Shown in pieces: positions 1-64,000 of a DNA stretch of 64,000 nucleotides (position 1 is its first letter; the number at the start of each line of letters is the position of its first letter). Source of the stretch: Streptomyces solicavernae (GTDB lineage: Bacteria; Actinomycetota; Actinomycetes; Streptomycetales; Streptomycetaceae). Position numbers and translations under genes: made by a program. The stretch spans positions 62,001 to 126,000 of the forward strand of contig NZ_JASCIR010000004.1 of NCBI RefSeq assembly GCF_029968095.1, in the 5' to 3' direction. The notes beneath the pieces were generated by a model that did not search any database, was not told the DNA's origin, and saw nothing but the letters and a program-made list of their open reading frames with translations.

Positions 1-531
1 CGCGGGGCGCGGGACGTGGTGGAGGGCGCGGTCGGGCACGCCGAGCGGGCCGACGACGCCGAGGTCACCGCGGAGCATCTGCTCCTCGCCCTCCTCGACG
101 CCGAGGGGACGAAGGCCGCGTACGCCCTCGCGGCCCTCGGTGTGACGGGCCGGCGCGAGGCGGTCGTCGCCGCGCTCGCCGAGGCGCGGCGGCGCGGGGG
201 AGTGTCGGCGGCCGACGAGGAAGCCCTGGCCGGGCTCGGGATCGACGTCGGGGCGATCGTCTCGTGCGTCGAACAGGCGCATGGGGAGGGGGCGTTGGGG
301 CGCGAGCGCACGCGCACGAAGCGCCGGTTCACCGGGCACCGCCCGTTCGCCCGCGAGTCCAAGGACGTCCTGGAGCAGGCGCTGCGGGTCGCGATCGGCC
401 GCGGGGACCGGACCATCGGCGATGAGCATCTGCTGCTGGCGTTGGCCGTACGGCCGGGGGTCGCGCGGGATGTGCTGGGGGCGTACGGGTCTTCTTACGA
501 TGCGGTGGTGCGGGTGTTGGGGACGGGCTGA
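1..531 (+). CDS. Clp N-terminal (repeat) domain protein, 5' end cut by window
   Basis: The reading frame is open from the first base, so the true start lies upstream; the visible part is about 176 residues. It carries two copies of the Clp-N helical repeat, recognisable by the paired AEHLLLALL and DEHLLLALA motifs near residues 25 and 145. There is no AAA ATPase domain before the stop. Clp-N repeats in ClpC/ClpA bind substrates or adaptors. A stand-alone copy like this is probably an adaptor or stress-related protein, but the partner cannot be told from sequence. It converges on the PadR gene. Confidence 0.8.
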   Translation, partial: RGARDVVEGAVGHAERADDAEVTAEHLLLALLDAEGTKAAYALAALGVTGRREAVVAALAEARRRGGVSAADEEALAGLGIDVGAIVSCVEQAHGEGALGRERTRTKRRFTGHRPFARESKDVLEQALRVAIGRGDRTIGDEHLLLALAVRPGVARDVLGAYGSSYDAVVRVLGTG

Positions 532-544
532 TTCGTCCCCTGAA

Positions 545-620
545 TTGAACCCCTCCGGCGATAAATTGAGCCCCTCCGGCGATTGAGGAGCGGGGTCCGG
601 GGGCGGAGCCCCCTGGGGGC
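545..620. repeat. Intergenic palindromic repeat between convergent genes, probable bidirectional terminator
   Basis: The module CCCCTCCGGCGAT occurs twice in tandem and is followed by TTGAGGAGCGGGGTCC and a GGGGGCGGAGCCCCC hairpin. The same family appears inverted at 26942-27009, again between two convergent genes. Placement at gene ends and strong hairpins suggest termination for both neighbours. The tandem copy of the left module is peculiar to this locus. Confidence 0.6.
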
Positions 621-628
621 GGGGTGCC

Positions 629-1564
629 TCAGTCCCCGTCCGCCCCCCGCAGTACCACCCCGATATGCGCCGCCGCGGCGGACAAGTGACGGCGTGCGTC
701 GCGGAGTTGGGCCTCCGTCACCCCGTGGTCGCGGGCCGCGTCGCGGATGTCGTCGCGGAAGCGGTCCAGGAGGCGGTCCAGGTCGCGGGCCGGGTCGCCG
801 GTGGAGACCGCGTCCTGCGTGGCCCACTCCGGCTCGGCCACGGACCCGGGGGCCGGCCGGGGCCTGCCGAAGCGGCCGAACTCCTTGGTGATCTCGGCCA
901 GTCCCTCCCGGAGCCCCGTCGGCCAGTCCCCGCGCGTGAAGTGGTCCTGCACCTGGTCCTGTACGCGCTTCGCGATCCGCTGGACCTCGTCGCGCGCCTC
1001 GTCCTCGGCCTCCTTGGCCTGGCGGCGGGCGCGCTGCGCCTCCTCGCGGGCCCGGCGCGACTCGTCCTTCGCGCGGCGGGCCTGCTCCTTCCACTCCTGC
1101 TTCGCGCGGCGCAGCTCCTCCTTCGCCGCCCGCCAGGACTCCGGCTCGCCCTGCGCGGTCGTGCTGCCGGACCCCCGCCGCGTCTCGTTCGCCGCGGCCC
1201 GCATCTCGCGCCGCAGGTCACCGGCGGCGCCGCGGACGTCGTCCCGGATCTCGGCGGCCAGCTCCGCTACGGACTCGCGGATCTCCAACTCCAGGTCCGC
1301 CAACTCGCCGCTGCGGTCCGCCAGTTCGGCCCGGCCCGCGTCGGTGATCGAGTAGACCTTGCGGCCGCCCTCGGTGGTGTGCGTGACCAGCCCCTCGGCC
1401 TCCAGCTTCGCCAGGCGCGGGTAGACGGTGCCCGCCGAGGGCGCGTACAGGCCCTGGAAGCGCTCCTCCAGGAGCCGGATCACCTCGTAGCCGTGGCGCG
1501 GCGCCTCGTCGAGGAGCCCCAGGAGGTAGAGGCGCAGGCGGCCGTGGGCGAAGACGGGGGGCAT
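629..1564 (-). CDS. PadR family transcriptional regulator with long coiled-coil tail
   Basis: The first ~90 residues are a PadR winged helix (GRLRLYLLGLLDEAPRHGYE, then GTVYPRLAKLEAEGLV). From about residue 130 to 200 there is a highly charged Arg/Glu/Ala-rich helix typical of a coiled coil; usual PadR proteins are near 110-200 residues, so this 311-residue form has an added dimerisation or partner-binding region. The start is the ATG before PPVFAHGR, one base after the TGA of the upstream DUF4097 gene, so the two form an operon. It probably represses the shared promoter through the AT-rich site at 2547-2580. Confidence 0.88.
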   Translation of the reverse strand: MPPVFAHGRLRLYLLGLLDEAPRHGYEVIRLLEERFQGLYAPSAGTVYPRLAKLEAEGLVTHTTEGGRKVYSITDAGRAELADRSGELADLELEIRESVAELAAEIRDDVRGAAGDLRREMRAAANETRRGSGSTTAQGEPESWRAAKEELRRAKQEWKEQARRAKDESRRAREEAQRARRQAKEAEDEARDEVQRIAKRVQDQVQDHFTRGDWPTGLREGLAEITKEFGRFGRPRPAPGSVAEPEWATQDAVSTGDPARDLDRLLDRFRDDIRDAARDHGVTEAQLRDARRHLSAAAAHIGVVLRGADGD

Positions 1565-1565
1565 G

Positions 1566-2513
1566 TCAGAGCACCTTCCCGGTCGTGCTGTCACCGGCGG
1601 GCGGAGTGTCCGCCGGGGGCGTGTCCGTAGGAGGATTGTTCCCGTCCGCTTGTGGACCCGGTGCGCCGGGGGTGGGGCCCTCGCCGTGCGTCCCGTACGC
1701 GTCCGGCTGTGGGCGGCGCAGCAGGGCGATGGCGCCGGAGACGGTGGTGGCCTTGAGGGTGCCGGTGCCGGCGCCGAGGCGGCCGGTGATCCGCTTCGTG
1801 CCCCAGCCGCCGCCGACCCGCAGGTCCTCGAACGCGTTGGAGACCGTGCCGCTGGTCGTGTCCGCCTCCACGACCGCGTCCGCCGGGTGCGGGAGCCGGA
1901 TCGCGATCTCGCCGGAGACGCTGGACAGCCGTACGTCCGGGGCGCGGTCCGAGCCGTCCAGGTCCACGATCATGTCGCCGCTGACGGACTCCGCCCGTAC
2001 GGACGCGCTCGCCGCGACGACCGTCAGGTCGCCGGAGACCGAGCCGAACTTCAAGTCGCCCGTCACGCCCTGCGCTTCGACGGTGCCGCTCACCGTCTCG
2101 GCGCGCACGTCGCCGGACAGGCCGGCCAGGGTGGTCTCGCCGTGCACGCCCCGGACCGTGGTGCGGCCCTCGACGCCGGAGACCATGGCGGTCGCGCCGA
2201 CCGTGCCCACCTCGACGTCGGCGCCCGACGGCACCGCGAGCGAGACCACCGCGTGCCGCCGCCACCCCTTGGGGTCCAGCCACTTGAGGAAGCCCTTCCA
2301 GGGCAGGTCGTCGTACGCGACGCTGAGCGTCGTGCCCTCCCGCACCACCCGCAGCGGCGGTCCGTCGATCTCCGAGAGCTCCAGGTGTGTCGCGCCCTCC
2401 TCCGTGCCGACCACGTTCACCGCGCCGCCCGCGATGCGTACGCGCACCGAGCTCACCGGTTCGCCGAAGCTGAACTTCCGCGGCTCGGCGATCTCCCAGC
2501 TGGACTCCGCCAT
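1566..2513 (-). CDS. DUF4097 family beta-strand repeat protein
   Basis: A 315-residue protein rich in short beta strands of the form VSGDLxxxxxSGDVxxESVSG, which is the DUF4097 (adhesin-like beta-helix) pattern. No signal peptide or membrane segment is visible, so it is probably cytoplasmic. The start is the ATG of MAESSWEIAEP, preceded by GGGAGG at proper spacing; an upstream in-frame ATG lies in the operator region and is unlikely. It is co-transcribed with PadR, a pairing common in Streptomyces whose biological role is not known to me. Confidence 0.85.
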   Translation of the reverse strand: MAESSWEIAEPRKFSFGEPVSSVRVRIAGGAVNVVGTEEGATHLELSEIDGPPLRVVREGTTLSVAYDDLPWKGFLKWLDPKGWRRHAVVSLAVPSGADVEVGTVGATAMVSGVEGRTTVRGVHGETTLAGLSGDVRAETVSGTVEAQGVTGDLKFGSVSGDLTVVAASASVRAESVSGDMIVDLDGSDRAPDVRLSSVSGEIAIRLPHPADAVVEADTTSGTVSNAFEDLRVGGGWGTKRITGRLGAGTGTLKATTVSGAIALLRRPQPDAYGTHGEGPTPGAPGPQADGNNPPTDTPPADTPPAGDSTTGKVL

Positions 2514-2546
2514 GGCTGCCTCCCTCGGCCGCGACGCTGACGCGCC

Positions 2547-2580
2547 ATATCGCGTTCTCTCGTACACACGATATATCGCG
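2547..2580. promoter_or_regulatory. Candidate PadR operator
   Basis: ATATCGCG occurs as a direct repeat at 2547-2554 and 2573-2580 (26 bp apart), the second copy overlapping the palindrome CGATATATCG at 2569-2578. These AT-rich words stand out in a 70% GC background and lie just upstream of the DUF4097-padR operon. Autoregulation by PadR is inferred. Confidence 0.5.
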
Positions 2581-2664
2581 GATACGTGACGTCAAGAGTG
2601 CCGGGCCCGCTGCGCTGCACGGCATACCAGAGCCAACGCGGACAAATTGCCCTAGCGTGGATCT

Positions 2665-3480
2665 GTGCCGACCCCGCGCGAACCCGATTCCGAAGAATCC
2701 GGCGTACCCGCCGCCGGCGCGCTGCTGTTCTGCCGCGCCGCACCCGCCGACATCCGCCCCGCCGCCGGGCTCCTCCGCACCCGCCTGCACCTCGCCCCGG
2801 CCGGGCCGGAGTGGAGTGTCCTGGTGCCCGACGGCGCCCCGTGGGTGCGCGCGGGCGAGCCCGTCGACCGGGTGCTCGCGGGCTGGGCGACCGCGCTCGC
2901 CGTCGGCGCGCCCTGGCCGGTGCTCGCGCTCTGGTGGGACGGGGACCGCAGCGGCTACCTCCTCGCCGCCGGCTTCCGCCGCGGTGTCGGGTACGTGTGG
3001 CTGGCCGACGGCACGCCCGTCGGCGAGGACGAGGCGATGCGTACGTTCGCCGCCCGGCTCGGCCTCGACCCCGTCCTCGACGTGCAGTCCCTCGAACCGC
3101 TGACCCGGTCCGACCCCGCGGCCGACGCCGACGACCGGCTGCGCGTCCTGCTCGCCGTGCTCGCCCGCGCCGGACTCACCGTGCCCAGGGGCCTCACCCC
3201 GGGGGCGAGCGCGGACGGCCTGCGCTCGGCGGCCCGCGCGCTCCCGGACGCCGAGACGGTGGAGTGGCCCGGCCTGCGCGAAGCCGTACGTGCCGAACTC
3301 GCCCCCGAGGGCGGCAGCCTGACCGCCCGCGCCCTGGCCGCCGCCCACCTCGCGGCGGGCCTCCCGCTCACCCTCTGGGGCCTACGGCGCCACAGCGCAG
3401 GCTGGACGGCGGCAGGAGTGCTGCTCCTCGTCCACGGCGCGCTCGGTCTCGTACGGGAGATTCGGCGGCCGCTCGACTGA
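2665..3480 (+). CDS. Conserved hypothetical protein with C-terminal membrane hairpin
   Basis: A 271-residue protein of unrecognised function. The first ~150 residues are a soluble Trp-rich domain (WSVLVPDGAPW, WPVLALWWDGDRSGY, VGYVWLADG). Residues about 210-262 contain two hydrophobic stretches (ALAAAHLAAGLPLTLWGL and AGVLLLVHGALGLV) that could form a membrane hairpin. The GTG start is probably leaderless: a TAGCGT box at 2653-2658 lies six bases before it. It stands alone between the PadR operon and a leftward gene. Confidence 0.75.
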   Translation: MPTPREPDSEESGVPAAGALLFCRAAPADIRPAAGLLRTRLHLAPAGPEWSVLVPDGAPWVRAGEPVDRVLAGWATALAVGAPWPVLALWWDGDRSGYLLAAGFRRGVGYVWLADGTPVGEDEAMRTFAARLGLDPVLDVQSLEPLTRSDPAADADDRLRVLLAVLARAGLTVPRGLTPGASADGLRSAARALPDAETVEWPGLREAVRAELAPEGGSLTARALAAAHLAAGLPLTLWGLRRHSAGWTAAGVLLLVHGALGLVREIRRPLD

Positions 3481-3587
3481 CGGGGTCGTCCCGTCGGCCG
3501 GGCTCGCGCTGCGTGTCCCTACTTACCCCTGTTTTCCCTGGTCGTCACAGCGCATCCCTGCTTGCCCCTGATTGCCCCTGCTCGCCC

Positions 3588-3776
3588 CTACTCGTCCTCG
3601 TCCTCGTCCTCGTCGTCCAGGCGGGCCAGCCAGGTGGCGAGGCGTTCGACCGGAACCTCGAAGTCCGGGTTCAGATCGACGAACGTACGGAGCTGCTCGG
3701 CGAGCCACTCGAAGGTGACCTCCTCCTCGCCGCGCCGCTTCTCCAGCTCTTCGATGCCTCGGTCGGTGAAGTACAT
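3588..3776 (-). CDS. DUF6104-like small acidic protein
   Basis: A 62-residue protein starting MYFTDRGIEELEKRRG and ending in an Asp/Glu run encoded by a TCCTCG repeat. AGGAGC precedes the chosen ATG; an upstream in-frame ATG would add a Pro-rich segment with no family resemblance. I recall very similar proteins as widespread and nearly invariant in Streptomyces (DUF6104), of unknown function. It is divergent from the protease/MoxR cluster. Confidence 0.8.
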   Translation of the reverse strand: MYFTDRGIEELEKRRGEEEVTFEWLAEQLRTFVDLNPDFEVPVERLATWLARLDDEDEDEDE

Positions 3777-4049
3777 GTGCTTGCTGCTCCTGTCGCCACG
3801 TCCGAGCGGCGCCGGTGGTGATGCGGGATCTCCGGGCCTCGCGGGGGCCGGGACCCCGTCCACTTTAATCGAGCGCGACCCGACCGATCAGATCGAGCCA
3901 GCCCCTGACCGGCCTGAACAGAGTTATCCACAGGGGTCGCCCCGCAACCGGCCCGGTGGCTAACCTCGTCGTAGATCAAGAGCCGGTGCGGCCAAGGGAG
4001 TTGGCGGGCGCGCACCGGCCGGTTGAGGCTGCGTACGGACGGGGGCGTC

Positions 4050-4475
4050 ATGGCGGACAGCATGTGGACGGACGAGGCGGCGGGGGAGCCGGACCGGAGT
4101 CGGGGAGAGGCCGGCGAAGCGCCGGGGGTGATCCCCGGGGACGCGCTGCCCCAGGGCGTGTGGCCCATCACCCTGCCCGGCGGCGCGGGTCGGATCATGG
4201 CCCGGGTCACCCCCACCGACCAGTACGAGGACCAGGACATCGGAGTCCTCGACACCGCGGGCGCCAGGCTGGAGCAGCTGGGCGAGCTGATCCAGGGCGT
4301 GGGCACTTCCGTGCTCGACGCCGCGCGGGCGGTGCGGCCGGACGAGGCGGCGATCACCTTCGGCGTCGAGCTGAGCACGAAGTCGGGCCGGGCGTTCGCG
4401 ATCCTCGCCGAGGGGGAGGCGAAGGCGTCCGTGCAGGTCACCCTCACCTGGCGCCTCGGCGACGGCGATGCCTGA
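4050..4475 (+). CDS. Trypco1 (CU044_2847-like) trypsin-co-occurring protein
   Basis: A 141-residue protein whose C-terminal ~100 residues match the Trypco1 pattern: a strand pair (VWPITLPGGAGRIMARV), a helix, then AAITFGVELSTKSGRAFAI and a final VQVTLTWRL strand. The family is named for its linkage to trypsin-like proteases in NTP-dependent conflict systems; its biochemical job is unknown and it may inhibit or scaffold the protease. ATG 4050 has GGGGG upstream. Its stop overlaps the next start by 8 bases. A TAACCT box at 3961-3966 may be the operon promoter. Confidence 0.82.
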   Translation: MADSMWTDEAAGEPDRSRGEAGEAPGVIPGDALPQGVWPITLPGGAGRIMARVTPTDQYEDQDIGVLDTAGARLEQLGELIQGVGTSVLDAARAVRPDEAAITFGVELSTKSGRAFAILAEGEAKASVQVTLTWRLGDGDA

Positions 4476-6756
4476 CCTGTCGGACCGGCTCGGGCGGCTG
4501 GTCGGGGCGGCCACCGTGCAGATTCACGCGCCCAAGTCCGACGCCGCCGAGCGGACCCGGCTGTGGGGGACGGGGTTCTTCGTTGCGCCGGGCTGGATCC
4601 TCACCTGCGCGCATGTGGTCCGCCCCTACCTGGACGCGTCGCGCAAGGGACGCTTCGGTGTGACCGGCGCGGTGGTCGGCGCGAGCACACCGGTGGAGGC
4701 GCGGCTTGAGGGCATGCTCTGGCGGGGCGGCAAGGACGGGGACATCCCCTTCGAGCAGGACCTCGCCCTGCTGCGCCTCGCGGACGACGCCTCGGCCGAG
4801 CGGCACTCCTGCGTCTGGTTCGCCGATTGGGCGGGGCGCACACTCGGCGACGAACGCTTCGTCCACGGGTACTACCTCGACGGATCCGGTCAGGTGCGGA
4901 CCCGTGAGGCGCTGGCCAAGGTCAGCGTGGCGGACGGCGCGGCGCGGCGGTTCGAGCCCATGGTGCAGTTCAAGAGCGGCCTGTCGGGGTCCCCGGTCGT
5001 CGCGCCGGAGTCCGGGGCCGTCGTCGGGGTGATGAAGGCGGGCCAGCAGGGGTACGGCGGCGCGGCCATGGACATCACGGCCCTGCGCGGCTTCGGCGAG
5101 CTGTACGCGGAGGTCGCCGCCGCCCACGATGTGTGGCACCACGGACGGCTCGGCCGGCCGGACAGCTGGGTCGCTCTGCAGGACCGGGCGGCCCGCGCCC
5201 CGGGCCGCGGCGCCACCGCTGACGCGTGGACACCCGTGGACCGCGCCACCGCCCTGCACCACCTCGCCGTGCTGCGCCGGGCCGTCCCCCGGAGCGCGGA
5301 GAGCGAGAAGCCCGGGGACATCTGTGTGCTGGTGCGCCAGGCCATGGGGCGCCGCTGGCTGTCCAACAGTCGCCCGCTGCCCCGGATTTGGCGGGACGGT
5401 CACGGCGAGCTGTACGACGGCGCGCGTCCCCTGGAGGCCCGGGTCTTCCTGCGGTACCTGCGCCGGGTGACCGAGTACGCGGAGTCCGACGGCCTGCACA
5501 CCGGCCCGCTGACGGCCTGGCTGGACGCACGGGAGGCGCGGCTCTCCGGGAAGCGGGAGGCCGCCGGGCCACGCAGCCCCGCACCACCCCCGGCCCCTCA
5601 TGCGCCCGGGAACGGCGGCCTGCCCGGAGAGGCCCCGCCCGCGCACCTCGACACCGAGACCCGCCCCGCGCACCCCGCCCCGGAGGCTCTGCCCGCGCGC
5701 CCCGGTCCGCAGGCTCTGCCCGCGCACCCCGGCCCCGAGGTTCTGCCCGCGCACCTCGACCCCCGGACCCGCCCCGCTCGCCCTGACCCCGGGCCCCGCC
5801 CTGACCCCGGGCCCCGCCCTGACCCCGGGCCCCGCCCCGACCCCGGGCCCCGCCCCGGCCCCGCGGTCCAGCCGGTCCACGCGCGGGCCGCGGAGGCCGC
5901 GGAACCGGTGGCGTACCCGCACCCGGGCAGCGCGCGCTCCATCGTCGTCCTGGAGATAGAGGAGGTCTCCTGCGAGGACCGCCGCTTCCGCTGGACCGTC
6001 CGCCTGGACCACATCGGCGAGGACGAGGAACTCCTCGGCGGCAGCGACGCGGGCGGCCCCGGCGTGCCCTACCGCGACCTGCTGCACGAGGTGGGCGAAG
6101 CCCTGACCGGCGCCTTCGAACGGGTCGACCTCGGCGGCTCGCCCGCACCGCTCGAAGTCGCCCTGCCGTACGACCACTTCGACGAGCCGGTGCACCAGTG
6201 GCAGCTCAACCACACCGTTCCGCTGCACCAGGACCCGGCCAAGGAGCCGCTCGGGGTGCACCGGCCGGTGGTGGTGCGCAGCCTGGAGCGGTTGCGCGCA
6301 CCGGACCCTGAGCGCAACGCCCGCCACGCCGACCGCTGGCACGACCTGCACGCAGCCGAGCGCATCAGCTCCCTCCGGCTGCCGCCCGCGGGCAAGTCGC
6401 TGCAGGCAGCGGTCGAGGGGAAGGCACCCGGCGAGGTGCCCGTGATGTGCCGGTCGGCCGGGGAGCGGACCGGGAAGCACGCGCTCGGCGAGGTCCTCGG
6501 GCAGGACCACGGTGTCGCCCTGTGGCACGGCACGGGCCATGCGGGCAGCCCCTGTGGCGACGCCTGCACCGCACTGCACGAACAGATCGGCGACGTCTTC
6601 CGGGTCAGCCGACGGGCCGACCGGCTCGCCTACTCCGTATGGCAGTTGCGCCGGGACATCGCGCGTCACAACAACGGCCCGCACCCGGCATCCGGCCTCG
6701 TGCTGTTCTACGACCGCCCGTTGGAGGACACGGACGTACTGGACGCACCGGCATGA
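4468..6756 (+). CDS. Trypsin-like serine protease with VMAP-C-type C-terminus
   Basis: A 762-residue effector-like protein. Residues 1-220 are a chymotrypsin-fold protease with a complete triad: His49 (TCAHVV), Asp98 (EQDLALL) and Ser173 (SGLSGSPV). Residues ~365-470 are a Pro-rich linker with tandem PDPGPR units. The C-terminal ~290 residues resemble the C-terminal domain of vWA-MoxR-associated proteins (VMAP-C), with the conserved end region GVALWHGT...LVLFYDRP. No secretion signal is seen, so it should act in the cytoplasm. Coupling to Trypco1, MoxR and vWA genes suggests that its proteolysis is released by the ATPase/vWA switch (inference from the described ternary systems). Confidence 0.85.
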   Translation: MPDLSDRLGRLVGAATVQIHAPKSDAAERTRLWGTGFFVAPGWILTCAHVVRPYLDASRKGRFGVTGAVVGASTPVEARLEGMLWRGGKDGDIPFEQDLALLRLADDASAERHSCVWFADWAGRTLGDERFVHGYYLDGSGQVRTREALAKVSVADGAARRFEPMVQFKSGLSGSPVVAPESGAVVGVMKAGQQGYGGAAMDITALRGFGELYAEVAAAHDVWHHGRLGRPDSWVALQDRAARAPGRGATADAWTPVDRATALHHLAVLRRAVPRSAESEKPGDICVLVRQAMGRRWLSNSRPLPRIWRDGHGELYDGARPLEARVFLRYLRRVTEYAESDGLHTGPLTAWLDAREARLSGKREAAGPRSPAPPPAPHAPGNGGLPGEAPPAHLDTETRPAHPAPEALPARPGPQALPAHPGPEVLPAHLDPRTRPARPDPGPRPDPGPRPDPGPRPDPGPRPGPAVQPVHARAAEAAEPVAYPHPGSARSIVVLEIEEVSCEDRRFRWTVRLDHIGEDEELLGGSDAGGPGVPYRDLLHEVGEALTGAFERVDLGGSPAPLEVALPYDHFDEPVHQWQLNHTVPLHQDPAKEPLGVHRPVVVRSLERLRAPDPERNARHADRWHDLHAAERISSLRLPPAGKSLQAAVEGKAPGEVPVMCRSAGERTGKHALGEVLGQDHGVALWHGTGHAGSPCGDACTALHEQIGDVFRVSRRADRLAYSVWQLRRDIARHNNGPHPASGLVLFYDRPLEDTDVLDAPA

Positions 6757-6932
6757 GCGCCCGGACCGCGGGGCCGGAGTTCGGCCAGGAGTGCGCGCCA
6801 ACGGTATGGCTGGAAAAGGCCGTTCGCGAGGGTGGCTTTGGGTACATTTTCAGGGGCCCGTTGTGGGCGAGGGCCACCCTCGTCGGCCAGCGCGCGGCAA
6901 GCCATCGAACGCTGACGAGGAGCGAGCCATGA
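6753..6932 (+). CDS. Possible small ORF (59 aa) linking the protease and MoxR genes
   Basis: An open frame of 59 codons fills the gap between the protease and MoxR genes, with four-base ATGA overlaps at both ends: its ATG overlaps the protease stop, and its TGA overlaps the MoxR start. This layout argues for a translated gene. Against it, codon choice is unlike the neighbours (GTA, GAA, GTT, GGT, TTT, ATT, CCA, GCA, CAT), and the protein (with VWLEKAVREGGFGYIF in the middle) matches no family I know. The alternative is a 170-bp untranslated spacer holding a promoter for MoxR. Confidence 0.35.
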   Translation: MSARTAGPEFGQECAPTVWLEKAVREGGFGYIFRGPLWARATLVGQRAASHRTLTRSEP

Positions 6933-8023
6933 GCGACTGGCTGATCTTCCGGGGCACGGGGAAGCCCGCCCGGAACCGCATCGCGGACCTGCCCGAAGCA
7001 CCCCACTGGCGGCGCTTCGACGGTACGCCGCCGCCCGAGGACGAGGACCGGGCTCCCGAGATCGACCACTCCTCGCTGCGCCGCCTCGGCGACAACCCGA
7101 TCCTCCGCATCCAGGAGGAGCGCACCCTCCAACTGATCAACGCCGCCCTCTATTTGAGGCGTCCGCTCCTGGTCACCGGAGCCCCCGGCGCCGGCAAGAG
7201 CACCCTCGCGCACGCGGTCGCCCATGAGCTCGGGCTCGGCCGGGTGCTGCAGTGGCCGGTGGTCAGCCGCACCGAACTGAAGGACGGCCTGTACGCCTAC
7301 GATGCCATCGGCCGCCTCCAGGACACCCAGCTCGACGCCCACCGGTCGGGCGCGCCCCGGTCCGCAGCCGCGCGGGCAGGCGGCGGTGCCCGCCCACGCC
7401 CCGGCGGCCGCCTCGCGGGGACCCGGCGCAGGAGCGACATCGGCCGGTACATCAGGCTCGGGCCGCTCGGCACCGCACTGCTGCCGACCCGGCAGCCGCG
7501 GGTGCTGCTCATCGACGAGCTGGACAAGAGCGACATCGACCTGCCCGGCGACCTCCTCAACGTCATGGAGGAGGGCGAGTTCGCCATCCCCGAGCTCGAA
7601 CGCATCGCGGGCCGCGACGGCCGGGACCAGGTGACGGTGCTCAGCGACGACGGCCGGCCCGTGGTCGTGACCGGAGGACGGGTGCGCTGCCGGGCCTTCC
7701 CGTTCATCGTGATGACCAGCAACGGCGAGCGGGAGTTCCCGCCCGCGCTGCTCCGCCGCTGCATCCACCTCAACCTCGAACCACCCAGGGGCCGGCGCCT
7801 CGCCGCCATGGTCCAGGCCCACTTCGGCGAGCGGGCGGACGAGACGCACAGCGATGTCTTCGACCTGTTCACCCAGGACGGTGGCGGGATCCACCGCCCC
7901 ACCGACCAGCTCCTGAACGCCATCTTCCTCACCCAGCACGCGGCCCAGCAGGAGGACCCGGCCCGCCGCGCGGAGATCGCCCGGCTGCTCATCGAGGCCC
8001 CCGACCAAGAACCCAGGCGCTAG
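6929..8023 (+). CDS. MoxR-family AAA+ ATPase
   Basis: A 364-residue MoxR/RavA-type ATPase. Walker A is GAPGAGKS at 84-91, Walker B VLLIDELD at 192-199, sensor-1 Asn in MTSNGEREF at 263-265, followed by the LLRR arginine pair near 276. MoxR ATPases work with vWA proteins as chaperone-like modules that remodel or activate a partner. The start is the ATG before SDWLIFRG, with GAGGAGCGAG upstream. The vWA gene follows after 5 bases. The substrate is probably the protease/VMAP protein encoded just upstream (inference). Confidence 0.92.
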   Translation: MSDWLIFRGTGKPARNRIADLPEAPHWRRFDGTPPPEDEDRAPEIDHSSLRRLGDNPILRIQEERTLQLINAALYLRRPLLVTGAPGAGKSTLAHAVAHELGLGRVLQWPVVSRTELKDGLYAYDAIGRLQDTQLDAHRSGAPRSAAARAGGGARPRPGGRLAGTRRRSDIGRYIRLGPLGTALLPTRQPRVLLIDELDKSDIDLPGDLLNVMEEGEFAIPELERIAGRDGRDQVTVLSDDGRPVVVTGGRVRCRAFPFIVMTSNGEREFPPALLRRCIHLNLEPPRGRRLAAMVQAHFGERADETHSDVFDLFTQDGGGIHRPTDQLLNAIFLTQHAAQQEDPARRAEIARLLIEAPDQEPRR

Positions 8024-8028
8024 CCGTC

Positions 8029-11000
8029 ATGCCCGTCGAGCCCCCGCACGTCGAGCCGTCGGCCGTCGAGCCGTCGCACCCCGACCCCCTCACCCTGCTC
8101 GTGTCGCGGCTGCGCGACGTGGGCGTGGAGCCGGACCCGGAGGAGCTCGCCGACGCCCTGTGGCTCGCCCGGTGGGTGCCGCCCGACACCGTCGCGGACC
8201 CCCGCCCGGGCGCCGCCGACCCCGTGCACCCGGCGGAACCCGCACCGCCGCATCCGCCCGGCGGGCAGCACCGGCAGCAGCCCCCCGCCGTACCCCCGGC
8301 GCCCGCCCCGACCGCCGACCGGCAGCAGCGCAGGCCGGCCGGGACCGTCGAGCTGACGGTGCCGGGCGCGGACGGCGACCGCCTCCGCGAGGGCACGAGG
8401 CCCGTGCGGGTACCGACCGCCGTCACGTTCCCCGACGCCCAGTCGCTGCAGCGCGCCCTGCGCCCGTTGCGCCGGTTCCGGCCCGGCGGCGGAAGCGGCG
8501 GAGGCGGCGGTGCGCGCAGCGTCCTTGACGAGCGGGCCACCGCCGAGCGCACCGCGGACACCGGCCTGATCCTGCCGGTCCTGCGCCGCTCCCGGCGCCG
8601 CGAGGCCCGACTGCGCCTGGTCATGGACGTATCGACGTCCATGGTCGTCTGGGAGGACACCTTCACCGAACTGCGGGAGATCTGCGAGCGGTCCGGCGCC
8701 TTCCGCGAGGTGCGCCCGCACTTCCTCCGCGAAGGCCCGCACGGCGAGCCCGCCGTCACCGCGACCCCGGACGGCGGCGGTCCCCCGCAGTCCGCCGCGC
8801 AGCTGCGCGACCCCGCCGGCCACCAGGTGATCCTCGTCCTCAGCGACTGCGTGGGGCCGATGTGGCGCGACGGCGGCATGCAGCGACTCCTGCACAGCTG
8901 GGCCCTCGACAGCCCGGTCGCCGTGGTCCAGCCGCTGCCCCAGCGGCACTGGCGCCGCACCCATCTGCCCGCGTACGAGGGCGAGTTACGGCGCCACGAG
9001 GGAACCGCCGGGCGGATGGACTTCCGGCCCGGGCGTGGCGCGGCACCGCCGCCGCGCGGGGCGCTCCCGGTGCCGGTGATCGCGCCCCGGCCCGGGCCGC
9101 TCGGCGCCTGGGCGCGGCTGGTGTGCGGCGGCACCGAGCAGCGGCTGCGCGCCTCCGCCGGCTGGGTGCGGGCCGACCACCCGCGGTCCACCGCCGTACG
9201 CGGCTCGGACCGGGTGGTGTCCCCGCGCGAGAGGCTGCGGTCCTTCATCCGCACCGCCTCGCCCGCGGCGGTCCGTCTCGTCGGGCATCTGTCGGCCGCG
9301 CCCCTGGTGCTGCCGGTGATGCGCCTGGTTCAGCGGGCGATGCTCTCCGGCAGCGGGCCGGACGTACTCGCCGAGGTGCTGGTCGGCGGCCTGGTGCGGC
9401 GCGCGCGGGACATCGAGGGGCTGCACACCTACGCATTCGTCGACGGGGTGCAGGAAGAGCTGCTGCGGCGCAGCGAACAGAGCGACCTGCACCTCGTCCT
9501 GAAGCACTGCTCGAAGTACGTCGAGCAGCGGTACGGCAGGTCGGTGCGGAACTTCCCCGCGCTGGCGGCCGCCCATGTCGAGGGGCACGGGCCGGCCGGC
9601 GCGGCCCCGCTGCTCGGGCCGGACGGAGTGCCGCAGGACCCGGTGCTCCGGGAGTTCGCGCGGGTCTCCGCCGCGGTGATCGGACGGTTCGGCGGCGACC
9701 TCGCCGTACCCCTCGTCACCGGCGCGACCGGAACGGACGGCACCGTCGCCGCACCCGGGGAACTCCTCGCGCGCGCCCGGGTGTTGCTGCGGACCTTCGA
9801 GGGGGACGGCGGCGACTGGGCGCTTGACGACGCCGAGGAGCTGCTCCGCCACCTCGGCGCCGACGACACCTTCGCGGACGCCGTCACGGCCCGCATCGAG
9901 CTGGGCGACGTACTGCTGCAGCGCTGGCGGACGAGCGCCCGGCCCGGCGATCTCCTGGAGGCGTACGACACCGTCCGGGCGCATGCCGGGCGGCACCCCG
10001 TGGCGGCCCTGACGTACGCCCGGGTCCTGGACGCCATGGCGGAGGAAGAGCTGCGCTCGGGGCCGGGCTCGGCGGTGCTGCCGAACCGGGTGCGCGTCGA
10101 GGTCGCCCAGATCGCCGCGGAGGCACCGGAGTCCGTCCGCGTCGGCAGCCTGCGCAGAGCCTTGGCGGCGCTGCTGTTGCTGCGGGACGAGGACGAGACG
10201 CTGGCCGCTGCCTTCGACCGGCTCGACCGGCTCGACCGGCTCGACCGGCGCGGGGCACCGCAGGACGAACCGATGCTCCGCACCCTCGGCGTGCTCCGGG
10301 CCGGGGCGCTGCGCCGGGCGGCGCAGTCCGCCGCCGCGGTCGCCCGGCTGGCCGGACAGGGCGAGGCCACCGTGGACCGCGCCTTCGGCGAGGCCCTGGA
10401 CCGGCTGGCGGAGTGGACGGACCACCTGGTGCGGAGACTGGAGCGCGGTACGGGCGTCAAGCCCGACCTGCGCCTGCTGCGCGGACTCGCCCAGCTCGAC
10501 CTGGCCCGCCGGAACGCCGGACGCGGCCCGCAGCCACGCCCCCCGGCCCGGCGGGACCCGCAGGCGCGGCGCTGGAGCGCGGAGCGGGCGGTCCAGGACC
10601 TGGAAACCGCGCTAGGGAGTGGCTCCCCGATTTCTGCGGGTCAACGACGATCGGAGGGGCACTCCCTAGGCCTCCCGCGCGGCGAGCGCCCGCACCCCCC
10701 AGGCGAACTGAGCATGCACTGGCTGGAGTTGGCCGCGGCGTACGAGCTCTGCGACGAGCCGGAGGACGCGTCGCCCGAACGTCTTGGCCGGATCCGCGCA
10801 GCGCTCGACCAGGCGGCGCTGGCGGCCGAGAGCACCCCCCAGCTGATCAGGAGCCTGACGCACCGGGCGCTGCACTACGCCGGGTTCGGCCACCCGTACG
10901 GCACCCCCGCGGACGACCGCGCCAGAGCCGTTGCCGACCTGGACCGGGCCGTCGGACTCGGCTCCGAGGACGCCGGCCTGTACGCCCTGCGCGGCCGCCT

Positions 11001-11799
11001 CCTGCTCGGCGCGGACGAGGCGCCGGGGACGTACGGCTACGCGGTCCGGTACGAGGCATCCGACCCGCAGCTCGAAGACGCGGTGCGGTCCCTGCGCGCG
11101 GCCCTCGACCTGACCGTCGGCAGCGACCCCCGGGCGTCCGGCCGCCACCTGCTGTTCGCCGTGGCGCTGCGCGCCAGGTTCCGTCGCGGGGCGGCGCTGT
11201 CCGACCTCCACGAGGCGGACTGGGCCCTGGGCGTGGCCATGCGGGAGGGGGAGGACGACGTCGTCGCGTATGCCGCGTACCACCGCGGCCAGGTCGCCGA
11301 CGCGCTCGCTCGCCGCACGGGGGCGCACAAGTACCGGGTGACGGCCGCCGACCACTACCGCAGGTGCGCGACGCAGGCCGAACAGCTCGACTTCGCCACG
11401 CTGGCCGCGGCGGCGCGCGTCGAACGTGCCGGCGCCCTGCTGGCGACGGCGGGCCCGCACGTGGCCAGGGCGGAGCTGCGGCGGGCCGCCGCCCTGCTGA
11501 ACGACGGACCCGAGGGGGACGACGGCCCCGCAGGGGACCCGGAGGGCGCGGTGGACGCCTCCGGTCTGCTGAGTCGCGGCCGGGAAGAGGACCCGGAGGA
11601 GCCGGAGGAGCCGGAGGACCCGGAGGAGCCGGAGGAGCCGGAGGACCCGGAGGACCCGGAGGACCCGGAAGGCACGGTCGACGCCGGCGGCCTGCGCCGC
11701 GCGGATCTCCTGAGGCGCATCCGGCGGGAGCTGGACGCCTTGGACGCGGCGGCCCCGGCCGCGCACCGGCCCCACCGATCCCCGGACTCCCGCCCATGA
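8029..11799 (+). CDS. Large vWA-domain protein (SAV_2336-like) of the MoxR-vWA module, contains a TTA codon
   Basis: A 1256-residue protein. Residues ~15-55 form the short N-terminal helix pair of the SAV_2336-type family, ~60-160 are Pro- and Gly-rich, and ~185-400 are a vWA domain with MIDAS motif DVSTS at 200-204. The rest is helical, TPR-like, ending in an acidic EEPEDPEEP run. Codon 320 (8986-8988) is TTA, the leucine codon read only by the bldA tRNA in Streptomyces. RLD units repeat in tandem near 10219-10250. A 61-bp imperfect palindrome (10611-10671) sits inside the C-terminal half without breaking the frame. The stop overlaps the next ATG by four bases. Confidence 0.85.
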   Translation: MPVEPPHVEPSAVEPSHPDPLTLLVSRLRDVGVEPDPEELADALWLARWVPPDTVADPRPGAADPVHPAEPAPPHPPGGQHRQQPPAVPPAPAPTADRQQRRPAGTVELTVPGADGDRLREGTRPVRVPTAVTFPDAQSLQRALRPLRRFRPGGGSGGGGGARSVLDERATAERTADTGLILPVLRRSRRREARLRLVMDVSTSMVVWEDTFTELREICERSGAFREVRPHFLREGPHGEPAVTATPDGGGPPQSAAQLRDPAGHQVILVLSDCVGPMWRDGGMQRLLHSWALDSPVAVVQPLPQRHWRRTHLPAYEGELRRHEGTAGRMDFRPGRGAAPPPRGALPVPVIAPRPGPLGAWARLVCGGTEQRLRASAGWVRADHPRSTAVRGSDRVVSPRERLRSFIRTASPAAVRLVGHLSAAPLVLPVMRLVQRAMLSGSGPDVLAEVLVGGLVRRARDIEGLHTYAFVDGVQEELLRRSEQSDLHLVLKHCSKYVEQRYGRSVRNFPALAAAHVEGHGPAGAAPLLGPDGVPQDPVLREFARVSAAVIGRFGGDLAVPLVTGATGTDGTVAAPGELLARARVLLRTFEGDGGDWALDDAEELLRHLGADDTFADAVTARIELGDVLLQRWRTSARPGDLLEAYDTVRAHAGRHPVAALTYARVLDAMAEEELRSGPGSAVLPNRVRVEVAQIAAEAPESVRVGSLRRALAALLLLRDEDETLAAAFDRLDRLDRLDRRGAPQDEPMLRTLGVLRAGALRRAAQSAAAVARLAGQGEATVDRAFGEALDRLAEWTDHLVRRLERGTGVKPDLRLLRGLAQLDLARRNAGRGPQPRPPARRDPQARRWSAERAVQDLETALGSGSPISAGQRRSEGHSLGLPRGERPHPPGELSMHWLELAAAYELCDEPEDASPERLGRIRAALDQAALAAESTPQLIRSLTHRALHYAGFGHPYGTPADDRARAVADLDRAVGLGSEDAGLYALRGRLLLGADEAPGTYGYAVRYEASDPQLEDAVRSLRAALDLTVGSDPRASGRHLLFAVALRARFRRGAALSDLHEADWALGVAMREGEDDVVAYAAYHRGQVADALARRTGAHKYRVTAADHYRRCATQAEQLDFATLAAAARVERAGALLATAGPHVARAELRRAAALLNDGPEGDDGPAGDPEGAVDASGLLSRGREEDPEEPEEPEDPEEPEEPEDPEDPEDPEGTVDAGGLRRADLLRRIRRELDALDAAAPAAHRPHRSPDSRP
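10611..10671. repeat. 61-bp imperfect palindrome inside the vWA gene
   Basis: CTAGGGAGTG at 10612-10621 is repeated perfectly inverted as CACTCCCTAG at 10660-10669. The similarity extends inward (GGCTCCCCGA against TCGGAGGGGC), leaving a core with GGGTCAACGACGA. Translated, it gives a Gly/Ser-rich segment between two helices of the TPR-like region. It looks like a short mobile palindromic element tolerated in frame. Confidence 0.5.
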
Positions 11800-11978
11800 C
11801 GCCTCCCCACCTGGGGGCCGACGCCTCCGCGGAGAAGCCCCTGCCCGCATTCCCCCGCCCGGGCCCCGGCACGGTCAGCCACCCCGTGCTCGCCGCGGTC
11901 CTGGCGGAGGTCGAGGAGCGCGAGGCGTCCGGCGAGGCGGGGCCGGCGTACTACTCGGACGCGGCGGACCCCAGGTGA
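11796..11978 (+). CDS. Candidate RiPP precursor peptide (60 aa) for the adjacent radical SAM enzyme
   Basis: A 60-residue peptide with ATGA overlap to the vWA gene and GTGA overlap to the maturase gene. The N-terminal part is Pro-rich and is followed by an amphipathic helix (HPVLAAVLAEVEEREAS), a plausible leader. The C-terminal core ends GPAYYSDAADPR. It lacks the F-x-S-x-x-COOH terminus of classical FxsA peptides, but the YYS and YSD triplets fit the aromatic-X-polar pattern that FxsB-like enzymes crosslink into cyclophanes. Position between vWA and radical SAM genes is the main support; no homolog was checked. Confidence 0.65.
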   Translation: MTPPHLGADASAEKPLPAFPRPGPGTVSHPVLAAVLAEVEEREASGEAGPAYYSDAADPR

Positions 11979-13276
11979 GCAGGCCCGGGAGGTACGGGGA
12001 AGAGCCGGGCGGCGGACACGGGGGCGGAGCGCGGGACGGGTTCCGGCAGTTCGTCCTCAAGGTCCACAGCCGCTGCAACCTCGCCTGCACCTACTGCTAC
12101 ATCTACACCGGCCCGGACGGCAGTTGGCGGGACCGCCCCCGCCGCGTCCCCGACGCCACGGTCCGCCAGGTCGCCCACCGCATCGCCGAGCACACCGCCC
12201 GGCACGGCCTCGCCCGGATCCGGATCGACCTGCACGGGGGCGAGCCGCTGCTCTCCGGCGCCGGGTTCCTCGTCGCGTACGCCGACACGGTGCGTGCGGC
12301 GGTACGGCGGGCGGCGCCGGCGGCACGCGTCGACGTCACCGTGCAGACCAACGGCACCCTCCTCACCGAGGCCGCCCTGGACCGGCTCGCCGCCGCCCGG
12401 ATCCGGGTCGGCCTCAGCCTGGACGGCGGCACGGCCGCGCTGAACGCCCGCCGGGTCGACCACACGGGCCGCTCGTCCTGGCCGGCAGTCCGCCGGGCCG
12501 CCGGACTCCTGGCGTCCCGCCCCGATTCGTACGCGGGCCTGCTGAGCACCATCGACCTGGCCACCGACCCCCGCGAGGTGTACCGCTCGCTGCGCCGCCT
12601 CGGCCCGCCCGCCCTGGACTTCCTGCTCCCGCACGCCCACTGGGCCGACCGGGCGCCCGGCCGCCACCGGCCGAGCCCCACGCCGTACGCGGACTGGCTG
12701 ATCCCCGCGTTCGAGCTGTGGTGGGCCGACCGGGAGGAGGGGCGGCCCCGGCTGCGGCTGTTCAGTGAGATCCTGGCCGTGCTGCTCGGCGCCGACAGCG
12801 CCACGGAGGCCGTGGGCCTGTCCCCGCTGGCCGTGGTCGTCGTCGACACGGACGGCGCGATCGAGCAGGTGGACGCGCTCAAGTCCGCGTACGAGGGCGC
12901 GCCCGCCACGGGGCTCGACGTGTTCCGCCACTCCTTCGACGAGGCGCTCCGCCACCCCGGGGTCGCCGCCCGCAGGCAGGGGCTGCGAGCGCTGGCCGAG
13001 GTGTGTCTGTCCTGCCCCGTGGTGCGGGTCTGCGGGGGCGGCAACTACGCCCATCGGTACGCCGCCCGCACCGGGGGCTTCCGGCACCCCAGCGTGTACT
13101 GCGCCGACCTGGAACGCCTCATCCGGCACCTGGCCGACCGGCTGGCCGGCGAACTGGACCCCGCCCGCGACGCCCGCGCCCGCGAAGCCCCCGCCCGCGA
13201 CGCTCGCCCCCATGACGCACCGGAAGGGACCGCTGAGGCATTCCTGAGCAATCGGGGAACAGACTGTTGCAACTGA
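11975..13276 (+). CDS. FxsB-type radical SAM/SPASM cyclophane peptide maturase
   Basis: A 433-residue enzyme. The radical SAM CX3CX2C cluster motif is at Cys34, Cys38 and Cys41 (SRCNLACTYCYIY), with GGEP following. The C-terminal auxiliary-cluster region has Cys344, Cys347 and Cys353 in CLSCPVVRVCGGGNYAHRY, plus Cys376. This is the FxsB-family signature; such enzymes join an aromatic side chain to a residue two positions on in a precursor peptide. The last ~55 residues are low-complexity and acidic/basic, and not conserved as far as I know. The GTG start overlaps the precursor stop. The expected substrate is the peptide at 11796-11978. Confidence 0.88.
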   Translation: MSRPGRYGEEPGGGHGGGARDGFRQFVLKVHSRCNLACTYCYIYTGPDGSWRDRPRRVPDATVRQVAHRIAEHTARHGLARIRIDLHGGEPLLSGAGFLVAYADTVRAAVRRAAPAARVDVTVQTNGTLLTEAALDRLAAARIRVGLSLDGGTAALNARRVDHTGRSSWPAVRRAAGLLASRPDSYAGLLSTIDLATDPREVYRSLRRLGPPALDFLLPHAHWADRAPGRHRPSPTPYADWLIPAFELWWADREEGRPRLRLFSEILAVLLGADSATEAVGLSPLAVVVVDTDGAIEQVDALKSAYEGAPATGLDVFRHSFDEALRHPGVAARRQGLRALAEVCLSCPVVRVCGGGNYAHRYAARTGGFRHPSVYCADLERLIRHLADRLAGELDPARDARAREAPARDARPHDAPEGTAEAFLSNRGTDCCN

Positions 13277-13287
13277 CCTATCTTTAA

Positions 13288-13325
13288 CGGTACTTGACGG
13301 TACTTGACGAACAGCAACGTAACCT
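13288..13325 (+). promoter_or_regulatory. Tandem 10-bp repeats with promoter-like elements
   Basis: CGGTACTTGA occurs twice in direct succession (13288-13307), each copy creating a TTGACG -35-like hexamer. TAACCT at 13320-13325 is a possible -10 box; spacing from the first TTGACG is 20 bp, longer than ideal. This 80-bp gap is the only real break in the cluster, so the NB-ARC gene may have its own promoter. Confidence 0.4.
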
Positions 13326-13355
13326 CCCGAAGAGGCACGGAGGAGGCTCCCCCGC

Positions 13356-16325
13356 ATGACCGCTCCAGACCAGCCACAGCACCTCGCCCTCGTCCACGCA
13401 GGCCAGTCCGCCCACTGGGCCGCCTGGATGAGCGAGCGGCTGTCCAGGCTGGGCGCAGAGACCAGCTCGGTGCTGTGGGACCCGCTGCGCCGGCGTCCGG
13501 ACGCCGAGGACCTCGCCGGGATCACCGCCCGGCCGGGGCCGATCGTGCTCGTCCTCGACGACTGGTTCCTGCGCGTGGACCACCGCCGCCCCGACGCCTG
13601 GGGCGACCTCGTCCGCGAGCTGGCGCCGGACGTCCGCGAACGCCTCGTCATGGTCTCCGTGACCGCCTCACCGGTGCCGGAGGGGCTCACCCGGCTGGGG
13701 CCGGTCCTGGAGCTCCGCGGGTTCAGGGCCGAGGTCGTCGAGGCCCGGCTGCTCGCCGCCATCGGCCTGACCCCGGTGTCGGACCGGCCCGTCGACCTCA
13801 GCCGCGGACGCTTCCCCGACACCACCTGGAAGGCGCGGAACACCCCCCGCCACAACAGCCGCTTCACCGGCCGGGAGGCCGTACTCGCCGAGCTGCATGA
13901 GAAGTTCACCACCGGCGGTGACGGCGCGCGCGTCGCGCTGCACGGCGTCCAGGGAGTCGGCAAGCGGCACACCGCCATCGAGTACGTGCACCGGCACGCC
14001 GCCGAGTACGACACGGTGTGGTGGGTCAACGCGGCCAAACGCGCCACCGCCCGGGAGGAGTTCGCGGGACTCGCCGACAAGCTGGGCCTGCCCGTGGACC
14101 ACGGCGACGCGCTGCCCGGCCGCATCGACGCGGTCAAACGGGCGCTGGAGAAGCGGAGCGGCTGGCTGATCGTCCTCGACGGGGCCGAGGAGCCCGAAGA
14201 GCACGCCGCGATCCTGCCCGAGGGCCCCGGCGACCTGCTGATCACCACGACGAACACCCTGTGGGGCGGCAGCGGAGCGGAGCTCGTGGAGCTGAAGCCC
14301 TTCGAGCGGGACGAGTCCGTCACCTTCGCCTGCCTGCGTACCAACAGACTCAGCAGGGACGCGGCGGCCGAACTCGCCGACGCCGTGCAGGACCTGCCCC
14401 TGCTGCTCGCCCAGACGGCGGCCTGGCTCGACAGCAACGCCACCGTCGACGTCGCCGGCTACCTACGAGACCTCCGCGAGGCGAACCCGCACGAGATCGA
14501 CGTCTCGACCGACGGCGCCGACCGCACGTTCCAGATGGTCTGGGGCATCACCCTCAACACGCTGCGCGACAAGCACCCGCACGCGCACGAACTCCTCTGC
14601 CTGCTGGTGTTCTTCTCGCCGGACGCCATCCCCGTACGCCTGCTGCGCACCGCGCGGGCAGCCGACCTGCCGGACCATCTGGCCGCGCTCGTGGCCGAGC
14701 CGAGCAGCTGGAACGCGACCCTGCGCAAGCTGTCCGAGGCCACCTCGATGCGCCTGGAGTACGACCAGGGGCCGTATCTGGACACCAAGGTCGTGTCCGC
14801 GCTGCAGATGCACCGCATGTTCCACCGCTTCGTCCGCCTGCAGCTCAGCGCGGAACGGCAGGCGGCGGCCTCCGCGATCGCCTGCCAGGTACTGGTCGCG
14901 GCCGATCCGAGGGACCCGGGGGACGCGGGCAACTGGGCGCGGTACGCCGAGCTGATCCCGCACCTGGAGGAGACCGGCGCGCTCACCTCCACCTCCCCCG
15001 ACGTGCGCACCCTCGTCCTCAACTGCATCGAGTACCTGCGGGTGCGCGGCGAGTACAAGGAGGGCGTCCGGCTCTGCCGGGCCACCGTGGACGCGTGGAC
15101 GCCGGTGTCCGGGGCCACCGACCCGAAGGTGCTCGTCGCCTCCCACCAACTCATGGTGATGGAACGGCGGTTGGGCGACTACGGCGCGGCGGAGCAGCTG
15201 GGCCGCCAGGTCCTGGCCGCGGTGACCTCCGTACCGGAACCGGGCCCGGTCCAGGTGGTGCGGGCCAAGAACGGGCTCGCCGGCACCCTGATGGCCCTCG
15301 GCCACTACGAGGAGGCCCGCTCCCTGCTCGCGGACGCAGCGGCCCTGTCCGCCGATGCCCTCGGCGAGGAGGGGGTGCCGCGCACGCTGGCCACGCGCAG
15401 CAACCTGGCCATCGCGCTCGGCCTCAGCGGCCGCTACGAGGAGTCGCACGAGCTGCACCAGGCCGTTCTGCGGTCCAGCATCGAACTCCTCGGCGGCAGA
15501 AGCCAGTCCACCCTGCACGCGGGCCTGCACACCGCCTGGATGCTCCGCCTTCTCGGGCGGTACGGCGAGGCCCTGGACCTCCAGGAGCAGAACAGCCATC
15601 TGCACTCCCAGGTCTTCGACAAGAACCACAGCCAGAGCCTGCTCTCGCAGCACAACCTCGCGCTGTGCCGGCGCCGCGAGGGCGACATCGGCTTCGCCCG
15701 GCTGATGATGAAGTCGGTCCTGGACCGCCTCTCCCGCCGCCGCGGCCCCGGCCACCCGGAGACGCTGCTCGTGAGTACGGACTACGCGATGCTGCTGCGC
15801 GAGCAGGGCACCCTCGACGAGGCGCGGGAACTGGCCGAGGACACCCTCGGCCGCTACCGGCTGCTGCTCGGGGGGCACCACCCTTACGCGGCGGGCGTGT
15901 TGGACAACTGCGCGCTGATCCAGCGCTGCCAGGGCGAGCACGAAGGCGCCCTGGCCCGCGCCGAGGAGGCCCGCTGGCGGATGGAGCGGGCCCTGGGCCG
16001 GCAGCACGTCTGGGCCATCGGCTGCGCGATGAACAGCGCGTCCGCGCGGGCGGCCACCGGTGACCTGGCCGGTGCCGTGGACCTGGGGCGGGACGCGCTG
16101 GGCCGGGCCCGCGCCGAGATCGGCGAGCGGCACGTGCTGTCCCTGAACGTGGCGGCGGGCCTGGCACAGGACCTGCGCGCGAGCGGTGCCGCCGAGGAGG
16201 CCGAGCAGGTGCACCAAGAGGCGCTGACCGTCCTTGAGGAGAACCTCTACGACAAGCACCGGCAGGTGCGGTACATGTTCGAGGGGCGTCGGCCCTACTG
16301 GGACTTCGAGCCGCAGACCATCTGA
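13356..16325 (+). CDS. TIR-like/NB-ARC/TPR protein (FxsT-like)
   Basis: A 989-residue STAND-type protein. Residues ~8-145 resemble a degenerate TIR-like sensor/effector (ALVHAGQSAHWAAWM...). The NB-ARC core follows, with P-loop GVQGVGKR at 197-204, Walker B WLIVLDGAEE and the LLITTTN strand. From ~540 to the end are tetratricopeptide repeats with the NLAIALGLSGRYEES type of unit. The family accompanies FxsB systems. The residue after the P-loop lysine is Arg instead of Thr/Ser, which may weaken nucleotide binding. GGAGGAGG precedes the ATG. Confidence 0.87.
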   Translation: MTAPDQPQHLALVHAGQSAHWAAWMSERLSRLGAETSSVLWDPLRRRPDAEDLAGITARPGPIVLVLDDWFLRVDHRRPDAWGDLVRELAPDVRERLVMVSVTASPVPEGLTRLGPVLELRGFRAEVVEARLLAAIGLTPVSDRPVDLSRGRFPDTTWKARNTPRHNSRFTGREAVLAELHEKFTTGGDGARVALHGVQGVGKRHTAIEYVHRHAAEYDTVWWVNAAKRATAREEFAGLADKLGLPVDHGDALPGRIDAVKRALEKRSGWLIVLDGAEEPEEHAAILPEGPGDLLITTTNTLWGGSGAELVELKPFERDESVTFACLRTNRLSRDAAAELADAVQDLPLLLAQTAAWLDSNATVDVAGYLRDLREANPHEIDVSTDGADRTFQMVWGITLNTLRDKHPHAHELLCLLVFFSPDAIPVRLLRTARAADLPDHLAALVAEPSSWNATLRKLSEATSMRLEYDQGPYLDTKVVSALQMHRMFHRFVRLQLSAERQAAASAIACQVLVAADPRDPGDAGNWARYAELIPHLEETGALTSTSPDVRTLVLNCIEYLRVRGEYKEGVRLCRATVDAWTPVSGATDPKVLVASHQLMVMERRLGDYGAAEQLGRQVLAAVTSVPEPGPVQVVRAKNGLAGTLMALGHYEEARSLLADAAALSADALGEEGVPRTLATRSNLAIALGLSGRYEESHELHQAVLRSSIELLGGRSQSTLHAGLHTAWMLRLLGRYGEALDLQEQNSHLHSQVFDKNHSQSLLSQHNLALCRRREGDIGFARLMMKSVLDRLSRRRGPGHPETLLVSTDYAMLLREQGTLDEARELAEDTLGRYRLLLGGHHPYAAGVLDNCALIQRCQGEHEGALARAEEARWRMERALGRQHVWAIGCAMNSASARAATGDLAGAVDLGRDALGRARAEIGERHVLSLNVAAGLAQDLRASGAAEEAEQVHQEALTVLEENLYDKHRQVRYMFEGRRPYWDFEPQTI

Positions 16326-16347
16326 CGGAGCCTGCCCGGCAGGCAAG

Positions 16348-16463
16348 GAAACCGCGCCGCACCCCGACCACGAAACCGCGCCGCACCCCGACCACGAAAC
16401 CGCGCCGCACCCCGACCACGAAACCGCGCCGCACCCCGACCACGAAACCGGGCCGCACCCCGA
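16348..16463. repeat. 24-bp tandem repeat, four full copies and a partial fifth
   Basis: The unit GAAACCGCGCCGCACCCCGACCAC repeats exactly at 16348, 16372, 16396 and 16420. A fifth partial copy from 16444 (GCGCC changed to GGGCC) forms the left arm of the terminator at 16446-16483. The array looks like amplification of the terminator arm in the convergent gap. Confidence 0.9.
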
Positions 16464-16483
16464 AAAAGGGGTGCGGCCCGGTT
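16446..16483. terminator. Bidirectional terminator hairpin between the NB-ARC gene and kgd
   Basis: A 16-bp perfect stem, AACCGGGCCGCACCCC against GGGGTGCGGCCCGGTT, closes a GAAAAA loop. It sits between convergent genes and should stop transcription from both sides. Confidence 0.85.
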
Positions 16484-16509
16484 CACGTACCGCTCAAGCT
16501 AGCGCGGCG

Positions 16510-19500
16510 TCACGCGTCGAAGACCTCCGCGACCAGCGCCTCCTGTTCGGCCTGGTGGCGCTTGGCCGAGCCGACCGCCGGGGACGAGCCGTGCGAACGC
16601 GAGATGCGGCGCAGGCGCTCGCCGTGCGGGATGTCGGCGCCGACGGCCAGGTCCAGGTGGTCGATCAGGTTGAGCGCGATGAACGGCCAGGCACCCTGGT
16701 TCGCCGGCTCCTCCTGCGCCCACAGGTATTTCTCGGCGTTCGGGAACTTGGCGATCTCCTCCTGGAGCTCGGCACCCGGCAGCGGGTACAGACGCTCGAT
16801 GCGGATAATCGCCGTGTCCGTGGCGCCGCGCTTCTGCCGCTCGGCCTCCAGGTCGTAGTAGACCTTGCCCGCGCAGAAGACGACCTTGCGGACGGCGGCC
16901 GGGTCGACCGACTCGTCGCCGATGACCGGACGGAAGCCGCCCGTCGTGAACTCCTCCGCCTTGGACGCCGCGGCCTTCAGGCGCAGCATCGACTTCGGGG
17001 TGAAGACGATCAGCGGCTTGTGGTGCGGGTTGTGCACCTGCCAGCGCAGAAGGTGGAAGTAGTTCGACGGGAGCGTCGGCATCGCGACCGTCATGTTGTT
17101 CTGCGCGCACAGCTGCAGGAACCGCTCCGGGCGTGCGGACGAGTGGTCCGGGCCCTGGCCCTCGTACCCGTGCGGGAGCAGCAGGGTCACACCGGAGTGC
17201 TGGCCCCACTTCTGCTCCGCGGACGAGATGAACTCGTCCACCACCGTCTGCGCGCCGTTGACGAAGTCACCGAACTGCGCCTCCCACATCACGAGCGCCT
17301 CGGGACGGGCCAGCGAGTAGCCGTACTCGAAGCCCATCGCCGCGTACTCGGAGAGGAGGGAGTCGTAGACGTTGTAGCGCGCCTGGTCGTCCGAGAGGTA
17401 AAGGAGCGGCGTGAAGTCGTCGCCGGTCTCGCGGTCGATGAGGACCGCGTGGCGCTGGCCGAAGGTGCCGCGGCGGGAGTCCTGGCCCGCGAGGCGGACC
17501 GGGGTGCCCTCCAGGAGCAGCGAGCCGATGGCCAGGGTCTCGCCCATGCCCCAGTCGATCGTGCCGTCCTCGACCATGGCCGCGCGGCGCTGCAGCTGGG
17601 GCAGCAGGCGCGGGTGCACGGTGACCCGGTCGGGGATGTTGACCTGGGACTCGGCGATCCGCTTGACGACCTCCTGCGAGACGGCCGTCCTGACCGTGAC
17701 CGGGAACTCGGCCTCGGCGCCCGGGACCTCACCCGGAACGGACTGCTGGGTGGCCTCGCGGACCTCGGTGAAGACCTTCTCCAGCTGGCCCTGGTAGTCC
17801 TGCAGCGCCTGCTCGGCCTCTTCGAGGGTGATGTCGCCGCGACCGATCAGGGACTCGGTGTAGAGCTTGCGCACCGAGCGCTTCTTGTCGATCAGGTCGT
17901 ACATCAGCGGCTGCGTGAACGCCGGGTTGTCCGACTCGTTGTGCCCGCGGCGGCGGTAGCAGATGAGGTCGATGACCACGTCCTTGTTGAACGCCTGCCG
18001 GAACTCGAAGGCCAGGCGCGCGACGCGGACGACGGCCTCGGGGTCGTCGCCGTTGACGTGGAAGATCGGGGCCTCGATCATCCGGGCCACGTCGGTCGAG
18101 TACATGGAGGAGCGCGAGGACTCGGGCGCCGCCGTGAAGCCGACCTGGTTGTTGATGACGACGTGCACGGTGCCGCCGGTGCGGTAGCCGCGCAGCTGCG
18201 ACATGTTCAGGGTCTCGGCCACGACGCCCTGGCCCGCGAAGGCCGCGTCGCCGTGGATCGCGACCGGCAGGACCGTGAAGTCCGTGCCGCCCTTGTTGAT
18301 GATGTCCTGCTTGGCGCGGGCGATGCCCTCCAGGACCGGGTCGACCGCCTCCAGGTGCGAGGGGTTCGCGGCGAGGGAGACCTTGATCTGCTCGCCGTCG
18401 AGACCGGTGAAGGTGCCCTCGGCGCCCAGGTGGTACTTCACGTCGCCGGAGCCGTGCATCGACTTCGGGTCGAGGTTGCCCTCGAACTCCCGGAAGATCT
18501 GCGCGTACGACTTGCCGACGATGTTGGCGAGGACGTTGAGGCGGCCGCGGTGGGCCATGCCGATGACGACCTCGTCCAGGCGCGACTCGGCGGCCGAGTC
18601 GATGACCGCGTCGAGCAGCGGGATGACGGACTCGCCGCCCTCCAGGGAGAACCGCTTCTGGCCGACGTACTTGGTCTGCAGGAACGTCTCGAACGCCTCG
18701 GCGGCGTTCAGGCGGCGCAGGATGCGCAGCTGCTCCTCGCGCTCCGGCTTGTTGCGCGGGCGCTCGATGCGGTCCTGCAGCCACTTGCGCTGCTTCGGGT
18801 CCTGGATGTGCATGAACTCGACGCCGGTGGTGCGGCAGTACGACTCACGCAGCACGCCGAGGATGTCGCGCAGCTTCATCATCGACTGACCGGCGAAGCC
18901 GCCGACCGCGAACTCCCGCTCCAGGTCCCACAGGGTGAGGCCGTGCTCGGTGATGTCCAGGTCGGGGTGCTTGCGCTGGCGGTACTCCAGCGGGTCGGTG
19001 TCGGCCATGACGTGGCCGCGGACCCGGTAGGAGTGGATCAGCTCGAAGACGCGGGCGGCCTTCGTGACGTCGTCGTCGTGCGAGGCGTCGATGTCCTTGA
19101 GCCAGCGGACCGGCTCGTAGGGGATGCGCAGCGACTTGAAGATGTCGTCGTAGAAGCCCTCCTCGCCGAGGAGGAAGTTGGCGACGATGCGCAGGAACTC
19201 GCCGGAGGCGGCGCCCTGGATGACCCGGTGGTCGTAGGTCGACGTGAGCGTCATGACCTTCGAGATGCCGAGCTTGTTCAGGGTGTCCTGGGAGGTGCCC
19301 TGGAACTCCGCCGGATAGTCCATGGAGCCGACGCCCATGATCACGGACTGGCCGGGCATCAGGCGCGGCACGGAGTGGACGGTGCCGAGGCCGCCGGGGT
19401 TGGTCAGGGAGACCGTGACGCCGGAGAAGTCCTCCATCGTCAGCTTGTTGTTGCGGGCGCGGCGGACGATGTCCTCGTAGGCCTGCCAGAACTCGAAGAA

Positions 19501-20349
19501 GTTCAGGGTCTCGGCCTTCTTGATGCCCGCGACCACGAGCTGGCGGTCGCCGTTGGGCTTGACCAGGTCGATGGCGAGGCCGAAGTTGATGTGCTCCGGC
19601 TTGACCAGGGTCGGCTTGCCGTCCTTCTCGGCGAAGGAGTGGTTCATCGACGGCATGGCCTTGATGGCCTGCACCATCGCGTACCCGATGAGGTGGGTGA
19701 AGGAGATCTTCCCGCCCCGGGCGCGCTTCAGGTGGTTGTTGATGACGATCCGGTTGTCGAAGAGCAGCTTCACCGGGACCGCGCGCACGGACGTGGCCGT
19801 GGGGACGTCGATCGAGGCGTTCATGTTCTTCGCGACGGCCGCGGCGGGGCCGCGCAGCGTGACCAGCTCGGGGCCCGCGGGGGCCTCAGCGGCGGGCTCG
19901 GCCTTCTTCGCCGCGGGCGCGGCGGGCGCGGGCTTCGCGGCGGGAGCGGCGGCCGGCTTGGCGGCGGGCGCGGCCTGGGCCGCGGGCTTCGCCGGGGCGG
20001 CAGCGGGGACGGGAGCGTCCGCTGCGGGCCTGGCCGGGGCCGGGGTCTGCGTCGAGACGCCGGCGGGGGCGCTCGGCTTGGTGGGGGTCCCCGCAGCCCC
20101 CGCGGCCGCGGTACCGGTGGCGGGAGCCTGCGTCGGCTGCGCCGGAGCGGCGGTGGCGCCCCCCGGCTTGTAGTCGGCGAAGAAGTCCCACCAGGCTCGG
20201 TCAACCGAGTTCGGGTCCTGGAGGTACTGCTGGTAGATCTCGTCGACGAGCCACTCGTTGGGACCGAAGGCGGCGGCAGGGCTCTTGCCCTGCTGGCCTT
20301 GGCCGGTCTCGGTCGTGGTGCTCGCGTTACTGGGGGACTCTGGCGACAC
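16510..20349 (-). CDS. kgd: Multifunctional 2-oxoglutarate decarboxylase/dehydrogenase E1 with E2 domain
   Basis: A 1279-residue actinobacterial fusion enzyme of the TCA cycle. The N-terminal helix region ([19 protein letters not shown]) is followed by an Ala/Pro linker (~65-155), a succinyltransferase-type E2 core ending with [14 protein letters not shown], and then the thiamine-diphosphate E1 part ([26 protein letters not shown]). It decarboxylates 2-oxoglutarate and passes the succinyl group on; family members are controlled by the FHA protein GarA/OdhI. The GTG start before SPESPSN matches the family N-terminus. A small GGCGG-TTA-CCGCC hairpin lies directly before the start. Confidence 0.96.
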
Positions 20350-20673
20350 GGCGGTAACCGCCCTCTTCCGCTTCACAAGGTGATGGACAGCGGGAATAAA
20401 GGCTACGCCTCCGTGGCCGAGAGGTGCAGACCGGGCGGGACTTTGGTCGCGTAAGTCACATTGGATCGCGTGTTTCGGTGCCGTAAATGGCGGGAAACAA
20501 GCGAGGTTCCGCTGCGGCTGGGTACGACGGCCCGCGGTTGCGGCCTCTTCGCGGGCCGCACCCTCGGCTCGGAGCACGTCGCTCCCCGTGAACTCCCCGC
20601 TGCGATGTTCGCGTCGAGCCGAAGATTCGAAGATCTTGTGCTTCCGCTTCGAACCCTACGTCAACGGCGGGTG
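20350..20673. other. Intergenic region upstream of kgd
   Basis: A gap of 324 bases without a convincing gene. On the minus strand a TTGACG hexamer (20664-20659) with a weak CAAGAT 20 bp downstream could be the kgd promoter. Two TTCGAA palindromes and a GAAGATTCGAAGATC region lie nearby. No terminator with a T tract is seen for the preceding kinase gene. Confidence 0.35.
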
Positions 20674-21873
20674 TCAGGGGATTCCCGGAAGGGTGACCTG
20701 GATCCGGGCGCCGCGAGTGGATTCGGCCACCCCGATCCGGCCGCCGTGCAGATCGACCGCCCAGCGCGCGATGGCGAGGCCGAGACCGGTGCCGCCGTCG
20801 TTGTCCGGGCCGTGCTTGCCCGCCGCCGTACCGCGGTTGAACCGCTCGAAGACGCGGTGCCACTCGGACTCGGGGATGCCGGGGCCCTCGTCGAGCACTT
20901 CCAGGTCGAGCGACTCGGGCGCCGGCCCGCGCCGGGCCCGAACCGTGACCCGGCCGTGCGGCGGTGAGTGCTTCACCGCGTTGTCGATGAGGTTCGCCAC
21001 GACCTGGTGCAGCCGCTCCGCGTCGGCGTGCGCGGTCAGCTCCGGCGGCGACACGTCGAGGTGCAGATGGACGTCCGTACGCGTGTGCCGGCCCGAGCCG
21101 GACGGCATGCCCTGACGCTGCACGCCGGCCGCGCCGGACAGCTGGGCCTCCTTCAGGACGCCCGACAGATACGGCCACACCTCGAAGCGGCGGGCGCGCA
21201 GCGGGACCACGCCGTTGTCCAGGCGGGACAGGTCGAGCAGCGTCTCCACCAGGCGGCCGAGGCGCTCGGTCTGCTTCAGGGCGGTCCGCATGGTCTCCGG
21301 GTCGGCCTCGGAGACGCCGTCGACGACGTTCTCCAGGACCGCGCGCAGGGCCGCGATCGGGGTGCGCAGCTCGTGCGACACGTTGGCCACCAGCTCCTTG
21401 CGGTGCTGGTCCTGGGCCTCCAGGTCGTCGGCCATGCGGTTGATCGTGCCGGCCAGGTCGCCGAGTTCGTCGCGGCGCCCTGCACCACGGACCCGGCGGG
21501 TGTAGTCGCCGTGCGAGATGGACCGGGCCACGGTGTTCATCTCGTCCAGGGGCGCGGTCAGCGAGTGCGCCACGAACTGGGTGATGAGCAGGGTGGCGAT
21601 CACCGAGAAGACGGTGATGAAGCGCAGCTCGGTCTCGGTGCGCACGGCGACCATCAGCAGGCCCGTGGTGATGAAGACCGAGACCACCACGAGGGTGCCG
21701 AGCTTCGTCTTGATCGAGAACGGCCGCAGGTCGTGCATCGCGGCCGGCTGCCGCAGCAGCCCCGCGAGGAGCGCCTTGGGCTGCCGCACCGCCGCGAACA
21801 GCCGCCTCGACCGCAGCGCCGCGAGCAGCCGCGCGGGGCGCAGCGCCGCGCGCAGTGTGGTGCGCCCGCTCAC
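20674..21873 (-). CDS. Two-component sensor histidine kinase
   Basis: A 399-residue membrane kinase. Two membrane segments lie close together (~58-78 and ~83-103), so almost no extracellular sensor loop exists. A HAMP domain follows, then the H-box VANVSHELRTP with phospho-acceptor His167, N box VANLIDNAVKH, and G boxes DEGPGIPE and GGTGLGLAIA. The N-terminal 45 residues are an Arg/Ala-rich repeat-like extension; a shorter start at MHDLRPF is possible. The GTG start overlaps the regulator stop by four bases, so the two are translationally coupled. The signal is unknown. Confidence 0.93.
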   Translation of the reverse strand: MSGRTTLRAALRPARLLAALRSRRLFAAVRQPKALLAGLLRQPAAMHDLRPFSIKTKLGTLVVVSVFITTGLLMVAVRTETELRFITVFSVIATLLITQFVAHSLTAPLDEMNTVARSISHGDYTRRVRGAGRRDELGDLAGTINRMADDLEAQDQHRKELVANVSHELRTPIAALRAVLENVVDGVSEADPETMRTALKQTERLGRLVETLLDLSRLDNGVVPLRARRFEVWPYLSGVLKEAQLSGAAGVQRQGMPSGSGRHTRTDVHLHLDVSPPELTAHADAERLHQVVANLIDNAVKHSPPHGRVTVRARRGPAPESLDLEVLDEGPGIPESEWHRVFERFNRGTAAGKHGPDNDGGTGLGLAIARWAVDLHGGRIGVAESTRGARIQVTLPGIP

Positions 21874-22607
21874 GGCGTGGGGGTCTCCAGGGCGTACCCC
21901 ACCCCGTGCACCGTACGGATGCGCTCCGCGCCGATCTTCCGGCGGAGCGCCTTGATGTGGCTGTCGACGGTACGGGTGCCGGAGGCGTCCGCCCAGTCCC
22001 AGACCTCGGCGAGCAGCTGCTCGCGGGAGAGCACCGCGCGCGGGGTGTTGGCCAGGCAGACGAGCAGGTCGAACTCGGTGGGCGTGAGGTGCACGTCCTC
22101 GGAGCGCACCCGCACCCGGCGCTGCGCGTGGTCGATCTCCAGCTCGCCGAGGCGGAGTATGCCGCTGCGCGGCGTCGCGGCGGCGAGCGCGGCGCGCTCC
22201 ACCCGGCGGAGCAGGACGTGCACGCGGGCGGCCAGCTCCCGCATGGAGAACGGCTTCGTCATGTAGTCGTCGGCGCCGACACCGAGACCGACCAGCATGT
22301 CCGTCTCGTCGTCACGCGCCGTCAGCATCAGGACCGGCACCGGGCGCTGTGCCTGGACCCGGCGGCAGACCTCAAGGCCGTCGAAGCCGGGCAGCATGAT
22401 GTCCAGGATCAGCAGGTCGGGCTGCCAGGCCTCGGCGGTGTCCACGGCGGACGGGCCGTCGGCCGCGGTCTGGACGAGGAAGCCCTCGGCGCGCAGCCGG
22501 GCGGCGATGGCGTCGACGATGGTCGGATCGTCCTCGATGACGAGGACCCGGCGCTGGGCACCCGGCGTGGGCGCCGTGCCGTTGTGGGAGGTGTGTGTCT
22601 GCTCCAT
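21870..22607 (-). CDS. OmpR-family response regulator
   Basis: A 245-residue regulator with a receiver domain (acidic pocket EDD at 25-27, phospho-acceptor Asp69 in LLILDIMLPGFDG, Lys in MTKPF). The C-terminal OmpR winged helix (HLTPTEFDLLVCLANTP ... VDSHIKALRRKIG) binds DNA. It is the first gene of the operon with the kinase at 20674-21873. Targets cannot be deduced here. Confidence 0.94.
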   Translation of the reverse strand: MEQTHTSHNGTAPTPGAQRRVLVIEDDPTIVDAIAARLRAEGFLVQTAADGPSAVDTAEAWQPDLLILDIMLPGFDGLEVCRRVQAQRPVPVLMLTARDDETDMLVGLGVGADDYMTKPFSMRELAARVHVLLRRVERAALAAATPRSGILRLGELEIDHAQRRVRVRSEDVHLTPTEFDLLVCLANTPRAVLSREQLLAEVWDWADASGTRTVDSHIKALRRKIGAERIRTVHGVGYALETPTP

Positions 22608-22708
22608 GGCCCCGCCCCTGAAGATGCGCCTTGAATGCCTTCGGTGGATCCGCAGTAAAGATCCTGCGTGTGTCGGGTCAGAGCGTACGGGGAGTTACGG
22701 GCCCTCGG

Positions 22709-23407
22709 CTACGCAGCCCTGACGCCGAGGTGCACGACGTCCGGAACGCCCCGGGCAACGGCGACTTCTTCCGTACGTACCGCGTCGAAACCGGCATTGC
22801 GCAGAGCCTTCTCGAATCCGGCGGACGGCTGGGCGGACCAGACGGCGAGGATGCCGCCGGGGTGCAGCCGGGCCGCGCAGGCGGCGAGTCCGGCGGGGGA
22901 GTAGAGGCTGTCGTTGTCCTCGGTGACGGTCCAGTCGGGGCCGTTGTCGATGTCCAGGCAGAGCGCGTCGTACTGCCCGGCGCGCTCGTCGTGGAGGTGG
23001 GCGACGAGGTCGGCCTCGACGATCCGGGTGCGCGGGTCGGCGAACGCCTCGGCGGTGTACGGGGCGAGGGGGCCGGTGCGGTGCCAGTCGACGATGGCGG
23101 CCTCGCGCTCGACGACGGTGATCCGGCCCCAGCGCGGGTCGGCGGCGGCGTGCGCGAGGGAGAAGCCGACGCCCAGGCCGCCGATCAGGACGGAAGGGCC
23201 CGGCCGGTCGTCGAGGGCGTCGCGGGCGGCGTCCACGAGCAGCCGCTCGGAGCGCCCGTCCGAGGTGTCCATCAGGAACGTGCCGTTGGCGATGATCTGC
23301 AGCAGCTCGCCGTGCCTGCGCAGCACCACTTCGCCGTGCGGTCCGGTGCGGCGGTCGAGGACGACGGGCTGCTGCCCGGTGGCGTACGGGTCGTGCATGC
23401 GGTCCAT
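22709..23407 (-). CDS. Spermidine-synthase-like methyltransferase-fold protein
   Basis: A 232-residue protein with an SAM/dcSAM-type Rossmann fold: IGGLGVGFSLA is motif I and LCLDIDNGPDW sits at the catalytic region. It is shorter than true spermidine synthases (~280) and lacks a clear full-length N-terminal beta domain, so polyamine synthesis is uncertain. The ATG of MDRMHDPYATG was chosen; the next ATG nine bases on is equally possible, and neither has a good ribosome site. A hairpin at 23450-23493 separates it from the next leftward methyltransferase. Confidence 0.72.
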   Translation of the reverse strand: MDRMHDPYATGQQPVVLDRRTGPHGEVVLRRHGELLQIIANGTFLMDTSDGRSERLLVDAARDALDDRPGPSVLIGGLGVGFSLAHAAADPRWGRITVVEREAAIVDWHRTGPLAPYTAEAFADPRTRIVEADLVAHLHDERAGQYDALCLDIDNGPDWTVTEDNDSLYSPAGLAACAARLHPGGILAVWSAQPSAGFEKALRNAGFDAVRTEEVAVARGVPDVVHLGVRAA

Positions 23408-23449
23408 TCTGCGGGGTGGGGCGGGGCGGCCCGGGTGCGCCCTGCGGGT

Positions 23450-23493
23450 GGTCACCCCCGTAACGGCCGGTGGCGGCCGGTACGGGGGTGACC
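23450..23493. terminator. Hairpin upstream of the spermidine-synthase-like gene
   Basis: GGTCACCCCCGTA (23450-23462) pairs perfectly with TACGGGGGTGACC (23481-23493). It lies after the leftward methyltransferase gene at 23563-24345 and probably terminates its transcript. No long T tract follows, which is usual in Streptomyces. Confidence 0.65.
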
Positions 23494-23562
23494 AACTCGT
23501 GTCCAACCAGTGTCCAACGGGAGGTCAGGGCAAGGGGGTTCGCGGGCTCGGGGCGGTCGGGG

Positions 23563-24345
23563 TCAGTGGCGGAACAGGGTGTGCTGCGGTTCCGGGCGGG
23601 CGGCCTGGCGCAGGAGCAGCGTGAGGAAGCCGAGGGTGCCGCGGTAGCCGCGCAGCCACTCCTCGCGGTGCTGGGCGGCGGTCTGCAGGGCCTCCGCGCT
23701 GTCCGGGTCGCCCGGGTTGTCCAGGGCCCAGCGCGACAGGGTGCCGGTCCAGGCCCATTCGTACGCGTCCCACTCGGCGAGCGAGCTGACGTGGCCGTGG
23801 ACGGGGATCCACTGGTCGAGCAGAGCCTGGTCGACGGTGTTCGACAGGGACATGAACTCGTCCTCGGCGAAGCCGGCCCGCAGGGTCTCGGGGCCGGGCG
23901 CCTTCTCCCAGAACCCGTCGCCGACGATCAGCGTGCCGCCGGGCGCGAGGTGTTTGCGGGCCGCCTCCAGGGTGGGCAGCAGGCCGCCGAAGGCGTGCGT
24001 GGCGCCGACGCAGAGGACGACGTCGTACTGGTTCGGGGCGCTGTACGCGGTGGCGTCCTCCTGGTGCAGCGCGACCCGGTCGGCGAGCCCGGCGGCGGCG
24101 ATCCGCTCGCGGCCGATGTCGAGCGCCCACTCGTTCACGTCGACCCCGTCGGCGCGGACGCCGGGGCGCTCGGCGGCGGCCCGCAGCAGCCAGGCGCCCT
24201 CGCCGCAGCCGAGGTCGAGGACGCGCTCGTCGCCGTGCGGCAGGGCGAGGTCGAGGAGGTCGCGCACCGTTGATTCGTGCAGGGGGCCGGCGATGGGGTG
24301 GTCGCCGTGCGCGATCGTGCTGAGCTTCTGTCGGAGTCGGTCCAT
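23563..24345 (-). CDS. Class I SAM-dependent methyltransferase
   Basis: A 260-residue protein with SAM-binding motif I VLDLGCGEGAWLL, the acidic ribose-binding segment DGVDVNEWAL, and a PGGTLIVGDGFW motif typical of small-molecule methyltransferases. The C-terminal helices (DQHREEWLRGYRG-like) form the lid. Substrate unknown. It lies between the spermidine-synthase-like gene and the divergent lon gene and appears to have its own promoter in the 190-bp gap. Confidence 0.8.
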   Translation of the reverse strand: MDRLRQKLSTIAHGDHPIAGPLHESTVRDLLDLALPHGDERVLDLGCGEGAWLLRAAAERPGVRADGVDVNEWALDIGRERIAAAGLADRVALHQEDATAYSAPNQYDVVLCVGATHAFGGLLPTLEAARKHLAPGGTLIVGDGFWEKAPGPETLRAGFAEDEFMSLSNTVDQALLDQWIPVHGHVSSLAEWDAYEWAWTGTLSRWALDNPGDPDSAEALQTAAQHREEWLRGYRGTLGFLTLLLRQAARPEPQHTLFRH

Positions 24346-24496
24346 GGGCGCATCATGCCGAAGGGGGGCGCGGGTTGTCGTGGGGGTCTGCTCTGCGGCG
24401 CCGTCGTGGCTGGTCGCGCAGTTCGCCGCGCCCCCTTCGTGGCCGCTGATCGCTTACAGCGAACGTCCCCGAGGGAACATCCCGCCCCCCAGCGGC

Positions 24497-24517
24497 ATTG
24501 AGTCCACATAGCTCAAC
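24497..24517 (+). promoter_or_regulatory. HAIR (HspR) operator upstream of lon
   Basis: ATTGAGT-CCACATA-GCTCAAC matches the HAIR inverted repeat CTTGAGT-N7-ACTCAAG at 12 of 14 half-site positions, and lies 22 bases before the lon start. In Streptomyces, lon is an established member of the HspR heat-shock regulon together with dnaK and clpB, so HspR repression is expected. Confidence 0.85.
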
Positions 24518-24538
24518 TTGACTGCCGAAGGGGAGATC

Positions 24539-26941
24539 ATGGCATCGACGTCCGCACCGCTCACCCTGCCCGTCCTTCCGCTCGACGACGAGGTCGTGCT
24601 GCCCGGCATGGTGGTGCCCCTGGACCTCAACGACCCCGACGTACGAGCCGCGGTGGAGGCCGCACAGGCCGCGGCGCGCGGGCAGACCGGGAAGCCACAG
24701 GTCCTGCTCGTCCCGCGTATCGACGGCACGTACGCCGCGACCGGCGTCCTCGGCACCGTCGAGCAGGTGGGCCGCCTCGCCGACGGCGACCCCGGCGCGC
24801 TGATCAAGGGCCGTGGGCGCGTGCAGATCGGCGCGGGCACGACCGGGCCCGGCGCCGCCCTGTGGGTGGAGGGCATCGAGGTCGACGAGACCGTGCCCGA
24901 ACCGCTGCCGGGCGCCGTCACCGAACTGGCCAAGGAGTACAAGGCGCTGGCCACCAGCTGGCTGAAGAAGCGCGGCGCCTGGCAGGTCGTGGACCGGGTC
25001 CAGCAGATTGACGACATCTCCGCGCTCGCCGACAACTCCGGCTACTCGCCCTTCCTGACCACCGCGCAGAAGGTCGAACTCCTGGAGACCGCCGACCCGG
25101 TGGAGCGCCTGAAGCTCGCCGCGAAGCTGCTCAGCGACCACCTCGCCGAACAGGACGTGGCCGAGTCCATCGCCAAGGACGTCCAGGAGGGCGTCGACAA
25201 GCAGCAGCGCGAGTTCCTGCTCCGCCGCCAGCTCGAAGCCGTACGCAAGGAGCTGCGCGAGCTGGGCGGGGAGGCGGAGGGCGAGGAGTCCGACGACTAC
25301 CGCGCCCGCGTCGAGGCCGCCGACCTGCCCGAGCACGTCCGCGAGGCCGCGCTCAAGGAGGTCGACAAGCTGGAGCGGGCCAGCGACCAGTCCCCGGAGG
25401 GCTCGTGGATCCGCACCTGGCTGGACACCGTCCTCGAACTGCCGTGGAACGAGCGCACGGAGGACGCGTACGACATCCGGGGCGCGCGGGCCGTGCTCGA
25501 CGCCGAGCACGCGGGCCTGGAGGACGTGAAGGAGCGGATCACCGAGTACCTGGCGGTGCGCAAGCGGCGTGCCGACCGGGGCCTGGGTGTGGTCGGCGGG
25601 CGTCGCGGCGGCGCCGTGCTCGCCCTGGTCGGCCCGCCCGGCGTCGGCAAGACCTCGCTCGGCGAGTCCGTCGCGCACGCCATGGGACGCGAGTTCGTCC
25701 GCGTCGCCCTCGGCGGCGTCCGCGACGAGGCGGAGATCCGGGGCCACCGGCGTACGTACGTGGGGGCGCTGCCCGGCCGGATCGTACGGGCGGTCAAGGA
25801 GGCGGGCTCGATGAACCCCGTCGTCCTCCTCGACGAGATCGACAAGGTCGGCTCCGACTTCCGCGGGGACCCGGCCGCGGCCCTGCTCGAAGTCCTCGAC
25901 CCGGCACAGAACCACACGTTCCGCGACCACTACCTGGAGGTCGAACTCGACCTGAGCGACGTCGTCTTCCTGGCCACGGCCAACGTCCTGGAGGCCATCC
26001 CGGAGGCGCTGCTCGACCGCATGGAGCTGGTCCGGCTCGACGGGTACACCGAGGACGAGAAGGTCGTCATCGCCCGCGACCACCTGCTCCCGCGCCAGCT
26101 GGAGCGGGCCGGTCTTGAGCCGGGCGAGGTGGCCCTGGACGAGGGCGCGCTGCGCAAGCTGGCGGGCGAGTACACCCGGGAGGCCGGCGTACGCAACCTC
26201 GAACGCTCGGTGGCCCGGCTGCTCCGCAAGGTCGCCGCGCAGAGCGAACTCGGCGAGCGCGAGCTGCCGTTCACGGTCACGGCGGACGACCTGCGCGGCC
26301 TGATCGGACGGCCGCACCACGTGCCCGAGTCCGCCCAGGACCCGGCCGAGCGGCGCACCGCCGTGCCGGGCGTGGCCACCGGCCTCGCGGTCACCGGCGC
26401 GGGCGGCGACGTGCTGTACGTGGAGGCGTCCCTGGCCGACCCGGAGACGGGCGCGGCGGGGCTGACCCTGACCGGTCAGCTGGGCGACGTGATGAAGGAG
26501 TCCGCGCAGATCGCGCTCTCCTTCCTGCGCTCGCACGGCGCCGAACTTGAGCTGCCCGTGGGCGACTTGAAGGACCGGGGCGCGCACATCCACTTCCCGG
26601 CGGGCGCGGTCCCGAAGGACGGGCCGAGCGCGGGCATCACGATGACGACCGCGCTCGCGTCGCTGCTCTCCGGCCGGTTGGTCCGTACGGATGTGGCGAT
26701 GACCGGCGAGGTGTCCCTGACGGGACGTGTGCTGCCGATCGGCGGCGTCAAGCAGAAGCTGCTCGCGGCGCACCGGGCGGGGGTCACGACGGTGGTCATC
26801 CCGAAGCGCAACGAGGCGGACCTCGACGACGTCCCGGCGGAGGTCCTGGACAAGCTGGACGTCCACCCGGTCACGGATGTCCGCCAGGTCCTGGAACTGG
26901 CGCTGACCCCGGCGGAGGTGGGGGTGCCGGTGGCGGCGTAA
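24539..26941 (+). CDS. lon: ATP-dependent protease Lon
   Basis: An 800-residue LonA protease. The LON substrate-binding domain covers ~1-200, a coiled helical segment follows, the AAA+ P-loop GPPGVGKT begins at residue 365, and the S16 protease carries the Ser697-Lys740 dyad (DGPSAGITM and GGVKQKLLAA). It degrades misfolded and regulatory proteins in the cytoplasm. ATG 24539 is preceded by AAGGGGAG; an in-frame ATG seven codons upstream overlaps the regulatory site. Heat control through HspR is indicated by the HAIR element. Confidence 0.96.
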   Translation: MASTSAPLTLPVLPLDDEVVLPGMVVPLDLNDPDVRAAVEAAQAAARGQTGKPQVLLVPRIDGTYAATGVLGTVEQVGRLADGDPGALIKGRGRVQIGAGTTGPGAALWVEGIEVDETVPEPLPGAVTELAKEYKALATSWLKKRGAWQVVDRVQQIDDISALADNSGYSPFLTTAQKVELLETADPVERLKLAAKLLSDHLAEQDVAESIAKDVQEGVDKQQREFLLRRQLEAVRKELRELGGEAEGEESDDYRARVEAADLPEHVREAALKEVDKLERASDQSPEGSWIRTWLDTVLELPWNERTEDAYDIRGARAVLDAEHAGLEDVKERITEYLAVRKRRADRGLGVVGGRRGGAVLALVGPPGVGKTSLGESVAHAMGREFVRVALGGVRDEAEIRGHRRTYVGALPGRIVRAVKEAGSMNPVVLLDEIDKVGSDFRGDPAAALLEVLDPAQNHTFRDHYLEVELDLSDVVFLATANVLEAIPEALLDRMELVRLDGYTEDEKVVIARDHLLPRQLERAGLEPGEVALDEGALRKLAGEYTREAGVRNLERSVARLLRKVAAQSELGERELPFTVTADDLRGLIGRPHHVPESAQDPAERRTAVPGVATGLAVTGAGGDVLYVEASLADPETGAAGLTLTGQLGDVMKESAQIALSFLRSHGAELELPVGDLKDRGAHIHFPAGAVPKDGPSAGITMTTALASLLSGRLVRTDVAMTGEVSLTGRVLPIGGVKQKLLAAHRAGVTTVVIPKRNEADLDDVPAEVLDKLDVHPVTDVRQVLELALTPAEVGVPVAA

Positions 26942-27009
26942 CGGGGGCTCCGGCCCCGGACCTCCCGCTCCTCAAACGCCGGACGGGCTGAATTTCAGCC
27001 CGTCCGGCG
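26942..27009. terminator. Bidirectional terminator built from the Streptomyces intergenic repeat
   Basis: CGCCGGACGGGCTGAA (26977-26992) pairs with TTCAGCCCGTCCGGCG (26994-27009) around one base. To its left, GGGGCTCCGGCCCCGGACC...CTCCTCAA is the inverted form of the repeat at 545-620. It lies between convergent lon and the lysozyme gene. Confidence 0.88.
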
Positions 27010-27037
27010 CTCGGCGCTCGGCGTCCGGCGCCCGGCG

Positions 27038-27946
27038 TCAGCCGTTGGCCAGCGCCTGCAGCCGGTCGTACGCCCCGTTGAACCGGTTGTGGTCGCCCAC
27101 GATCGGGCCGGAGGACGTGTACTGCCACATCGTGTAGAAGCTCCAGCCCGCCGGAAGCTCCCCCGGCGTCGAGTTGTAGCGGGCGATCCACAGCGGATGG
27201 TTCGTGGCGAAGCCCGCGTAGTTGCCGGTGCAGGTCTTCCACCAGCTGGTCGCCGTGTAGATCACCGGATAGCGCCCGGTGCGGGTCTTGTAGCGGTTGA
27301 CGAAGTCCCAGATCCAGCTGACCATCCCGGCCTGCGACTTGCCGAAGCACTGGTTCCCGTACGGGTTCCACTCGATGTCGAGCGCCCCCGGCAGCGTCTT
27401 GCCGTCCCGCGACCAGCCGCCGCCGTGGTCGACGAAGTAGTCCGCCTGCGCAGCGCCGCTCGTCGTGTCCGGAGTGGCGAAGTGGTACGCGCCCCGGATC
27501 ATCCCGACGTTGTACGAGCCGTTGTACTGCTGCGCGAAGTACGGGTTCCGGTAGTACGTCCCCTCGGTCGCCTTCACGTACGCCCACTTGACGCCGCTGT
27601 TCCAGAGCGCCGGCCAGTTGACGTTGCCCTGGTGGCTGGAGACGTCCACGCCCTCCGTCTGGACGACGGCGGCGCGCGGGGCGCCGGGCGGCAGCGGGCC
27701 CTGGCCGTCGTGCTCGATCACGCCCATGCCCATGTACGCGCTGCCTCGCGGCGGCACGTCCCCGGCCGCCTGCGCGGTGGCGGGGTACGCGAATAACAGG
27801 GACAGAACGGTCAGGAGAACCGCGAGCGCCGACCGGCGGGAGCGGTGTGAGCGGTGTGAGCGGTGTGAGCGGAGGGAGCGGAGGGAGCGGAGGGAGCGGG
27901 GGGAGCGGTGCGGTCTGGTGGGGGATCCGGATCTGTGCACAGGCAT
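27038..27946 (-). CDS. Secreted GH25 lysozyme (N,O-acetylmuramidase-type), TTA-containing
   Basis: A 302-residue secreted enzyme. Residues 13-39 are an unusual Arg-Ser repeat (RSLRSLRSHRSHRS) that forms a very basic n-region, then a hydrophobic core (ALAVLLTVLSLLFAY) and a probable cleavage after ATAQA. The GH25 domain has Asp101 (GVDVSSHQG) and the Asp190/Glu192 pair (LDIEWN) and ends near IVGDHNRFNG. It cleaves the glycan of peptidoglycan. Codon 51 is TTA, within the signal peptide, suggesting bldA-dependent production. GGAGG is six bases before the ATG. Confidence 0.92.
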   Translation of the reverse strand: MPVHRSGSPTRPHRSPRSLRSLRSLRSHRSHRSHRSRRSALAVLLTVLSLLFAYPATAQAAGDVPPRGSAYMGMGVIEHDGQGPLPPGAPRAAVVQTEGVDVSSHQGNVNWPALWNSGVKWAYVKATEGTYYRNPYFAQQYNGSYNVGMIRGAYHFATPDTTSGAAQADYFVDHGGGWSRDGKTLPGALDIEWNPYGNQCFGKSQAGMVSWIWDFVNRYKTRTGRYPVIYTATSWWKTCTGNYAGFATNHPLWIARYNSTPGELPAGWSFYTMWQYTSSGPIVGDHNRFNGAYDRLQALANG

Positions 27947-28165
27947 GGCATGCCTCCGAAGGCCTCAAGAGTGCGGTGGGGGGACCTGGAACGAACCGGC
28001 GCCGAAGCAGTCGAACGTGTGCATGTCATACCCGACGCTACGCACGTAGAACCCCGTCCGGGAGAGAGTCCGAGGGCTGCCGATGGTCTACTCCTGCGGA
28101 ATACTGGCCGAGCTGCGGCGATCCGACGCCGCGTGCCGAAACTTTCAGGAACGGGAACCAGATTC

Positions 28166-28732
28166 ATGGCTGCTGACGTGCACGAGAGCGGCGGAGCGAG
28201 CGGAGCGGAGCCGCGCCCCGACACCAACGCGGACCGCGAAGGCGTGGACCACGAAGGCGCGGACCGCGAAGGTGCGGACGTCGAATTCCTCGCTCTCGAA
28301 CGCGAGTTGACCGTCTTCCTGCGCCGCGCCCGCGCCTCCTCCGGTGAGATGGCCCGCGCCGTCCACCCCGACCTGGAGCCCGCCGCGTACGGACTGCTCG
28401 TCCGTCTGGAGGAGGGCGGGCCGCAGCGGGCCACCGAACTCGCCGCGTACATCGGTGTCGGCAAGGCCACGATGAGCCGGCAGCTGCGGGCCCTGGAGGA
28501 GCTGGGCCTCGTCGCGCGCGACCCGGACCCGGTCGACGGGCGGGCCTCCCTGATGCGGCTCACCGAGGAGGGCCGGGCCCGCTACCGCACGGTCCGGGAC
28601 GCGCGCCGCGCGAAGTACGTGCAGCACCTCGCAGGCTGGGACCGGCGTGAGGTGGCCGAACTGGCCCGGCTGCTCGGCCAGCTGAACGACAGCGGCGACA
28701 GCGGCGACAGTGGCGACAGCTCCGAGAGCTGA
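28166..28732 (+). CDS. MarR family transcriptional regulator
   Basis: A 188-residue regulator. The N-terminal ~40 residues are acidic with tandem DxEGAD units. The MarR winged helix spans ~50-165, with recognition-helix motif GVGKATMSRQLRALEELGLV and wing DPVDGRASLMRLTEEG. The end is a Ser-Gly-Asp repeat (NDSGDSGDSGDSSES). It is divergent from the lysozyme gene across 220 bases and could control it, which is only positional evidence. Its stop is 11 bases from the convergent PP2C gene. Confidence 0.88.
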   Translation: MAADVHESGGASGAEPRPDTNADREGVDHEGADREGADVEFLALERELTVFLRRARASSGEMARAVHPDLEPAAYGLLVRLEEGGPQRATELAAYIGVGKATMSRQLRALEELGLVARDPDPVDGRASLMRLTEEGRARYRTVRDARRAKYVQHLAGWDRREVAELARLLGQLNDSGDSGDSGDSSES

Positions 28733-28743
28733 TCCCGCGCGGG

Positions 28744-29589
28744 TTACAGCTCGACGAACACCGCCGCCGCGTCGTCGTGCACCTTGCCGCGCGGCGCCGC
28801 CCGCCCCTGCGGGTCCGCGGACTCCAGCGCCCTGACCCGGTCGATCAACTCCTGCGGGCCCGCCTTCCGGAGCAGCGCCAGGCACTCCGGCCAGTCGCCC
28901 GCGCCGAACCGCTCCACCCAGCGCGCCGCCCCGTCCGTCAGCGCCGCGACACTGCGCACCCCGGCGCGCGCCCGCACCCCGCACACCGCGCGCCGGGCGA
29001 CCTCCGGGTCGGCCGCCGCCGTGAAGAAGCCGCCCTCCGCGTTCCGCAGCGCCTCCACCCCGGCGACGTACTCCCGTGCCGCCGCGGCCCGTTCGGGCGA
29101 GCCCTCGGGCAGGGCGCGTACGGCGGAGCGCAGCCGGTCGATCTCCGGGGGCAGGGTGTCGAGGCGCCCGTCGAGGACCGGGGTGACCGTGCCGTCGGCC
29201 GCCTCCACCAGCAATGCCGAGTCGGACAGGACCAGATGCTCGACCCGCTCCTCGTCCCACCGCACGAGCACCACGGTGGCCTGCGGCGTGCGGGAGTGAG
29301 AAAGGTCACAGGTTAGGCGGTGGGCTTCGGCGGTACGCGCGATGGCCTCGGCCAGGACCTCCCGCAAGCCCAGATCCCGCCGCGAACCGGACAGTTCACC
29401 GAGGGCGCCGCCCAGGCGGGCCGTGAACCAGGGGACGGAATGCAGACAGCCGTAGTCCCCGGCCGGCGGCGTGACCCCGTCGAGCAGGACCAGGGTTCCC
29501 CCCTTGCCGGAAGCGGGGAGCGCGACCGAGGCGTAGTCCTCGTTGGGGCGCCCCGGGTCGCCGGGCTCCGTGGCCAGTTCGATGCGCAT
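28744..29589 (-). CDS. PP2C-family protein phosphatase-like protein
   Basis: A 281-residue protein with the PP2C layout: an N-terminal GRPNEDYASV motif supplying a metal-binding Asp, LVLLDGVTPP for the second metal Asp, and LVLSDSALLVE. A C-terminal VAALTDGAARWVE and the final KVHDDAAAVFVEL supply further Asp residues. Such enzymes dephosphorylate Ser/Thr proteins. It starts at the ATG of MRIELATEPG; longer in-frame starts run into unrelated sequence. Neighbouring regulators offer no clear substrate. Confidence 0.83.
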   Translation of the reverse strand: MRIELATEPGDPGRPNEDYASVALPASGKGGTLVLLDGVTPPAGDYGCLHSVPWFTARLGGALGELSGSRRDLGLREVLAEAIARTAEAHRLTCDLSHSRTPQATVVLVRWDEERVEHLVLSDSALLVEAADGTVTPVLDGRLDTLPPEIDRLRSAVRALPEGSPERAAAAREYVAGVEALRNAEGGFFTAAADPEVARRAVCGVRARAGVRSVAALTDGAARWVERFGAGDWPECLALLRKAGPQELIDRVRALESADPQGRAAPRGKVHDDAAAVFVEL

Positions 29590-29939
29590 ACGGCCAGTCT
29601 GCACGAGCTCTGCACACGACGGGACTTGGGCGGGCCCGGAGCCCGGATGGGCGGCCCGAACGCCGGGTTTCCGCCGGATTGATAGCCTCCGGGCAGCGAG
29701 CGGCGGGGCATCCTGCCAAAGCGGGCCCGGCCCGTCCAACCGGCGCTCCGCGTGCGGTCGATGCGTGTTCCAGGGGAACTTGCCGGGGCCCTCCCGTCGA
29801 TGTTCACTCCTTCGGGTGGCCCGGCGGAGGATGGGCGACCACTGCTCAACCGCACTGGAATGGTCATGAGCCGTACCAGAGGGGCCTGGTGCCGACCCGT
29901 CGTCACCCGCGCCCCCGGTGAGGAACGAGAACTTCAAGA
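29590..29939. other. Divergent intergenic region between the PP2C gene and the conservon
   Basis: 350 bases with no supported gene. A GATAGCCT word near 29681-29688 could be a -10 box for a long conservon leader. GGTGAGGAACGAG near the right end supplies the ribosome site of the sensor gene. No clear inverted repeat was found. Confidence 0.4.
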
Positions 29940-32900
29940 ATGCGAGCACGGGTGCAGATGAAGCGGCCTCGGGGCAAGGGCGACAAGGCCGCGGCGCGGC
30001 CCGTGGACGCCGAGGGCGCGACCTCCGAGGCGCGCGCCAACACACCTGAGAGCACCGGGACACCTGAGAGCACAGGCACGCCTGAGAGCACCGGGACACC
30101 CGAGAGCACAGGGACACCCGAGAGCACAGGGACACCCCAGAGCCCCGGCACACCCGAGAGCCCCCAGGGCGCCGCCGCCCAGCGGTCGCAGCCCGAATCC
30201 GCGGGCCGCCGCAAGCGGGTCCGCAACCGCCTGGTCGTGGCCGTCGCCGTGGTCGCCGCCACCGTCGCGGGCGCGGGCGCACCCGGCATCACCGCCTCCT
30301 CCGCGCAGCTCGCCGAGTCCCAGGAACTCGTCACGTTCGCCGAACTCACCAAGAGCGCGGTCACCCTGGCCCACGTCCTCGCCGACGAGCGCGACGAGGT
30401 CACCGCCCACATCGCCGCCGGCCGCCCCACCGACGCCGCCGCCCTGGACGCGCTGCTCGACGACCGCGGCACGGTCGACCGCCGCATCAAGGAAGTACGA
30501 GCCGAGGCCCCCGCCGCGCTCCGCAAGGACCTCGACGCCCTCGAACAGGTCCGCCGCAGCGCCACCGAGGGCAAGGGCACCGCCCTCGACGCGCACGACG
30601 CCTACAGCAAGGCCATCGGCGAACTGCACGCCCTCGTCGAGGACCTGGCCGAGCGGCTGCCGGCCCGCGCGGGCTCCGGCGCCCGTGCGCTCGCCGACCT
30701 GGACCGCGCCGTCGAGCAGGCCGGCGCCACCCGCGGCCTGCTGCTCGCCGCCCTCGCCACGCCCCGCGACCCGGCCGGCGGCATCGACCCGGTCACCGGC
30801 CGCCCGCAGACCGCGGCCAGTGTCAACTCCCGCAACCGCAACGCCCTCGTGGCCGCCGCACAGCAGGCCCGGGTCAGCGAACAGGCCGCCCGCGCCGACT
30901 TCGAGCGCGCCGCCCCCGACGCCGACCGCGCCAAGCTCGGCTCCACGGTCACCGGACCCGACGTCGCCACCGCCGAGCGGTACCTGGCCCGGCTCACCGA
31001 CCAGCCCACGCTCTCCGCCGCCGAACTCCGCTACGACCGCAGGCGGGTGGAGGCCGCGCTCTCCGCCCGCGTCGAGCAGCTGCGCAGCGTCGAGAACACC
31101 CTGAGCGCGGAGCGCGTCGAGAGCCTGTCGGCCCTCCGCGACGACGACGTCACCGCCCTCGAAGTGCGCATCGCGCTCGTCGGCGTCCTGCTCCTTCTCG
31201 CCGTCGGCATCGCCACCGCGGTCGCCCGTACGCTGACCCGCCCGCTCGCCGTCCTCCGGCTCGGCTCCGCCCGGCTCGCCGAGACCCCGGCCACGGACGA
31301 GCCGATCCGCTTCACCGGCCGCAACGACGAGTTCGCCGCCGTCGTCCGCTCCGTCAACACGCTGCACGCACACACCCAGCGCCTGCAGGAGCGGCTGACG
31401 TTCCTGGAGGGCGACCGCAAGCACCTGGTCGGGCAGCGCGAGAAGCTCGCCGACGAGCGCGAGGAGCTGCGCGAACAGCTCGACGAGGCCATCGCCGCGG
31501 CGGAGCGGACCGGCAAGGACGGCGACGGCACCGTCGTCCAGCTGGCCCTGCGCAACCTCACGCTCGTGGAGCGCCAGCTCGGCGTGATCGAGAACCTGGA
31601 GGAGCGCGAGCAGGACCCCGACCGCCTCGGCACCCTCTTCAAGCTCGACCACTTCGCCACGGTCATGCGCCGCCACAGCGAGAACCTGCTGGTCCTCGCG
31701 GGCGCCGAGCACCGCGACAGCCACCCCGGACCGGTCCCGCTGGTCGACGTCGTACGGGCGGCCGTCAGCGAGATCGACGCGTACGACCGGGTCCGCATCG
31801 CAGCCCTGCCGCCGCACGCGCACCTCGCGGGCTCCACGGCCGACGACATCAGCCACCTGGTCGCCGAACTCCTGGAGAACGCCACCACGTTCTCCCCGCC
31901 GGACTCCGCCGTCGAAGCCTCCGGCTGGCTCCTGGAGAGCGGCGACGTCACGCTCTCGGTACGCGACGAGGGCATCGGCCTGCCCGAGGACCGCCTGCGC
32001 GAACTCAACGCCCGCCTCGCCGGGTTCGATCCGCTTCAGCCGTACGAGCCCGTGGGCGAGGGCGCCGAAGGGCTGGGGCTCGGCCTGTACGTCGTGGCCC
32101 GGCTCGCCGCCCGGCACGGACTGCGGGTCGAGCTGCGCGAGCAGAAGCAGGGCGGCCTCGCGGCGCTGGTGGTGCTGCCCGCGTCGATCCTCGCCGCCGC
32201 CCCGGCCGAGGCGGCCCCGCAGCACACGGCGGCGGTCACGGCGGTGCCGCAGGTACGGCTGCCGGGCGCGGAGGCGGAGGCCAACTCCCATGCCCTGGAC
32301 CGGCGTGCGCCGGAGGACGAGCAGGACCGGTTCGAGGAGGCCGACGCGGCCGACGAGGCCGTCGCGGCCGACCCGTTCATCCGCGCGGCGGAGCAGGCCT
32401 TCGACGAGGCGGCGGCCGGGCCGGACGCGGATGCCGACGACTCGCTGGACACCTCGTTCGACACCTCGCCGGACGACTCGTACGAACCGCCGTACGCGGA
32501 GACCGAGTTCGGGACCGGCGACCTCACGCCGAGCGCCACCCCCGAACACGCTCCCGAGCCCGAGCCCGAACACGCCCCGGAGCCCGCCCCCGAGCCGGGG
32601 CACACCTCCGAGCCCGAGCCCGAGCCCGAGCCCGTACCGCAGAGCACACCGGCCGACCTCGACGACCCGCTCTCCCCGGAAGCCGAGGCCGACCGCGAAC
32701 TCCTCGGCGAGGAGCGGAAGGCGGCGGACGGCTCCGGCCACCGTGACGCACTGGCGGACGCGGCGGACGCGGCGGAGGCGGACGCCGAGGCCCCCGAGCC
32801 CCTGCCCGCGCCGGCGACCGAGTCCGCGCTCACGCCCGAGCCGGACGACCGCCACGAACGCGCCGCCGACGCCGGAGACGGAGACGGAGCCGGAGCCGGA

Positions 32901-33257
32901 GCCGCCGAAACCGTCCCGCACCAGGCCACGCGCGAGCAGCGAGACGCCCTGCTTCGGCGAGACGCCCTGCCGCAGCGGGAGCGCACCACCGAGACGGGGC
33001 TGCCCATGCGCACGCCCAAGGCCACCGGGCCCGCCCCCGAGCCCGTGGCCCCTCGGCGCTCCGTCGACCCGGAGGAGCTGCGCCGCAGGCTCGGCAGCTT
33101 CCACCGGGGAGCCAACTCCGGCCGCCGAGACGTGAATGCCGAACTCGCCGAGCGGACCACCCGGTCCGAAGCCGGTGACGACGTGCCCCCCGGGGAGGTG
33201 CCCGACCGGGCGACCCGGACCGATCAGGGGGACCCAGCCGAGGAGGCCCGCAGTTGA
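29940..33257 (+). CDS. cvnA: Conservon sensor-kinase-like protein (CvnA type)
   Basis: A 1105-residue membrane protein. After a basic start come tandem TPESTG units (~33-65), a membrane segment (~95-118), a nitrate/nitrite-sensing-like helical extracellular domain to ~405, a second membrane segment (VALIGVLLLLAVGIATAV-like), HAMP, and a kinase-type ATPase (LVAELLENATTFSPP, DEGIGLPEDRL, GLGLGLYVVARLA). The H-box region reads LDHFATVMRRHSENLL, as in other CvnA proteins, which may not autophosphorylate classically. The last ~380 residues are an acidic, Pro-rich tail. The next three genes overlap in series, the conservon hallmark. Confidence 0.93.
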   Translation: MRARVQMKRPRGKGDKAAARPVDAEGATSEARANTPESTGTPESTGTPESTGTPESTGTPESTGTPQSPGTPESPQGAAAQRSQPESAGRRKRVRNRLVVAVAVVAATVAGAGAPGITASSAQLAESQELVTFAELTKSAVTLAHVLADERDEVTAHIAAGRPTDAAALDALLDDRGTVDRRIKEVRAEAPAALRKDLDALEQVRRSATEGKGTALDAHDAYSKAIGELHALVEDLAERLPARAGSGARALADLDRAVEQAGATRGLLLAALATPRDPAGGIDPVTGRPQTAASVNSRNRNALVAAAQQARVSEQAARADFERAAPDADRAKLGSTVTGPDVATAERYLARLTDQPTLSAAELRYDRRRVEAALSARVEQLRSVENTLSAERVESLSALRDDDVTALEVRIALVGVLLLLAVGIATAVARTLTRPLAVLRLGSARLAETPATDEPIRFTGRNDEFAAVVRSVNTLHAHTQRLQERLTFLEGDRKHLVGQREKLADEREELREQLDEAIAAAERTGKDGDGTVVQLALRNLTLVERQLGVIENLEEREQDPDRLGTLFKLDHFATVMRRHSENLLVLAGAEHRDSHPGPVPLVDVVRAAVSEIDAYDRVRIAALPPHAHLAGSTADDISHLVAELLENATTFSPPDSAVEASGWLLESGDVTLSVRDEGIGLPEDRLRELNARLAGFDPLQPYEPVGEGAEGLGLGLYVVARLAARHGLRVELREQKQGGLAALVVLPASILAAAPAEAAPQHTAAVTAVPQVRLPGAEAEANSHALDRRAPEDEQDRFEEADAADEAVAADPFIRAAEQAFDEAAAGPDADADDSLDTSFDTSPDDSYEPPYAETEFGTGDLTPSATPEHAPEPEPEHAPEPAPEPGHTSEPEPEPEPVPQSTPADLDDPLSPEAEADRELLGEERKAADGSGHRDALADAADAAEADAEAPEPLPAPATESALTPEPDDRHERAADAGDGDGAGAGAAETVPHQATREQRDALLRRDALPQRERTTETGLPMRTPKATGPAPEPVAPRRSVDPEELRRRLGSFHRGANSGRRDVNAELAERTTRSEAGDDVPPGEVPDRATRTDQGDPAEEARS

Positions 33258-33745
33258 CCGCACCCAGTACGTCCCGTGCGTACCGTCTCAGCAGCGAAGC
33301 CCAGAACCTGCACTGGCTGCTCGACAACCTGGTCCGGGAGGTGCCCGGACTGCAGTCGGTGGCCGTGGTCTCGTCCGACGGGCTGCTGCTGCTCTCCTCC
33401 GACCCGGAGGTGAACGCCGCGGCCCAGGAGCCGCGGGCCGCCGCCGGACCGAAGGGGTCGAGCGCCGACCTCGCCACGATCGTCTCCGGCATCGGCAGCC
33501 TCACCATCGGGGCGGCCAAGCTGATGGACGGCGGCGGCATCAAGCAGACCGTGGTCGCCATGGACGAGGGCAGCCTCTTCGTCATGTCGATCAGTGACGG
33601 CTCGCTGCTCGGCGTGCACGCCGCGCCGGAGTGCGACGTGAGCGTGGTCGCGTACCACATGGCACTCTTCGTCGGCCGCGCCGGACACGTCCTGACCCCC
33701 GAACTCCGCAGCGAGCTGCGGCAGTCGATGGAGGGCGGACGGTGA
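33254..33745 (+). CDS. cvnB: Roadblock/LC7 domain protein (CvnB type)
   Basis: A 163-residue protein with the roadblock fold: LHWLLDNLVREVPGLQSVAVVSSDGLLL, then a central helix and the strand GSLFVMSISDGSLLGVHA. In conservons this protein is thought to act with the GTPase, possibly as a GAP-like regulator. The TTG start overlaps the sensor stop (TTGA). Residues 58-70 are an Ala-rich insertion. Confidence 0.94.
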   Translation: MTAPSTSRAYRLSSEAQNLHWLLDNLVREVPGLQSVAVVSSDGLLLLSSDPEVNAAAQEPRAAAGPKGSSADLATIVSGIGSLTIGAAKLMDGGGIKQTVVAMDEGSLFVMSISDGSLLGVHAAPECDVSVVAYHMALFVGRAGHVLTPELRSELRQSMEGGR

Positions 33746-34149
33746 CCGCCGCGGGCGCCGCCGCGCCGCTGCCGGTGCGCGGCCGGGGACGCAGGCCCGC
33801 GCGGGTCCGCCCGTACTCGCTCACCGGCGGCCGTACGCGCTTCGCGCACGTGCTGCTCGTCGAGACCTTCGTCGCCGCGAGCCAGGCGCCCGGGGGCGAG
33901 GAGCGGCCGGCCGTGGCGCCGCGCGGCCGGGGCGTGGCCGAGATGCGGGCGATCGTCGAGGTGTGCCGCAGGATGCGCACCGTCGCCGAGATAGCCGCAC
34001 TCCTGAAGATGCCGCTCGGCGTGGTCCGGGTCCTCCTCAGCGACCTCGCCGACCAGGGAAGGATCCGGGTGTACGGCACCGGGCACGGGCCAGGACAGCC
34101 GGACCGCGCACTGCTCGAAAGGGTGCTGGGTGGACTCCGCCGCCTCTGA
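33742..34149 (+). CDS. cvnC: DUF742 protein (CvnC type)
   Basis: A 135-residue protein with the DUF742 signature VRPYSLTGGRTR near residue 20 and a winged-helix-like C-terminal half (RMRTVAEIAALLKMPLGVVRVLLSDLADQGRIRV). Its function in the conservon complex is not established. The GTG start overlaps the roadblock stop by four bases, and its end overlaps the GTPase gene by 20 bases. Confidence 0.93.
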   Translation: MTAAGAAAPLPVRGRGRRPARVRPYSLTGGRTRFAHVLLVETFVAASQAPGGEERPAVAPRGRGVAEMRAIVEVCRRMRTVAEIAALLKMPLGVVRVLLSDLADQGRIRVYGTGHGPGQPDRALLERVLGGLRRL

Positions 34150-34777
34150 CACGCTCGCCGCACACGAACCGGCCGCGCTCCCCGAGGAAGAGGGAGCGCA
34201 GCCCTGGCAGTCCGACCTCAGCCGGGCCCCCATATCCACGAAGATCGTGGTCGCGGGCGGCTTCGGCGCGGGCAAGACCACCCTCGTCGGCGCCGTCTCC
34301 GAGATCAGCCCGCTGCGCACCGAGTCCCTGATGACCGAGGCGAGCGCCGCGACCGGGGACGACGATCTGGGCCCGGTCCCGCAGAAGGCCACGACCACGG
34401 TCGCCATGGACTTCGGCCGGATCACGCTCGACGACGACCTGGTCCTGTATCTCTTCGGCACGCCCGGCCAGGCCCGGTTCTGGTTCATGTGGGACGACCT
34501 GGTGCGCGGCGCGGTCGGCGTGGTCGTGCTCGCCGACACCCGCCGCCTGGACGACTGCTTCCCCGCCCTGGACTACGTGGAGGGCTGCGGCCTTCCCTAC
34601 GTGGTGGCCGTCAACCACTTCGACGGCTCCGAGCGGTTCGAGGCCGACGAGGTGCGCGAGGCGCTCGACGTGCCCGCGCATGTGCCGGTCCTGGTCATGG
34701 ACGCGCGCCGCCGGATCAGCGTCGTCGAGACGCTGCTCGCCCTCGTGCGGCACGCCTGCGACAACGCCCCGGAGTAG
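34130..34777 (+). CDS. cvnD: Conservon small GTPase (CvnD type)
   Basis: A 215-residue Ras-like GTP-binding protein: G1 GGFGAGKTT, G3 GTPGQARFWFMW and a G4-like NHFD. The GTPGQ motif is typical of the MglA/Arf-like bacterial group. It should switch between GDP and GTP forms at the membrane-associated sensor. GTG start inside the preceding gene. Confidence 0.95.
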   Translation: MDSAASDTLAAHEPAALPEEEGAQPWQSDLSRAPISTKIVVAGGFGAGKTTLVGAVSEISPLRTESLMTEASAATGDDDLGPVPQKATTTVAMDFGRITLDDDLVLYLFGTPGQARFWFMWDDLVRGAVGVVVLADTRRLDDCFPALDYVEGCGLPYVVAVNHFDGSERFEADEVREALDVPAHVPVLVMDARRRISVVETLLALVRHACDNAPE

Positions 34778-34781
34778 CCGT

Positions 34782-36032
34782 ATGCGGAAGATCCTCATCG
34801 CCGGAGCCGGCCAGTCCGGTCTCCAGCTCGCCCTGGGACTCCAGGCGCAGGGGTACGAGGTCACCCTCATGTCCCACCGCACCGCCGACGAGATCCGCGC
34901 GGGCCGGGTCACGTCCACACAAGTGCTCTTCCCCACCGCCCTGCAGCACGAGCGGGACCTCAGGCTGAACTTCTGGGAGTCCCAGGCCCCGGACATCGAG
35001 GCGCTCGGCGTCACCGTCGCCGCCCCCGACAGCCACGACCCCGGCCCCGCCCACCGCGCCGTCGACTGGCTCGGCCCGCTCGACGGCGCCGCCCAGTCCG
35101 TGGACCACCGGGTGAAGCTGGCCGGCTGGCTGGACACGTTCGCGCAGCGCGGCGGCCGGCTGGTCATCCACGGCGCGGCCGTCTCCGACCTGGACCACCT
35201 CTCCCGCCTGTACGACCTGGTCCTGGTGGCGTCCGGCAAGGGCGAGCTGGTCGACCTCTTCGACCGCGACCCGGCCCACTCCCCGTACACCCGGCCCCAG
35301 CGCTCCCTCGCCGTCTCGTACGTGCACGGGCTCGCGCCGCGCCCCGACGGGCCCGGGACGGGACAGCTCCGGCTGACCATGGTGCCGGGGGTGGGCGAGC
35401 TGATCGTCATGCCGACGCTCACGACCTCGGGCCCGGCCGACATCCTGTTCTGGGAGGGGGTGCCGGGCGGCCCGGTCGACGCGTTCCGCGGCGTCGCCGG
35501 CCCGGCGGAGCACCTGGCCCTGACCCTGTCCCTGATGGAGCGGCACACGCCGTGGGAGTACGCGCGGGCCGTCAAGGCCGAACTCACGGACGGCGGCTCC
35601 ACGCTGGCCGGCCGTTACCCGCCCGTCGTGCGCAACCCGGTCGCCGTGCTGCCCTCCGGCGGGCTTGTCCTGGGCGTCGGCGACGCCGTGGTCACCAACG
35701 ACCCGCTCACCGGCCAGGGCGCCAACGCGGCCGCCAAGTGCGCCGCCGCGTACCTCGCCGCGATCCTGGAACACGGCGACCGGCCGTTCGACGAGGCGTG
35801 GATGCGCACGGCCTTCGACCGCTACTGGGGGCCGGTGGGCCGCCCCACGACCCGCTGGACCAATGCGATGCTGGCCCCGCTGCCTGCGCATGCGGTGGGC
35901 CTGCTCGCCGCGGCGTCCGATCACCCCGAGGTGGCCCGTCGGTTCGCGAACGGCTTCGACGACCCGTCGGACTTCGAGCACTATTTCTACGACCCGGCGC
36001 GCACGGAAAGCTACTTGGCGACGCTGACCTGA
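34782..36032 (+). CDS. Styrene-monooxygenase/indole-monooxygenase-type flavoprotein
   Basis: A 416-residue FAD-dependent protein with the N-terminal dinucleotide-binding motif LIAGAGQSGLQLALGL and a C-terminal GVGDAVVTNDPLTGQGANAAAKCA segment that contacts FAD. This is the StyA-like group, which needs a separate flavin reductase; none is encoded nearby. It follows the GTPase after 4 bases, where many conservons have a cytochrome P450 instead, so an oxygenase may be the output or effector of the system. The stop codon lies inside a terminator hairpin. Confidence 0.88.
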   Translation: MRKILIAGAGQSGLQLALGLQAQGYEVTLMSHRTADEIRAGRVTSTQVLFPTALQHERDLRLNFWESQAPDIEALGVTVAAPDSHDPGPAHRAVDWLGPLDGAAQSVDHRVKLAGWLDTFAQRGGRLVIHGAAVSDLDHLSRLYDLVLVASGKGELVDLFDRDPAHSPYTRPQRSLAVSYVHGLAPRPDGPGTGQLRLTMVPGVGELIVMPTLTTSGPADILFWEGVPGGPVDAFRGVAGPAEHLALTLSLMERHTPWEYARAVKAELTDGGSTLAGRYPPVVRNPVAVLPSGGLVLGVGDAVVTNDPLTGQGANAAAKCAAAYLAAILEHGDRPFDEAWMRTAFDRYWGPVGRPTTRWTNAMLAPLPAHAVGLLAAASDHPEVARRFANGFDDPSDFEHYFYDPARTESYLATLT

Positions 36033-36053
36033 GCCCGCTGGATCCGGGCTCAG
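36029..36053 (+). terminator. Terminator of the conservon operon
   Basis: CTGAGCCCG (36029-36037) pairs with CGGGCTCAG (36045-36053) around a seven-base loop. The stem includes the monooxygenase TGA stop codon. Confidence 0.75.
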
Positions 36054-36098
36054 GATGCGTGCCCCGACAGGGGCGGGGAGGGCCACCCGGCCGGGGGA

Positions 36099-37400
36099 CT
36101 AACCCTCCCCGGACCCCTCGCCGGGCGCCTCCCCGGGCCCCTCCCCGGACCCCTCGCCGGGCGCCTCGCCGCGCCCTTCCCCGGGCCCCGCCCCGGGCCT
36201 GTACCCCAGGTCCGACCCCTCCGTCGCTCCCTCCGGCAGCTCCGGCGGCCGGTACGCGTCCAACGGCCGCCCACCCGGATCCGGTCGCACCGCCCCGAGC
36301 AGCGGATTCGCCGCGATCGGCGAGACCTTGACCCGCGCCCCGGGCCGCGGCGCATGCACCACCTTGCCGTCGCCCCAGTAGAGGGCGACATGCGTGGCCT
36401 CGGGGAAGTACACGACCAGATCACCGGGCCGCAGCCGCCGCAACGGCACCCGCTCCAACTGCTCCCACTGCTCCTGCGAGGTACGCGGAATCTCCACCCC
36501 CGCCCGCGCCCAGGCCCGCGAGGTGAGCCCCGAGCAGTCGAAGGCCTCCGGGCCCTCCGCGCCCCACACGTACGGCTTGCCGAGCTGCCGCACCGCGTAC
36601 CGCAGCGCCGCGGCGCCCGCCTTCGACGGGGCCCGGGTGCGGGCGGGCGAGCCGGGCGGGCCGCCGAGCGCGCCGGACCCGAGCAGGTCGCGCTGGGCGT
36701 CCGCGGTGCCCTGGTCCTCCAGGCGGCGCAGCGCGTCCAGCTGGTCGGCGGTGAGGTCGGCGAGCATCTCCTCGACGTCGCGCAGGCGCCGCCGCACCTC
36801 GTCCCGCTGCTCCTTCTGCCGTGCGGCCAGGGCGAGTTGGGCGTCCAGGGCCTTCCGGGAGCGGGCGGCCAGCGCGTCGGCCCGCTGCTCCCGGTCGACG
36901 AGCCGCCCGACCGTACGGACCCGCTGGGCCGCGAGCCGCCGCACCACGTGCTCCTGGTCGAGCGCGCGCTGCGGATCGCGGGAGAGGAGCAGCTTCAGGT
37001 ACGGGGAGAGCTCGCTCTCGCCCTGGTACTGGCGGCGCGCGAGGCGGCCGGCGGCGGTGCGGCTGTCGTGCAGGTCGGTGCGCGCCCGCTTCAGCTCGGC
37101 GGCCAGCTTCTTCGTCGCGGCTCGCTGCTTCCCGAGCTTCTCCGCCGTGGCGTTGTACGACTCGGTGGCCTGCTCGGTCCTGCGGTACAGCTTCCGGAGA
37201 TCCGTGAGGAGCCCCGCGACGGAACCTTCCCCGGACCCGGACCCGGACCCGGACCCGGACCCGGACCCGGACCCGGACCCGGACCCGGACCCGGACCCGG
37301 ACCCGGACCCGGGGGCGGCCGTGGCCTGGGGCCCACTCACCAGCCCCGCCACCACCACCGCCGCGGCGCAGACGGCCCTGCCGATGCTCTTGGCTGACAC
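36099..37400 (-). CDS. Secreted NlpC/P60 peptidoglycan endopeptidase
   Basis: A 433-residue secreted hydrolase. The signal peptide (IGRAVCAAAVVVAGLVSGPQATA) is followed by a Gly-Ser dipeptide run encoded by a hexanucleotide repeat, a coiled coil (~60-230), and an NlpC/P60 domain with catalytic Cys289 (AFDCSGL) and His337 (ATHVALYW). The tail repeats PGEGSGEG-like units. It should cleave stem peptides in the cell wall. The GTG start has GGAGGTGA upstream and is better than an in-frame ATG 15 codons earlier. Confidence 0.92.
   Translation of the reverse strand: MSAKSIGRAVCAAAVVVAGLVSGPQATAAPGSGSGSGSGSGSGSGSGSGSGSGSGSGEGSVAGLLTDLRKLYRRTEQATESYNATAEKLGKQRAATKKLAAELKRARTDLHDSRTAAGRLARRQYQGESELSPYLKLLLSRDPQRALDQEHVVRRLAAQRVRTVGRLVDREQRADALAARSRKALDAQLALAARQKEQRDEVRRRLRDVEEMLADLTADQLDALRRLEDQGTADAQRDLLGSGALGGPPGSPARTRAPSKAGAAALRYAVRQLGKPYVWGAEGPEAFDCSGLTSRAWARAGVEIPRTSQEQWEQLERVPLRRLRPGDLVVYFPEATHVALYWGDGKVVHAPRPGARVKVSPIAANPLLGAVRPDPGGRPLDAYRPPELPEGATEGSDLGYRPGAGPGEGRGEAPGEGSGEGPGEAPGEGSGEG
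37231..37312. repeat. Hexanucleotide repeat in the NlpC/P60 gene
   Basis: GGACCC (plus strand) repeats about 13 times without interruption and encodes the Gly-Ser spacer after the signal peptide. Such a run can change length by slippage in steps of six bases, keeping the frame. Confidence 0.92.
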
Positions 37401-37476
37401 GCCATCACCTCCGCGGCGAGCATGCAGCGCTGGGTGCGGGGGCACCTGGTGGGTGCGGCCCGGTGGGGGTACCGGG

Positions 37477-37839
37477 TCACTCGTCCCGGGTGGGGCGGGG
37501 CGGGCCGGGTGCGGCGCGGTTGACAGCGTCCCCCTCCCCCTCCCGACGCGAACCCCGACGCGAACCCCGACGCGAACCCCGCCCCGGCCACGGCCACTTG
37601 ACCCCGTCGGCCCCCCGCCCCTCCGGGTCGTACACGTACTTCCATCCCCGCTGGACCCCCAGCCGTCGGCTGAACCCCGCCGCCTCGCGGCGATAGACCA
37701 GCACGGTCGGGGGCCCGCCGTCCGCGTCCGGCACCGGCACCTCGTACCGCTTCGGCGGCTGACCGGTCGGGCCGAGGAGGATGGGGAGGGTGCGGCCGTC
37801 CAGGGGGCCGCCCTCGAAGGGGATGTCCTCGCTTCTCAC
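37477..37839 (-). CDS. Conserved small hypothetical protein
   Basis: A 120-residue protein beginning MRSEDIPFEGGPLDGRTLPI. The EGGPLDG motif and the WKYVYDP motif are shared by small actinobacterial and phage-associated proteins that I recognise only as uncharacterised. The C-terminal part has three GSRR units from a 12-bp repeat and is likely disordered. It follows TetR on the same strand after a 10-bp gap, so the two probably share a transcript. Confidence 0.72.
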   Translation of the reverse strand: MRSEDIPFEGGPLDGRTLPILLGPTGQPPKRYEVPVPDADGGPPTVLVYRREAAGFSRRLGVQRGWKYVYDPEGRGADGVKWPWPGRGSRRGSRRGSRREGEGDAVNRAAPGPPRPTRDE

Positions 37840-37849
37840 GCGACCAGTC

Positions 37850-38587
37850 TCACAGCAGGTGGGCCGCGTCGCTGACCACCGGCAGCACCCGCCCGGCGAG
37901 CGAGGCGGCGATGCCTCCCGACTCCTCCAGTTCGAGCGCCGCCCGCAGCACCTCGGCCGTCTGCGGGTCGGACGCGGCGGTCGCCGTCGTCACGGCGAGG
38001 AAGTGGTCGAGGAGCCAGTCCCGCAGCTCCTCGGCCGACGGCTGCTTGCCCTCGTCCAGCCAGATCAGGGACGCGGCCTCGACGGCGGAGATCCAGGTGC
38101 GCACCATCAGCTGCAGCCGCGGCCCGGGCTCCGAGACCGGCAGGTGCGACAGGATGCGTTCGGCGGCGACGGCCCGCACCTCGTCCACGATGGCGCTGGT
38201 GCTCGACGTGGAGACGACGCTGCCGCCCTGGAGCAGTGCGCTGAACCCGGTGTCGTGCTCGTCGACGAACCTGAGGTACCGGGTCAGGGCGCGGGCGAGG
38301 CGGGCGGTGAGGGGGCCGTGCGGCGGCTCGTCGAAGCACTGCTCAAGGGCGTCGGCAGCGGTGCGCAGGGCGGCCTCGTACAACTGCTGTTTGCCGCCGG
38401 GGAAGTACCGGTAGACCAGCGGCCGGGAGACGCCCGCCGCCTCGGCGACGTCGTCCAGGGAGACCTCCTCCGGCGCGCGGTGCGCGAAGAGAGACAGGGC
38501 GGCGTCGAGGAGCTGGCTGCGCCGCTCCTCGACGCTGAGCCGTCGGTAGGCGGGGGTCGTTGCGCGCGGGGTGGCTGCCGGGGACAT
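37850..38587 (-). CDS. TetR family transcriptional regulator
   Basis: A 245-residue regulator. The TetR helix-turn-helix is at ~18-65 (RRSQLLDAALSLFAH ... SLDDVAEAAGVSRPLVYRYFPGGKQQLYEAAL). The C-terminal domain (ILSHLPVSEPGPRLQLMVRTWISAVEAASLIWLD) resembles regulators of lipid or ferritin-like desaturase genes. The start at MSPAATPRATT is chosen because longer frames lack similarity. It is divergent from the broken ferritin-like gene, its likely former target. Confidence 0.9.
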   Translation of the reverse strand: MSPAATPRATTPAYRRLSVEERRSQLLDAALSLFAHRAPEEVSLDDVAEAAGVSRPLVYRYFPGGKQQLYEAALRTAADALEQCFDEPPHGPLTARLARALTRYLRFVDEHDTGFSALLQGGSVVSTSSTSAIVDEVRAVAAERILSHLPVSEPGPRLQLMVRTWISAVEAASLIWLDEGKQPSAEELRDWLLDHFLAVTTATAASDPQTAEVLRAALELEESGGIAASLAGRVLPVVSDAAHLL

Positions 38588-38831
38588 GCCCGCAGCGTAT
38601 CGGCACCACGCGGCACCCGACCCACGGGTTGTGCGCACCGCTTTCGCAGTACGTCCACATCCGGACGGCCCGGACGGCCCGGACGGCCCGGGCGTGCGGC
38701 CGCACCCGCCCCTGATCCGGGACGGTGCGCCTTGTTGACCCGGTGTCTCATACGTGTGAGCCTGCCGATGAGCCTCAACGGCCCTGTCCCGTACGGCAGT
38801 TCGCGAGTCCGAGAAGCGAAGGAGGCGTCGG

Positions 38832-39140
38832 GTGTCGACGCAGGAGCTCTACGCAAAAGACCCGGGCGAGCCGGTCTGGCAGGTCCCGGCGACCGGTTCG
38901 GCCCGTTTCACCTGGGAGTACGACAACGGCCGCGACCGCCTCCTCGCCCTCTACCAGAAGGGCAAGGACAAGCAGTGGGACGGCGCGAAGCGGATCGACT
39001 GGGACCTGGAGGTCGACCCGTACAACCCGCTCGGCACCCCCGACGAGGCGCTGACGCTGCACGGCACCCGGCACTGGTCGAAGATGACCGAGAAGGACAA
39101 GGGCGAGCTGCGCCGGCACTACGCGGGCTGGCAGTTCAGC
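38832..39140 (+). pseudogene. Ferritin-like (diiron) protein, 5' fragment interrupted by an IS element
   Basis: The first 103 codons, with GTG start and AAGGAGG ribosome site, match a conserved Streptomyces ferritin-like protein of about 370 residues that begins MSTQELYAKDPGEPVWQVP. Similarity stops after HYAGWQFS. The sequence that should follow (QFLHGEQGAMVCAARIVESV) is found at 40636, beyond a tnpB element. The frame now reads into the element and stops at 39341, giving a 169-residue chimera without the diiron ligands. Confidence 0.85.
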
Positions 39141-39337
39141 TGGGATCTTGCGAGGAACCCCGGTCGTTTATGGCCGGCCGCGGACCAGGAGGCGGTCGGT
39201 GAACACGCCGCCCAGGGCCTTGGACGTGAAGGCCAAGTGTGTGCGACGGCCGTGGACGCCACTGCGTCCACTGCGCATGTCGGGGTTTGGTCCCCATTCC
39301 GGGGACATGGGTTGATCGCGGGCGTTAGCCTGGCGGT

Positions 39338-40619
39338 GTGAAGCTGGTGGTGCAGGTCAGACTTGAGCCAACGCCCTTGCAGGCAGCGGCACTTAAGGCG
39401 ACTCTCACTGCCTGCAACGAGGCGGCCAGCTGGGTCAGCGGTGTGGCGTTCGACAGGGATGTGAAGCGGAACTTCACACTGCGCGAGTACACCTACGACG
39501 AGATCAAGGCCCGGTGGAACCTCGGCGCGCAGGCCGCCCAGCACGTCATCAAGAAAACCTGTGACGCGTACGCGACCCTCAAGGCCAACCTGAAGGCGGG
39601 CAACCTCGGCCGGCCCGGGTCCAGGCGCCACACGAGGGCGACCGGGAAGCCGATCGTCTTCCGCTCGGAGTCGGCGCAGCCTTACGACGACCGGATGCTG
39701 TCCTGGCAGATGGACGAACGCCGCATCTCGATCTGGACCGTGCACGGGCGGATCAAGAACGTGGCGTTCACCGGCGCCGCCGGGCAGCTGGCCACCCTGG
39801 CGCAGTACCGCAGGGGCGAGTCCGACCTGCTGTACCGGGACGGGATGTGGTTCCTGCTGGCCACCTGCGAGGTCCCCGAACAGCCGCTGAACACCGCGGT
39901 GGACGACTTCCTCGGCATCGACCTGGGCATCGTGAACATCGCCACGACGTCGGACGGCGAGATCATGGCCGGGCGCAAGGTCAACCGTATGCGGGCGCGG
40001 GAACGCACTCTGCGTTCGAAGCTGCAGAAGAAGAACACCCCGTCGGCCCGACGCCGTTTGAACAAGCGGCGGCGCAAGGAGCAGCGGCGGGTGCGGGACA
40101 TCAACCACAAGATTGCCAAGCATGTGGTGGCCGAGGCAGAACGCACCGGACGCGGTATCGCCCTGGAAGACCTGGGCGGGATCCGTGAGCGGGTACGGCT
40201 TCGCAAGCCCATGGGGGTACCTCCCTGCTCGAACGAAGTTGAGAGCTTGGGGGAGGGCCACCCTGCATTCCTGGGCGTTCGCCCAGCTCGGCGACTTCAT
40301 CACGTACAAGGCTCGCCGTGCGGGCGTGCCGGTGGTGCATGTCGAGGCGGCGTACACCTCCCGCACGTGCGCCGAGTGCGGGCACATCGACAGGGCGAAC
40401 CGGGCCTCGCAGGCCCGGTTCGTGTGCCGGTCCTGCGGATTCGTTGATCACGCAGACCGGAACAGCTCCCGCAACATTCGTGCGCGTGCGTGCGCGGTGT
40501 GGCGGCGACGCGGGGTCGAGTCAACGGCCCCTGTCCCACGCCCGAGACCCGGGCACGGGACTGGACGCAAGCGCACCGCCACAGCCAGTGGCGCCCGCTC
40601 TGCAAGCCCCTCGCTTTAG
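39338..40619 (+). pseudogene. tnpB: tnpB RNA-guided nuclease gene, frameshifted by a short palindromic insertion
   Basis: The GTG start is probably leaderless (TAGCCT at 39326-39331). The N-terminal frame (to ~40210) encodes the OrfB helix-turn-helix and the first RuvC Asp (GIDLGIVNIATTS) and Glu (IALEDLGGI). At 40211 a ~47-bp palindrome enters, and the rest continues in another frame: TLHSWAFAQLGDFITYKARR, the zinc-finger CAECGH...CRSCGF, and the last RuvC Asp in DHADRNSSRNI. All catalytic residues survive but on two frames, so no full TnpB can be made without frameshifting. Confidence 0.88.
40211..40257. repeat. Short palindromic element inserted in tnpB
   Basis: The segment starts ATGGGGGTACCTCCC, has the core GCTCGAACGAAGTTGAGAGC, and ends TTGGGGGAGGG. 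The arms CCTCCC/GGGGGAGG and GCTC/GAGC fold back on each other. I recall this sequence type as a dispersed small repeat in Streptomyces genomes. It carries no gene and causes the tnpB frame change. Confidence 0.7.
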
Positions 40620-40626
40620 CGAGGGG
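40607..40626 (+). ncRNA. Right-end hairpin of the IS element, likely 3' part of an omega/reRNA
   Basis: CCCCTCGC-TTTA-GCGAGGGG is a perfect 8-bp stem that contains the tnpB stop codon and lies 9 bases before the host junction. In IS605-type elements the tnpB 3' end and right end make the guide RNA scaffold, and the flanking host bases are the guide. Whether it is still transcribed is unknown. Confidence 0.5.
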
Positions 40627-40635
40627 TCGTTGACC

Positions 40636-41097
40636 CAGTTCCTGCACGGCGAGCAGGGCGCGATGGTGTGCGCGGCCCGCATCGTGGAGTCGGTGCTGGC
40701 CCAGGCGCCGGACGCCTACGACGTCGACCGAGAGTTCAGCGTCAAACTGAACGACCGCAACAGGCCGGAGCCGGATGTGTCGGTCATCCACGCCGAAGCC
40801 GCCACGGGCCCGGAACAGACCTGGTACCGCCCCGAAGACGTCCTCCTCGCCGTGGAAGTCGTCTCCAAGGACTCCGAGGACCGCGACCGTGAAGTGAAGC
40901 CCCGCAAGTACGCGGAGGCGGGCATCCCGCACTACTGGCGCGTCGAGGAGAACGGCGGGCAGCCTGTGGTCTACGTCTACGAACTGGACCCGGCCACGCG
41001 TACGTACGCGCCGACCGGCATCTTCCACGACCGCATCGCGCTCAAAGTCCCCTTCGCCATCGACATCGACCTCACCGCGGTCGACCGCCGTCGTTAG
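40636..41097 (+). pseudogene. Chimeric remnant: ferritin-like fragment fused in frame to 3' part of a Uma2-type gene
   Basis: The first ~20 codons (QFLHGEQGAMVCAARIVESV) continue the broken ferritin-like gene. From LAQAPDAYDVDREF on, the protein is the C-terminal ~130 residues of a Uma2-like restriction-endonuclease-fold protein, with the active-site pattern PEPDVSV ... VLLAVEVVS ... EVKPRKYAEAGIPHYW. The normal N-terminal ~50 residues are missing. A TTG at 40630 behind GAGGGG could start a 155-residue chimera. The join implies a deletion that removed the ferritin 3' end and the Uma2 5' end. Confidence 0.82.
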
Positions 41098-41555
41098 GAC
41101 TCCTCCGGCGGGAACGAAGTCCGCAGCGTGAACGCGTACGGCGTCGGACCCTCCGCGCGGAGGCGGAGCAGTCGCTGTTCCGCCTCCCTGACCGTCGGCC
41201 GGTGCCCCGCGGGCACCCACCACAGGGCCGTCACGGCCGCCTCGACCTGCTCGAACCACTCGCGCCGCCGGGCCAGCAACTCGCGGTGCCGCCCCTGGTA
41301 CATGAAGGCCGTGAGCGCGTCCGGGTTCCGCCACACCGACATGTTGACGATCAGCCAGGAGTCCCCGAACACCGGCACGTCCGTCGCGTTGCCCGACTCG
41401 CTCTGCAGCCGCCACACGAACCCCTCCGCCGCGTCCGCGACCGCGTTCACGGGGTCGAGCGCGTCCACGAAGCCCTTCAACTCCGGTGAGTCCAACGGGT
41501 ACTTGAGGCGGGCGATGTTGACCTGGGCGAGTTCGTACGCGGAGTCAGTGGCCAT
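41094..41555 (-). CDS. DUF3291 domain protein
   Basis: A 153-residue protein of the DUF3291 family, with the typical YELAQVNIARLKYPLDSPELKGFVDAL start and the central DSWLIVNMSVWRNPDALTAFMYQ segment; the fold resembles antibiotic-biosynthesis monooxygenases (dimeric ferredoxin-like). The substrate is unknown. Its TAA stop overlaps the stop of the convergent Uma2 remnant by three bases. Confidence 0.85.
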   Translation of the reverse strand: MATDSAYELAQVNIARLKYPLDSPELKGFVDALDPVNAVADAAEGFVWRLQSESGNATDVPVFGDSWLIVNMSVWRNPDALTAFMYQGRHRELLARRREWFEQVEAAVTALWWVPAGHRPTVREAEQRLLRLRAEGPTPYAFTLRTSFPPEES

Positions 41556-41598
41556 GAGCGCACCCTAGGCAGACCCCGCCCCGGCCCCCACCCCCGTC

Positions 41599-43056
41599 TC
41601 ACAACGCGAGCGCCGCCTTCATCACGGCCCGCGCGATCGGCGCCGCGCTGCCGCCGCCGCTGATGTCGTCCCGGTCCGCCGCCGCGTCCTCCACGACCAC
41701 CGCGACCGCGACCCCGGGCCGCGGCTCGCCCTCGGCCTGCGCCCAGGAGATGAACCAGGCGTACGGCAGGCCCGCGTTGCCGATGCCGTGCTGGGCGGTG
41801 CCGGTCTTGCCGCCGACGACCGCGCCCTCGATGGCCGCGTTGGACCCGGTGCCCTCCTCGACCACGCCGACCATCAGCTCCCGAAGGAGCGAGGCCGTGC
41901 CCGGGTTGAAGGTCTGGCGCAGCGACGTGGGCTGCGTGGTGGACAGGACACGGCCAAAGGCGTCCGTCGTACGGTCCACCAGGTGCGGTGACTTGAGGTC
42001 CCCGTTGTTGGCCACGGCCGCGGCGACCATCGCCATCTGCAGCGGCGTCGCCGTCGTGTCGTACTGCCCGATCGCGGAGAGCGCGACGCTCGACGGCTCC
42101 ATCTCCCGGTTGACGTTGCTCTGCGCGACCCGCGCCGGGATGCGCAGCCCCGCGTCGTTGAAGCCGAACCGCTCCGCCGTCTCGACCAGACCGTCCAGGC
42201 CGACCTGCGTGCCCAGGTTGGCGAAGACCGTGTTGCAGGACCACTCGAAGGCGTACCGGAGCGAGGCGTTCTTGCAGCCCTCGACCTCATTGGTGAGCTT
42301 GGTGGCGGTGCCGGGCAGCGTGTACGGGTCGGGGGAGCGGGTCCTGGCGTCCAGGTCGGTGACGACGCCCGCGTCCAGGGCGGCGGCCGCGGTCACCACC
42401 TTGAACGCCGAACCGGGCGGATAGGTCTGCCGGATGGCCCGGTTGAGCATCGGCTTGCTCGCCGCGTTGTTCAGGGTGGTCCAGTGCTGCGCCTCCGAGA
42501 CCCCGTTGCCGGAGAGCAGTTCCGGGTCGTACGACGGGGTGGAGACCAGGGCCAGGATCCGTCCCGTCGTCGGGTCGAGGGCGGCCACCGCGCCCTGCTT
42601 GTCGCCGAGCGCGTCGTACGCGGCCCGCTGCACGGACGGCGCGATCGTGGTGTGCACCGCCCCGCCCGCGCGCCGGGTCCGCGTCACCTCGTCCACGATC
42701 GGGAACGGCGCGAGCCGCGGGTCGGTGCCGGAGAGCAGCGGGTCGGCGGCGTCCTCCAGGAGGGTGGTGCCGTAGGTCTGCGAGGCGTAGCCGGTCACCG
42801 GCGCGTACAGCGGGCCGTTCTTGTACGTCCGTTCGTAGCGCAGCTGCTCGCCGGTGTCGACGGAGCCGGTGATCGGCCGCCCGTCGACGTAGATGTCGCC
42901 GCGCTCCTGGCTGTAGCGGGCGATGCTCTGGCGGCGGTTGGCCGGGTTGGCGTCGTACGACTCGGCCTCGATGACCTGGATGCGGGTGGCGTTCAGGGCG
43001 AGGGCGAGCATCAGGAGCAGGCAGAACGCGGCGGCGCGGCGGATGTGACGGGTCAA
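41599..43056 (-). CDS. Penicillin-binding protein 2-type transpeptidase
   Basis: A 485-residue class B penicillin-binding protein with one N-terminal membrane anchor (~6-24). Its transpeptidase has all three motifs: Ser216-x-x-Lys219 (PPGSAFKVV), SCN at 273-275 and KTG at 417-419. It crosslinks peptidoglycan outside the membrane. It begins with TTG three bases after the FtsW/RodA stop, so the pair is co-translated and likely forms a glycosyltransferase/transpeptidase complex for growth or development rather than the main division pair. Confidence 0.93.
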   Translation of the reverse strand: MTRHIRRAAAFCLLLMLALALNATRIQVIEAESYDANPANRRQSIARYSQERGDIYVDGRPITGSVDTGEQLRYERTYKNGPLYAPVTGYASQTYGTTLLEDAADPLLSGTDPRLAPFPIVDEVTRTRRAGGAVHTTIAPSVQRAAYDALGDKQGAVAALDPTTGRILALVSTPSYDPELLSGNGVSEAQHWTTLNNAASKPMLNRAIRQTYPPGSAFKVVTAAAALDAGVVTDLDARTRSPDPYTLPGTATKLTNEVEGCKNASLRYAFEWSCNTVFANLGTQVGLDGLVETAERFGFNDAGLRIPARVAQSNVNREMEPSSVALSAIGQYDTTATPLQMAMVAAAVANNGDLKSPHLVDRTTDAFGRVLSTTQPTSLRQTFNPGTASLLRELMVGVVEEGTGSNAAIEGAVVGGKTGTAQHGIGNAGLPYAWFISWAQAEGEPRPGVAVAVVVEDAAADRDDISGGGSAAPIARAVMKAALAL

Positions 43057-43059
43057 ACC

Positions 43060-44454
43060 TCAGTCCTCTTCGTCGAGTGCGAGTGGGTCGTACGCGTCCG
43101 GCGGCTGGGAGCGGGCGTAGGAGCTGAGGCGGACGAGCAGCGCGACGATGATCCAGTTGGTGACGACGGACGAGCCGCCCTGCGCGAGGAACGGCATCGC
43201 CATTCCGGTGAGCGGGATGAGCCCGGTGACGCCGCCCGCGATCACGAAGACCTGAAGGGCCAGGATCGAGGCGAGCCCGATCGCGAGCAGCCGCCCGAAC
43301 GGGTCGCGCAGGGCGAGCCCCGCCCTGCAGCCGCGGGCGACGAGCACCGCGTAGAGCAGGAAGATCGCGCAGAGTCCGGTCAGGCCCAGCTCCTCGCCGG
43401 CCGTGGCGAGGATGAAGTCGGACTTCGCGGCGAAGCCGATCAGGATGGAGTGGCCCTGCCCGAGCCCGGTGCCGAGCAGCCCGCCGGCCGCGAACGCGAA
43501 GAGGGACTGGGCGAGTTGGTTCGGCCCGCGGCCCTCCTCGATGGTGGCGAAGGGGTGCAGCCAGTCCTGGACGCGGCTGTGCACATGCGGTTCCAGCGAG
43601 CCGACGGCGAACGCCCCGACGCAGGCGAGCAGCAGCCCCACCGCGATCCACCCGGTCCGACCGGTGGCCACGTAAAGCAGCACCACGAAGATCCCGAAGA
43701 ACAGCAGCGAGGTCCCGAGGTCCCGCTCCAGGACCAGCACGCCCACGCTGAGCAGCCAGATGGCGACGATCGGCCCGAGCACCCGCCCGGTGGGGAACTG
43801 CAGCCTCCACACCCGCCTGCCCGCGTACGCGAGCGCCGTGCGGTTGGCCGCCAGGTACGCGGCGAAGAACACCGCGAGCAGGATCTTCGCGAACTCGGCG
43901 GGCTGCAGCGAGAATCCGGCGATCCGCACCCAGATCCGGGCGCCGTTGACCGCCGGGAAGAACACCGGCGAGACGAGCAGGGCGAGCGCGGCGGCGACGG
44001 ACAGATACGCGTACCGCTGCAGCCACCGGTGGTCGCGCAGCACCAGCACCACCACCATGAACAGCGCCACCCCGGCCGTGGACCAGGTGAGTTGGGCCAG
44101 GGCGGCCTGGTCGTCGGGGGTCTCCTGGTCGAGCCGGTAGATGAGGACCAGGCCCAGGCCGTTGAGCAGGACGGCGATCGGAAGGAGCAGCGGATCGGCG
44201 TACGGGGCGCGCAGCCGCACCGCCACATGGGCGAGCAGCGCGAGCGCCCCGAGGCCGAGCGCGTAGTCGGTGACGTTGCCCGGGACGGTGCCGTACTGGG
44301 CGAGGCCGACGTTCAGGTAGCCGAGCACGCACAGGCCGACCGCGAGGACGAGCAGCGCGAGTTCGGTGCCGCGCCGCTTGGCGACCGGGACCACTGGAAC
44401 GGACGTATCCACCCTGTCTGTCACATCAGCGGTTCTTCCGGTTCTTCCGGTCAT
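43060..44454 (-). CDS. FtsW/RodA/SpoVE (SEDS) family glycosyltransferase
   Basis: A 464-residue protein with about ten membrane helices and SEDS motifs ARIWVRIAGFSLQPAEFAKI and GNGLG-like TGLGQGHSILIGFAAKSDFILATAGEELG. SEDS proteins polymerise lipid II with a partner class B PBP, here the adjacent gene. The ATG at 44454 has no ribosome site but a TAACTT box eight bases upstream could give a leaderless message; a GTG ten codons later, behind GGAAG, is the alternative. Confidence 0.92.
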   Translation of the reverse strand: MTGRTGRTADVTDRVDTSVPVVPVAKRRGTELALLVLAVGLCVLGYLNVGLAQYGTVPGNVTDYALGLGALALLAHVAVRLRAPYADPLLLPIAVLLNGLGLVLIYRLDQETPDDQAALAQLTWSTAGVALFMVVVLVLRDHRWLQRYAYLSVAAALALLVSPVFFPAVNGARIWVRIAGFSLQPAEFAKILLAVFFAAYLAANRTALAYAGRRVWRLQFPTGRVLGPIVAIWLLSVGVLVLERDLGTSLLFFGIFVVLLYVATGRTGWIAVGLLLACVGAFAVGSLEPHVHSRVQDWLHPFATIEEGRGPNQLAQSLFAFAAGGLLGTGLGQGHSILIGFAAKSDFILATAGEELGLTGLCAIFLLYAVLVARGCRAGLALRDPFGRLLAIGLASILALQVFVIAGGVTGLIPLTGMAMPFLAQGGSSVVTNWIIVALLVRLSSYARSQPPDAYDPLALDEED

Positions 44455-44534
44455 GCGGGGCAAGTTAGCAAGCGGGCGGGGGGATTCCTGGTACGTCGGT
44501 CGGGAACGCTGTCCTTTCCCGGCCCGCCCGCCTC

Positions 44535-44592
44535 GCCCCTTCCCGAAACCCTTCCCGAACCCCTCCCCGAACCCTTCCCCGAACCCCTCCCC
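44535..44592. repeat. 12-bp degenerate tandem repeats upstream of the FtsW/RodA gene
   Basis: The plus strand reads CCTTCCCGAACC-type units five times in succession. The array is in the 200-bp divergent gap between the SEDS and NERD genes, and is probably non-coding. Confidence 0.75.
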
Positions 44593-44653
44593 ACCGCCCC
44601 CTTGTTGCCCGTCCGTCCCACACCTGTTCCCATGGTCGTGGGGGTGAGGCGAC

Positions 44654-45457
44654 ATGTCCGCACTGCGCGTCGTGCCGACCCGGCGGCACGGCAGGGAGCT
44701 CTACCACGTGCTGTTGCCGAACGGCAGGAACGTCGCCTGGTACGAGCGCGGGACGGGCCGCGTCCACCTGCTGAGCGAGGACCGCCGGGAGAGCGTCCTG
44801 GACGCGCTCGCGCCGTACCTCACCGGCCCCGTCACGGTCGGCCCGCCGCCCCTGCCCACCGCCGCCGAGCTGGCCGGCCTCGCCCTGCACCCCGACGACG
44901 ACCTGGCCCCGAACCGTCCCGGCGAGGCCCTGCTCGTCGACCTCGACCGCTCCCCGGCCCCGCCGCACCGCCTCCGTGCCGACCCGCGCCGCCTGGGCCT
45001 CGCCGCCGAGCAGGCCGTGGGCGACGCCCTGGACCGGCTGGACGGCGCGGGCTGGCGCGCCCTGCACTCCGTACCGCTGCCCGGTGGCGCCCGGCTGCAC
45101 CACCTGCTGATCGGGCCCGGCGGCGTGTACTGCCTGCGCAGCCTGTGGGCGCGGGGGCGCCGGGTGCGGGTCGAGGCGCCGTACGTCGCCGTGGGCCGGG
45201 CGGCGCCGCAGCCGCTGCTGCGCGGCCTCGCCTTCGACGCGGACCGGGCGTCCCTCGCCCTGACGGTCGAGGTGCGCCCGGTCCTGGCCGTGTTCGGGGC
45301 CGCCCGGACCGAGGTCGTACGGGCGGCGCACGAGGTCCGCGTCGTACCGGCGGCCGAGCTCGCGTCCCTCGCCGCGAGCGGCGGACTCCTCAAGCCCGCC
45401 GACGTGGACGCCCTCTACGCCCAGGCCCGCGACCGGCACACCTGGTCGCGGGCCTGA
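44654..45457 (+). CDS. NERD (nuclease-related domain) protein
   Basis: A 267-residue protein. The N-terminal ~75 residues form a small strand-rich domain (RELYHVLLPNGRNVAWYERGTGRVHLL). Residues ~115-230 match the NERD core, with AEQAVGDALDRL, RALHSVPLPG and HLLIGPGGVYCLRS, where Asp is often replaced. NERD domains belong to the restriction-endonuclease-like superfamily; here the usual acidic residue before GPGGV is not obvious, so activity is doubtful. GTGAGG precedes the ATG. Confidence 0.75.
   Translation: MSALRVVPTRRHGRELYHVLLPNGRNVAWYERGTGRVHLLSEDRRESVLDALAPYLTGPVTVGPPPLPTAAELAGLALHPDDDLAPNRPGEALLVDLDRSPAPPHRLRADPRRLGLAAEQAVGDALDRLDGAGWRALHSVPLPGGARLHHLLIGPGGVYCLRSLWARGRRVRVEAPYVAVGRAAPQPLLRGLAFDADRASLALTVEVRPVLAVFGAARTEVVRAAHEVRVVPAAELASLAASGGLLKPADVDALYAQARDRHTWSRA
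45422..45456 (+). terminator. Terminator overlapping the end of the NERD gene
   Basis: CAGGCCCGCGACC (45422-45434) pairs perfectly with GGTCGCGGGCCTG (45444-45456). The stem encodes the last dozen codons. Three GGTTCTGGG repeats follow at 45478-45507. Confidence 0.65.
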
Positions 45458-45517
45458 GGCGTACGCGTACGGCCGGAGGTTCTGGGGGTTCTGGGGGTTC
45501 TGGGGGTTTCAGAGGTT

Positions 45518-45946
45518 CTAGAGGTTGTCGCCCCAGCCGCCCTGCAGCATCGTCTGGAACGCCCACTTCCCGTCGCGCCTGATCAGGATGTCGGCGTACC
45601 TGAGCTGCTGCGACTGTCCCTGGGAGGTCATGGTCGAGTCGGTGAACACCACGGCCATGGCGGGGGACAGGAACACCGGTGTGCGGACGGAGTCAAAGGT
45701 GATGTCCTCGCTCCCGTCGCCCATCACCTGGGTCATGGTCTCCGTGAACTGCTTGCGGTCCCACTGCGCCGACCGGCCGTCGCCCGCGGAGTCGTCGCTC
45801 ACCAGGTTGAGCGGGAACACCGCCAGGTCGGCCATGCGCTCGATGTCCCGCCGCCCGCTCGCGGCGTCGTACTCGGCGAACCAGGCGTCCAGGCTCTCCC
45901 GGTCCTCGGCGGTGGGGGCGTATCCGGTGTCGGGCAGAACGGTCAT
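45518..45946 (-). CDS. SnoaL/NTF2-like protein
   Basis: A 142-residue alpha+beta barrel protein of the NTF2-like group: SLDAWFAEYDAASGRRDIERMADLAVFPLNLV and a closing strand RYADILIRRDGKWAFQTMLQGG. No catalytic pair can be assigned. GGAGGAG lies before the ATG of MTVLPDTGY. Upstream there are two similar palindromes (45981-46039), so the gene is probably under a dedicated regulator encoded elsewhere. Confidence 0.8.
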   Translation of the reverse strand: MTVLPDTGYAPTAEDRESLDAWFAEYDAASGRRDIERMADLAVFPLNLVSDDSAGDGRSAQWDRKQFTETMTQVMGDGSEDITFDSVRTPVFLSPAMAVVFTDSTMTSQGQSQQLRYADILIRRDGKWAFQTMLQGGWGDNL

Positions 45947-45980
45947 GCAGGCTCCTCCGGAAGGTCGGTCGCATTGGCTG

Positions 45981-46039
45981 GTCAAGCTTGACTACTCGCC
46001 AGAAAAGTACGCCACTGACGAGCATTAGTCAAACTTGAT
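45981..46039 (-). promoter_or_regulatory. Twin palindromic operators upstream of the NTF2-like gene
   Basis: GTCAAGCTTGAC (45981-45992) is a perfect palindrome; GTCAAACTTGAT (46028-46039) is a near copy 47 bp away. They bracket the expected promoter. HTH dimers of MarR, LysR or MerR kind bind such sites, but no regulator gene is adjacent. Confidence 0.6.
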
Positions 46040-46046
46040 TAATGGG

Positions 46047-46961
46047 TTACGGCTCCGGGCTGCGGAACCGCACCACCGCCGCCGTCCGGTGCCGCGTCGC
46101 CTGCTGCCGGACCTCGGCCGTGAGCTCCGCGGGAACGGTCCGGTACGTGATGTCGCCGAAGCCGATCGCGTTCATCCCGGCCTCCCCGTCCGGCGCGGGC
46201 AGCAGCTCGGCGGCCCGCGCCCGCACCGCCGGCGCCAGCGGGCTCGAAAGCAGCGGGTCGTCGTCCCCCGGCAGTACCAGGACCAGCGCCTGCGGCCGCG
46301 CCGGGCTGCCGGTGAAGCCGACCACGACCGCGTCCCGGGTGTCGCTGTGCCGCAGCTTCAGCCAGGCCCGGCGGCCGCTCGGGTACGGCTGGTCGAGCCG
46401 CTTGATGACCAGGCCCTCCACACCGGTCGCGCGCAGCGACTCGTACCAGAGGGCCGCCAGCTCCGGATCCGTCGTCATCGGCACCGGCTGGAGCGGCGGG
46501 CCGAGCGGCGCGAGCAGCGCGAGCAGGCGCTCCCGCCGCTCCCCGTACGCCCGCGCGCGCAGGTCCGCGCCCGCCTCGGCGAGCAGGTCGAACGCCGCGT
46601 ACGAGGCGGGCAGGGTGCGCGCGAGTTCCGGCGCGCGCCCCGGTGTGGCCGCCGCGCGCCGCTGCACCGCCGCGAAGTCGATCCGCCCCTGGGTCCACAC
46701 CACCACCTCGCCGTCGACCACCGTCCCCTCCGGCAGCGCCCGCGCCGCCTCGGCCAGGTCGGGGAAGGCCGCGGTCACCGTCCGCCCGGACCGCGCCTGC
46801 AACAGCACCCCGCGCGGGCCCGCGCCCCGGAACAGCACGAGCCGGTGCCCGTCGAACTTCGGCTCGTACGCCCACGGCCCCTCCGTCGGCAGCTCCGCCA
46901 CGGACTCGGCGAGCGCGACCCGGACCGGCGGGGCCGGCGGCCGTGCGGGAGGCGGAGTCAC
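46047..46961 (-). CDS. ATP-dependent DNA ligase (LigD ligase domain, stand-alone)
   Basis: A 304-residue DNA ligase with adenylation Lys35 in motif EPKFDGHRL, motif III-IV regions (YAAFDLLAEAG, GVEGLVIKRLDQPY) and motif V WLKLR. The OB-fold follows. It seals breaks in non-homologous end joining. Its GTG overlaps the stop of the polymerase gene by four bases. In mycobacteria these activities are fused in one LigD; here they are separate genes. Confidence 0.92.
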   Translation of the reverse strand: MTPPPARPPAPPVRVALAESVAELPTEGPWAYEPKFDGHRLVLFRGAGPRGVLLQARSGRTVTAAFPDLAEAARALPEGTVVDGEVVVWTQGRIDFAAVQRRAAATPGRAPELARTLPASYAAFDLLAEAGADLRARAYGERRERLLALLAPLGPPLQPVPMTTDPELAALWYESLRATGVEGLVIKRLDQPYPSGRRAWLKLRHSDTRDAVVVGFTGSPARPQALVLVLPGDDDPLLSSPLAPAVRARAAELLPAPDGEAGMNAIGFGDITYRTVPAELTAEVRQQATRHRTAAVVRFRSPEP

Positions 46962-47857
46962 CGGAACCTCCGCGGCAGCTTCCGCGCCCGGTTGAGGTTG
47001 ATCAGCGGGCCGAGCAGATCCCCGTACGCGGCGAGCCGGGGCGCGATCTCCGGGGCGAGGAACGACAGCTCGCCCGGCTCCTCGCAGCCCTCGATCTCCT
47101 CCCAGGTCACCGGCGCGGACACGGTCGGCTCGGCGCGGGCGCGCAGCGTGTACGGGGTGGCGGTGGTCTTGGCGGCCGCGTTCTGGCTGAAGTCGACGAA
47201 CACCTTGCCGGGCCTCAGGCTCCGCGTCATCCGGTGCAGCGCGAGCCCCGGCAGCTCCCGCTCGGCCTCCACGGCCAGCTCCTTCGCGTACGCGGTGACC
47301 TTCTCGGACGGCGTCGGCTCGATCGGCACGAGGACGTGCAGGCCCTTCGAGCCGGAGGTCTTGGCGCAGACGTGCAGGCCGTCCGCCGCCAGCCGCTCGC
47401 GCAGCCAGAGCGCCACCGTGCAGCACTCCACGACCGTCGCGGGCGCGCCGGGGTCCAGGTCGAAGACCATCCGGTCGGCCGTGCCGGGGGAGTCGGCCTG
47501 CCACTGCGGGGTGTGGAACTCGGTCACCAGATTGGCCGCCCAGACCAGGGACGACATGTCCTGGACGAGGACGTGGGTCGCGGTGCCCTCCTCCCGGTGT
47601 CGCGGCACCTCGGCGGTGCGCACCCAGCCGGGCGTGCCGGGCGGCACGTTCTTCGTGAAGAACTGCTGGCCGTCCGGCCCGTCCGGGAAGCGCAGGAACG
47701 AGACGGGGCGGTTGTAGAGGTGCGCGAGCAGCGCTCCGGCGCAGGTCGCGTAGTAGTGCAGCGCCTCGCCCTTGGTGAATCCGATGGAGGGATACAGCAC
47801 CTTGTCGAGGTTGGTGAGCGCGAGCCGCCGCCCCTCCACCTCGGTGATGGGCGTCAT
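46958..47857 (-). CDS. LigD-type primase-polymerase
   Basis: A 299-residue archaeo-eukaryotic primase-type polymerase. It opens with the family motif LALTNLDKVLYPSIGFTKGE, has catalytic Asp pair MVFDLDPG and the SGSKGLHVLVP nucleotide-binding motif. It fills in ends during non-homologous end joining. It is divergent from ku across 103 bases and overlaps the ligase gene, forming a complete two-operon NHEJ set. Confidence 0.94.
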   Translation of the reverse strand: MTPITEVEGRRLALTNLDKVLYPSIGFTKGEALHYYATCAGALLAHLYNRPVSFLRFPDGPDGQQFFTKNVPPGTPGWVRTAEVPRHREEGTATHVLVQDMSSLVWAANLVTEFHTPQWQADSPGTADRMVFDLDPGAPATVVECCTVALWLRERLAADGLHVCAKTSGSKGLHVLVPIEPTPSEKVTAYAKELAVEAERELPGLALHRMTRSLRPGKVFVDFSQNAAAKTTATPYTLRARAEPTVSAPVTWEEIEGCEEPGELSFLAPEIAPRLAAYGDLLGPLINLNRARKLPRRFR

Positions 47858-47960
47858 ACGATGAGGATGACCCGTACGGACATAACGGGCGAATCCTAGC
47901 GAATACCTACGTGCTGCTCGTGTGTCACTCCCGTACCCACCCGCGTAAGGGGTTCTCACT

Positions 47961-49007
47961 GTGCGATCCATATGGAACGGCGCCATCTCGTTCGGCCTGG
48001 TCAGCATCCCGATCAAGGTCGTCAACGCCACCGAGAACCACAACGTCTCCTTCCGCCAGATCCACACCGCCGACGGCGGCCGGATCCGCTACCGCAAGGT
48101 CTGCGAAGTGGAGGAGAAGGAGGTCTCGGCCGACGAGATCGGCAAGGGGTACGAGGACGCCGACGGGTCGATCATCCCCATCACGGAGGAGGACCTGGCG
48201 TCGCTGCCCATCCCGACGGCCAGGACCATCGAGATCGTCGCCTTCGTCCCGCAGGAACGGATCGATCCGCTCCAGATGGACGCCGCGTACTACCTGGCCG
48301 CGAACGGCGTCCCGGCCGCCAAGCCGTACACGCTGCTGCGCGAGGCGCTCAAGCGCAGCAAGAAGGTCGCCGTCGCCAAGTTCGCCCTCCGCGGCCGCGA
48401 ACGCCTCGGCATGCTGCGCGTCGTCGGCGATGCGATCGCCATGCACGGCCTGCTCTGGCCGGACGAGATCCGCACCCCGGAGGAGGTCGCCCCGGACACC
48501 CAGGTCACGGTCAGGGACGCGGAGCTGGACCTGGCGGACGCCCTGATGGACACCCTCGGCGAGGTCGACCTGGAGACGCTGCACGACGACTACCGCGAGG
48601 CCGTCGAGGAGATGATCTCCGCGAAGGTCGAGGGCACGGAACCGGCGAAGGCCCCCGAGGCGGCGGCCGGCGGCGGCAAGGTGATCGACCTGATGGCCGC
48701 CCTGGAGAGCTCGGTCAAGGCGGCCCAGGCGGCCCGCGGCGAGGAGGCGGAACCGGCGGAGGTCACGCCGATCGGCCGTACGCGCAAGAAGACGCAGTCC
48801 ACGCCGAAGGCCGTGGGCGGCAAGAAGTCCACCGCCTCGGGCGCGAATGCCTCGGGCGCGAAGAAGACGGCGTCCTCCTCGACGAAGAAGTCGACCTCCA
48901 CGGCGACGAAGAAGACGTCCTCGGCCGGAACCGCGAAGAAGGCCGCGACCAAGAAGACGGCGGCGAAGAAGTCGACCTCGACGCCGCGCAAGAAGACATC
49001 GGCCTGA
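47961..49007 (+). CDS. ku: Ku DNA end-binding protein with Lys-rich tail
   Basis: A 348-residue bacterial Ku. The core (~1-250) has the conserved opening SIWNGAISFGLVSIPIKVVNATE and the central YYLAANGV...PYTLLREALKRSKKVAVAKFALR. Residues ~265-348 are a Lys/Ser/Thr/Ala tail like histone H1, which in other Ku proteins binds DNA without ends. It encircles broken ends and recruits LigD. The GTG start is preceded by AAGGGG. Confidence 0.97.
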   Translation: MRSIWNGAISFGLVSIPIKVVNATENHNVSFRQIHTADGGRIRYRKVCEVEEKEVSADEIGKGYEDADGSIIPITEEDLASLPIPTARTIEIVAFVPQERIDPLQMDAAYYLAANGVPAAKPYTLLREALKRSKKVAVAKFALRGRERLGMLRVVGDAIAMHGLLWPDEIRTPEEVAPDTQVTVRDAELDLADALMDTLGEVDLETLHDDYREAVEEMISAKVEGTEPAKAPEAAAGGGKVIDLMAALESSVKAAQAARGEEAEPAEVTPIGRTRKKTQSTPKAVGGKKSTASGANASGAKKTASSSTKKSTSTATKKTSSAGTAKKAATKKTAAKKSTSTPRKKTSA

Positions 49008-49022
49008 GGGCGCTGCGGCTGC

Positions 49023-49874
49023 TCAGACGGTCGGGGGCGCCGTGCCGATCACGACGGTGGCCCCGAGCTCATCGCACCCCTCGACCCGCGCGACCAGCCC
49101 CCCGTCCACCATCGCCCGCACGGTCCGCTCCGCCTGCCGCTCACTGGTCTCGATCAGCAGCCGCCCTGCGGGCGCGAGCCACGCATGAGCCTGGGCGGCT
49201 ACCCGCCGCTGCACCTCGACCCCGTCGCCCCCGCCGTCGAGCGCGATCAGCGGCTCGTACTCCCGCGCCTCGGGCGGCAGCAGCCCGATCTCGCCGCTGG
49301 GTACGTACGGGGCGTTCACGACCAGTACGTCCACCCGGCCCCGCAGCCGCGCGGGCACCCCCGCGTACAGATCGCTCACGTACACCTGCCCGCCGACCCC
49401 GGCGAGGTTGCGCCGCGCACACGCCACGGCGACGGGATCGATATCGGCGGCGTGCACCTCACCCGCCGCCCCGCCCGCCGCGACGGCGAGCCCGAGCGCC
49501 CCGCTCCCGCAGCACAGGTCGAGTACGACGCCCTGCGCGGGCAGTACCTCCAGGGCGTGCCGCACCAGGAACTCCGTACGCCGCCGGGGCACGAACACCC
49601 CGGCCTCGACCCCGACCCGCAGCCCGCAGAACTCGGCGAACCCGACGACCTGCTCCAACGGCAGCCCGCGCACACGCTGTTCGACCATGGCGCCGACGTG
49701 CCCGTCATCCCGCGCCACGGAAAAGATCAGCGCAGCCTCGTCCTCGGCGAACACACAACCGGCCCGCCGGAGTTGCCCGACGACGTCGGAGGGGAAGGCC
49801 GGAGAGGAGGCAGAGGACGAGACGGGGGAGGAGGCAGAGGAGGAGACAGGGAGGGAGAAACGGGAAGAACCCAT
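49023..49874 (-). CDS. PrmC-like protein N5-glutamine methyltransferase paralog
   Basis: A 283-residue methyltransferase related to PrmC/HemK: PLEQVVGFAEFCGLRV, motif I VLDLCCGSGALGLAV, and NAPYVPS in place of the usual NPPY. The true prmC is at 63391, so this is a second, divergent copy with an unknown target. An acidic/Ser-rich ~25-residue N-terminus comes from a GGAGGAGAC-like repeat. The ATG at 49874 lacks a strong ribosome site. It converges on ku with 15 bases between. Confidence 0.82.
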   Translation of the reverse strand: MGSSRFSLPVSSSASSPVSSSASSPAFPSDVVGQLRRAGCVFAEDEAALIFSVARDDGHVGAMVEQRVRGLPLEQVVGFAEFCGLRVGVEAGVFVPRRRTEFLVRHALEVLPAQGVVLDLCCGSGALGLAVAAGGAAGEVHAADIDPVAVACARRNLAGVGGQVYVSDLYAGVPARLRGRVDVLVVNAPYVPSGEIGLLPPEAREYEPLIALDGGGDGVEVQRRVAAQAHAWLAPAGRLLIETSERQAERTVRAMVDGGLVARVEGCDELGATVVIGTAPPTV

Positions 49875-50061
49875 GAGAGAAAGCACCTTTACGCGAAGTG
49901 AAAGGGGCCCTCTCAGGTCACCGCTGTCCGGCAACCGCACCACGACAAGGCGAGAACCCCCGACCGACTGCAGCGTTGATGGGACTCACCTCCTCGTTCC
50001 TGCGCACTGCGTAGATCAGCAAGGGTAGCGGAGCCGCAGCCGCCCCCGACTCCGGGCGGCC

Positions 50062-50700
50062 CTAACTCCCGGCCCGTACAGCCGAGATGTCGAACTGCAG
50101 CCGCACCTTCTCGCTCACCATCGTGCCGCCCGCCGCGAGGCGCTGGTTGTAGACCAGGCCCCACTCGGTGCGGTCGATGGTGGTGGTCCCGTCGAAGCCC
50201 GCGCGCTCGTAGCCGAAGGGGTCCATGACCGAGCCGAGGTAGTCGAGCTGCAGGTCGACGGGCCGGGTCACGTCGCGGATGGTGAGGTCGCCCGTCATAC
50301 GGAAGCTCTCCCCGCCCTCGTGCACGGCCGAACTGGAGCGGAACGCCATCTCCGGGAAGCGGTTCGCGTCGAAGAAGTCCGTGCCTACGAGATGCGCGTC
50401 CCGCTGTTCGACCCCGGTGTCGACGCTCCCGACGCGGATGACGAGTTCGGCCCGCGACTCGGAGGGCCGGTCCCCGTCGAAGTAGAGCGCGCTGTCGTAG
50501 TCGGCGAACGCACCCCGCACGGTCGTGACCATCGCGTGCCGCACGGAGAACCCGATCCGGCTGTGCGGCCCGTCGATCGTCCAGTGCCCGGTCAGCGCAC
50601 GGAGCGCAGGATCGAGCGCGACCCCGCCACCACCGGCCGGCGGACCGGCGACCGGAGTCCGCTCGACGGTGGCGCTCTGACGACGGCTGAAGATGCCCAT
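50062..50700 (-). CDS. YceI-family lipid-binding protein
   Basis: A 212-residue protein. After ~35 flexible residues comes the YceI lipocalin-like barrel: GHWTIDGPHSRIGFSVRHAMVTTVRGAF, GTDFFDANRFPEMAFRSS, GDLTIRDVTRPVDLQLDYLG and the final VSEKVRLQFDISA. Family members bind isoprenoid chains; many are periplasmic, but no signal peptide is seen here. GAAGGAGAG lies ahead of the ATG. Confidence 0.92.
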   Translation of the reverse strand: MGIFSRRQSATVERTPVAGPPAGGGGVALDPALRALTGHWTIDGPHSRIGFSVRHAMVTTVRGAFADYDSALYFDGDRPSESRAELVIRVGSVDTGVEQRDAHLVGTDFFDANRFPEMAFRSSSAVHEGGESFRMTGDLTIRDVTRPVDLQLDYLGSVMDPFGYERAGFDGTTTIDRTEWGLVYNQRLAAGGTMVSEKVRLQFDISAVRAGS

Positions 50701-50911
50701 GAGGCCGTACTCTCCTTCGAGTTGGTCACTCCGTGTTATCACGGCCCGGTAACCGCCCCTCAGCGAGATGGGCGCCCTCGTCCGGCTTCCATGCCCCCGC
50801 CTGCAAACAAGCACAAGATCGGCAAGATGTGTACGCACCCTCGGGCGCGCGGGCATCACGCAGGGTGATGGGTCGTGGGCGAGTGGGGGATGTGGGTGGC
50901 CGGTCGGGCAA

Positions 50912-50953
50912 AGAAAAAGACCCCGCCTCAGCAAAACCGCTGAGTACGGGGTC
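50912..50953 (-). terminator. Rho-independent terminator of the tRNA-Arg gene
   Basis: On the minus strand GACCCCGTACTCAGCG pairs with GCTGAGGCGGGGTC around GTTTT-like bases and is followed by TTTTTC. A classical T tract like this is rare in Streptomyces and fits a stable RNA gene. Confidence 0.85.
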
Positions 50954-50972
50954 TACAGGCACCTCGTCCAAG

Positions 50973-51045
50973 GTGCCCCCGGCAGGATTCGAACCTGCGC
51001 ACACGGCTCCGGAGGCCGTTGCTCTATCCCCTGAGCTACGGGGGC
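50973..51045 (-). tRNA. tRNA-Arg (anticodon CCG)
   Basis: The minus strand folds as a cloverleaf: acceptor GCCCCCG/CGGGGGC, D arm with AGCTCAGGGGATAGAGC, anticodon stem CGGCC/GGCCG-like around CTCCGGA (anticodon CCG), and T arm GCAGG-TTCGAAT-CCTGC. CCA is not encoded. It reads CGG arginine codons, which are common in this genome. Confidence 0.97.
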
Positions 51046-51237
51046 GTGTCCACCGCGGCAGGCGCGGCGACGGGTAGAACCCTACCAGCTTCGCGGGGGT
51101 GGCCAGGAACGGGTATTTCCGGGGGTGGGCAGGGGGTTCGGCAGGGGGGTCGGCGCCTCCCCCGGGGTGAGGCGGAGGCCGTGTGCCGCTGCCGGGCGGA
51201 AGTGGGGAAAACCCGGACGCGGGGCGCCTTGCGGTCC

Positions 51238-51249
51238 TACTCTCAAGTT
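51238..51249 (+). promoter_or_regulatory. Promoter for a leaderless receiver gene
   Basis: TACTCT (51238-51243) lies six bases before the GTG at 51250. This spacing places the transcription start on or next to the start codon. Confidence 0.6.
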
Positions 51250-51696
51250 GTGCCAGGGGCGTTGGGCCGGGTCCTTGTCGTCGACGACAACAAGGTGATC
51301 CGGCAGCTGATCAGGGTCAATCTCGAAGTTGAGGGCTTCGAGGTCGTGACCGCGGCCGACGGTGCCGAGTGCCTGGACGTCGTTCAGCAGGTGCGCCCCG
51401 ATGTGATCACCCTCGACGTCGTGATGCCCCGGCTCGACGGGCTCCGCACCGCCGCGCGGCTGCGCTCCGAACCCTCGACGCAGGACGTGCCCGTCGCGAT
51501 CGTCAGCGCCTGCACGCGGTACGAGGTGGAGAGCGGCCTCGCCGTAGGGGTCGACGCATTCCTGAGCAAGCCCTTCGAACCGGCCGAACTCCTCGGAGTC
51601 GTAAGGCAGCTGTGCCGGAACGGACGGCGGCCCGGGGTCAGGTCCGGGCGCATGGGGGAGCGCGCCGAAGAGGCCGGCGGGCGCACGCGCCGCTGA
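51250..51696 (+). CDS. Stand-alone response-regulator receiver protein
   Basis: A 148-residue single receiver domain: acidic pocket VVDDNK, phospho-acceptor Asp in VITLDVVMPRLDGL, Thr/Ser switch in VAIVSACTR and Lys in FLSKPFEPAEL. There is no output domain; the last ~25 residues are basic and probably flexible. No kinase is nearby. The GTG start is leaderless. It lies just before nrtL. Confidence 0.92.
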   Translation: MPGALGRVLVVDDNKVIRQLIRVNLEVEGFEVVTAADGAECLDVVQQVRPDVITLDVVMPRLDGLRTAARLRSEPSTQDVPVAIVSACTRYEVESGLAVGVDAFLSKPFEPAELLGVVRQLCRNGRRPGVRSGRMGERAEEAGGRTRR

Positions 51697-51772
51697 GGTG
51701 CGGGAACGGGCGGGCCGTCCACATCGCAAGAAGACGGCGAAACCGGTTCGCCTACCCACCCCCCTCCTCCCA

Positions 51773-51784
51773 TACGCTTGTCCC
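51773..51784 (+). promoter_or_regulatory. Promoter for leaderless nrtL
   Basis: TACGCT (51773-51778) is six bases before the GTG at 51785, the same geometry as at 51238. lysA follows nrtL closely and is probably read from here too. Confidence 0.6.
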
Positions 51785-52759
51785 GTGACCCCCGCCGAGC
51801 TCTCCCGAACCGTGCTGCGCGTCGTGCGCCGTGCTGCCGAGGATGAGCAGCTGAGCGTGGTCGTGCCCGCACGCGTAGTGGTCGAGCGGCCGCGGCCCGG
51901 CGGGCGCGGGGACTTTGCCTCCAATGTCGCGCTGCAGCTCGCGGGCCAGGCCGGACGCCCGCCGCGCGAGGTCGCCGAGGTGCTGAGCGCCGCGCTCGTA
52001 CGCGAGCCGGGCATCGCCGGAGTCGAGATCACCGGGCCCGGCTTTCTGAACTTCACCCTGGACGGCGCGGGCGGCTCCCCTCTCGTACGGGACGTCCTCG
52101 CGCAGGGCGCGGCCTACGGACACGGGGACGCGCTCGCCGGGCGGGATTTCGCCTTCGCGCCGGTGGACGAGGTGCGCGCCGGGATCGTCACCGACGGTGT
52201 CGTACGGCTGCTTCGGGCGCTCGGCGCGCGGGCCGGGGTCGTGCCCGGGGGAGACCACACGCTGCGCGTCGCGCCCGTACCGCGCAGTGCGGGCGATGTG
52301 TTCGAGCGGTTCGGTGCCGACGCCGCCCGCTGGGCCCTGCTGAGCGCCCCGCCCCAGGAGACCCCGCGCTTCCCGGCCGCGCTGCTCGCCCAGACCGAGG
52401 ACAACCCGCTGTTCCGCGTCCGGTACGCGCATGCGCGGGTGCGGGCCCTGCTCCGTAACGCCGCCGAGCTCGGGTTCGCCCCCGAGGCGGGGGACGCGGA
52501 CGGCCCGCTGCTCGCCTTCCTCGCCGACCATCCCTCCGTACTCGAAGCCGCCGCCCACCACCGCGCCCCCGACCGGCTCGCGCGGCACCTCGTGGGCGGG
52601 GCCGATGCCGTACTCGCGTACCAGCACACCGTCCTGCCGCTCGGCGACGAGAAACCCTCGGCCGCCCACCGTGCCCGGCTCGCGCTCGCCGAAGCCGCCG
52701 GGACGGTGCTCGCCGGCGGCCTGACCCTGCTCGGCATCAGCGCCCCCGAACATCTGTGA
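51785..52759 (+). CDS. nrtL: ArgS-related anticodon-binding-domain protein NrtL
   Basis: A 324-residue relative of arginyl-tRNA synthetase. Residues ~1-95 match the ArgRS N-terminal domain (GRGDFASNVALQLA, VEITGPGFLNFTL). The HIGH/KMSKS catalytic core is missing. The C-terminal ~170 residues are the DALR anticodon-binding helix bundle (DNPLFRVRYAHARVRALLRNA). It cannot charge tRNA but may bind it. A tRNA-Arg gene lies 740 bases upstream. lysA starts 13 bases after it, so lysine synthesis and this protein share a transcript. Confidence 0.86.
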   Translation: MTPAELSRTVLRVVRRAAEDEQLSVVVPARVVVERPRPGGRGDFASNVALQLAGQAGRPPREVAEVLSAALVREPGIAGVEITGPGFLNFTLDGAGGSPLVRDVLAQGAAYGHGDALAGRDFAFAPVDEVRAGIVTDGVVRLLRALGARAGVVPGGDHTLRVAPVPRSAGDVFERFGADAARWALLSAPPQETPRFPAALLAQTEDNPLFRVRYAHARVRALLRNAAELGFAPEAGDADGPLLAFLADHPSVLEAAAHHRAPDRLARHLVGGADAVLAYQHTVLPLGDEKPSAAHRARLALAEAAGTVLAGGLTLLGISAPEHL

Positions 52760-52772
52760 GAGAGACCGCATC

Positions 52773-54164
52773 ATGAGCCGTTCCGCACACCCCGCCGGGC
52801 CCCGCCACGCCGATGTCCTGCCCGAGGGCCACTGGACCGCGCCGCCCGCCGACCTCAACGCCCTCGACCCGAAGGTCTGGTCGCGCACCGTCGAGCGCGC
52901 CGCCGAGGGCGCCGTCAGCGTCGGCGGCATCGAGGTCGCCCGGCTCGCCGAGGAGTTCGGCACCCCGGCGTACTTCCTCGACGAGGACGACTTCCGGGCC
53001 CGCTGCCGCGCCTGGCGGGACGCCTTCGGCACCGAGGCCGACGTGTTCTACGCCGGGAAGGCCTTCCTGTCCCGGGCCATCGTGCGCTGGCTGCAGGAGG
53101 AAGGGCTCAACCTCGACGTCTGCTCCGCCGGCGAGCTCACCACCGCCCTCGCCGCGGGCATGCCCGCCGAGCGGATCGCGTACCACGGCAACAACAAGAG
53201 CCCCGAGGAGATCGAGCGGGCCGTCGAGGCGGGCGTCGGGCGGATCGTGCTCGACTCCTTCCAGGAGATCGTGCGGGTCGCGCACACCGCCGAGCGGCTC
53301 GGCAAGCGGCAGCGCGTGCAGATCCGTGTGACGGTCGGCGTCGAGGCGCACACCCACGAGTTCATCGCCACCGCCCACGAGGACCAGAAGTTCGGCATCG
53401 CCCTCGCGGGCGGTCAGGCCGCCGAAGCCGTACGACGGGCGCTCAAGCTGGACGGCCTCGAACTGACCGGCATCCACTCGCACATCGGCTCGCAGATCTT
53501 CGACATGGCCGGCTTCGAGGTCTCCGCCCGGCGCGTCGTGCAGCTCCTCGCCGAGGTGCGGGACGAGCACGGCGTCGAGCTGCCGGAAATCGACCTCGGC
53601 GGCGGGCTCGGCATCGCGTACACGAGCGACGACGACCCGCGTGAGCCGCACGAGATCGCCAAGGCGCTGAGCGAGATCGTGACGCGGGAGTGCGAGTCCG
53701 CCGGGCTCGCCACGCCCCGCATCTCCGTCGAGCCGGGCCGCGCCATCGTCGGCCCGACCGCCTTCACCCTCTACCGCGTCGGCACCGTCAAGCCGCTCGA
53801 AGGACTGCGCACGTACGTGTCCGTCGACGGCGGCATGTCCGACAACATCCGCACCGCGCTCTACGACGCCGAGTACACCGTGGCCCTGGTGTCGCGCCGC
53901 TCCGACGCCGAGCCGATCCTTGTCCGGGTGGTCGGCAAGCACTGCGAGAGCGGTGACATCGTGGTGAAGGACGCGTTCCTGCCCGCCGACCTGGCGCCCG
54001 GCGACCTGATCGCCGTGCCCGCGACGGGCGCGTACTGCCGCTCCATGGCGAGCAACTACAACCACGCGCTGCGCCCGCCGGTCGTCGCCGTCAGGGACGG
54101 CGAGGCCCGAGTGATCGTGCGGCGTGAGACGGAGGAGGATCTCCTGCGTCTGGACGTCGGATGA
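52773..54164 (+). CDS. lysA: Diaminopimelate decarboxylase
   Basis: A 463-residue fold-III PLP enzyme making L-lysine from meso-diaminopimelate. The PLP Lys is in VFYAGKAFLS; HSHIGSQIFD, the GGGLGIAY phosphate loop and EPGRAIVG are all present, and the C-terminal Cys motif is HCESGDIVV. It is the last step of lysine synthesis and lies directly upstream of homoserine dehydrogenase, which competes for the same aspartate semialdehyde branch. Confidence 0.97.
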   Translation: MSRSAHPAGPRHADVLPEGHWTAPPADLNALDPKVWSRTVERAAEGAVSVGGIEVARLAEEFGTPAYFLDEDDFRARCRAWRDAFGTEADVFYAGKAFLSRAIVRWLQEEGLNLDVCSAGELTTALAAGMPAERIAYHGNNKSPEEIERAVEAGVGRIVLDSFQEIVRVAHTAERLGKRQRVQIRVTVGVEAHTHEFIATAHEDQKFGIALAGGQAAEAVRRALKLDGLELTGIHSHIGSQIFDMAGFEVSARRVVQLLAEVRDEHGVELPEIDLGGGLGIAYTSDDDPREPHEIAKALSEIVTRECESAGLATPRISVEPGRAIVGPTAFTLYRVGTVKPLEGLRTYVSVDGGMSDNIRTALYDAEYTVALVSRRSDAEPILVRVVGKHCESGDIVVKDAFLPADLAPGDLIAVPATGAYCRSMASNYNHALRPPVVAVRDGEARVIVRRETEEDLLRLDVG

Positions 54165-54292
54165 CCGAGGTCCGGCGGGGCGGGACCGACCGCCCCGTGA
54201 AATTTCCGTCTCACAATCCGGACGTAGGGTAGAAACTCCGTTCCGGTGGGTGAGACTGGTCCAACCGTAGATGTAATGAGAAGTGAGGTCGG

Positions 54293-55585
54293 ATGATGCG
54301 TACGCGTCCGCTGAAGGTCGCGCTGCTTGGCTGCGGGGTTGTCGGCTCCGAGGTGGCGCGCATCATGACGACGCACGCCGACGACCTGGCGGCCCGGATC
54401 GGCGCCCCCGTCGAGCTGGCGGGCGTGGCCGTCCGCCGCCCCGACCGGGTGCGCGAGGGCATCGACAAGTCCCTGATCACCACCGACGCCACGGCGCTCG
54501 TCAAACGCGGCGACCTGGACGTCGTGGTCGAGGTCATCGGCGGCATCGAGCCCGCGCGCACGCTGATCACCACCGCCTTCGAGCACGGCGCCTCGGTCGT
54601 CTCCGCCAACAAGGCGCTGCTCGCCCAGGACGGCGCGGCCCTGCACGAGGCCGCCGACGAGCACGACCGCGATCTGTACTACGAGGCCGCCGTCGCCGGT
54701 GCCATCCCGCTGATCCGCCCGCTGCGCGAGTCCCTCGCCGGCGACAAGATCAACCGTGTCATGGGCATCGTCAACGGCACCACCAACTTCATCCTCGACA
54801 AGATGGACTCGACCGGCGCCGGCTACCAGGAGGCCCTGGACGAGGCCACCGCGCTCGGGTACGCCGAGGCCGACCCGACGGCCGACGTCGAGGGCTTCGA
54901 CGCCGCCGCCAAGGCCGCGATCCTGGCCGGCATCGCCTTCCACACGCGCGTGCGTCTGGACGACGTGTACCGCGAGGGCATGTCCGAGGTCACCGCCGCC
55001 GACTTCGCGTCCGCGAAGGAAATGGGCTGCACCATCAAGCTGCTCGCGATCTGCGAGCGCGCCGCCGACGGCGAGTCCGTCACCGCCCGCGTGCACCCCG
55101 CGATGATCCCGCTCAGCCACCCGCTCGCCTCGGTCCGCGAGGCGTACAACGCGGTGTTCGTGGAGTCCGACGCGGCCGGCCAGCTGATGTTCTACGGCCC
55201 CGGCGCGGGCGGCGCCCCCACCGCCTCCGCGGTCCTCGGCGACCTCGTGGCCGTCTGCCGCAACAAGCTCGCCGGCGCCACCGGGCCCGGCGAATCCGCG
55301 TACACCCGACTGCCCGTGAGCCCCATGGGCGAGGTCGTGACGCGGTACCACATCAGCCTCGACGTGGCCGACAAGCCGGGCGTGCTCGCCCAGGTGGCGA
55401 CGGTCTTCGCCGAGCACGGCGTATCGATCGATACGGTGCGCCAGCAGGGCAAGGACGGCGAGGCATCGCTCGTCGTCGTCACCCACCGCGCCGCGGACGC
55501 CGCCCTCACCGGCACCGTCGACGCTCTGCGGCAGCTCGACACCGTGCGTGGTGTCGCCAGCATCATGCGTGTTGAAGGGGAGTAA
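54293..55585 (+). CDS. hom: Homoserine dehydrogenase
   Basis: A 430-residue NAD(P)-dependent enzyme reducing aspartate semialdehyde to homoserine. The N-terminal Rossmann motif is [14 protein letters not shown]; the catalytic [11 protein letters not shown] and [15 protein letters not shown] regions follow, and the C-terminal ~80 residues are an ACT domain ([24 protein letters not shown]) for threonine feedback. Start ATG 54293 or the adjacent ATG 54296. thrC follows after 7 bases. Confidence 0.97.
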
Positions 55586-55592
55586 GGAAGCC

Positions 55593-56669
55593 ATGACCGC
55601 CATCCGAACCGGCGCCCACCAGTGGCGCGGGATCATCGAGGAGTACCGCGACCGTCTCCCCGTCACCGAGACGACGCCCGTGGTCACGCTCGGCGAGGGC
55701 GGCACTCCGCTCGTCCACGCAGAGGCGCTGTCCGAACTCACCGGCTGCGAGGTGCACCTGAAGGTCGAGGGCGCCAACCCCACCGGTTCGTTCAAGGACC
55801 GCGGTATGACCATGGCCATCACCAAGGCCAAGGAGGAGGGCGCCAAGGCCGTCATCTGCGCCTCCACCGGCAACACCTCCGCCTCCGCCGCGGCGTACGC
55901 GGGCAAGGCCGGCATGGTCAGCGCCGTCCTCATCCCGCAGGGCAAGATCGCCATGGGCAAGCTCGGCCAGGCCCTGGTGCACGGCGCCAAGATCCTCCAG
56001 GTCGACGGCAACTTCGACGACTGCCTGGTGCTCGCCCGCGGCCTGAGCGAGAACTACCCGGTGGCGCTGGTCAATTCGGTCAACCCGGTCCGCATCGAGG
56101 GCCAGAAGACCGCCGCGTTCGAGATCGTGGACCGCCTCGGCGACGCCCCCGACATCCACGTCCTGCCCGTCGGCAACGCCGGCAACATCACGGCCTACTG
56201 GCGCGGGTACAAGGAGTACGCGGCCGACGGCCTCAGCTCGCACACGCCGCGCATGTGGGGCTTCCAGGCCTCCGGTTCGGCGCCGATCGTGCGCGGCGAG
56301 GTCGTCAAGGACCCGTCGACGATCGCCACCGCGATTCGCATCGGCAACCCCGCCTCCTGGGCCTTCGCCGAGGCCGCGCGGGACGAGTCGGGCGGCTTCA
56401 TCGACGAGGTGACCGACCGTCAGATCCTGCGTGCCTACAAGCTGTTGGCCTCCCGCGAGGGCGTCTTCGTGGAGCCCGCGTCGGCCGCCTCCGTCGCCGG
56501 TCTGCTGAAGGCCGCCGAGGACGGCAGGCTCGACAAGGGGCAGCGCATCGTCTGCACGGTCACGGGCAACGGCCTGAAGGACCCGGACTGGGCCGTCGCC
56601 GGCGCCCCCCAGCCCGTCACCGTCCCGGTCGACGCCGCGGCCGCCGCCGAGCGCCTCGGCCTGGCCTGA
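55593..56669 (+). CDS. thrC: Threonine synthase
   Basis: A 358-residue PLP enzyme converting O-phosphohomoserine to threonine. The PLP Lys is in [14 protein letters not shown], and the phosphate loop is [12 protein letters not shown]. It is the short class without the large N-terminal extension. AAGGAAG precedes ATG 55593. A hairpin after the stop may limit readthrough to thrB, which has a 311-bp leader of its own. Confidence 0.97.
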
Positions 56670-56980
56670 CGCCTGGCACAACTGCCGGTGTGAACGGCGC
56701 CTGTTGGGGGCATCCCTTCGAGCGGGTGCCCCTGCGGGCGGATGTCTCAGGGCATAACCCGCATTCCCTGACAGGGGGTGCACAGGGGGCTTACGACACG
56801 CATCGTGCGCCTCCTGTGCGCCCTGTGTCGCCACTGAACCTTCCTTCGATAGGCTGTACCGAACCCGCCTGCCGCATATGCCGCGGTGCCGCCGGTAGCG
56901 GCCTTCGGGTATTTCCGTAACTCAGTCGTTTCCCTTGCGAGAGCACGAACTCGCAGTTCAACAAGGAGAGTCATCGAGCG
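56670..56980. other. Intergenic region between thrC and thrB
   Basis: GGGGCATCCC (56707-56716) and GGGTGCCCC (56724-56732) form a probable thrC terminator. Farther on, TAGGCT near 56852 is a possible -10 box for thrB, and AACAAGGAGAG supplies the ribosome site. No leader peptide rich in Thr or Ile codons was recognised. Confidence 0.5.
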
Positions 56981-57898
56981 ATGGCCGGTCCCGCATTCCG
57001 CGCCGCCGCCGTCCGGGTGCGCGTCCCCGCCACCAGCGCCAACCTCGGCCCGGGCTTCGACGCCCTCGGCCTGTCGCTGGGTCTGTACGACGACGTCGTA
57101 GTCCGGGTGGCCGATTCCGGTCTGCACGTCGACATCGCAGGCGAGGGCTCCGACACCCTCCCGCGCGACGAGAAGCATCTGCTCGTACGCTCCCTGCGCA
57201 CCGCCTTCGACCTGCTCGGCGGCCAGCCCCGCGGCCTTGAGGTGGTCTGCGCCAACCGCATTCCGCACGGCCGCGGCCTCGGCTCCTCGTCCGCCGCGAT
57301 CTGCGCCGGCATCGTCGCCGCGCGGGCCGTGACCATAGGGGGTGACGTCAAGCTGGACGACACCGCGCTGCTCGAACTCGCCACGGAGATCGAGGGGCAC
57401 CCCGACAACGTCGCCGCCTGCCTGCTCGGCGGCTTCACGCTCTCCTGGATGGAGGGCGGATCGGCGCGCGCGATCAGGATGGACCCCGCCGATTCCGTCG
57501 TTCCGGTGGTTTTCGTACCGGGCAAGCCGGTCCTCACCGAGACCGCCCGCGGACTGCTCCCGCGCACCGTCCCGCACGTCGACGCCGCGGCCAACGCGGG
57601 CCGGGCCGCCCTGCTCGTCGAGGCGCTCACCCGGCGCCCCGAGCTGCTGCTCGCGGCCACCGAGGACCGGCTGCACCAGGAGTACCGCGCCCCCGCCATG
57701 CCGTCGAGCGTCGCCCTGGTGGAGCGGCTGCGCGCGGACGGGGTCCCCGCGGTCATCTCCGGCGCGGGCCCGACGGTCCTGGCGCTGGCGGAGAGCAGCA
57801 CGGCCGACAAGGTCGCCACGCTCGCGGGCGAGGGCTGGGCGGCCAACCGCCTCGCCCTCGACGCTACGGGCGCGAGCGTGCTGCCGCTTGCGCCCTGA
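56981..57898 (+). CDS. thrB: Homoserine kinase
   Basis: A 305-residue GHMP kinase phosphorylating homoserine. N-terminal VRVPATSANLGPGFDALGL, the ATP-binding PHGRGLGSSSAAICAGIVAA motif and the C-terminal VISGAGPTVLAL motif are intact. AAGGAGAG lies before the ATG. It completes threonine synthesis with hom and thrC. Confidence 0.97.
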   Translation: MAGPAFRAAAVRVRVPATSANLGPGFDALGLSLGLYDDVVVRVADSGLHVDIAGEGSDTLPRDEKHLLVRSLRTAFDLLGGQPRGLEVVCANRIPHGRGLGSSSAAICAGIVAARAVTIGGDVKLDDTALLELATEIEGHPDNVAACLLGGFTLSWMEGGSARAIRMDPADSVVPVVFVPGKPVLTETARGLLPRTVPHVDAAANAGRAALLVEALTRRPELLLAATEDRLHQEYRAPAMPSSVALVERLRADGVPAVISGAGPTVLALAESSTADKVATLAGEGWAANRLALDATGASVLPLAP

Positions 57899-58282
57899 TA
57901 CGCGAATGCCGGAGCAAGAGAGGGGGAATATTTGTTGGATCCGGTAGTGTTAACCTCAAGTCTGCACCCGAGCCCTGATGGGCGTGGTGCCTCGTGTCCC
58001 TGTCAGGTAAGCAGGGGACAGACCTTCTTCCGGGAGCCCCCGAACTGTTCGATGGCACGCATCGAGCGGCACTGAGCACGCTCCGGAGTCGGTGCGACCG
58101 ATCCGAGTGACACAGCACGAACCGGTGTCACGGATTCGGGAAGCGCCGTCATCAATGAATTCTTCCGCCACTTCCGGCGGGACCACCGCCCCGGCAGGTC
58201 CGCACCACACAGGCACCCGCCGGACAGCACAACCGGTCGCCGAGCCAGACAGGCCGACGTCCGCTCCAGGGAAGGACCCTTC
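57899..58282 (+). promoter_or_regulatory. Promoter and long leader of rho
   Basis: A 384-base non-coding stretch. GGGAAT at 57924-57929 and GTT at 57949-57951 are separated by 19 bases, one more than the sigma-R consensus; TAGTGT at 57945-57950 is an alternative -10 box. The remaining ~330-base leader has hairpins, e.g. TGTCCCTG...CAGGGGACA near 57995-58022. Long leaders are known for rho genes and allow autoregulation (inference). Confidence 0.45.
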
Positions 58283-60310
58283 GTGAGCGACACCACCGAT
58301 CTGATGGGCGTGACTGCCGACAACGCGGTCGACACCGCCGGCGCGCCCGCCACGGACGCCTCTGCCGCGCCTGCCACCGGTGCTTCGGCCGGCACGCGGC
58401 GGCGCCGCGGCACCGGCCTTGAGGGCATGGTGCTGGCCGAGCTTCAGCAGGTCGCATCGGGCCTCGGGATCAGGGGCACCGCGCGGATGCGCAAGAGCCA
58501 GCTGATCGACGTCATCAAGGAGGCCCAGGCCGCCGGAGGCTCCGCCCCCGCCAAGTCGACGGGTGACGCCGAGACCAAGCCCAAGCGCCGGGCCACCTCC
58601 AAGGCCCGTACCGGCGAGACCGAGAGCGCCGGCAAGGCGCCGCAGGCCGAGAAGGCCGAGAAGCCCGCCAAGACGGAGAAGTCTCAGAAGGCGGAGAAGG
58701 CCGAGAAGCCCGCCGCCCAGCAGCAGATCGACATCCCGGGCCAGCCGGCCTCCGACGACGCCCCCGCAGGTGAGCGCCGCGGCCGCCGTCGCGCCACCGC
58801 CGAGGCCGGCGCCCCCGAGGGCCAGGCCGAGTCGAAGCCCGAGGCGAAGACCGAGGCCGCGGACTCCCGTTCCGAGCGCGCCGAGGGCGCCGCGGACAGC
58901 GCCGAGGGCCGCGGCCGTGACCGCGACCGCGGTGACCGCGGCAACCGCCGCGACCGCGGCAACCGCCGCAACAAGGGCGACGACCAGGGTGGCCAGGGCG
59001 GCGGCCAGGGCCGTCAGCAGCAGGGCGGCGGCGGCCGTCAGGACCGTCGGGCCGATGAAGACGGGGACGAGTTCGAGGGCGGCCGGCGCGGTCGCCGCGG
59101 CCGCTACCGCGACCGCCGTGGCCGTCGCGGCCGTGACGACGCGGGCGAGCCGCAGCTGTCCGAGGACGACGTCCTGATCCCCGTCGCGGGCATCCTGGAC
59201 ATCCTCGACAACTACGCGTTCATCCGTACGTCCGGCTACCTGCCCGGCCCGAACGACGTGTACGTCTCCCTCGCCCAGGTCCGCAAGAACGGTCTGCGCA
59301 AGGGCGACCACGTCACCGGCGCCGTGCGCCAGCCCAAGGACGGCGAGCGGCGCGAGAAGTTCAACGCGCTCGTCCGCCTCGACTCCGTGAACGGCATGGC
59401 GCCCGAAACCGGCCGCGGCCGCCCGGAGTTCAACAAGCTGACGCCCCTGTACCCGCAGGAGCGGCTGCGCCTGGAGAACGAGCCCGGCGCCCTGTCGACC
59501 CGGATCATCGACCTCGTGTCGCCGATCGGCAAGGGCCAGCGCGGTCTGATCGTGGCCCCGCCGAAGACCGGCAAGACCATGATCCTGCAGGCCATCGCCA
59601 ACGCGATCACGCACAACAGCCCCGAGTGTCACCTCATGGTCGTCCTCGTCGACGAGCGGCCCGAGGAAGTCACCGACATGCAGCGGTCGGTGAAGGGCGA
59701 GGTCATCTCCTCGACCTTCGACCGTCCCGCCGAGGACCACACCACCGTCGCCGAGCTGGCCATCGAGCGCGCCAAGCGCCTCGTCGAGCTGGGTCACGAC
59801 GTGGTCGTCCTGCTCGACTCGATCACCCGCCTCGGCCGTGCGTACAACCTCGCGGCCCCGGCCTCCGGGCGCATCCTGTCCGGTGGTGTCGACTCGACCG
59901 CGCTGTACCCGCCGAAGCGCTTCTTCGGTGCCGCGCGGAACATCGAGGACGGCGGCTCGCTGACCATCCTGGCCACCGCGCTCGTCGAGACCGGCTCGCG
60001 CATGGACGAGGTGATCTTCGAGGAGTTCAAGGGCACCGGCAACATGGAGCTCAAGCTCGACCGGAAGCTCTCGGACAAGCGCATCTTCCCGGCCGTCGAC
60101 GTCGACGCCTCCTCCACCCGCAAGGAGGAAATCCTCCTGAACGGTGAGGAGTTGAGCATCGTCTGGAAGCTGCGCCGGGTGCTGCACGCGCTCGACTCGC
60201 AGCAGGCGATCGAGCTGCTTCTCGACAAGATGAAGCAGACGAAGTCGAACGCCGAGTTCCTGATGCAGATCGCCAAGACCACGCCCACCCCGGGCAACGG
60301 CAACGACTGA
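58283..60310 (+). CDS. rho: Transcription termination factor Rho, with actinobacterial N-terminal insertion
   Basis: A 675-residue RNA-dependent ATPase, against ~420 in E. coli. The N-terminal SAP-like helix ([18 protein letters not shown]) is separated from the RNA-binding fold ([19 protein letters not shown]) by ~210 residues of Lys/Glu/Ala- then Arg/Gly/Asp-rich sequence. The motor has P-loop PPKTGKT, Walker [12 protein letters not shown] and Q/R loops. The insertion is known in high-GC actinobacteria, where it adds RNA contacts. GTG start behind GGAAGGA. Confidence 0.97.
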
Positions 60311-60331
60311 CCGGGTCCAGCGGACCCTCGG

Positions 60332-60374
60332 AAGTCCCGCCTCGTCACGATGGTGACCAGGCGGGACTTTCTTT
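60332..60374 (+). terminator. Rho-independent terminator after rho
   Basis: AAGTCCCGCCT...AGGCGGGACTT with an inner TCAC/GTGA pair, followed by TCTTT. The gap from 60311 to 60673 contains this and the LCP promoter, and no gene. Confidence 0.85.
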
Positions 60375-60551
60375 GTGCGGGGCCCGCTGCCCCGAGACCT
60401 TTCCCACAGCTCAGCGCCCCCTCGGGACGGCCCCTCAAGGCCCGCTCCGTACCGCGACCGTGCAGGTGAGAGCGGTTACCCGGACGGGCGCGAAAGGACG
60501 GTTCCCGGGCAGCTCGGGCCCTTCGGCCTTACGGAGCGCTTAACGCCCTGT

Positions 60552-60578
60552 GCAACCCTTTTTCGGGATTCGACGTCT
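60552..60578 (+). promoter_or_regulatory. Sigma-E-like promoter of the LCP gene
   Basis: GCAACC (60552-60557), 16 bases, then CGTCT (60574-60578) matches the pattern I know for Streptomyces cell-envelope-stress sigma-E promoters. It predicts a start near 60585 and an ~88-base leader. The downstream gene is a cell-wall enzyme, which fits. Confidence 0.7.
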
Positions 60579-60673
60579 GACCAGTGGATGCACCAAAGCG
60601 CCGCGTAAAGGTGGCGTCGAGCCGTCAGACCCTGAGAGCAGGGGGTACCCGACGACCGAGGACTGAGGAGCAC

Positions 60674-61798
60674 ATGGCCGACGAGAGCGACGATCCCGGT
60701 ACGGTGCAGCGCCGACGCGACAAGGGCGCCACCGGAACGCGCCGCAAGCGCCGGGGGCGCAGCAAGGCCCTGGCAGTCACCGCCTGGGCCGCGGCCTCCG
60801 TGGTGCTCGCCGGAGGCATCGGCCTCGGCTACGTCTACTTCAAGCTGAACGGCAACATCAACGGCGTCGACATCAACGCCGCGCTCGGCACCGACCGGCC
60901 CGACGACGTCGACAACGGCTCGATGGACATCCTCGTCCTCGGCTCCGACTCCCGCGACGGCGCCAACTCCAAGTACGGCGGCGCCGGGCAGGAGGGCGCC
61001 CGCTCGGACACCGCGATGGTCGTGCACGTCTACGAGGGCCACAAGAAGGCAAGCGTGGTCTCCATCCCCCGCGACACCCTGGTCACCAGGCCGGCGTGCA
61101 CGACGGAGGCCGGGACGAGAGACCCCGGCGGGCCGCACCACATGTTCAACGAGTCGTACTCGGTGGGCGGCCCCGCCTGCGCGGTGAAGACCGTCGAGAA
61201 GATGTCCGGCATCCGCATGGACCACTATCTGGAGGTCGACTTCACCGGCTTCAAGAAGCTCATCGACGAGCTCGGCGGCGTGGACGTCACCACCGAGAAG
61301 GCCATCTCCGACCCGGACAGCCACCTGAACCTGGCGGCCGGCACCCACACCCTCGACGGCGAGCAGGCCCTCGGCCTGGTCCGCACCCGGCACGCGGTGG
61401 GCGACGGCGGCGACCTCGGCCGCATACAGCTCCAGCAGGCCTTCATCAAGGCGCTGCTCGACCAGATCAAGGACGTCGGCGTCTTCACCAGCCCGAAGAA
61501 GCTGTACGACCTCGCGGACACGGCCACCAGGACGGTCACCACCGACTCCGAGCTGGACGACGTCAAGAGCCTGATCGGCTTCGCCAACAGCCTCAAGGGC
61601 ATCGAGTCGAACGACATGAAGATGGTGACGCTCCCCGTCACGTACGACCCGAACGACCCGAACCGCGTCCTGCCGCTGGAGCCGCAGGGCAAGCAGGTCT
61701 GGGCCGCCCTGCGCGCCGACCGGCCGATCCCCGCCTCCGCGACGAAGGGCTCGGCGGGCGACAAGGGGGAGGCGGGCACCGTGGTGAGCAGCAAGTAG
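60674..61798 (+). CDS. LytR-CpsA-Psr (LCP) family cell-wall polymer ligase
   Basis: A 374-residue membrane-anchored protein. A basic N-terminus precedes one membrane segment (~32-55). The LCP domain has MDILVLGSDSRDG, the Arg-containing VVSIPRDTLV, LEVDFTGFKKLIDELGGVDV and GEQALGLVRTRH. Such enzymes attach teichoic-acid-like or other anionic polymers to peptidoglycan from polyprenyl carriers. GAGGAGCAC precedes the ATG. Sigma-E-type control is indicated upstream. Confidence 0.93.
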   Translation: MADESDDPGTVQRRRDKGATGTRRKRRGRSKALAVTAWAAASVVLAGGIGLGYVYFKLNGNINGVDINAALGTDRPDDVDNGSMDILVLGSDSRDGANSKYGGAGQEGARSDTAMVVHVYEGHKKASVVSIPRDTLVTRPACTTEAGTRDPGGPHHMFNESYSVGGPACAVKTVEKMSGIRMDHYLEVDFTGFKKLIDELGGVDVTTEKAISDPDSHLNLAAGTHTLDGEQALGLVRTRHAVGDGGDLGRIQLQQAFIKALLDQIKDVGVFTSPKKLYDLADTATRTVTTDSELDDVKSLIGFANSLKGIESNDMKMVTLPVTYDPNDPNRVLPLEPQGKQVWAALRADRPIPASATKGSAGDKGEAGTVVSSK

Positions 61799-61827
61799 CG
61801 CGCGGGCCGACAGTGCGGGACAGCGCT

Positions 61828-61854
61828 GGGAATAACCCGCCCCCACCCCCCGTT
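61828..61854 (+). promoter_or_regulatory. Sigma-R promoter of rpmE
   Basis: GGGAAT (61828-61833), exactly 18 bases, then GTT (61852-61854) is the full consensus of the Streptomyces disulfide-stress sigma factor SigR. rpmE is an established SigR target in S. coelicolor. The start codon is about 105 bases downstream. Confidence 0.88.
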
Positions 61855-61958
61855 TTGGGGGATGCGGCCCAGTCCTGGCAGACTGGTACGTCGGCCCCGG
61901 TTCACGCACCCGCATCCCGCGTCTGCGACCCGGCGCCCTCCCGGAACTAGGAGACACC

Positions 61959-62183
61959 TTGAAGCGCGACATTCACCCCGAGTACGTCGAGACCCAGGTC
62001 AGCTGCACCTGCGGCGCGTCGTTCACCACCCGCAGCACGATCTCCAGCGGCACCGTCCGCGCCGAGGTCTGCTCCGAGTGCCACCCGTTCTACACGGGCA
62101 AGCAGAAGATCCTCGACACCGGTGGCCGCGTGGCCCGCTTCGAGGCCCGCTTCGGCAAGGCCGCCGGCTCCGCCAAGAAGTAG
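61959..62183 (+). CDS. rpmE: 50S ribosomal protein L31 (zinc-binding form)
   Basis: A 74-residue L31 with the zinc ligands CTC (Cys16, Cys18) and CSEC (Cys38, Cys41), so it is the Zn-containing type. It begins with TTG behind AGGAGA. SigR control and the thiol ligands fit a model in which oxidative stress renews L31. A strong terminator follows immediately. Confidence 0.97.
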
Positions 62184-62193
62184 CGAGCCACAG

Positions 62194-62242
62194 CGCCGGT
62201 CCTCGGTCGCTCCCGCCCGGGGCGACGAGGACCGGCGTTTTT
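62194..62242 (+). terminator. Rho-independent terminator after rpmE
   Basis: CGCCGGTCCTCG (62194-62205) pairs perfectly with CGAGGACCGGCG (62226-62237), followed by five Ts. prfA begins 40 bases later, so some readthrough or a promoter inside the gap is needed for it. Confidence 0.92.
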
Positions 62243-62281
62243 GGTCGTTCCCTTCCCTTTTACGTACACAGGAGCCCGGAG

Positions 62282-63358
62282 ATGTTCGAGGCGGTCGAGG
62301 ACCTGATCGGTGAGCACGCCGATCTTGAGAAGCAGCTCGCCGACCCTTCGGTCCACGCGGACCAGGCAAACGCGCGCAAGCTCAACAAGCGCTACGCCGA
62401 GCTGACCCCGATCGTCGGCACGTACCGCTCCTGGAGGCAGACCGGGGACGACATCGAGACGGCCCGTGAACTGGCCGCAGACGACCCGGAGTTCGCCGCC
62501 GAGGTCAAGGAGCTTGAGGAGCAGCGCGAGGAGCTCACCGAGAAGCTGCGCCTGCTGCTCGTGCCGCGCGACCCGTCCGACGACAAGGACGTCCTCCTGG
62601 AGATCAAGGCGGGCGCGGGCGGTGACGAGTCGGCGCTGTTCGCCGGCGACCTCCTTCGGATGTATCTGCGGTACGCGGAGCGCATCGGCTGGAAGACCGA
62701 GATCATCGACTCCACCGAGTCCGAGCTCGGCGGCTACAAGGACGTCCAGGTCGCCGTCAAGACCAAGGGCGGCCAGACCCCCGAACCGGGGAACGGCGTC
62801 TGGGCGCGGATGAAGTACGAGGGCGGGGTGCACCGCGTGCAGCGGGTGCCGTCGACCGAGTCGCAGGGCCGCATCCACACCTCCGCCGCCGGCGTGCTCG
62901 TCACGCCCGAGGCCGAGGAGGTCGACGTCGAGATCCACGCCAACGACCTGCGGATCGACGTGTACCGCTCGTCCGGCCCCGGCGGCCAGTCCGTCAACAC
63001 CACGGACTCCGCCGTACGCATCACGCACATCCCGACCGGTGTCGTGGCCTCCTGCCAGAACGAGAAGTCCCAGCTGCAGAACAAGGAGCAGGCGATGCGT
63101 ATCCTGCGCTCCAGGCTGCTCGCCGCGGCGCAGGAGGAGGCCGAGTCCAAGGCCGCCGACGCCCGCCGCAGCCAGGTCCGCACGGTCGACCGCTCCGAGA
63201 AGATCCGTACGTACAACTTCCCGGAGAACCGGATCTCCGACCACCGGGTGGGCTTCAAGGCGTACAACTTGGACCAGGTGCTCGACGGCGACCTGAACGC
63301 GGTCATCCAGGCCTGCGTCGACGCGGACTCCGCGGCGAAGCTCGCGGCCGCGCAGTAA
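62282..63358 (+). CDS. prfA: Peptide chain release factor 1
   Basis: A 358-residue class I release factor. The GGQ motif is at residues 234-236 ([13 protein letters not shown]); the codon-recognition region is in the middle domain. It hydrolyses peptidyl-tRNA at UAA and UAG codons. ATG 62282 has AGGAGCCCGGAG upstream. Its Gln is methylated by PrmC, encoded 32 bases downstream. Confidence 0.97.
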
Positions 63359-63390
63359 GCCCCCTCGCATACGAACTCCGGAGGACGAGC

Positions 63391-64000
63391 GTGCAGCGAT
63401 CATTTGGGGAGCGACCCCCAAGCCCCCGCAGCGTGCTGCTCGCGGAAGTGGCCCAGGCCACCCAGCGGCTTGCCGACGCCGGCGTGCCCTCGCCGCGTTT
63501 CGACGCGGAGGAGCTCGCCGCCTTTGTGCACGGCGTGAAGCGGGGCGAACTGCACCACGTCAAGGACGCCGACTTCGACGCCCGCTACTGGGAGGCCGTC
63601 TCCCGCCGCGAGGCCCGCGAGCCGCTCCAGCACATCACCGGCCGTGCCTTCTTCCGCTACCTCGAACTCCAGGTGGGTCCCGGGGTGTTCGTGCCGCGGC
63701 CGGAGACCGAGTCGGTGGTCGGCTGGGCCATAGACGCGGTCCGCGCGATGGACGTGGTCGAGCCGCTGATCGTCGACCTGTGCACGGGCTCCGGTGCGAT
63801 CGCCCTCGCCCTGGCCCAGGAGGTGCCGCGCTCTCGGGTGCACGCCGTGGAGCTGTCCGAGGACGCGCTGCGGTGGACCCGTAAGAACGTCGAGGGGACG
63901 AGGGTCCGGCTGCACCGGGGGGACGCGCTGACCGCGCTGCCGGACCTGGACGGCCAGGTGGACCTGGTGATCTCCAACCCGCCGTACATCCCGCTCACCG
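63391..64000 (+). CDS. prmC: Release factor glutamine methyltransferase, 3' end cut by window
   Basis: The frame is open from the GTG at 63391 (GGAGG six bases before) to the window edge, 203 codons. The helical N-terminal domain (LLAEVAQATQRLADAGVPSPRFDAEEL-like) and REPLQHITGRAFFRYLELQVGPGVFVPRPETE lead to SAM motif I VDLCTGSGAIALAL and the catalytic NPPYIP. It methylates the GGQ glutamine of release factors, consistent with its place next to prfA. Confidence 0.95.
   Translation, partial: MQRSFGERPPSPRSVLLAEVAQATQRLADAGVPSPRFDAEELAAFVHGVKRGELHHVKDADFDARYWEAVSRREAREPLQHITGRAFFRYLELQVGPGVFVPRPETESVVGWAIDAVRAMDVVEPLIVDLCTGSGAIALALAQEVPRSRVHAVELSEDALRWTRKNVEGTRVRLHRGDALTALPDLDGQVDLVISNPPYIPLT

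Follow-up and report, generated by a model that had tools for sequence, protein, structure and literature searches.

Introduction

The closest described counterparts of the peptide considered here are the YxdB triceptides, attributed to Sugiyama et al. 2022 in the review PMC11002830, in whose accessible text the linkage made by YxdB is C3(Tyr)-Cβ(Asp). The same text gives C4(Phe)-Cβ(Ser) for MscB, C2(His)-Cβ(Ala) for HaaB and, for YhhB, a Tyr or His linked to Arg. Curated models exist for precursors with Tyr-x-Asp near the C-terminus (NF041709, "YxD-tail cyclophane-containing RiPP peptide"), and for the FxSxx-COOH peptides (TIGR04268) and their maturase FxsB (TIGR04269). Peptide genes and SPASM enzymes are also found in VMAP ternary systems (Kaur et al. 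2020, PMC7159879), where, in the accessible sections of that paper, the peptide is proposed to be a toxin or an amplifying signal; an alternative wiring of these systems is offered in the part of PMC10907252 that is open to us. YxD peptides go unmentioned in the accessible parts of both VMAP texts, and the literature titles and abstract openings searched, a scope outside which most subscription papers lie, hold neither a YSD clade nor YxD peptides in VMAP systems.

Here we describe a short reading frame beside an FxsB-family maturase in a 64,000-nucleotide stretch of Streptomyces solicavernae DNA, called the window below. Like the NF041709/YxdB triceptides, its product has a leader of the form HPVL...R, an aromatic-x-Asp tail and an adjoining FxsB-family radical SAM/SPASM maturase, but it scores 30.7 bits where the family model requires 55, its middle core residue is Ser and not Glu or Asp, and its follower is AADPR instead of AP. 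With the FxSxx-COOH/FxsB loci it shares the maturase family, an LP...HPVL leader, a SAV_2336-type gene upstream and FxsT downstream, whereas its core is Tyr-x-Asp, it has no TIGR04268 match, and no TIGR04267 HExxH gene lies between its maturase and FxsT.

Results

The locus and its maturase

The peptide (MTPPHLGADASAEKPLPAFPRPGPGTVSHPVLAAVLAEVEEREASGEAGPAYYSDAADPR) ends in AYYSDAADPR, without a Phe-x-Ser end. Its gene overlaps the SAV_2336-type gene upstream (stop at 11799) by ATGA and the maturase gene downstream (start at 11975) by GTGA (Table 1). An earlier sequence-only reading of this DNA had described this frame, overlapping both neighbours and lacking Phe-x-Ser, as a non-canonical FxsA-like precursor. 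The description is confirmed. With a leader akin to those of FxSxx-type precursors and homologues at related loci, the product has the look of a precursor for the adjacent FxsB-family maturase.

Table 1. Features of the locus, in window coordinates
Feature	Position	Strand	Evidence
Trypco1 (trypsin-co-occurring) protein	4023-4475	+	PF19493 58.5 bits, NF041216 69.9 bits, over cut-off
Trypsin-fold protease with VMAP-C domain	4468-6756	+	PF13365 46.2 bits, PF20028 117.1 bits, over cut-off
MoxR-like AAA ATPase	6926-8023	+	PF00004 29.5 bits, PF07728 26.3 bits, over cut-off; start codon assumed
SAV_2336 N-terminal-domain protein	8029-11799	+	NF041121 452 bits (cut-off 200); start codon assumed
Putative YxD-type cyclophane RiPP precursor	11796-11978	+	60 aa; NF041709 match and homologues beside related maturases
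Leader motif PLPAF, residues 15-19	11838-11852	+	L and P of LP each in 74 of 76 aligned precursors
Leader motif HPVL, residues 29-32	11880-11891	+	H 72, P 68, V 70, L 74 of 76
Predicted cross-linked core Y53-S54-D55	11952-11960	+	first column Y/F/H 76/76, third D/N/S 76/76
Five-residue follower AADPR	11961-11975	+	AADPR in L007, AADPK in L008
Predicted FxsB-family radical SAM/SPASM cyclophane-forming maturase	11975-13276	+	TIGR04269, ChlB homology and invariant cysteines
FxSxx-COOH-system TPR protein FxsT	13356-16325	+	NF040586; TIR-like N-terminus, NTPase region, TPRs

The maturase passes TIGR04269 with 433.5 bits (cut-off 370) and falls under the cut-off of the YhhB model NF041707 (332.6 bits against 445); no YxdB-specific model appears among the best 25 of its 62 NCBIfam matches listed. 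Its closest solved relative is ChlB (PDB 9gm3, 9gmc), matched over residues 25-395 (E 3.5e-80 for 9gm3). The cysteines C34/C38/C41 and C344/C347/C353/C376 are invariant in 39 aligned rows, an alignment that takes in 39 of 80 maturases and leaves out L048 because of a stop codon. A second FxsB-family enzyme is not supported in the window's genome (89% complete), where one match lies over the cut-off and two weak ones lie below it. Nor do 43 plasmid records support a close plasmid relative of the maturase, all of them lying below 60% identity. One annotated public plasmid record carries a comparable 63-codon precursor, haaA, which does not overlap its neighbours.

Related loci and the predicted position of the ring

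We fetched 79 loci (best 80 of 135 confirmed places) by exact matching of six eight-residue patterns taken from the window maturase; since the patterns came from this one enzyme, the sample leans to near relatives. A precursor HMM built from 15 seeds, the window among them, was run over six-frame ORFs. With limits of domain E < 0.01 and 1.2 kb from the maturase, it placed a homologous precursor upstream of that gene in 76 of the 80 loci, the window being one of them, and 61 of these 76 rows were not seeds. The four loci with no call are L022, whose short ORF ending in ARYEDAP reached E 0.7, L081, with an ORF ending in FAGFNDCIF, L067 and L085.

Across the 76 aligned rows, the Y53 column holds Y 45, F 25 and H 6, and that of D55 holds D 57, N 11 and S 8. 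The column of Y52 is mixed (Y 36, G 14, H 11, A 5, F 4, D 2, and one each of Q, S, R and N). By core type there are 45 YxD, 11 FxN, 8 FxS, 6 HxD and 6 FxD rows. The middle residue of the YxD rows is E in 33, D in 9 and S in 3, the Ser being confined to the window, L007 and L008, which are also the three loci of the sample with the YSD plus AADPR/K variant. Because the columns of Y53 and D55 are conserved and that of Y52 is variable, we take Y53-S54-D55 as the counterpart of the known cross-linked triplets. We judge it probable, with good confidence, that the frame is a YxD-type triceptide precursor and that its ring would lie at Y53-S54-D55, identity and position being taken jointly.

The sequence-only reading had placed a Tyr-centred core away from the very C-terminus, offering Tyr-Tyr-Ser or Tyr-Ser-Asp. 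The alignment agrees with the first point, and conservation of the YYSD region in relatives, looked at here in the sequences, is compatible with it; of the two triplets Tyr-Ser-Asp is favoured and Tyr-Tyr-Ser is disfavoured. The core is followed by two residues in 45 of the 76 rows, by five in 6, and by as many as 32 in one. Since 31 of the 76 precursors carry more than two, a ring set back from the C-terminus is common and not special to the window.

The maturase tree (80 rows) runs along the same lines. The window groups with L007 and L008 (support 100/100) and then with L009 (99/96), inside a 58-row group (99/99) made up of all 45 YxD rows, the 6 HxD and 6 FxD rows and L022, while 17 of the 19 FxS/FxN rows form a separate group with L067 (100/99). 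L065, L073, L081 and L085 stand apart on long branches; placement is unsure for these and for the long branches of L051 and L063.

Two readings compete with a ring at Y53-S54-D55. Radical SAM/SPASM enzymes are chemically diverse, the window enzyme scores below the YhhB cut-off, and we know of no experimentally tested member of the YSD clade, all of which would suit a maturase that performs other chemistry on the tail (a pair of overlapping rings, for example, or an ether bond, or no cross-link on this substrate). Such an outcome is nevertheless improbable given the TIGR04269 score, ChlB as the closest solved homologue, and tail columns that agree with the triceptide substrates described in the accessible text of PMC11002830. 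Less probable again is a ring on Y52-Y53-S54, of the aromatic-x-Ser, FxS-like kind: the 40 rows with a residue other than Tyr in the Y52 column, 25 of them with neither Tyr, Phe nor His, and the Y53 and D55 columns, Y/F/H and D/N/S throughout, speak against it, even though the window, L007 and L008 all contain the triplet YYS, eight relatives have an FxS core at the aligned place, and the review text reports the Phe-Ser link of MscB. The Y53-S54-D55 ring is the reading used below.

Some relatives differ in their cores. L037 (2851-3237), L040 (5597-5938) and L064 (5552-5935) have tandem two-core precursors, GAYFSDAP...GAYFADTP (...FADAP in L040); their cores are read as Phe-x-Asp with long followers, and double-ring products are possible. 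A His-Glu-Asp core (AYHEDSP/AYHEDAP) lies upstream of the maturase in L012, L019, L052, L053, L057 and L066, and at 1015-1236 in L051; a His-Asp link is absent among the linkages named in the accessible text of PMC11002830. L051, L052 and L053 each have two unlike precursors, ending in YHEDSPGVER and FYEDGPYQL.

The precursor frame as a gene

From stop to stop the precursor frame spans 716 open codons, and because this is GC-rich DNA an open frame is no evidence of a gene by itself. It was compared with L007 and L008 by dN/dS, region by region, the borders between regions being the analyst's choice. With few changes in each comparison, the values for window-L007, window-L008 and L007-L008 were 0.25, 0.14 and 0.07 in residues 27-49 and 0.30, 0.27 and 0.24 in residues 50-60. 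For residues 1-26 they were 2.0, 0.93 and 3.4, and for the entire peptide 0.85, 0.38 and 0.40. The four-base start/stop overlap between precursor and maturase recurs in 36 of the 76 loci, mostly YxD ones (32 of 45). The match to a curated model, the precursors at 76 of 80 maturases and the low dN/dS of residues 27-60 against L007 and L008 raise the ORF above chance. A degenerate or non-translated frame, open between two genes through GC bias only, would fit its 716 codons, the lack by eye of a Shine-Dalgarno-like stretch ahead of the ATG and the unconstrained residues 1-26, but is scarcely credible beside the NF041709 match, the homologues in the equivalent place, the low dN/dS of residues 27-60 and the retained overlap.

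Family assignment

Among 18,950 NCBIfam models the peptide matches NF041709 (E 2.2e-7, 30.7 bits) over profile positions 16-47 of 47, reaching into the tail, and its Y53-S54-D55 aligns with the YxD columns of the 45 rows, so that the Tyr-x-Asp near the C-terminus that marks the family is present. No other NCBIfam model is listed for it at E ≤ 10, TIGR04268 included (cut-off 28 bits; Phe-x-Ser followed by just two residues, an ending that the peptide lacks), and no Pfam model at E ≤ 1; HMMER filters discard most matches above E 0.1.

Ten relatives were scanned with NF041709. L010, L018, L047 and L052 pass its cut-off, and L007 (28.4 bits), L008 (29.4), L064 (31.6), L062 (31.8) and the YEDAP-tailed L009 (43.7) and L011 (35.3) fail it. 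L062 is an FxN-type precursor that passes TIGR04268 at 49.3 bits and matches NF041709 over profile 2-36, that is, through its leader. Since it slightly outscores the window in this way, the NF041709 score speaks for kinship among precursors only, and the type call YxD comes from the tail columns. Because 30.7 bits falls short of the equivalog cut-off, the window peptide lies outside the curated equivalog and is filed as a sub-threshold relative expected to act alike. The match also speaks against the peptide as a new class: the idea of a new kind is not supported, as the curated YxD family and, in the accessible text of PMC11002830, Tyr-x-Asp cyclophanes already exist.

Searched against 392 genomes of the genus, the window peptide found 10 matches at E ≤ 0.001, one of which is itself; the best of the others has 75% identity, and four weaker ones run across a stop codon. 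With NF041709, matches at E ≤ 0.001 were obtained in 75 of the family's 297 genomes, 9 of them over the cut-off; the figure of 75 overstates YxD peptides because many weak matches end at about profile 35-41 and are of the leader type seen with FxS peptides. A viral origin is not supported: 50 pattern-matching stretches in viral contigs include none that encodes a relative.

Two gene orders

FxsT scores 710.7 bits against NF040586 over residues 164-989 (cut-off 300). In Pfam, TPR_12 and TPR_10 are over their cut-offs and NB-ARC is below (16.9 against 23.5). The structure model of its N-terminus (13356-13844) has a mean pLDDT of 74.3. A structure search with it gave one match at E ≤ 0.001, a TIR-STING, and the 50 matches listed are a mixture led by TIR domains with many receiver domains (query TM 0.39-0.57). 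In this moderate model the N-terminus appears TIR-like, which falls short of proof and agrees with the accessible text of Kaur et al. (PMC7159879). NADase activity is not suggested, because no Glu is found among the invariant or nearly invariant N-terminal columns of 34 rows.

The distance from the maturase to FxsT separates the loci by tail type. It is 79 bases in the window, at most 257 in all 53 Y/H/FxD loci with FxsT downstream, and at least 1459 in all 17 such FxN/FxS loci; downstream of the maturase in L047, L051, L059, L068, L077 and L085, the retrieved stretch contains no match to FxsT. In the three loci scanned for it (L062, L073, L082) the intervening gene belongs to TIGR04267, the HExxH peptide beta-hydroxylase family. 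A tblastn search with three FxS/FxN-type query proteins (E ≤ 1e-3) detected an HExxH gene in none of the 56 Y/H/FxD loci, in 18 of the 19 FxN/FxS loci and in 3 of the 4 for which no precursor was called. L089, a divergent TIGR04267 match, escapes this search, and a divergent copy elsewhere in a flank is possible. Between maturase and FxsT themselves, the small gap leaves no HExxH gene in the 53 Y/H/FxD loci. No TIGR04267 gene lies beside the window's maturase, and the only match in its genome (89% complete) is on another contig.

Neighbouring genes

VMAP ternary systems, as presented in the accessible text of PMC7159879, share with the window a MoxR-like ATPase, VMAP-C with trypsin and Trypco1, as well as a separate downstream TIR-like NTPase-TPR gene, a peptide gene and a SPASM enzyme; the SAV_2336-type protein is a candidate for their vWA-like protein. 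In the window the matches to PF20028, PF00004, PF13365 and PF19493 are all over their cut-offs. The peptides of the described systems are FxSxx, RxD, acidic and FtsH-associated ones, and a metallopeptidase-like core gene accompanies them, whereas the window's peptide is YxD and its cluster has no such gene. The SAV_2336-type protein has no Pfam hit at E ≤ 1, vWA included, a DVSTS motif being seen by eye only; the MoxR-like ATPase gives 69.8 bits with NF047784 (MadB), below the cut-off of 475. Y/H/FxD loci with at least 5.5 kb of upstream sequence have MoxR-like matches in 44 of 47, SAV_2336-type in 45 and VMAP in 41.

L047 and L059 have a YxD precursor and a maturase with no tblastn match to the window's VMAP, MoxR, SAV_2336 or FxsT proteins in about 6 kb on each side; these are possibly stand-alone systems. 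A known defence family for the cluster genes was also sought and rejected: for seven proteins, all PADLOC matches were weak and covered part of the protein. Viperin models fell on the maturase's radical SAM core, an unnamed candidate on the TPRs, and others on AAA or protease parts.

Position 42 of the precursor is a conserved Arg, shared by 62 of the 76 rows. In the VMAP protease, inspection by eye shows the H, D and GLSGSP serine motifs and no acidic residue at the expected trypsin-type S1 place, and because of the latter a trypsin-like cut after Arg42 is a guess. An acidic low-complexity repeat (EDPEEPEEPEDP...) occupies about 11586-11675 in the C-terminal part of the SAV_2336-type protein. 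Directly behind FxsT there is a short tandem repeat (about 16348-16470), one frame of which reads as HPDHETAP repeats, followed on the opposite strand by a gene that looks by eye like 2-oxoglutarate dehydrogenase E1.

Discussion

At the level of sequence, the homology, the four-base overlaps, the conserved core and the intact enzyme cysteines are established; the Tyr-Asp ring is predicted by analogy with YxdB. The leader (PLPAF ... HPVLAAVLAEVEER) would guide the precursor to the FxsB-family radical SAM/SPASM enzyme, which, if it follows the YxdB precedent, would abstract a hydrogen at Cβ of Asp55 and join this carbon to ring carbon C3 of Tyr53, with loss of 2 H. The product would be a three-residue cyclophane with Ser54 between Tyr53 and Asp55 and AADPR trailing. 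For the later steps we offer guesses: the leader may then be removed, and the ring-bearing tail may serve as a ligand, signal or effector peptide within the Trypco1/trypsin-VMAP/MoxR/vWA-like/TIR-like-NTPase-TPR system.

Gene neighbourhood, the one basis for it, hints that the ring-bearing tail acts in a VMAP-type conflict system, a possibility that we hold tentatively and with more doubt than trust. Going further, the Y/H/FxD branch could be a separate, hydroxylase-free triceptide whose tail is an internal ligand or safety catch of the trypsin-VMAP/TIR-like NTPase system. We regard this as unlikely; were it true, the Arg- or Lys-ending follower of the window clade would make the ring protease-facing and not a C-terminal cap.

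The finding is real, and the peptide belongs, as a divergent member, to a kind that already has a name. It extends a known ring-forming peptide family to a clade that scores under the cut-off of the curated model, and the residues expected to be cross-linked are now specified. Across the 75 fetched loci with typed tails there is a nearly clean split between FxS/FxN precursors with a hydroxylase and Y/H/FxD precursors without a detected one, and many loci of both types adjoin predicted conflict-system genes, which makes the function of the peptide testable.
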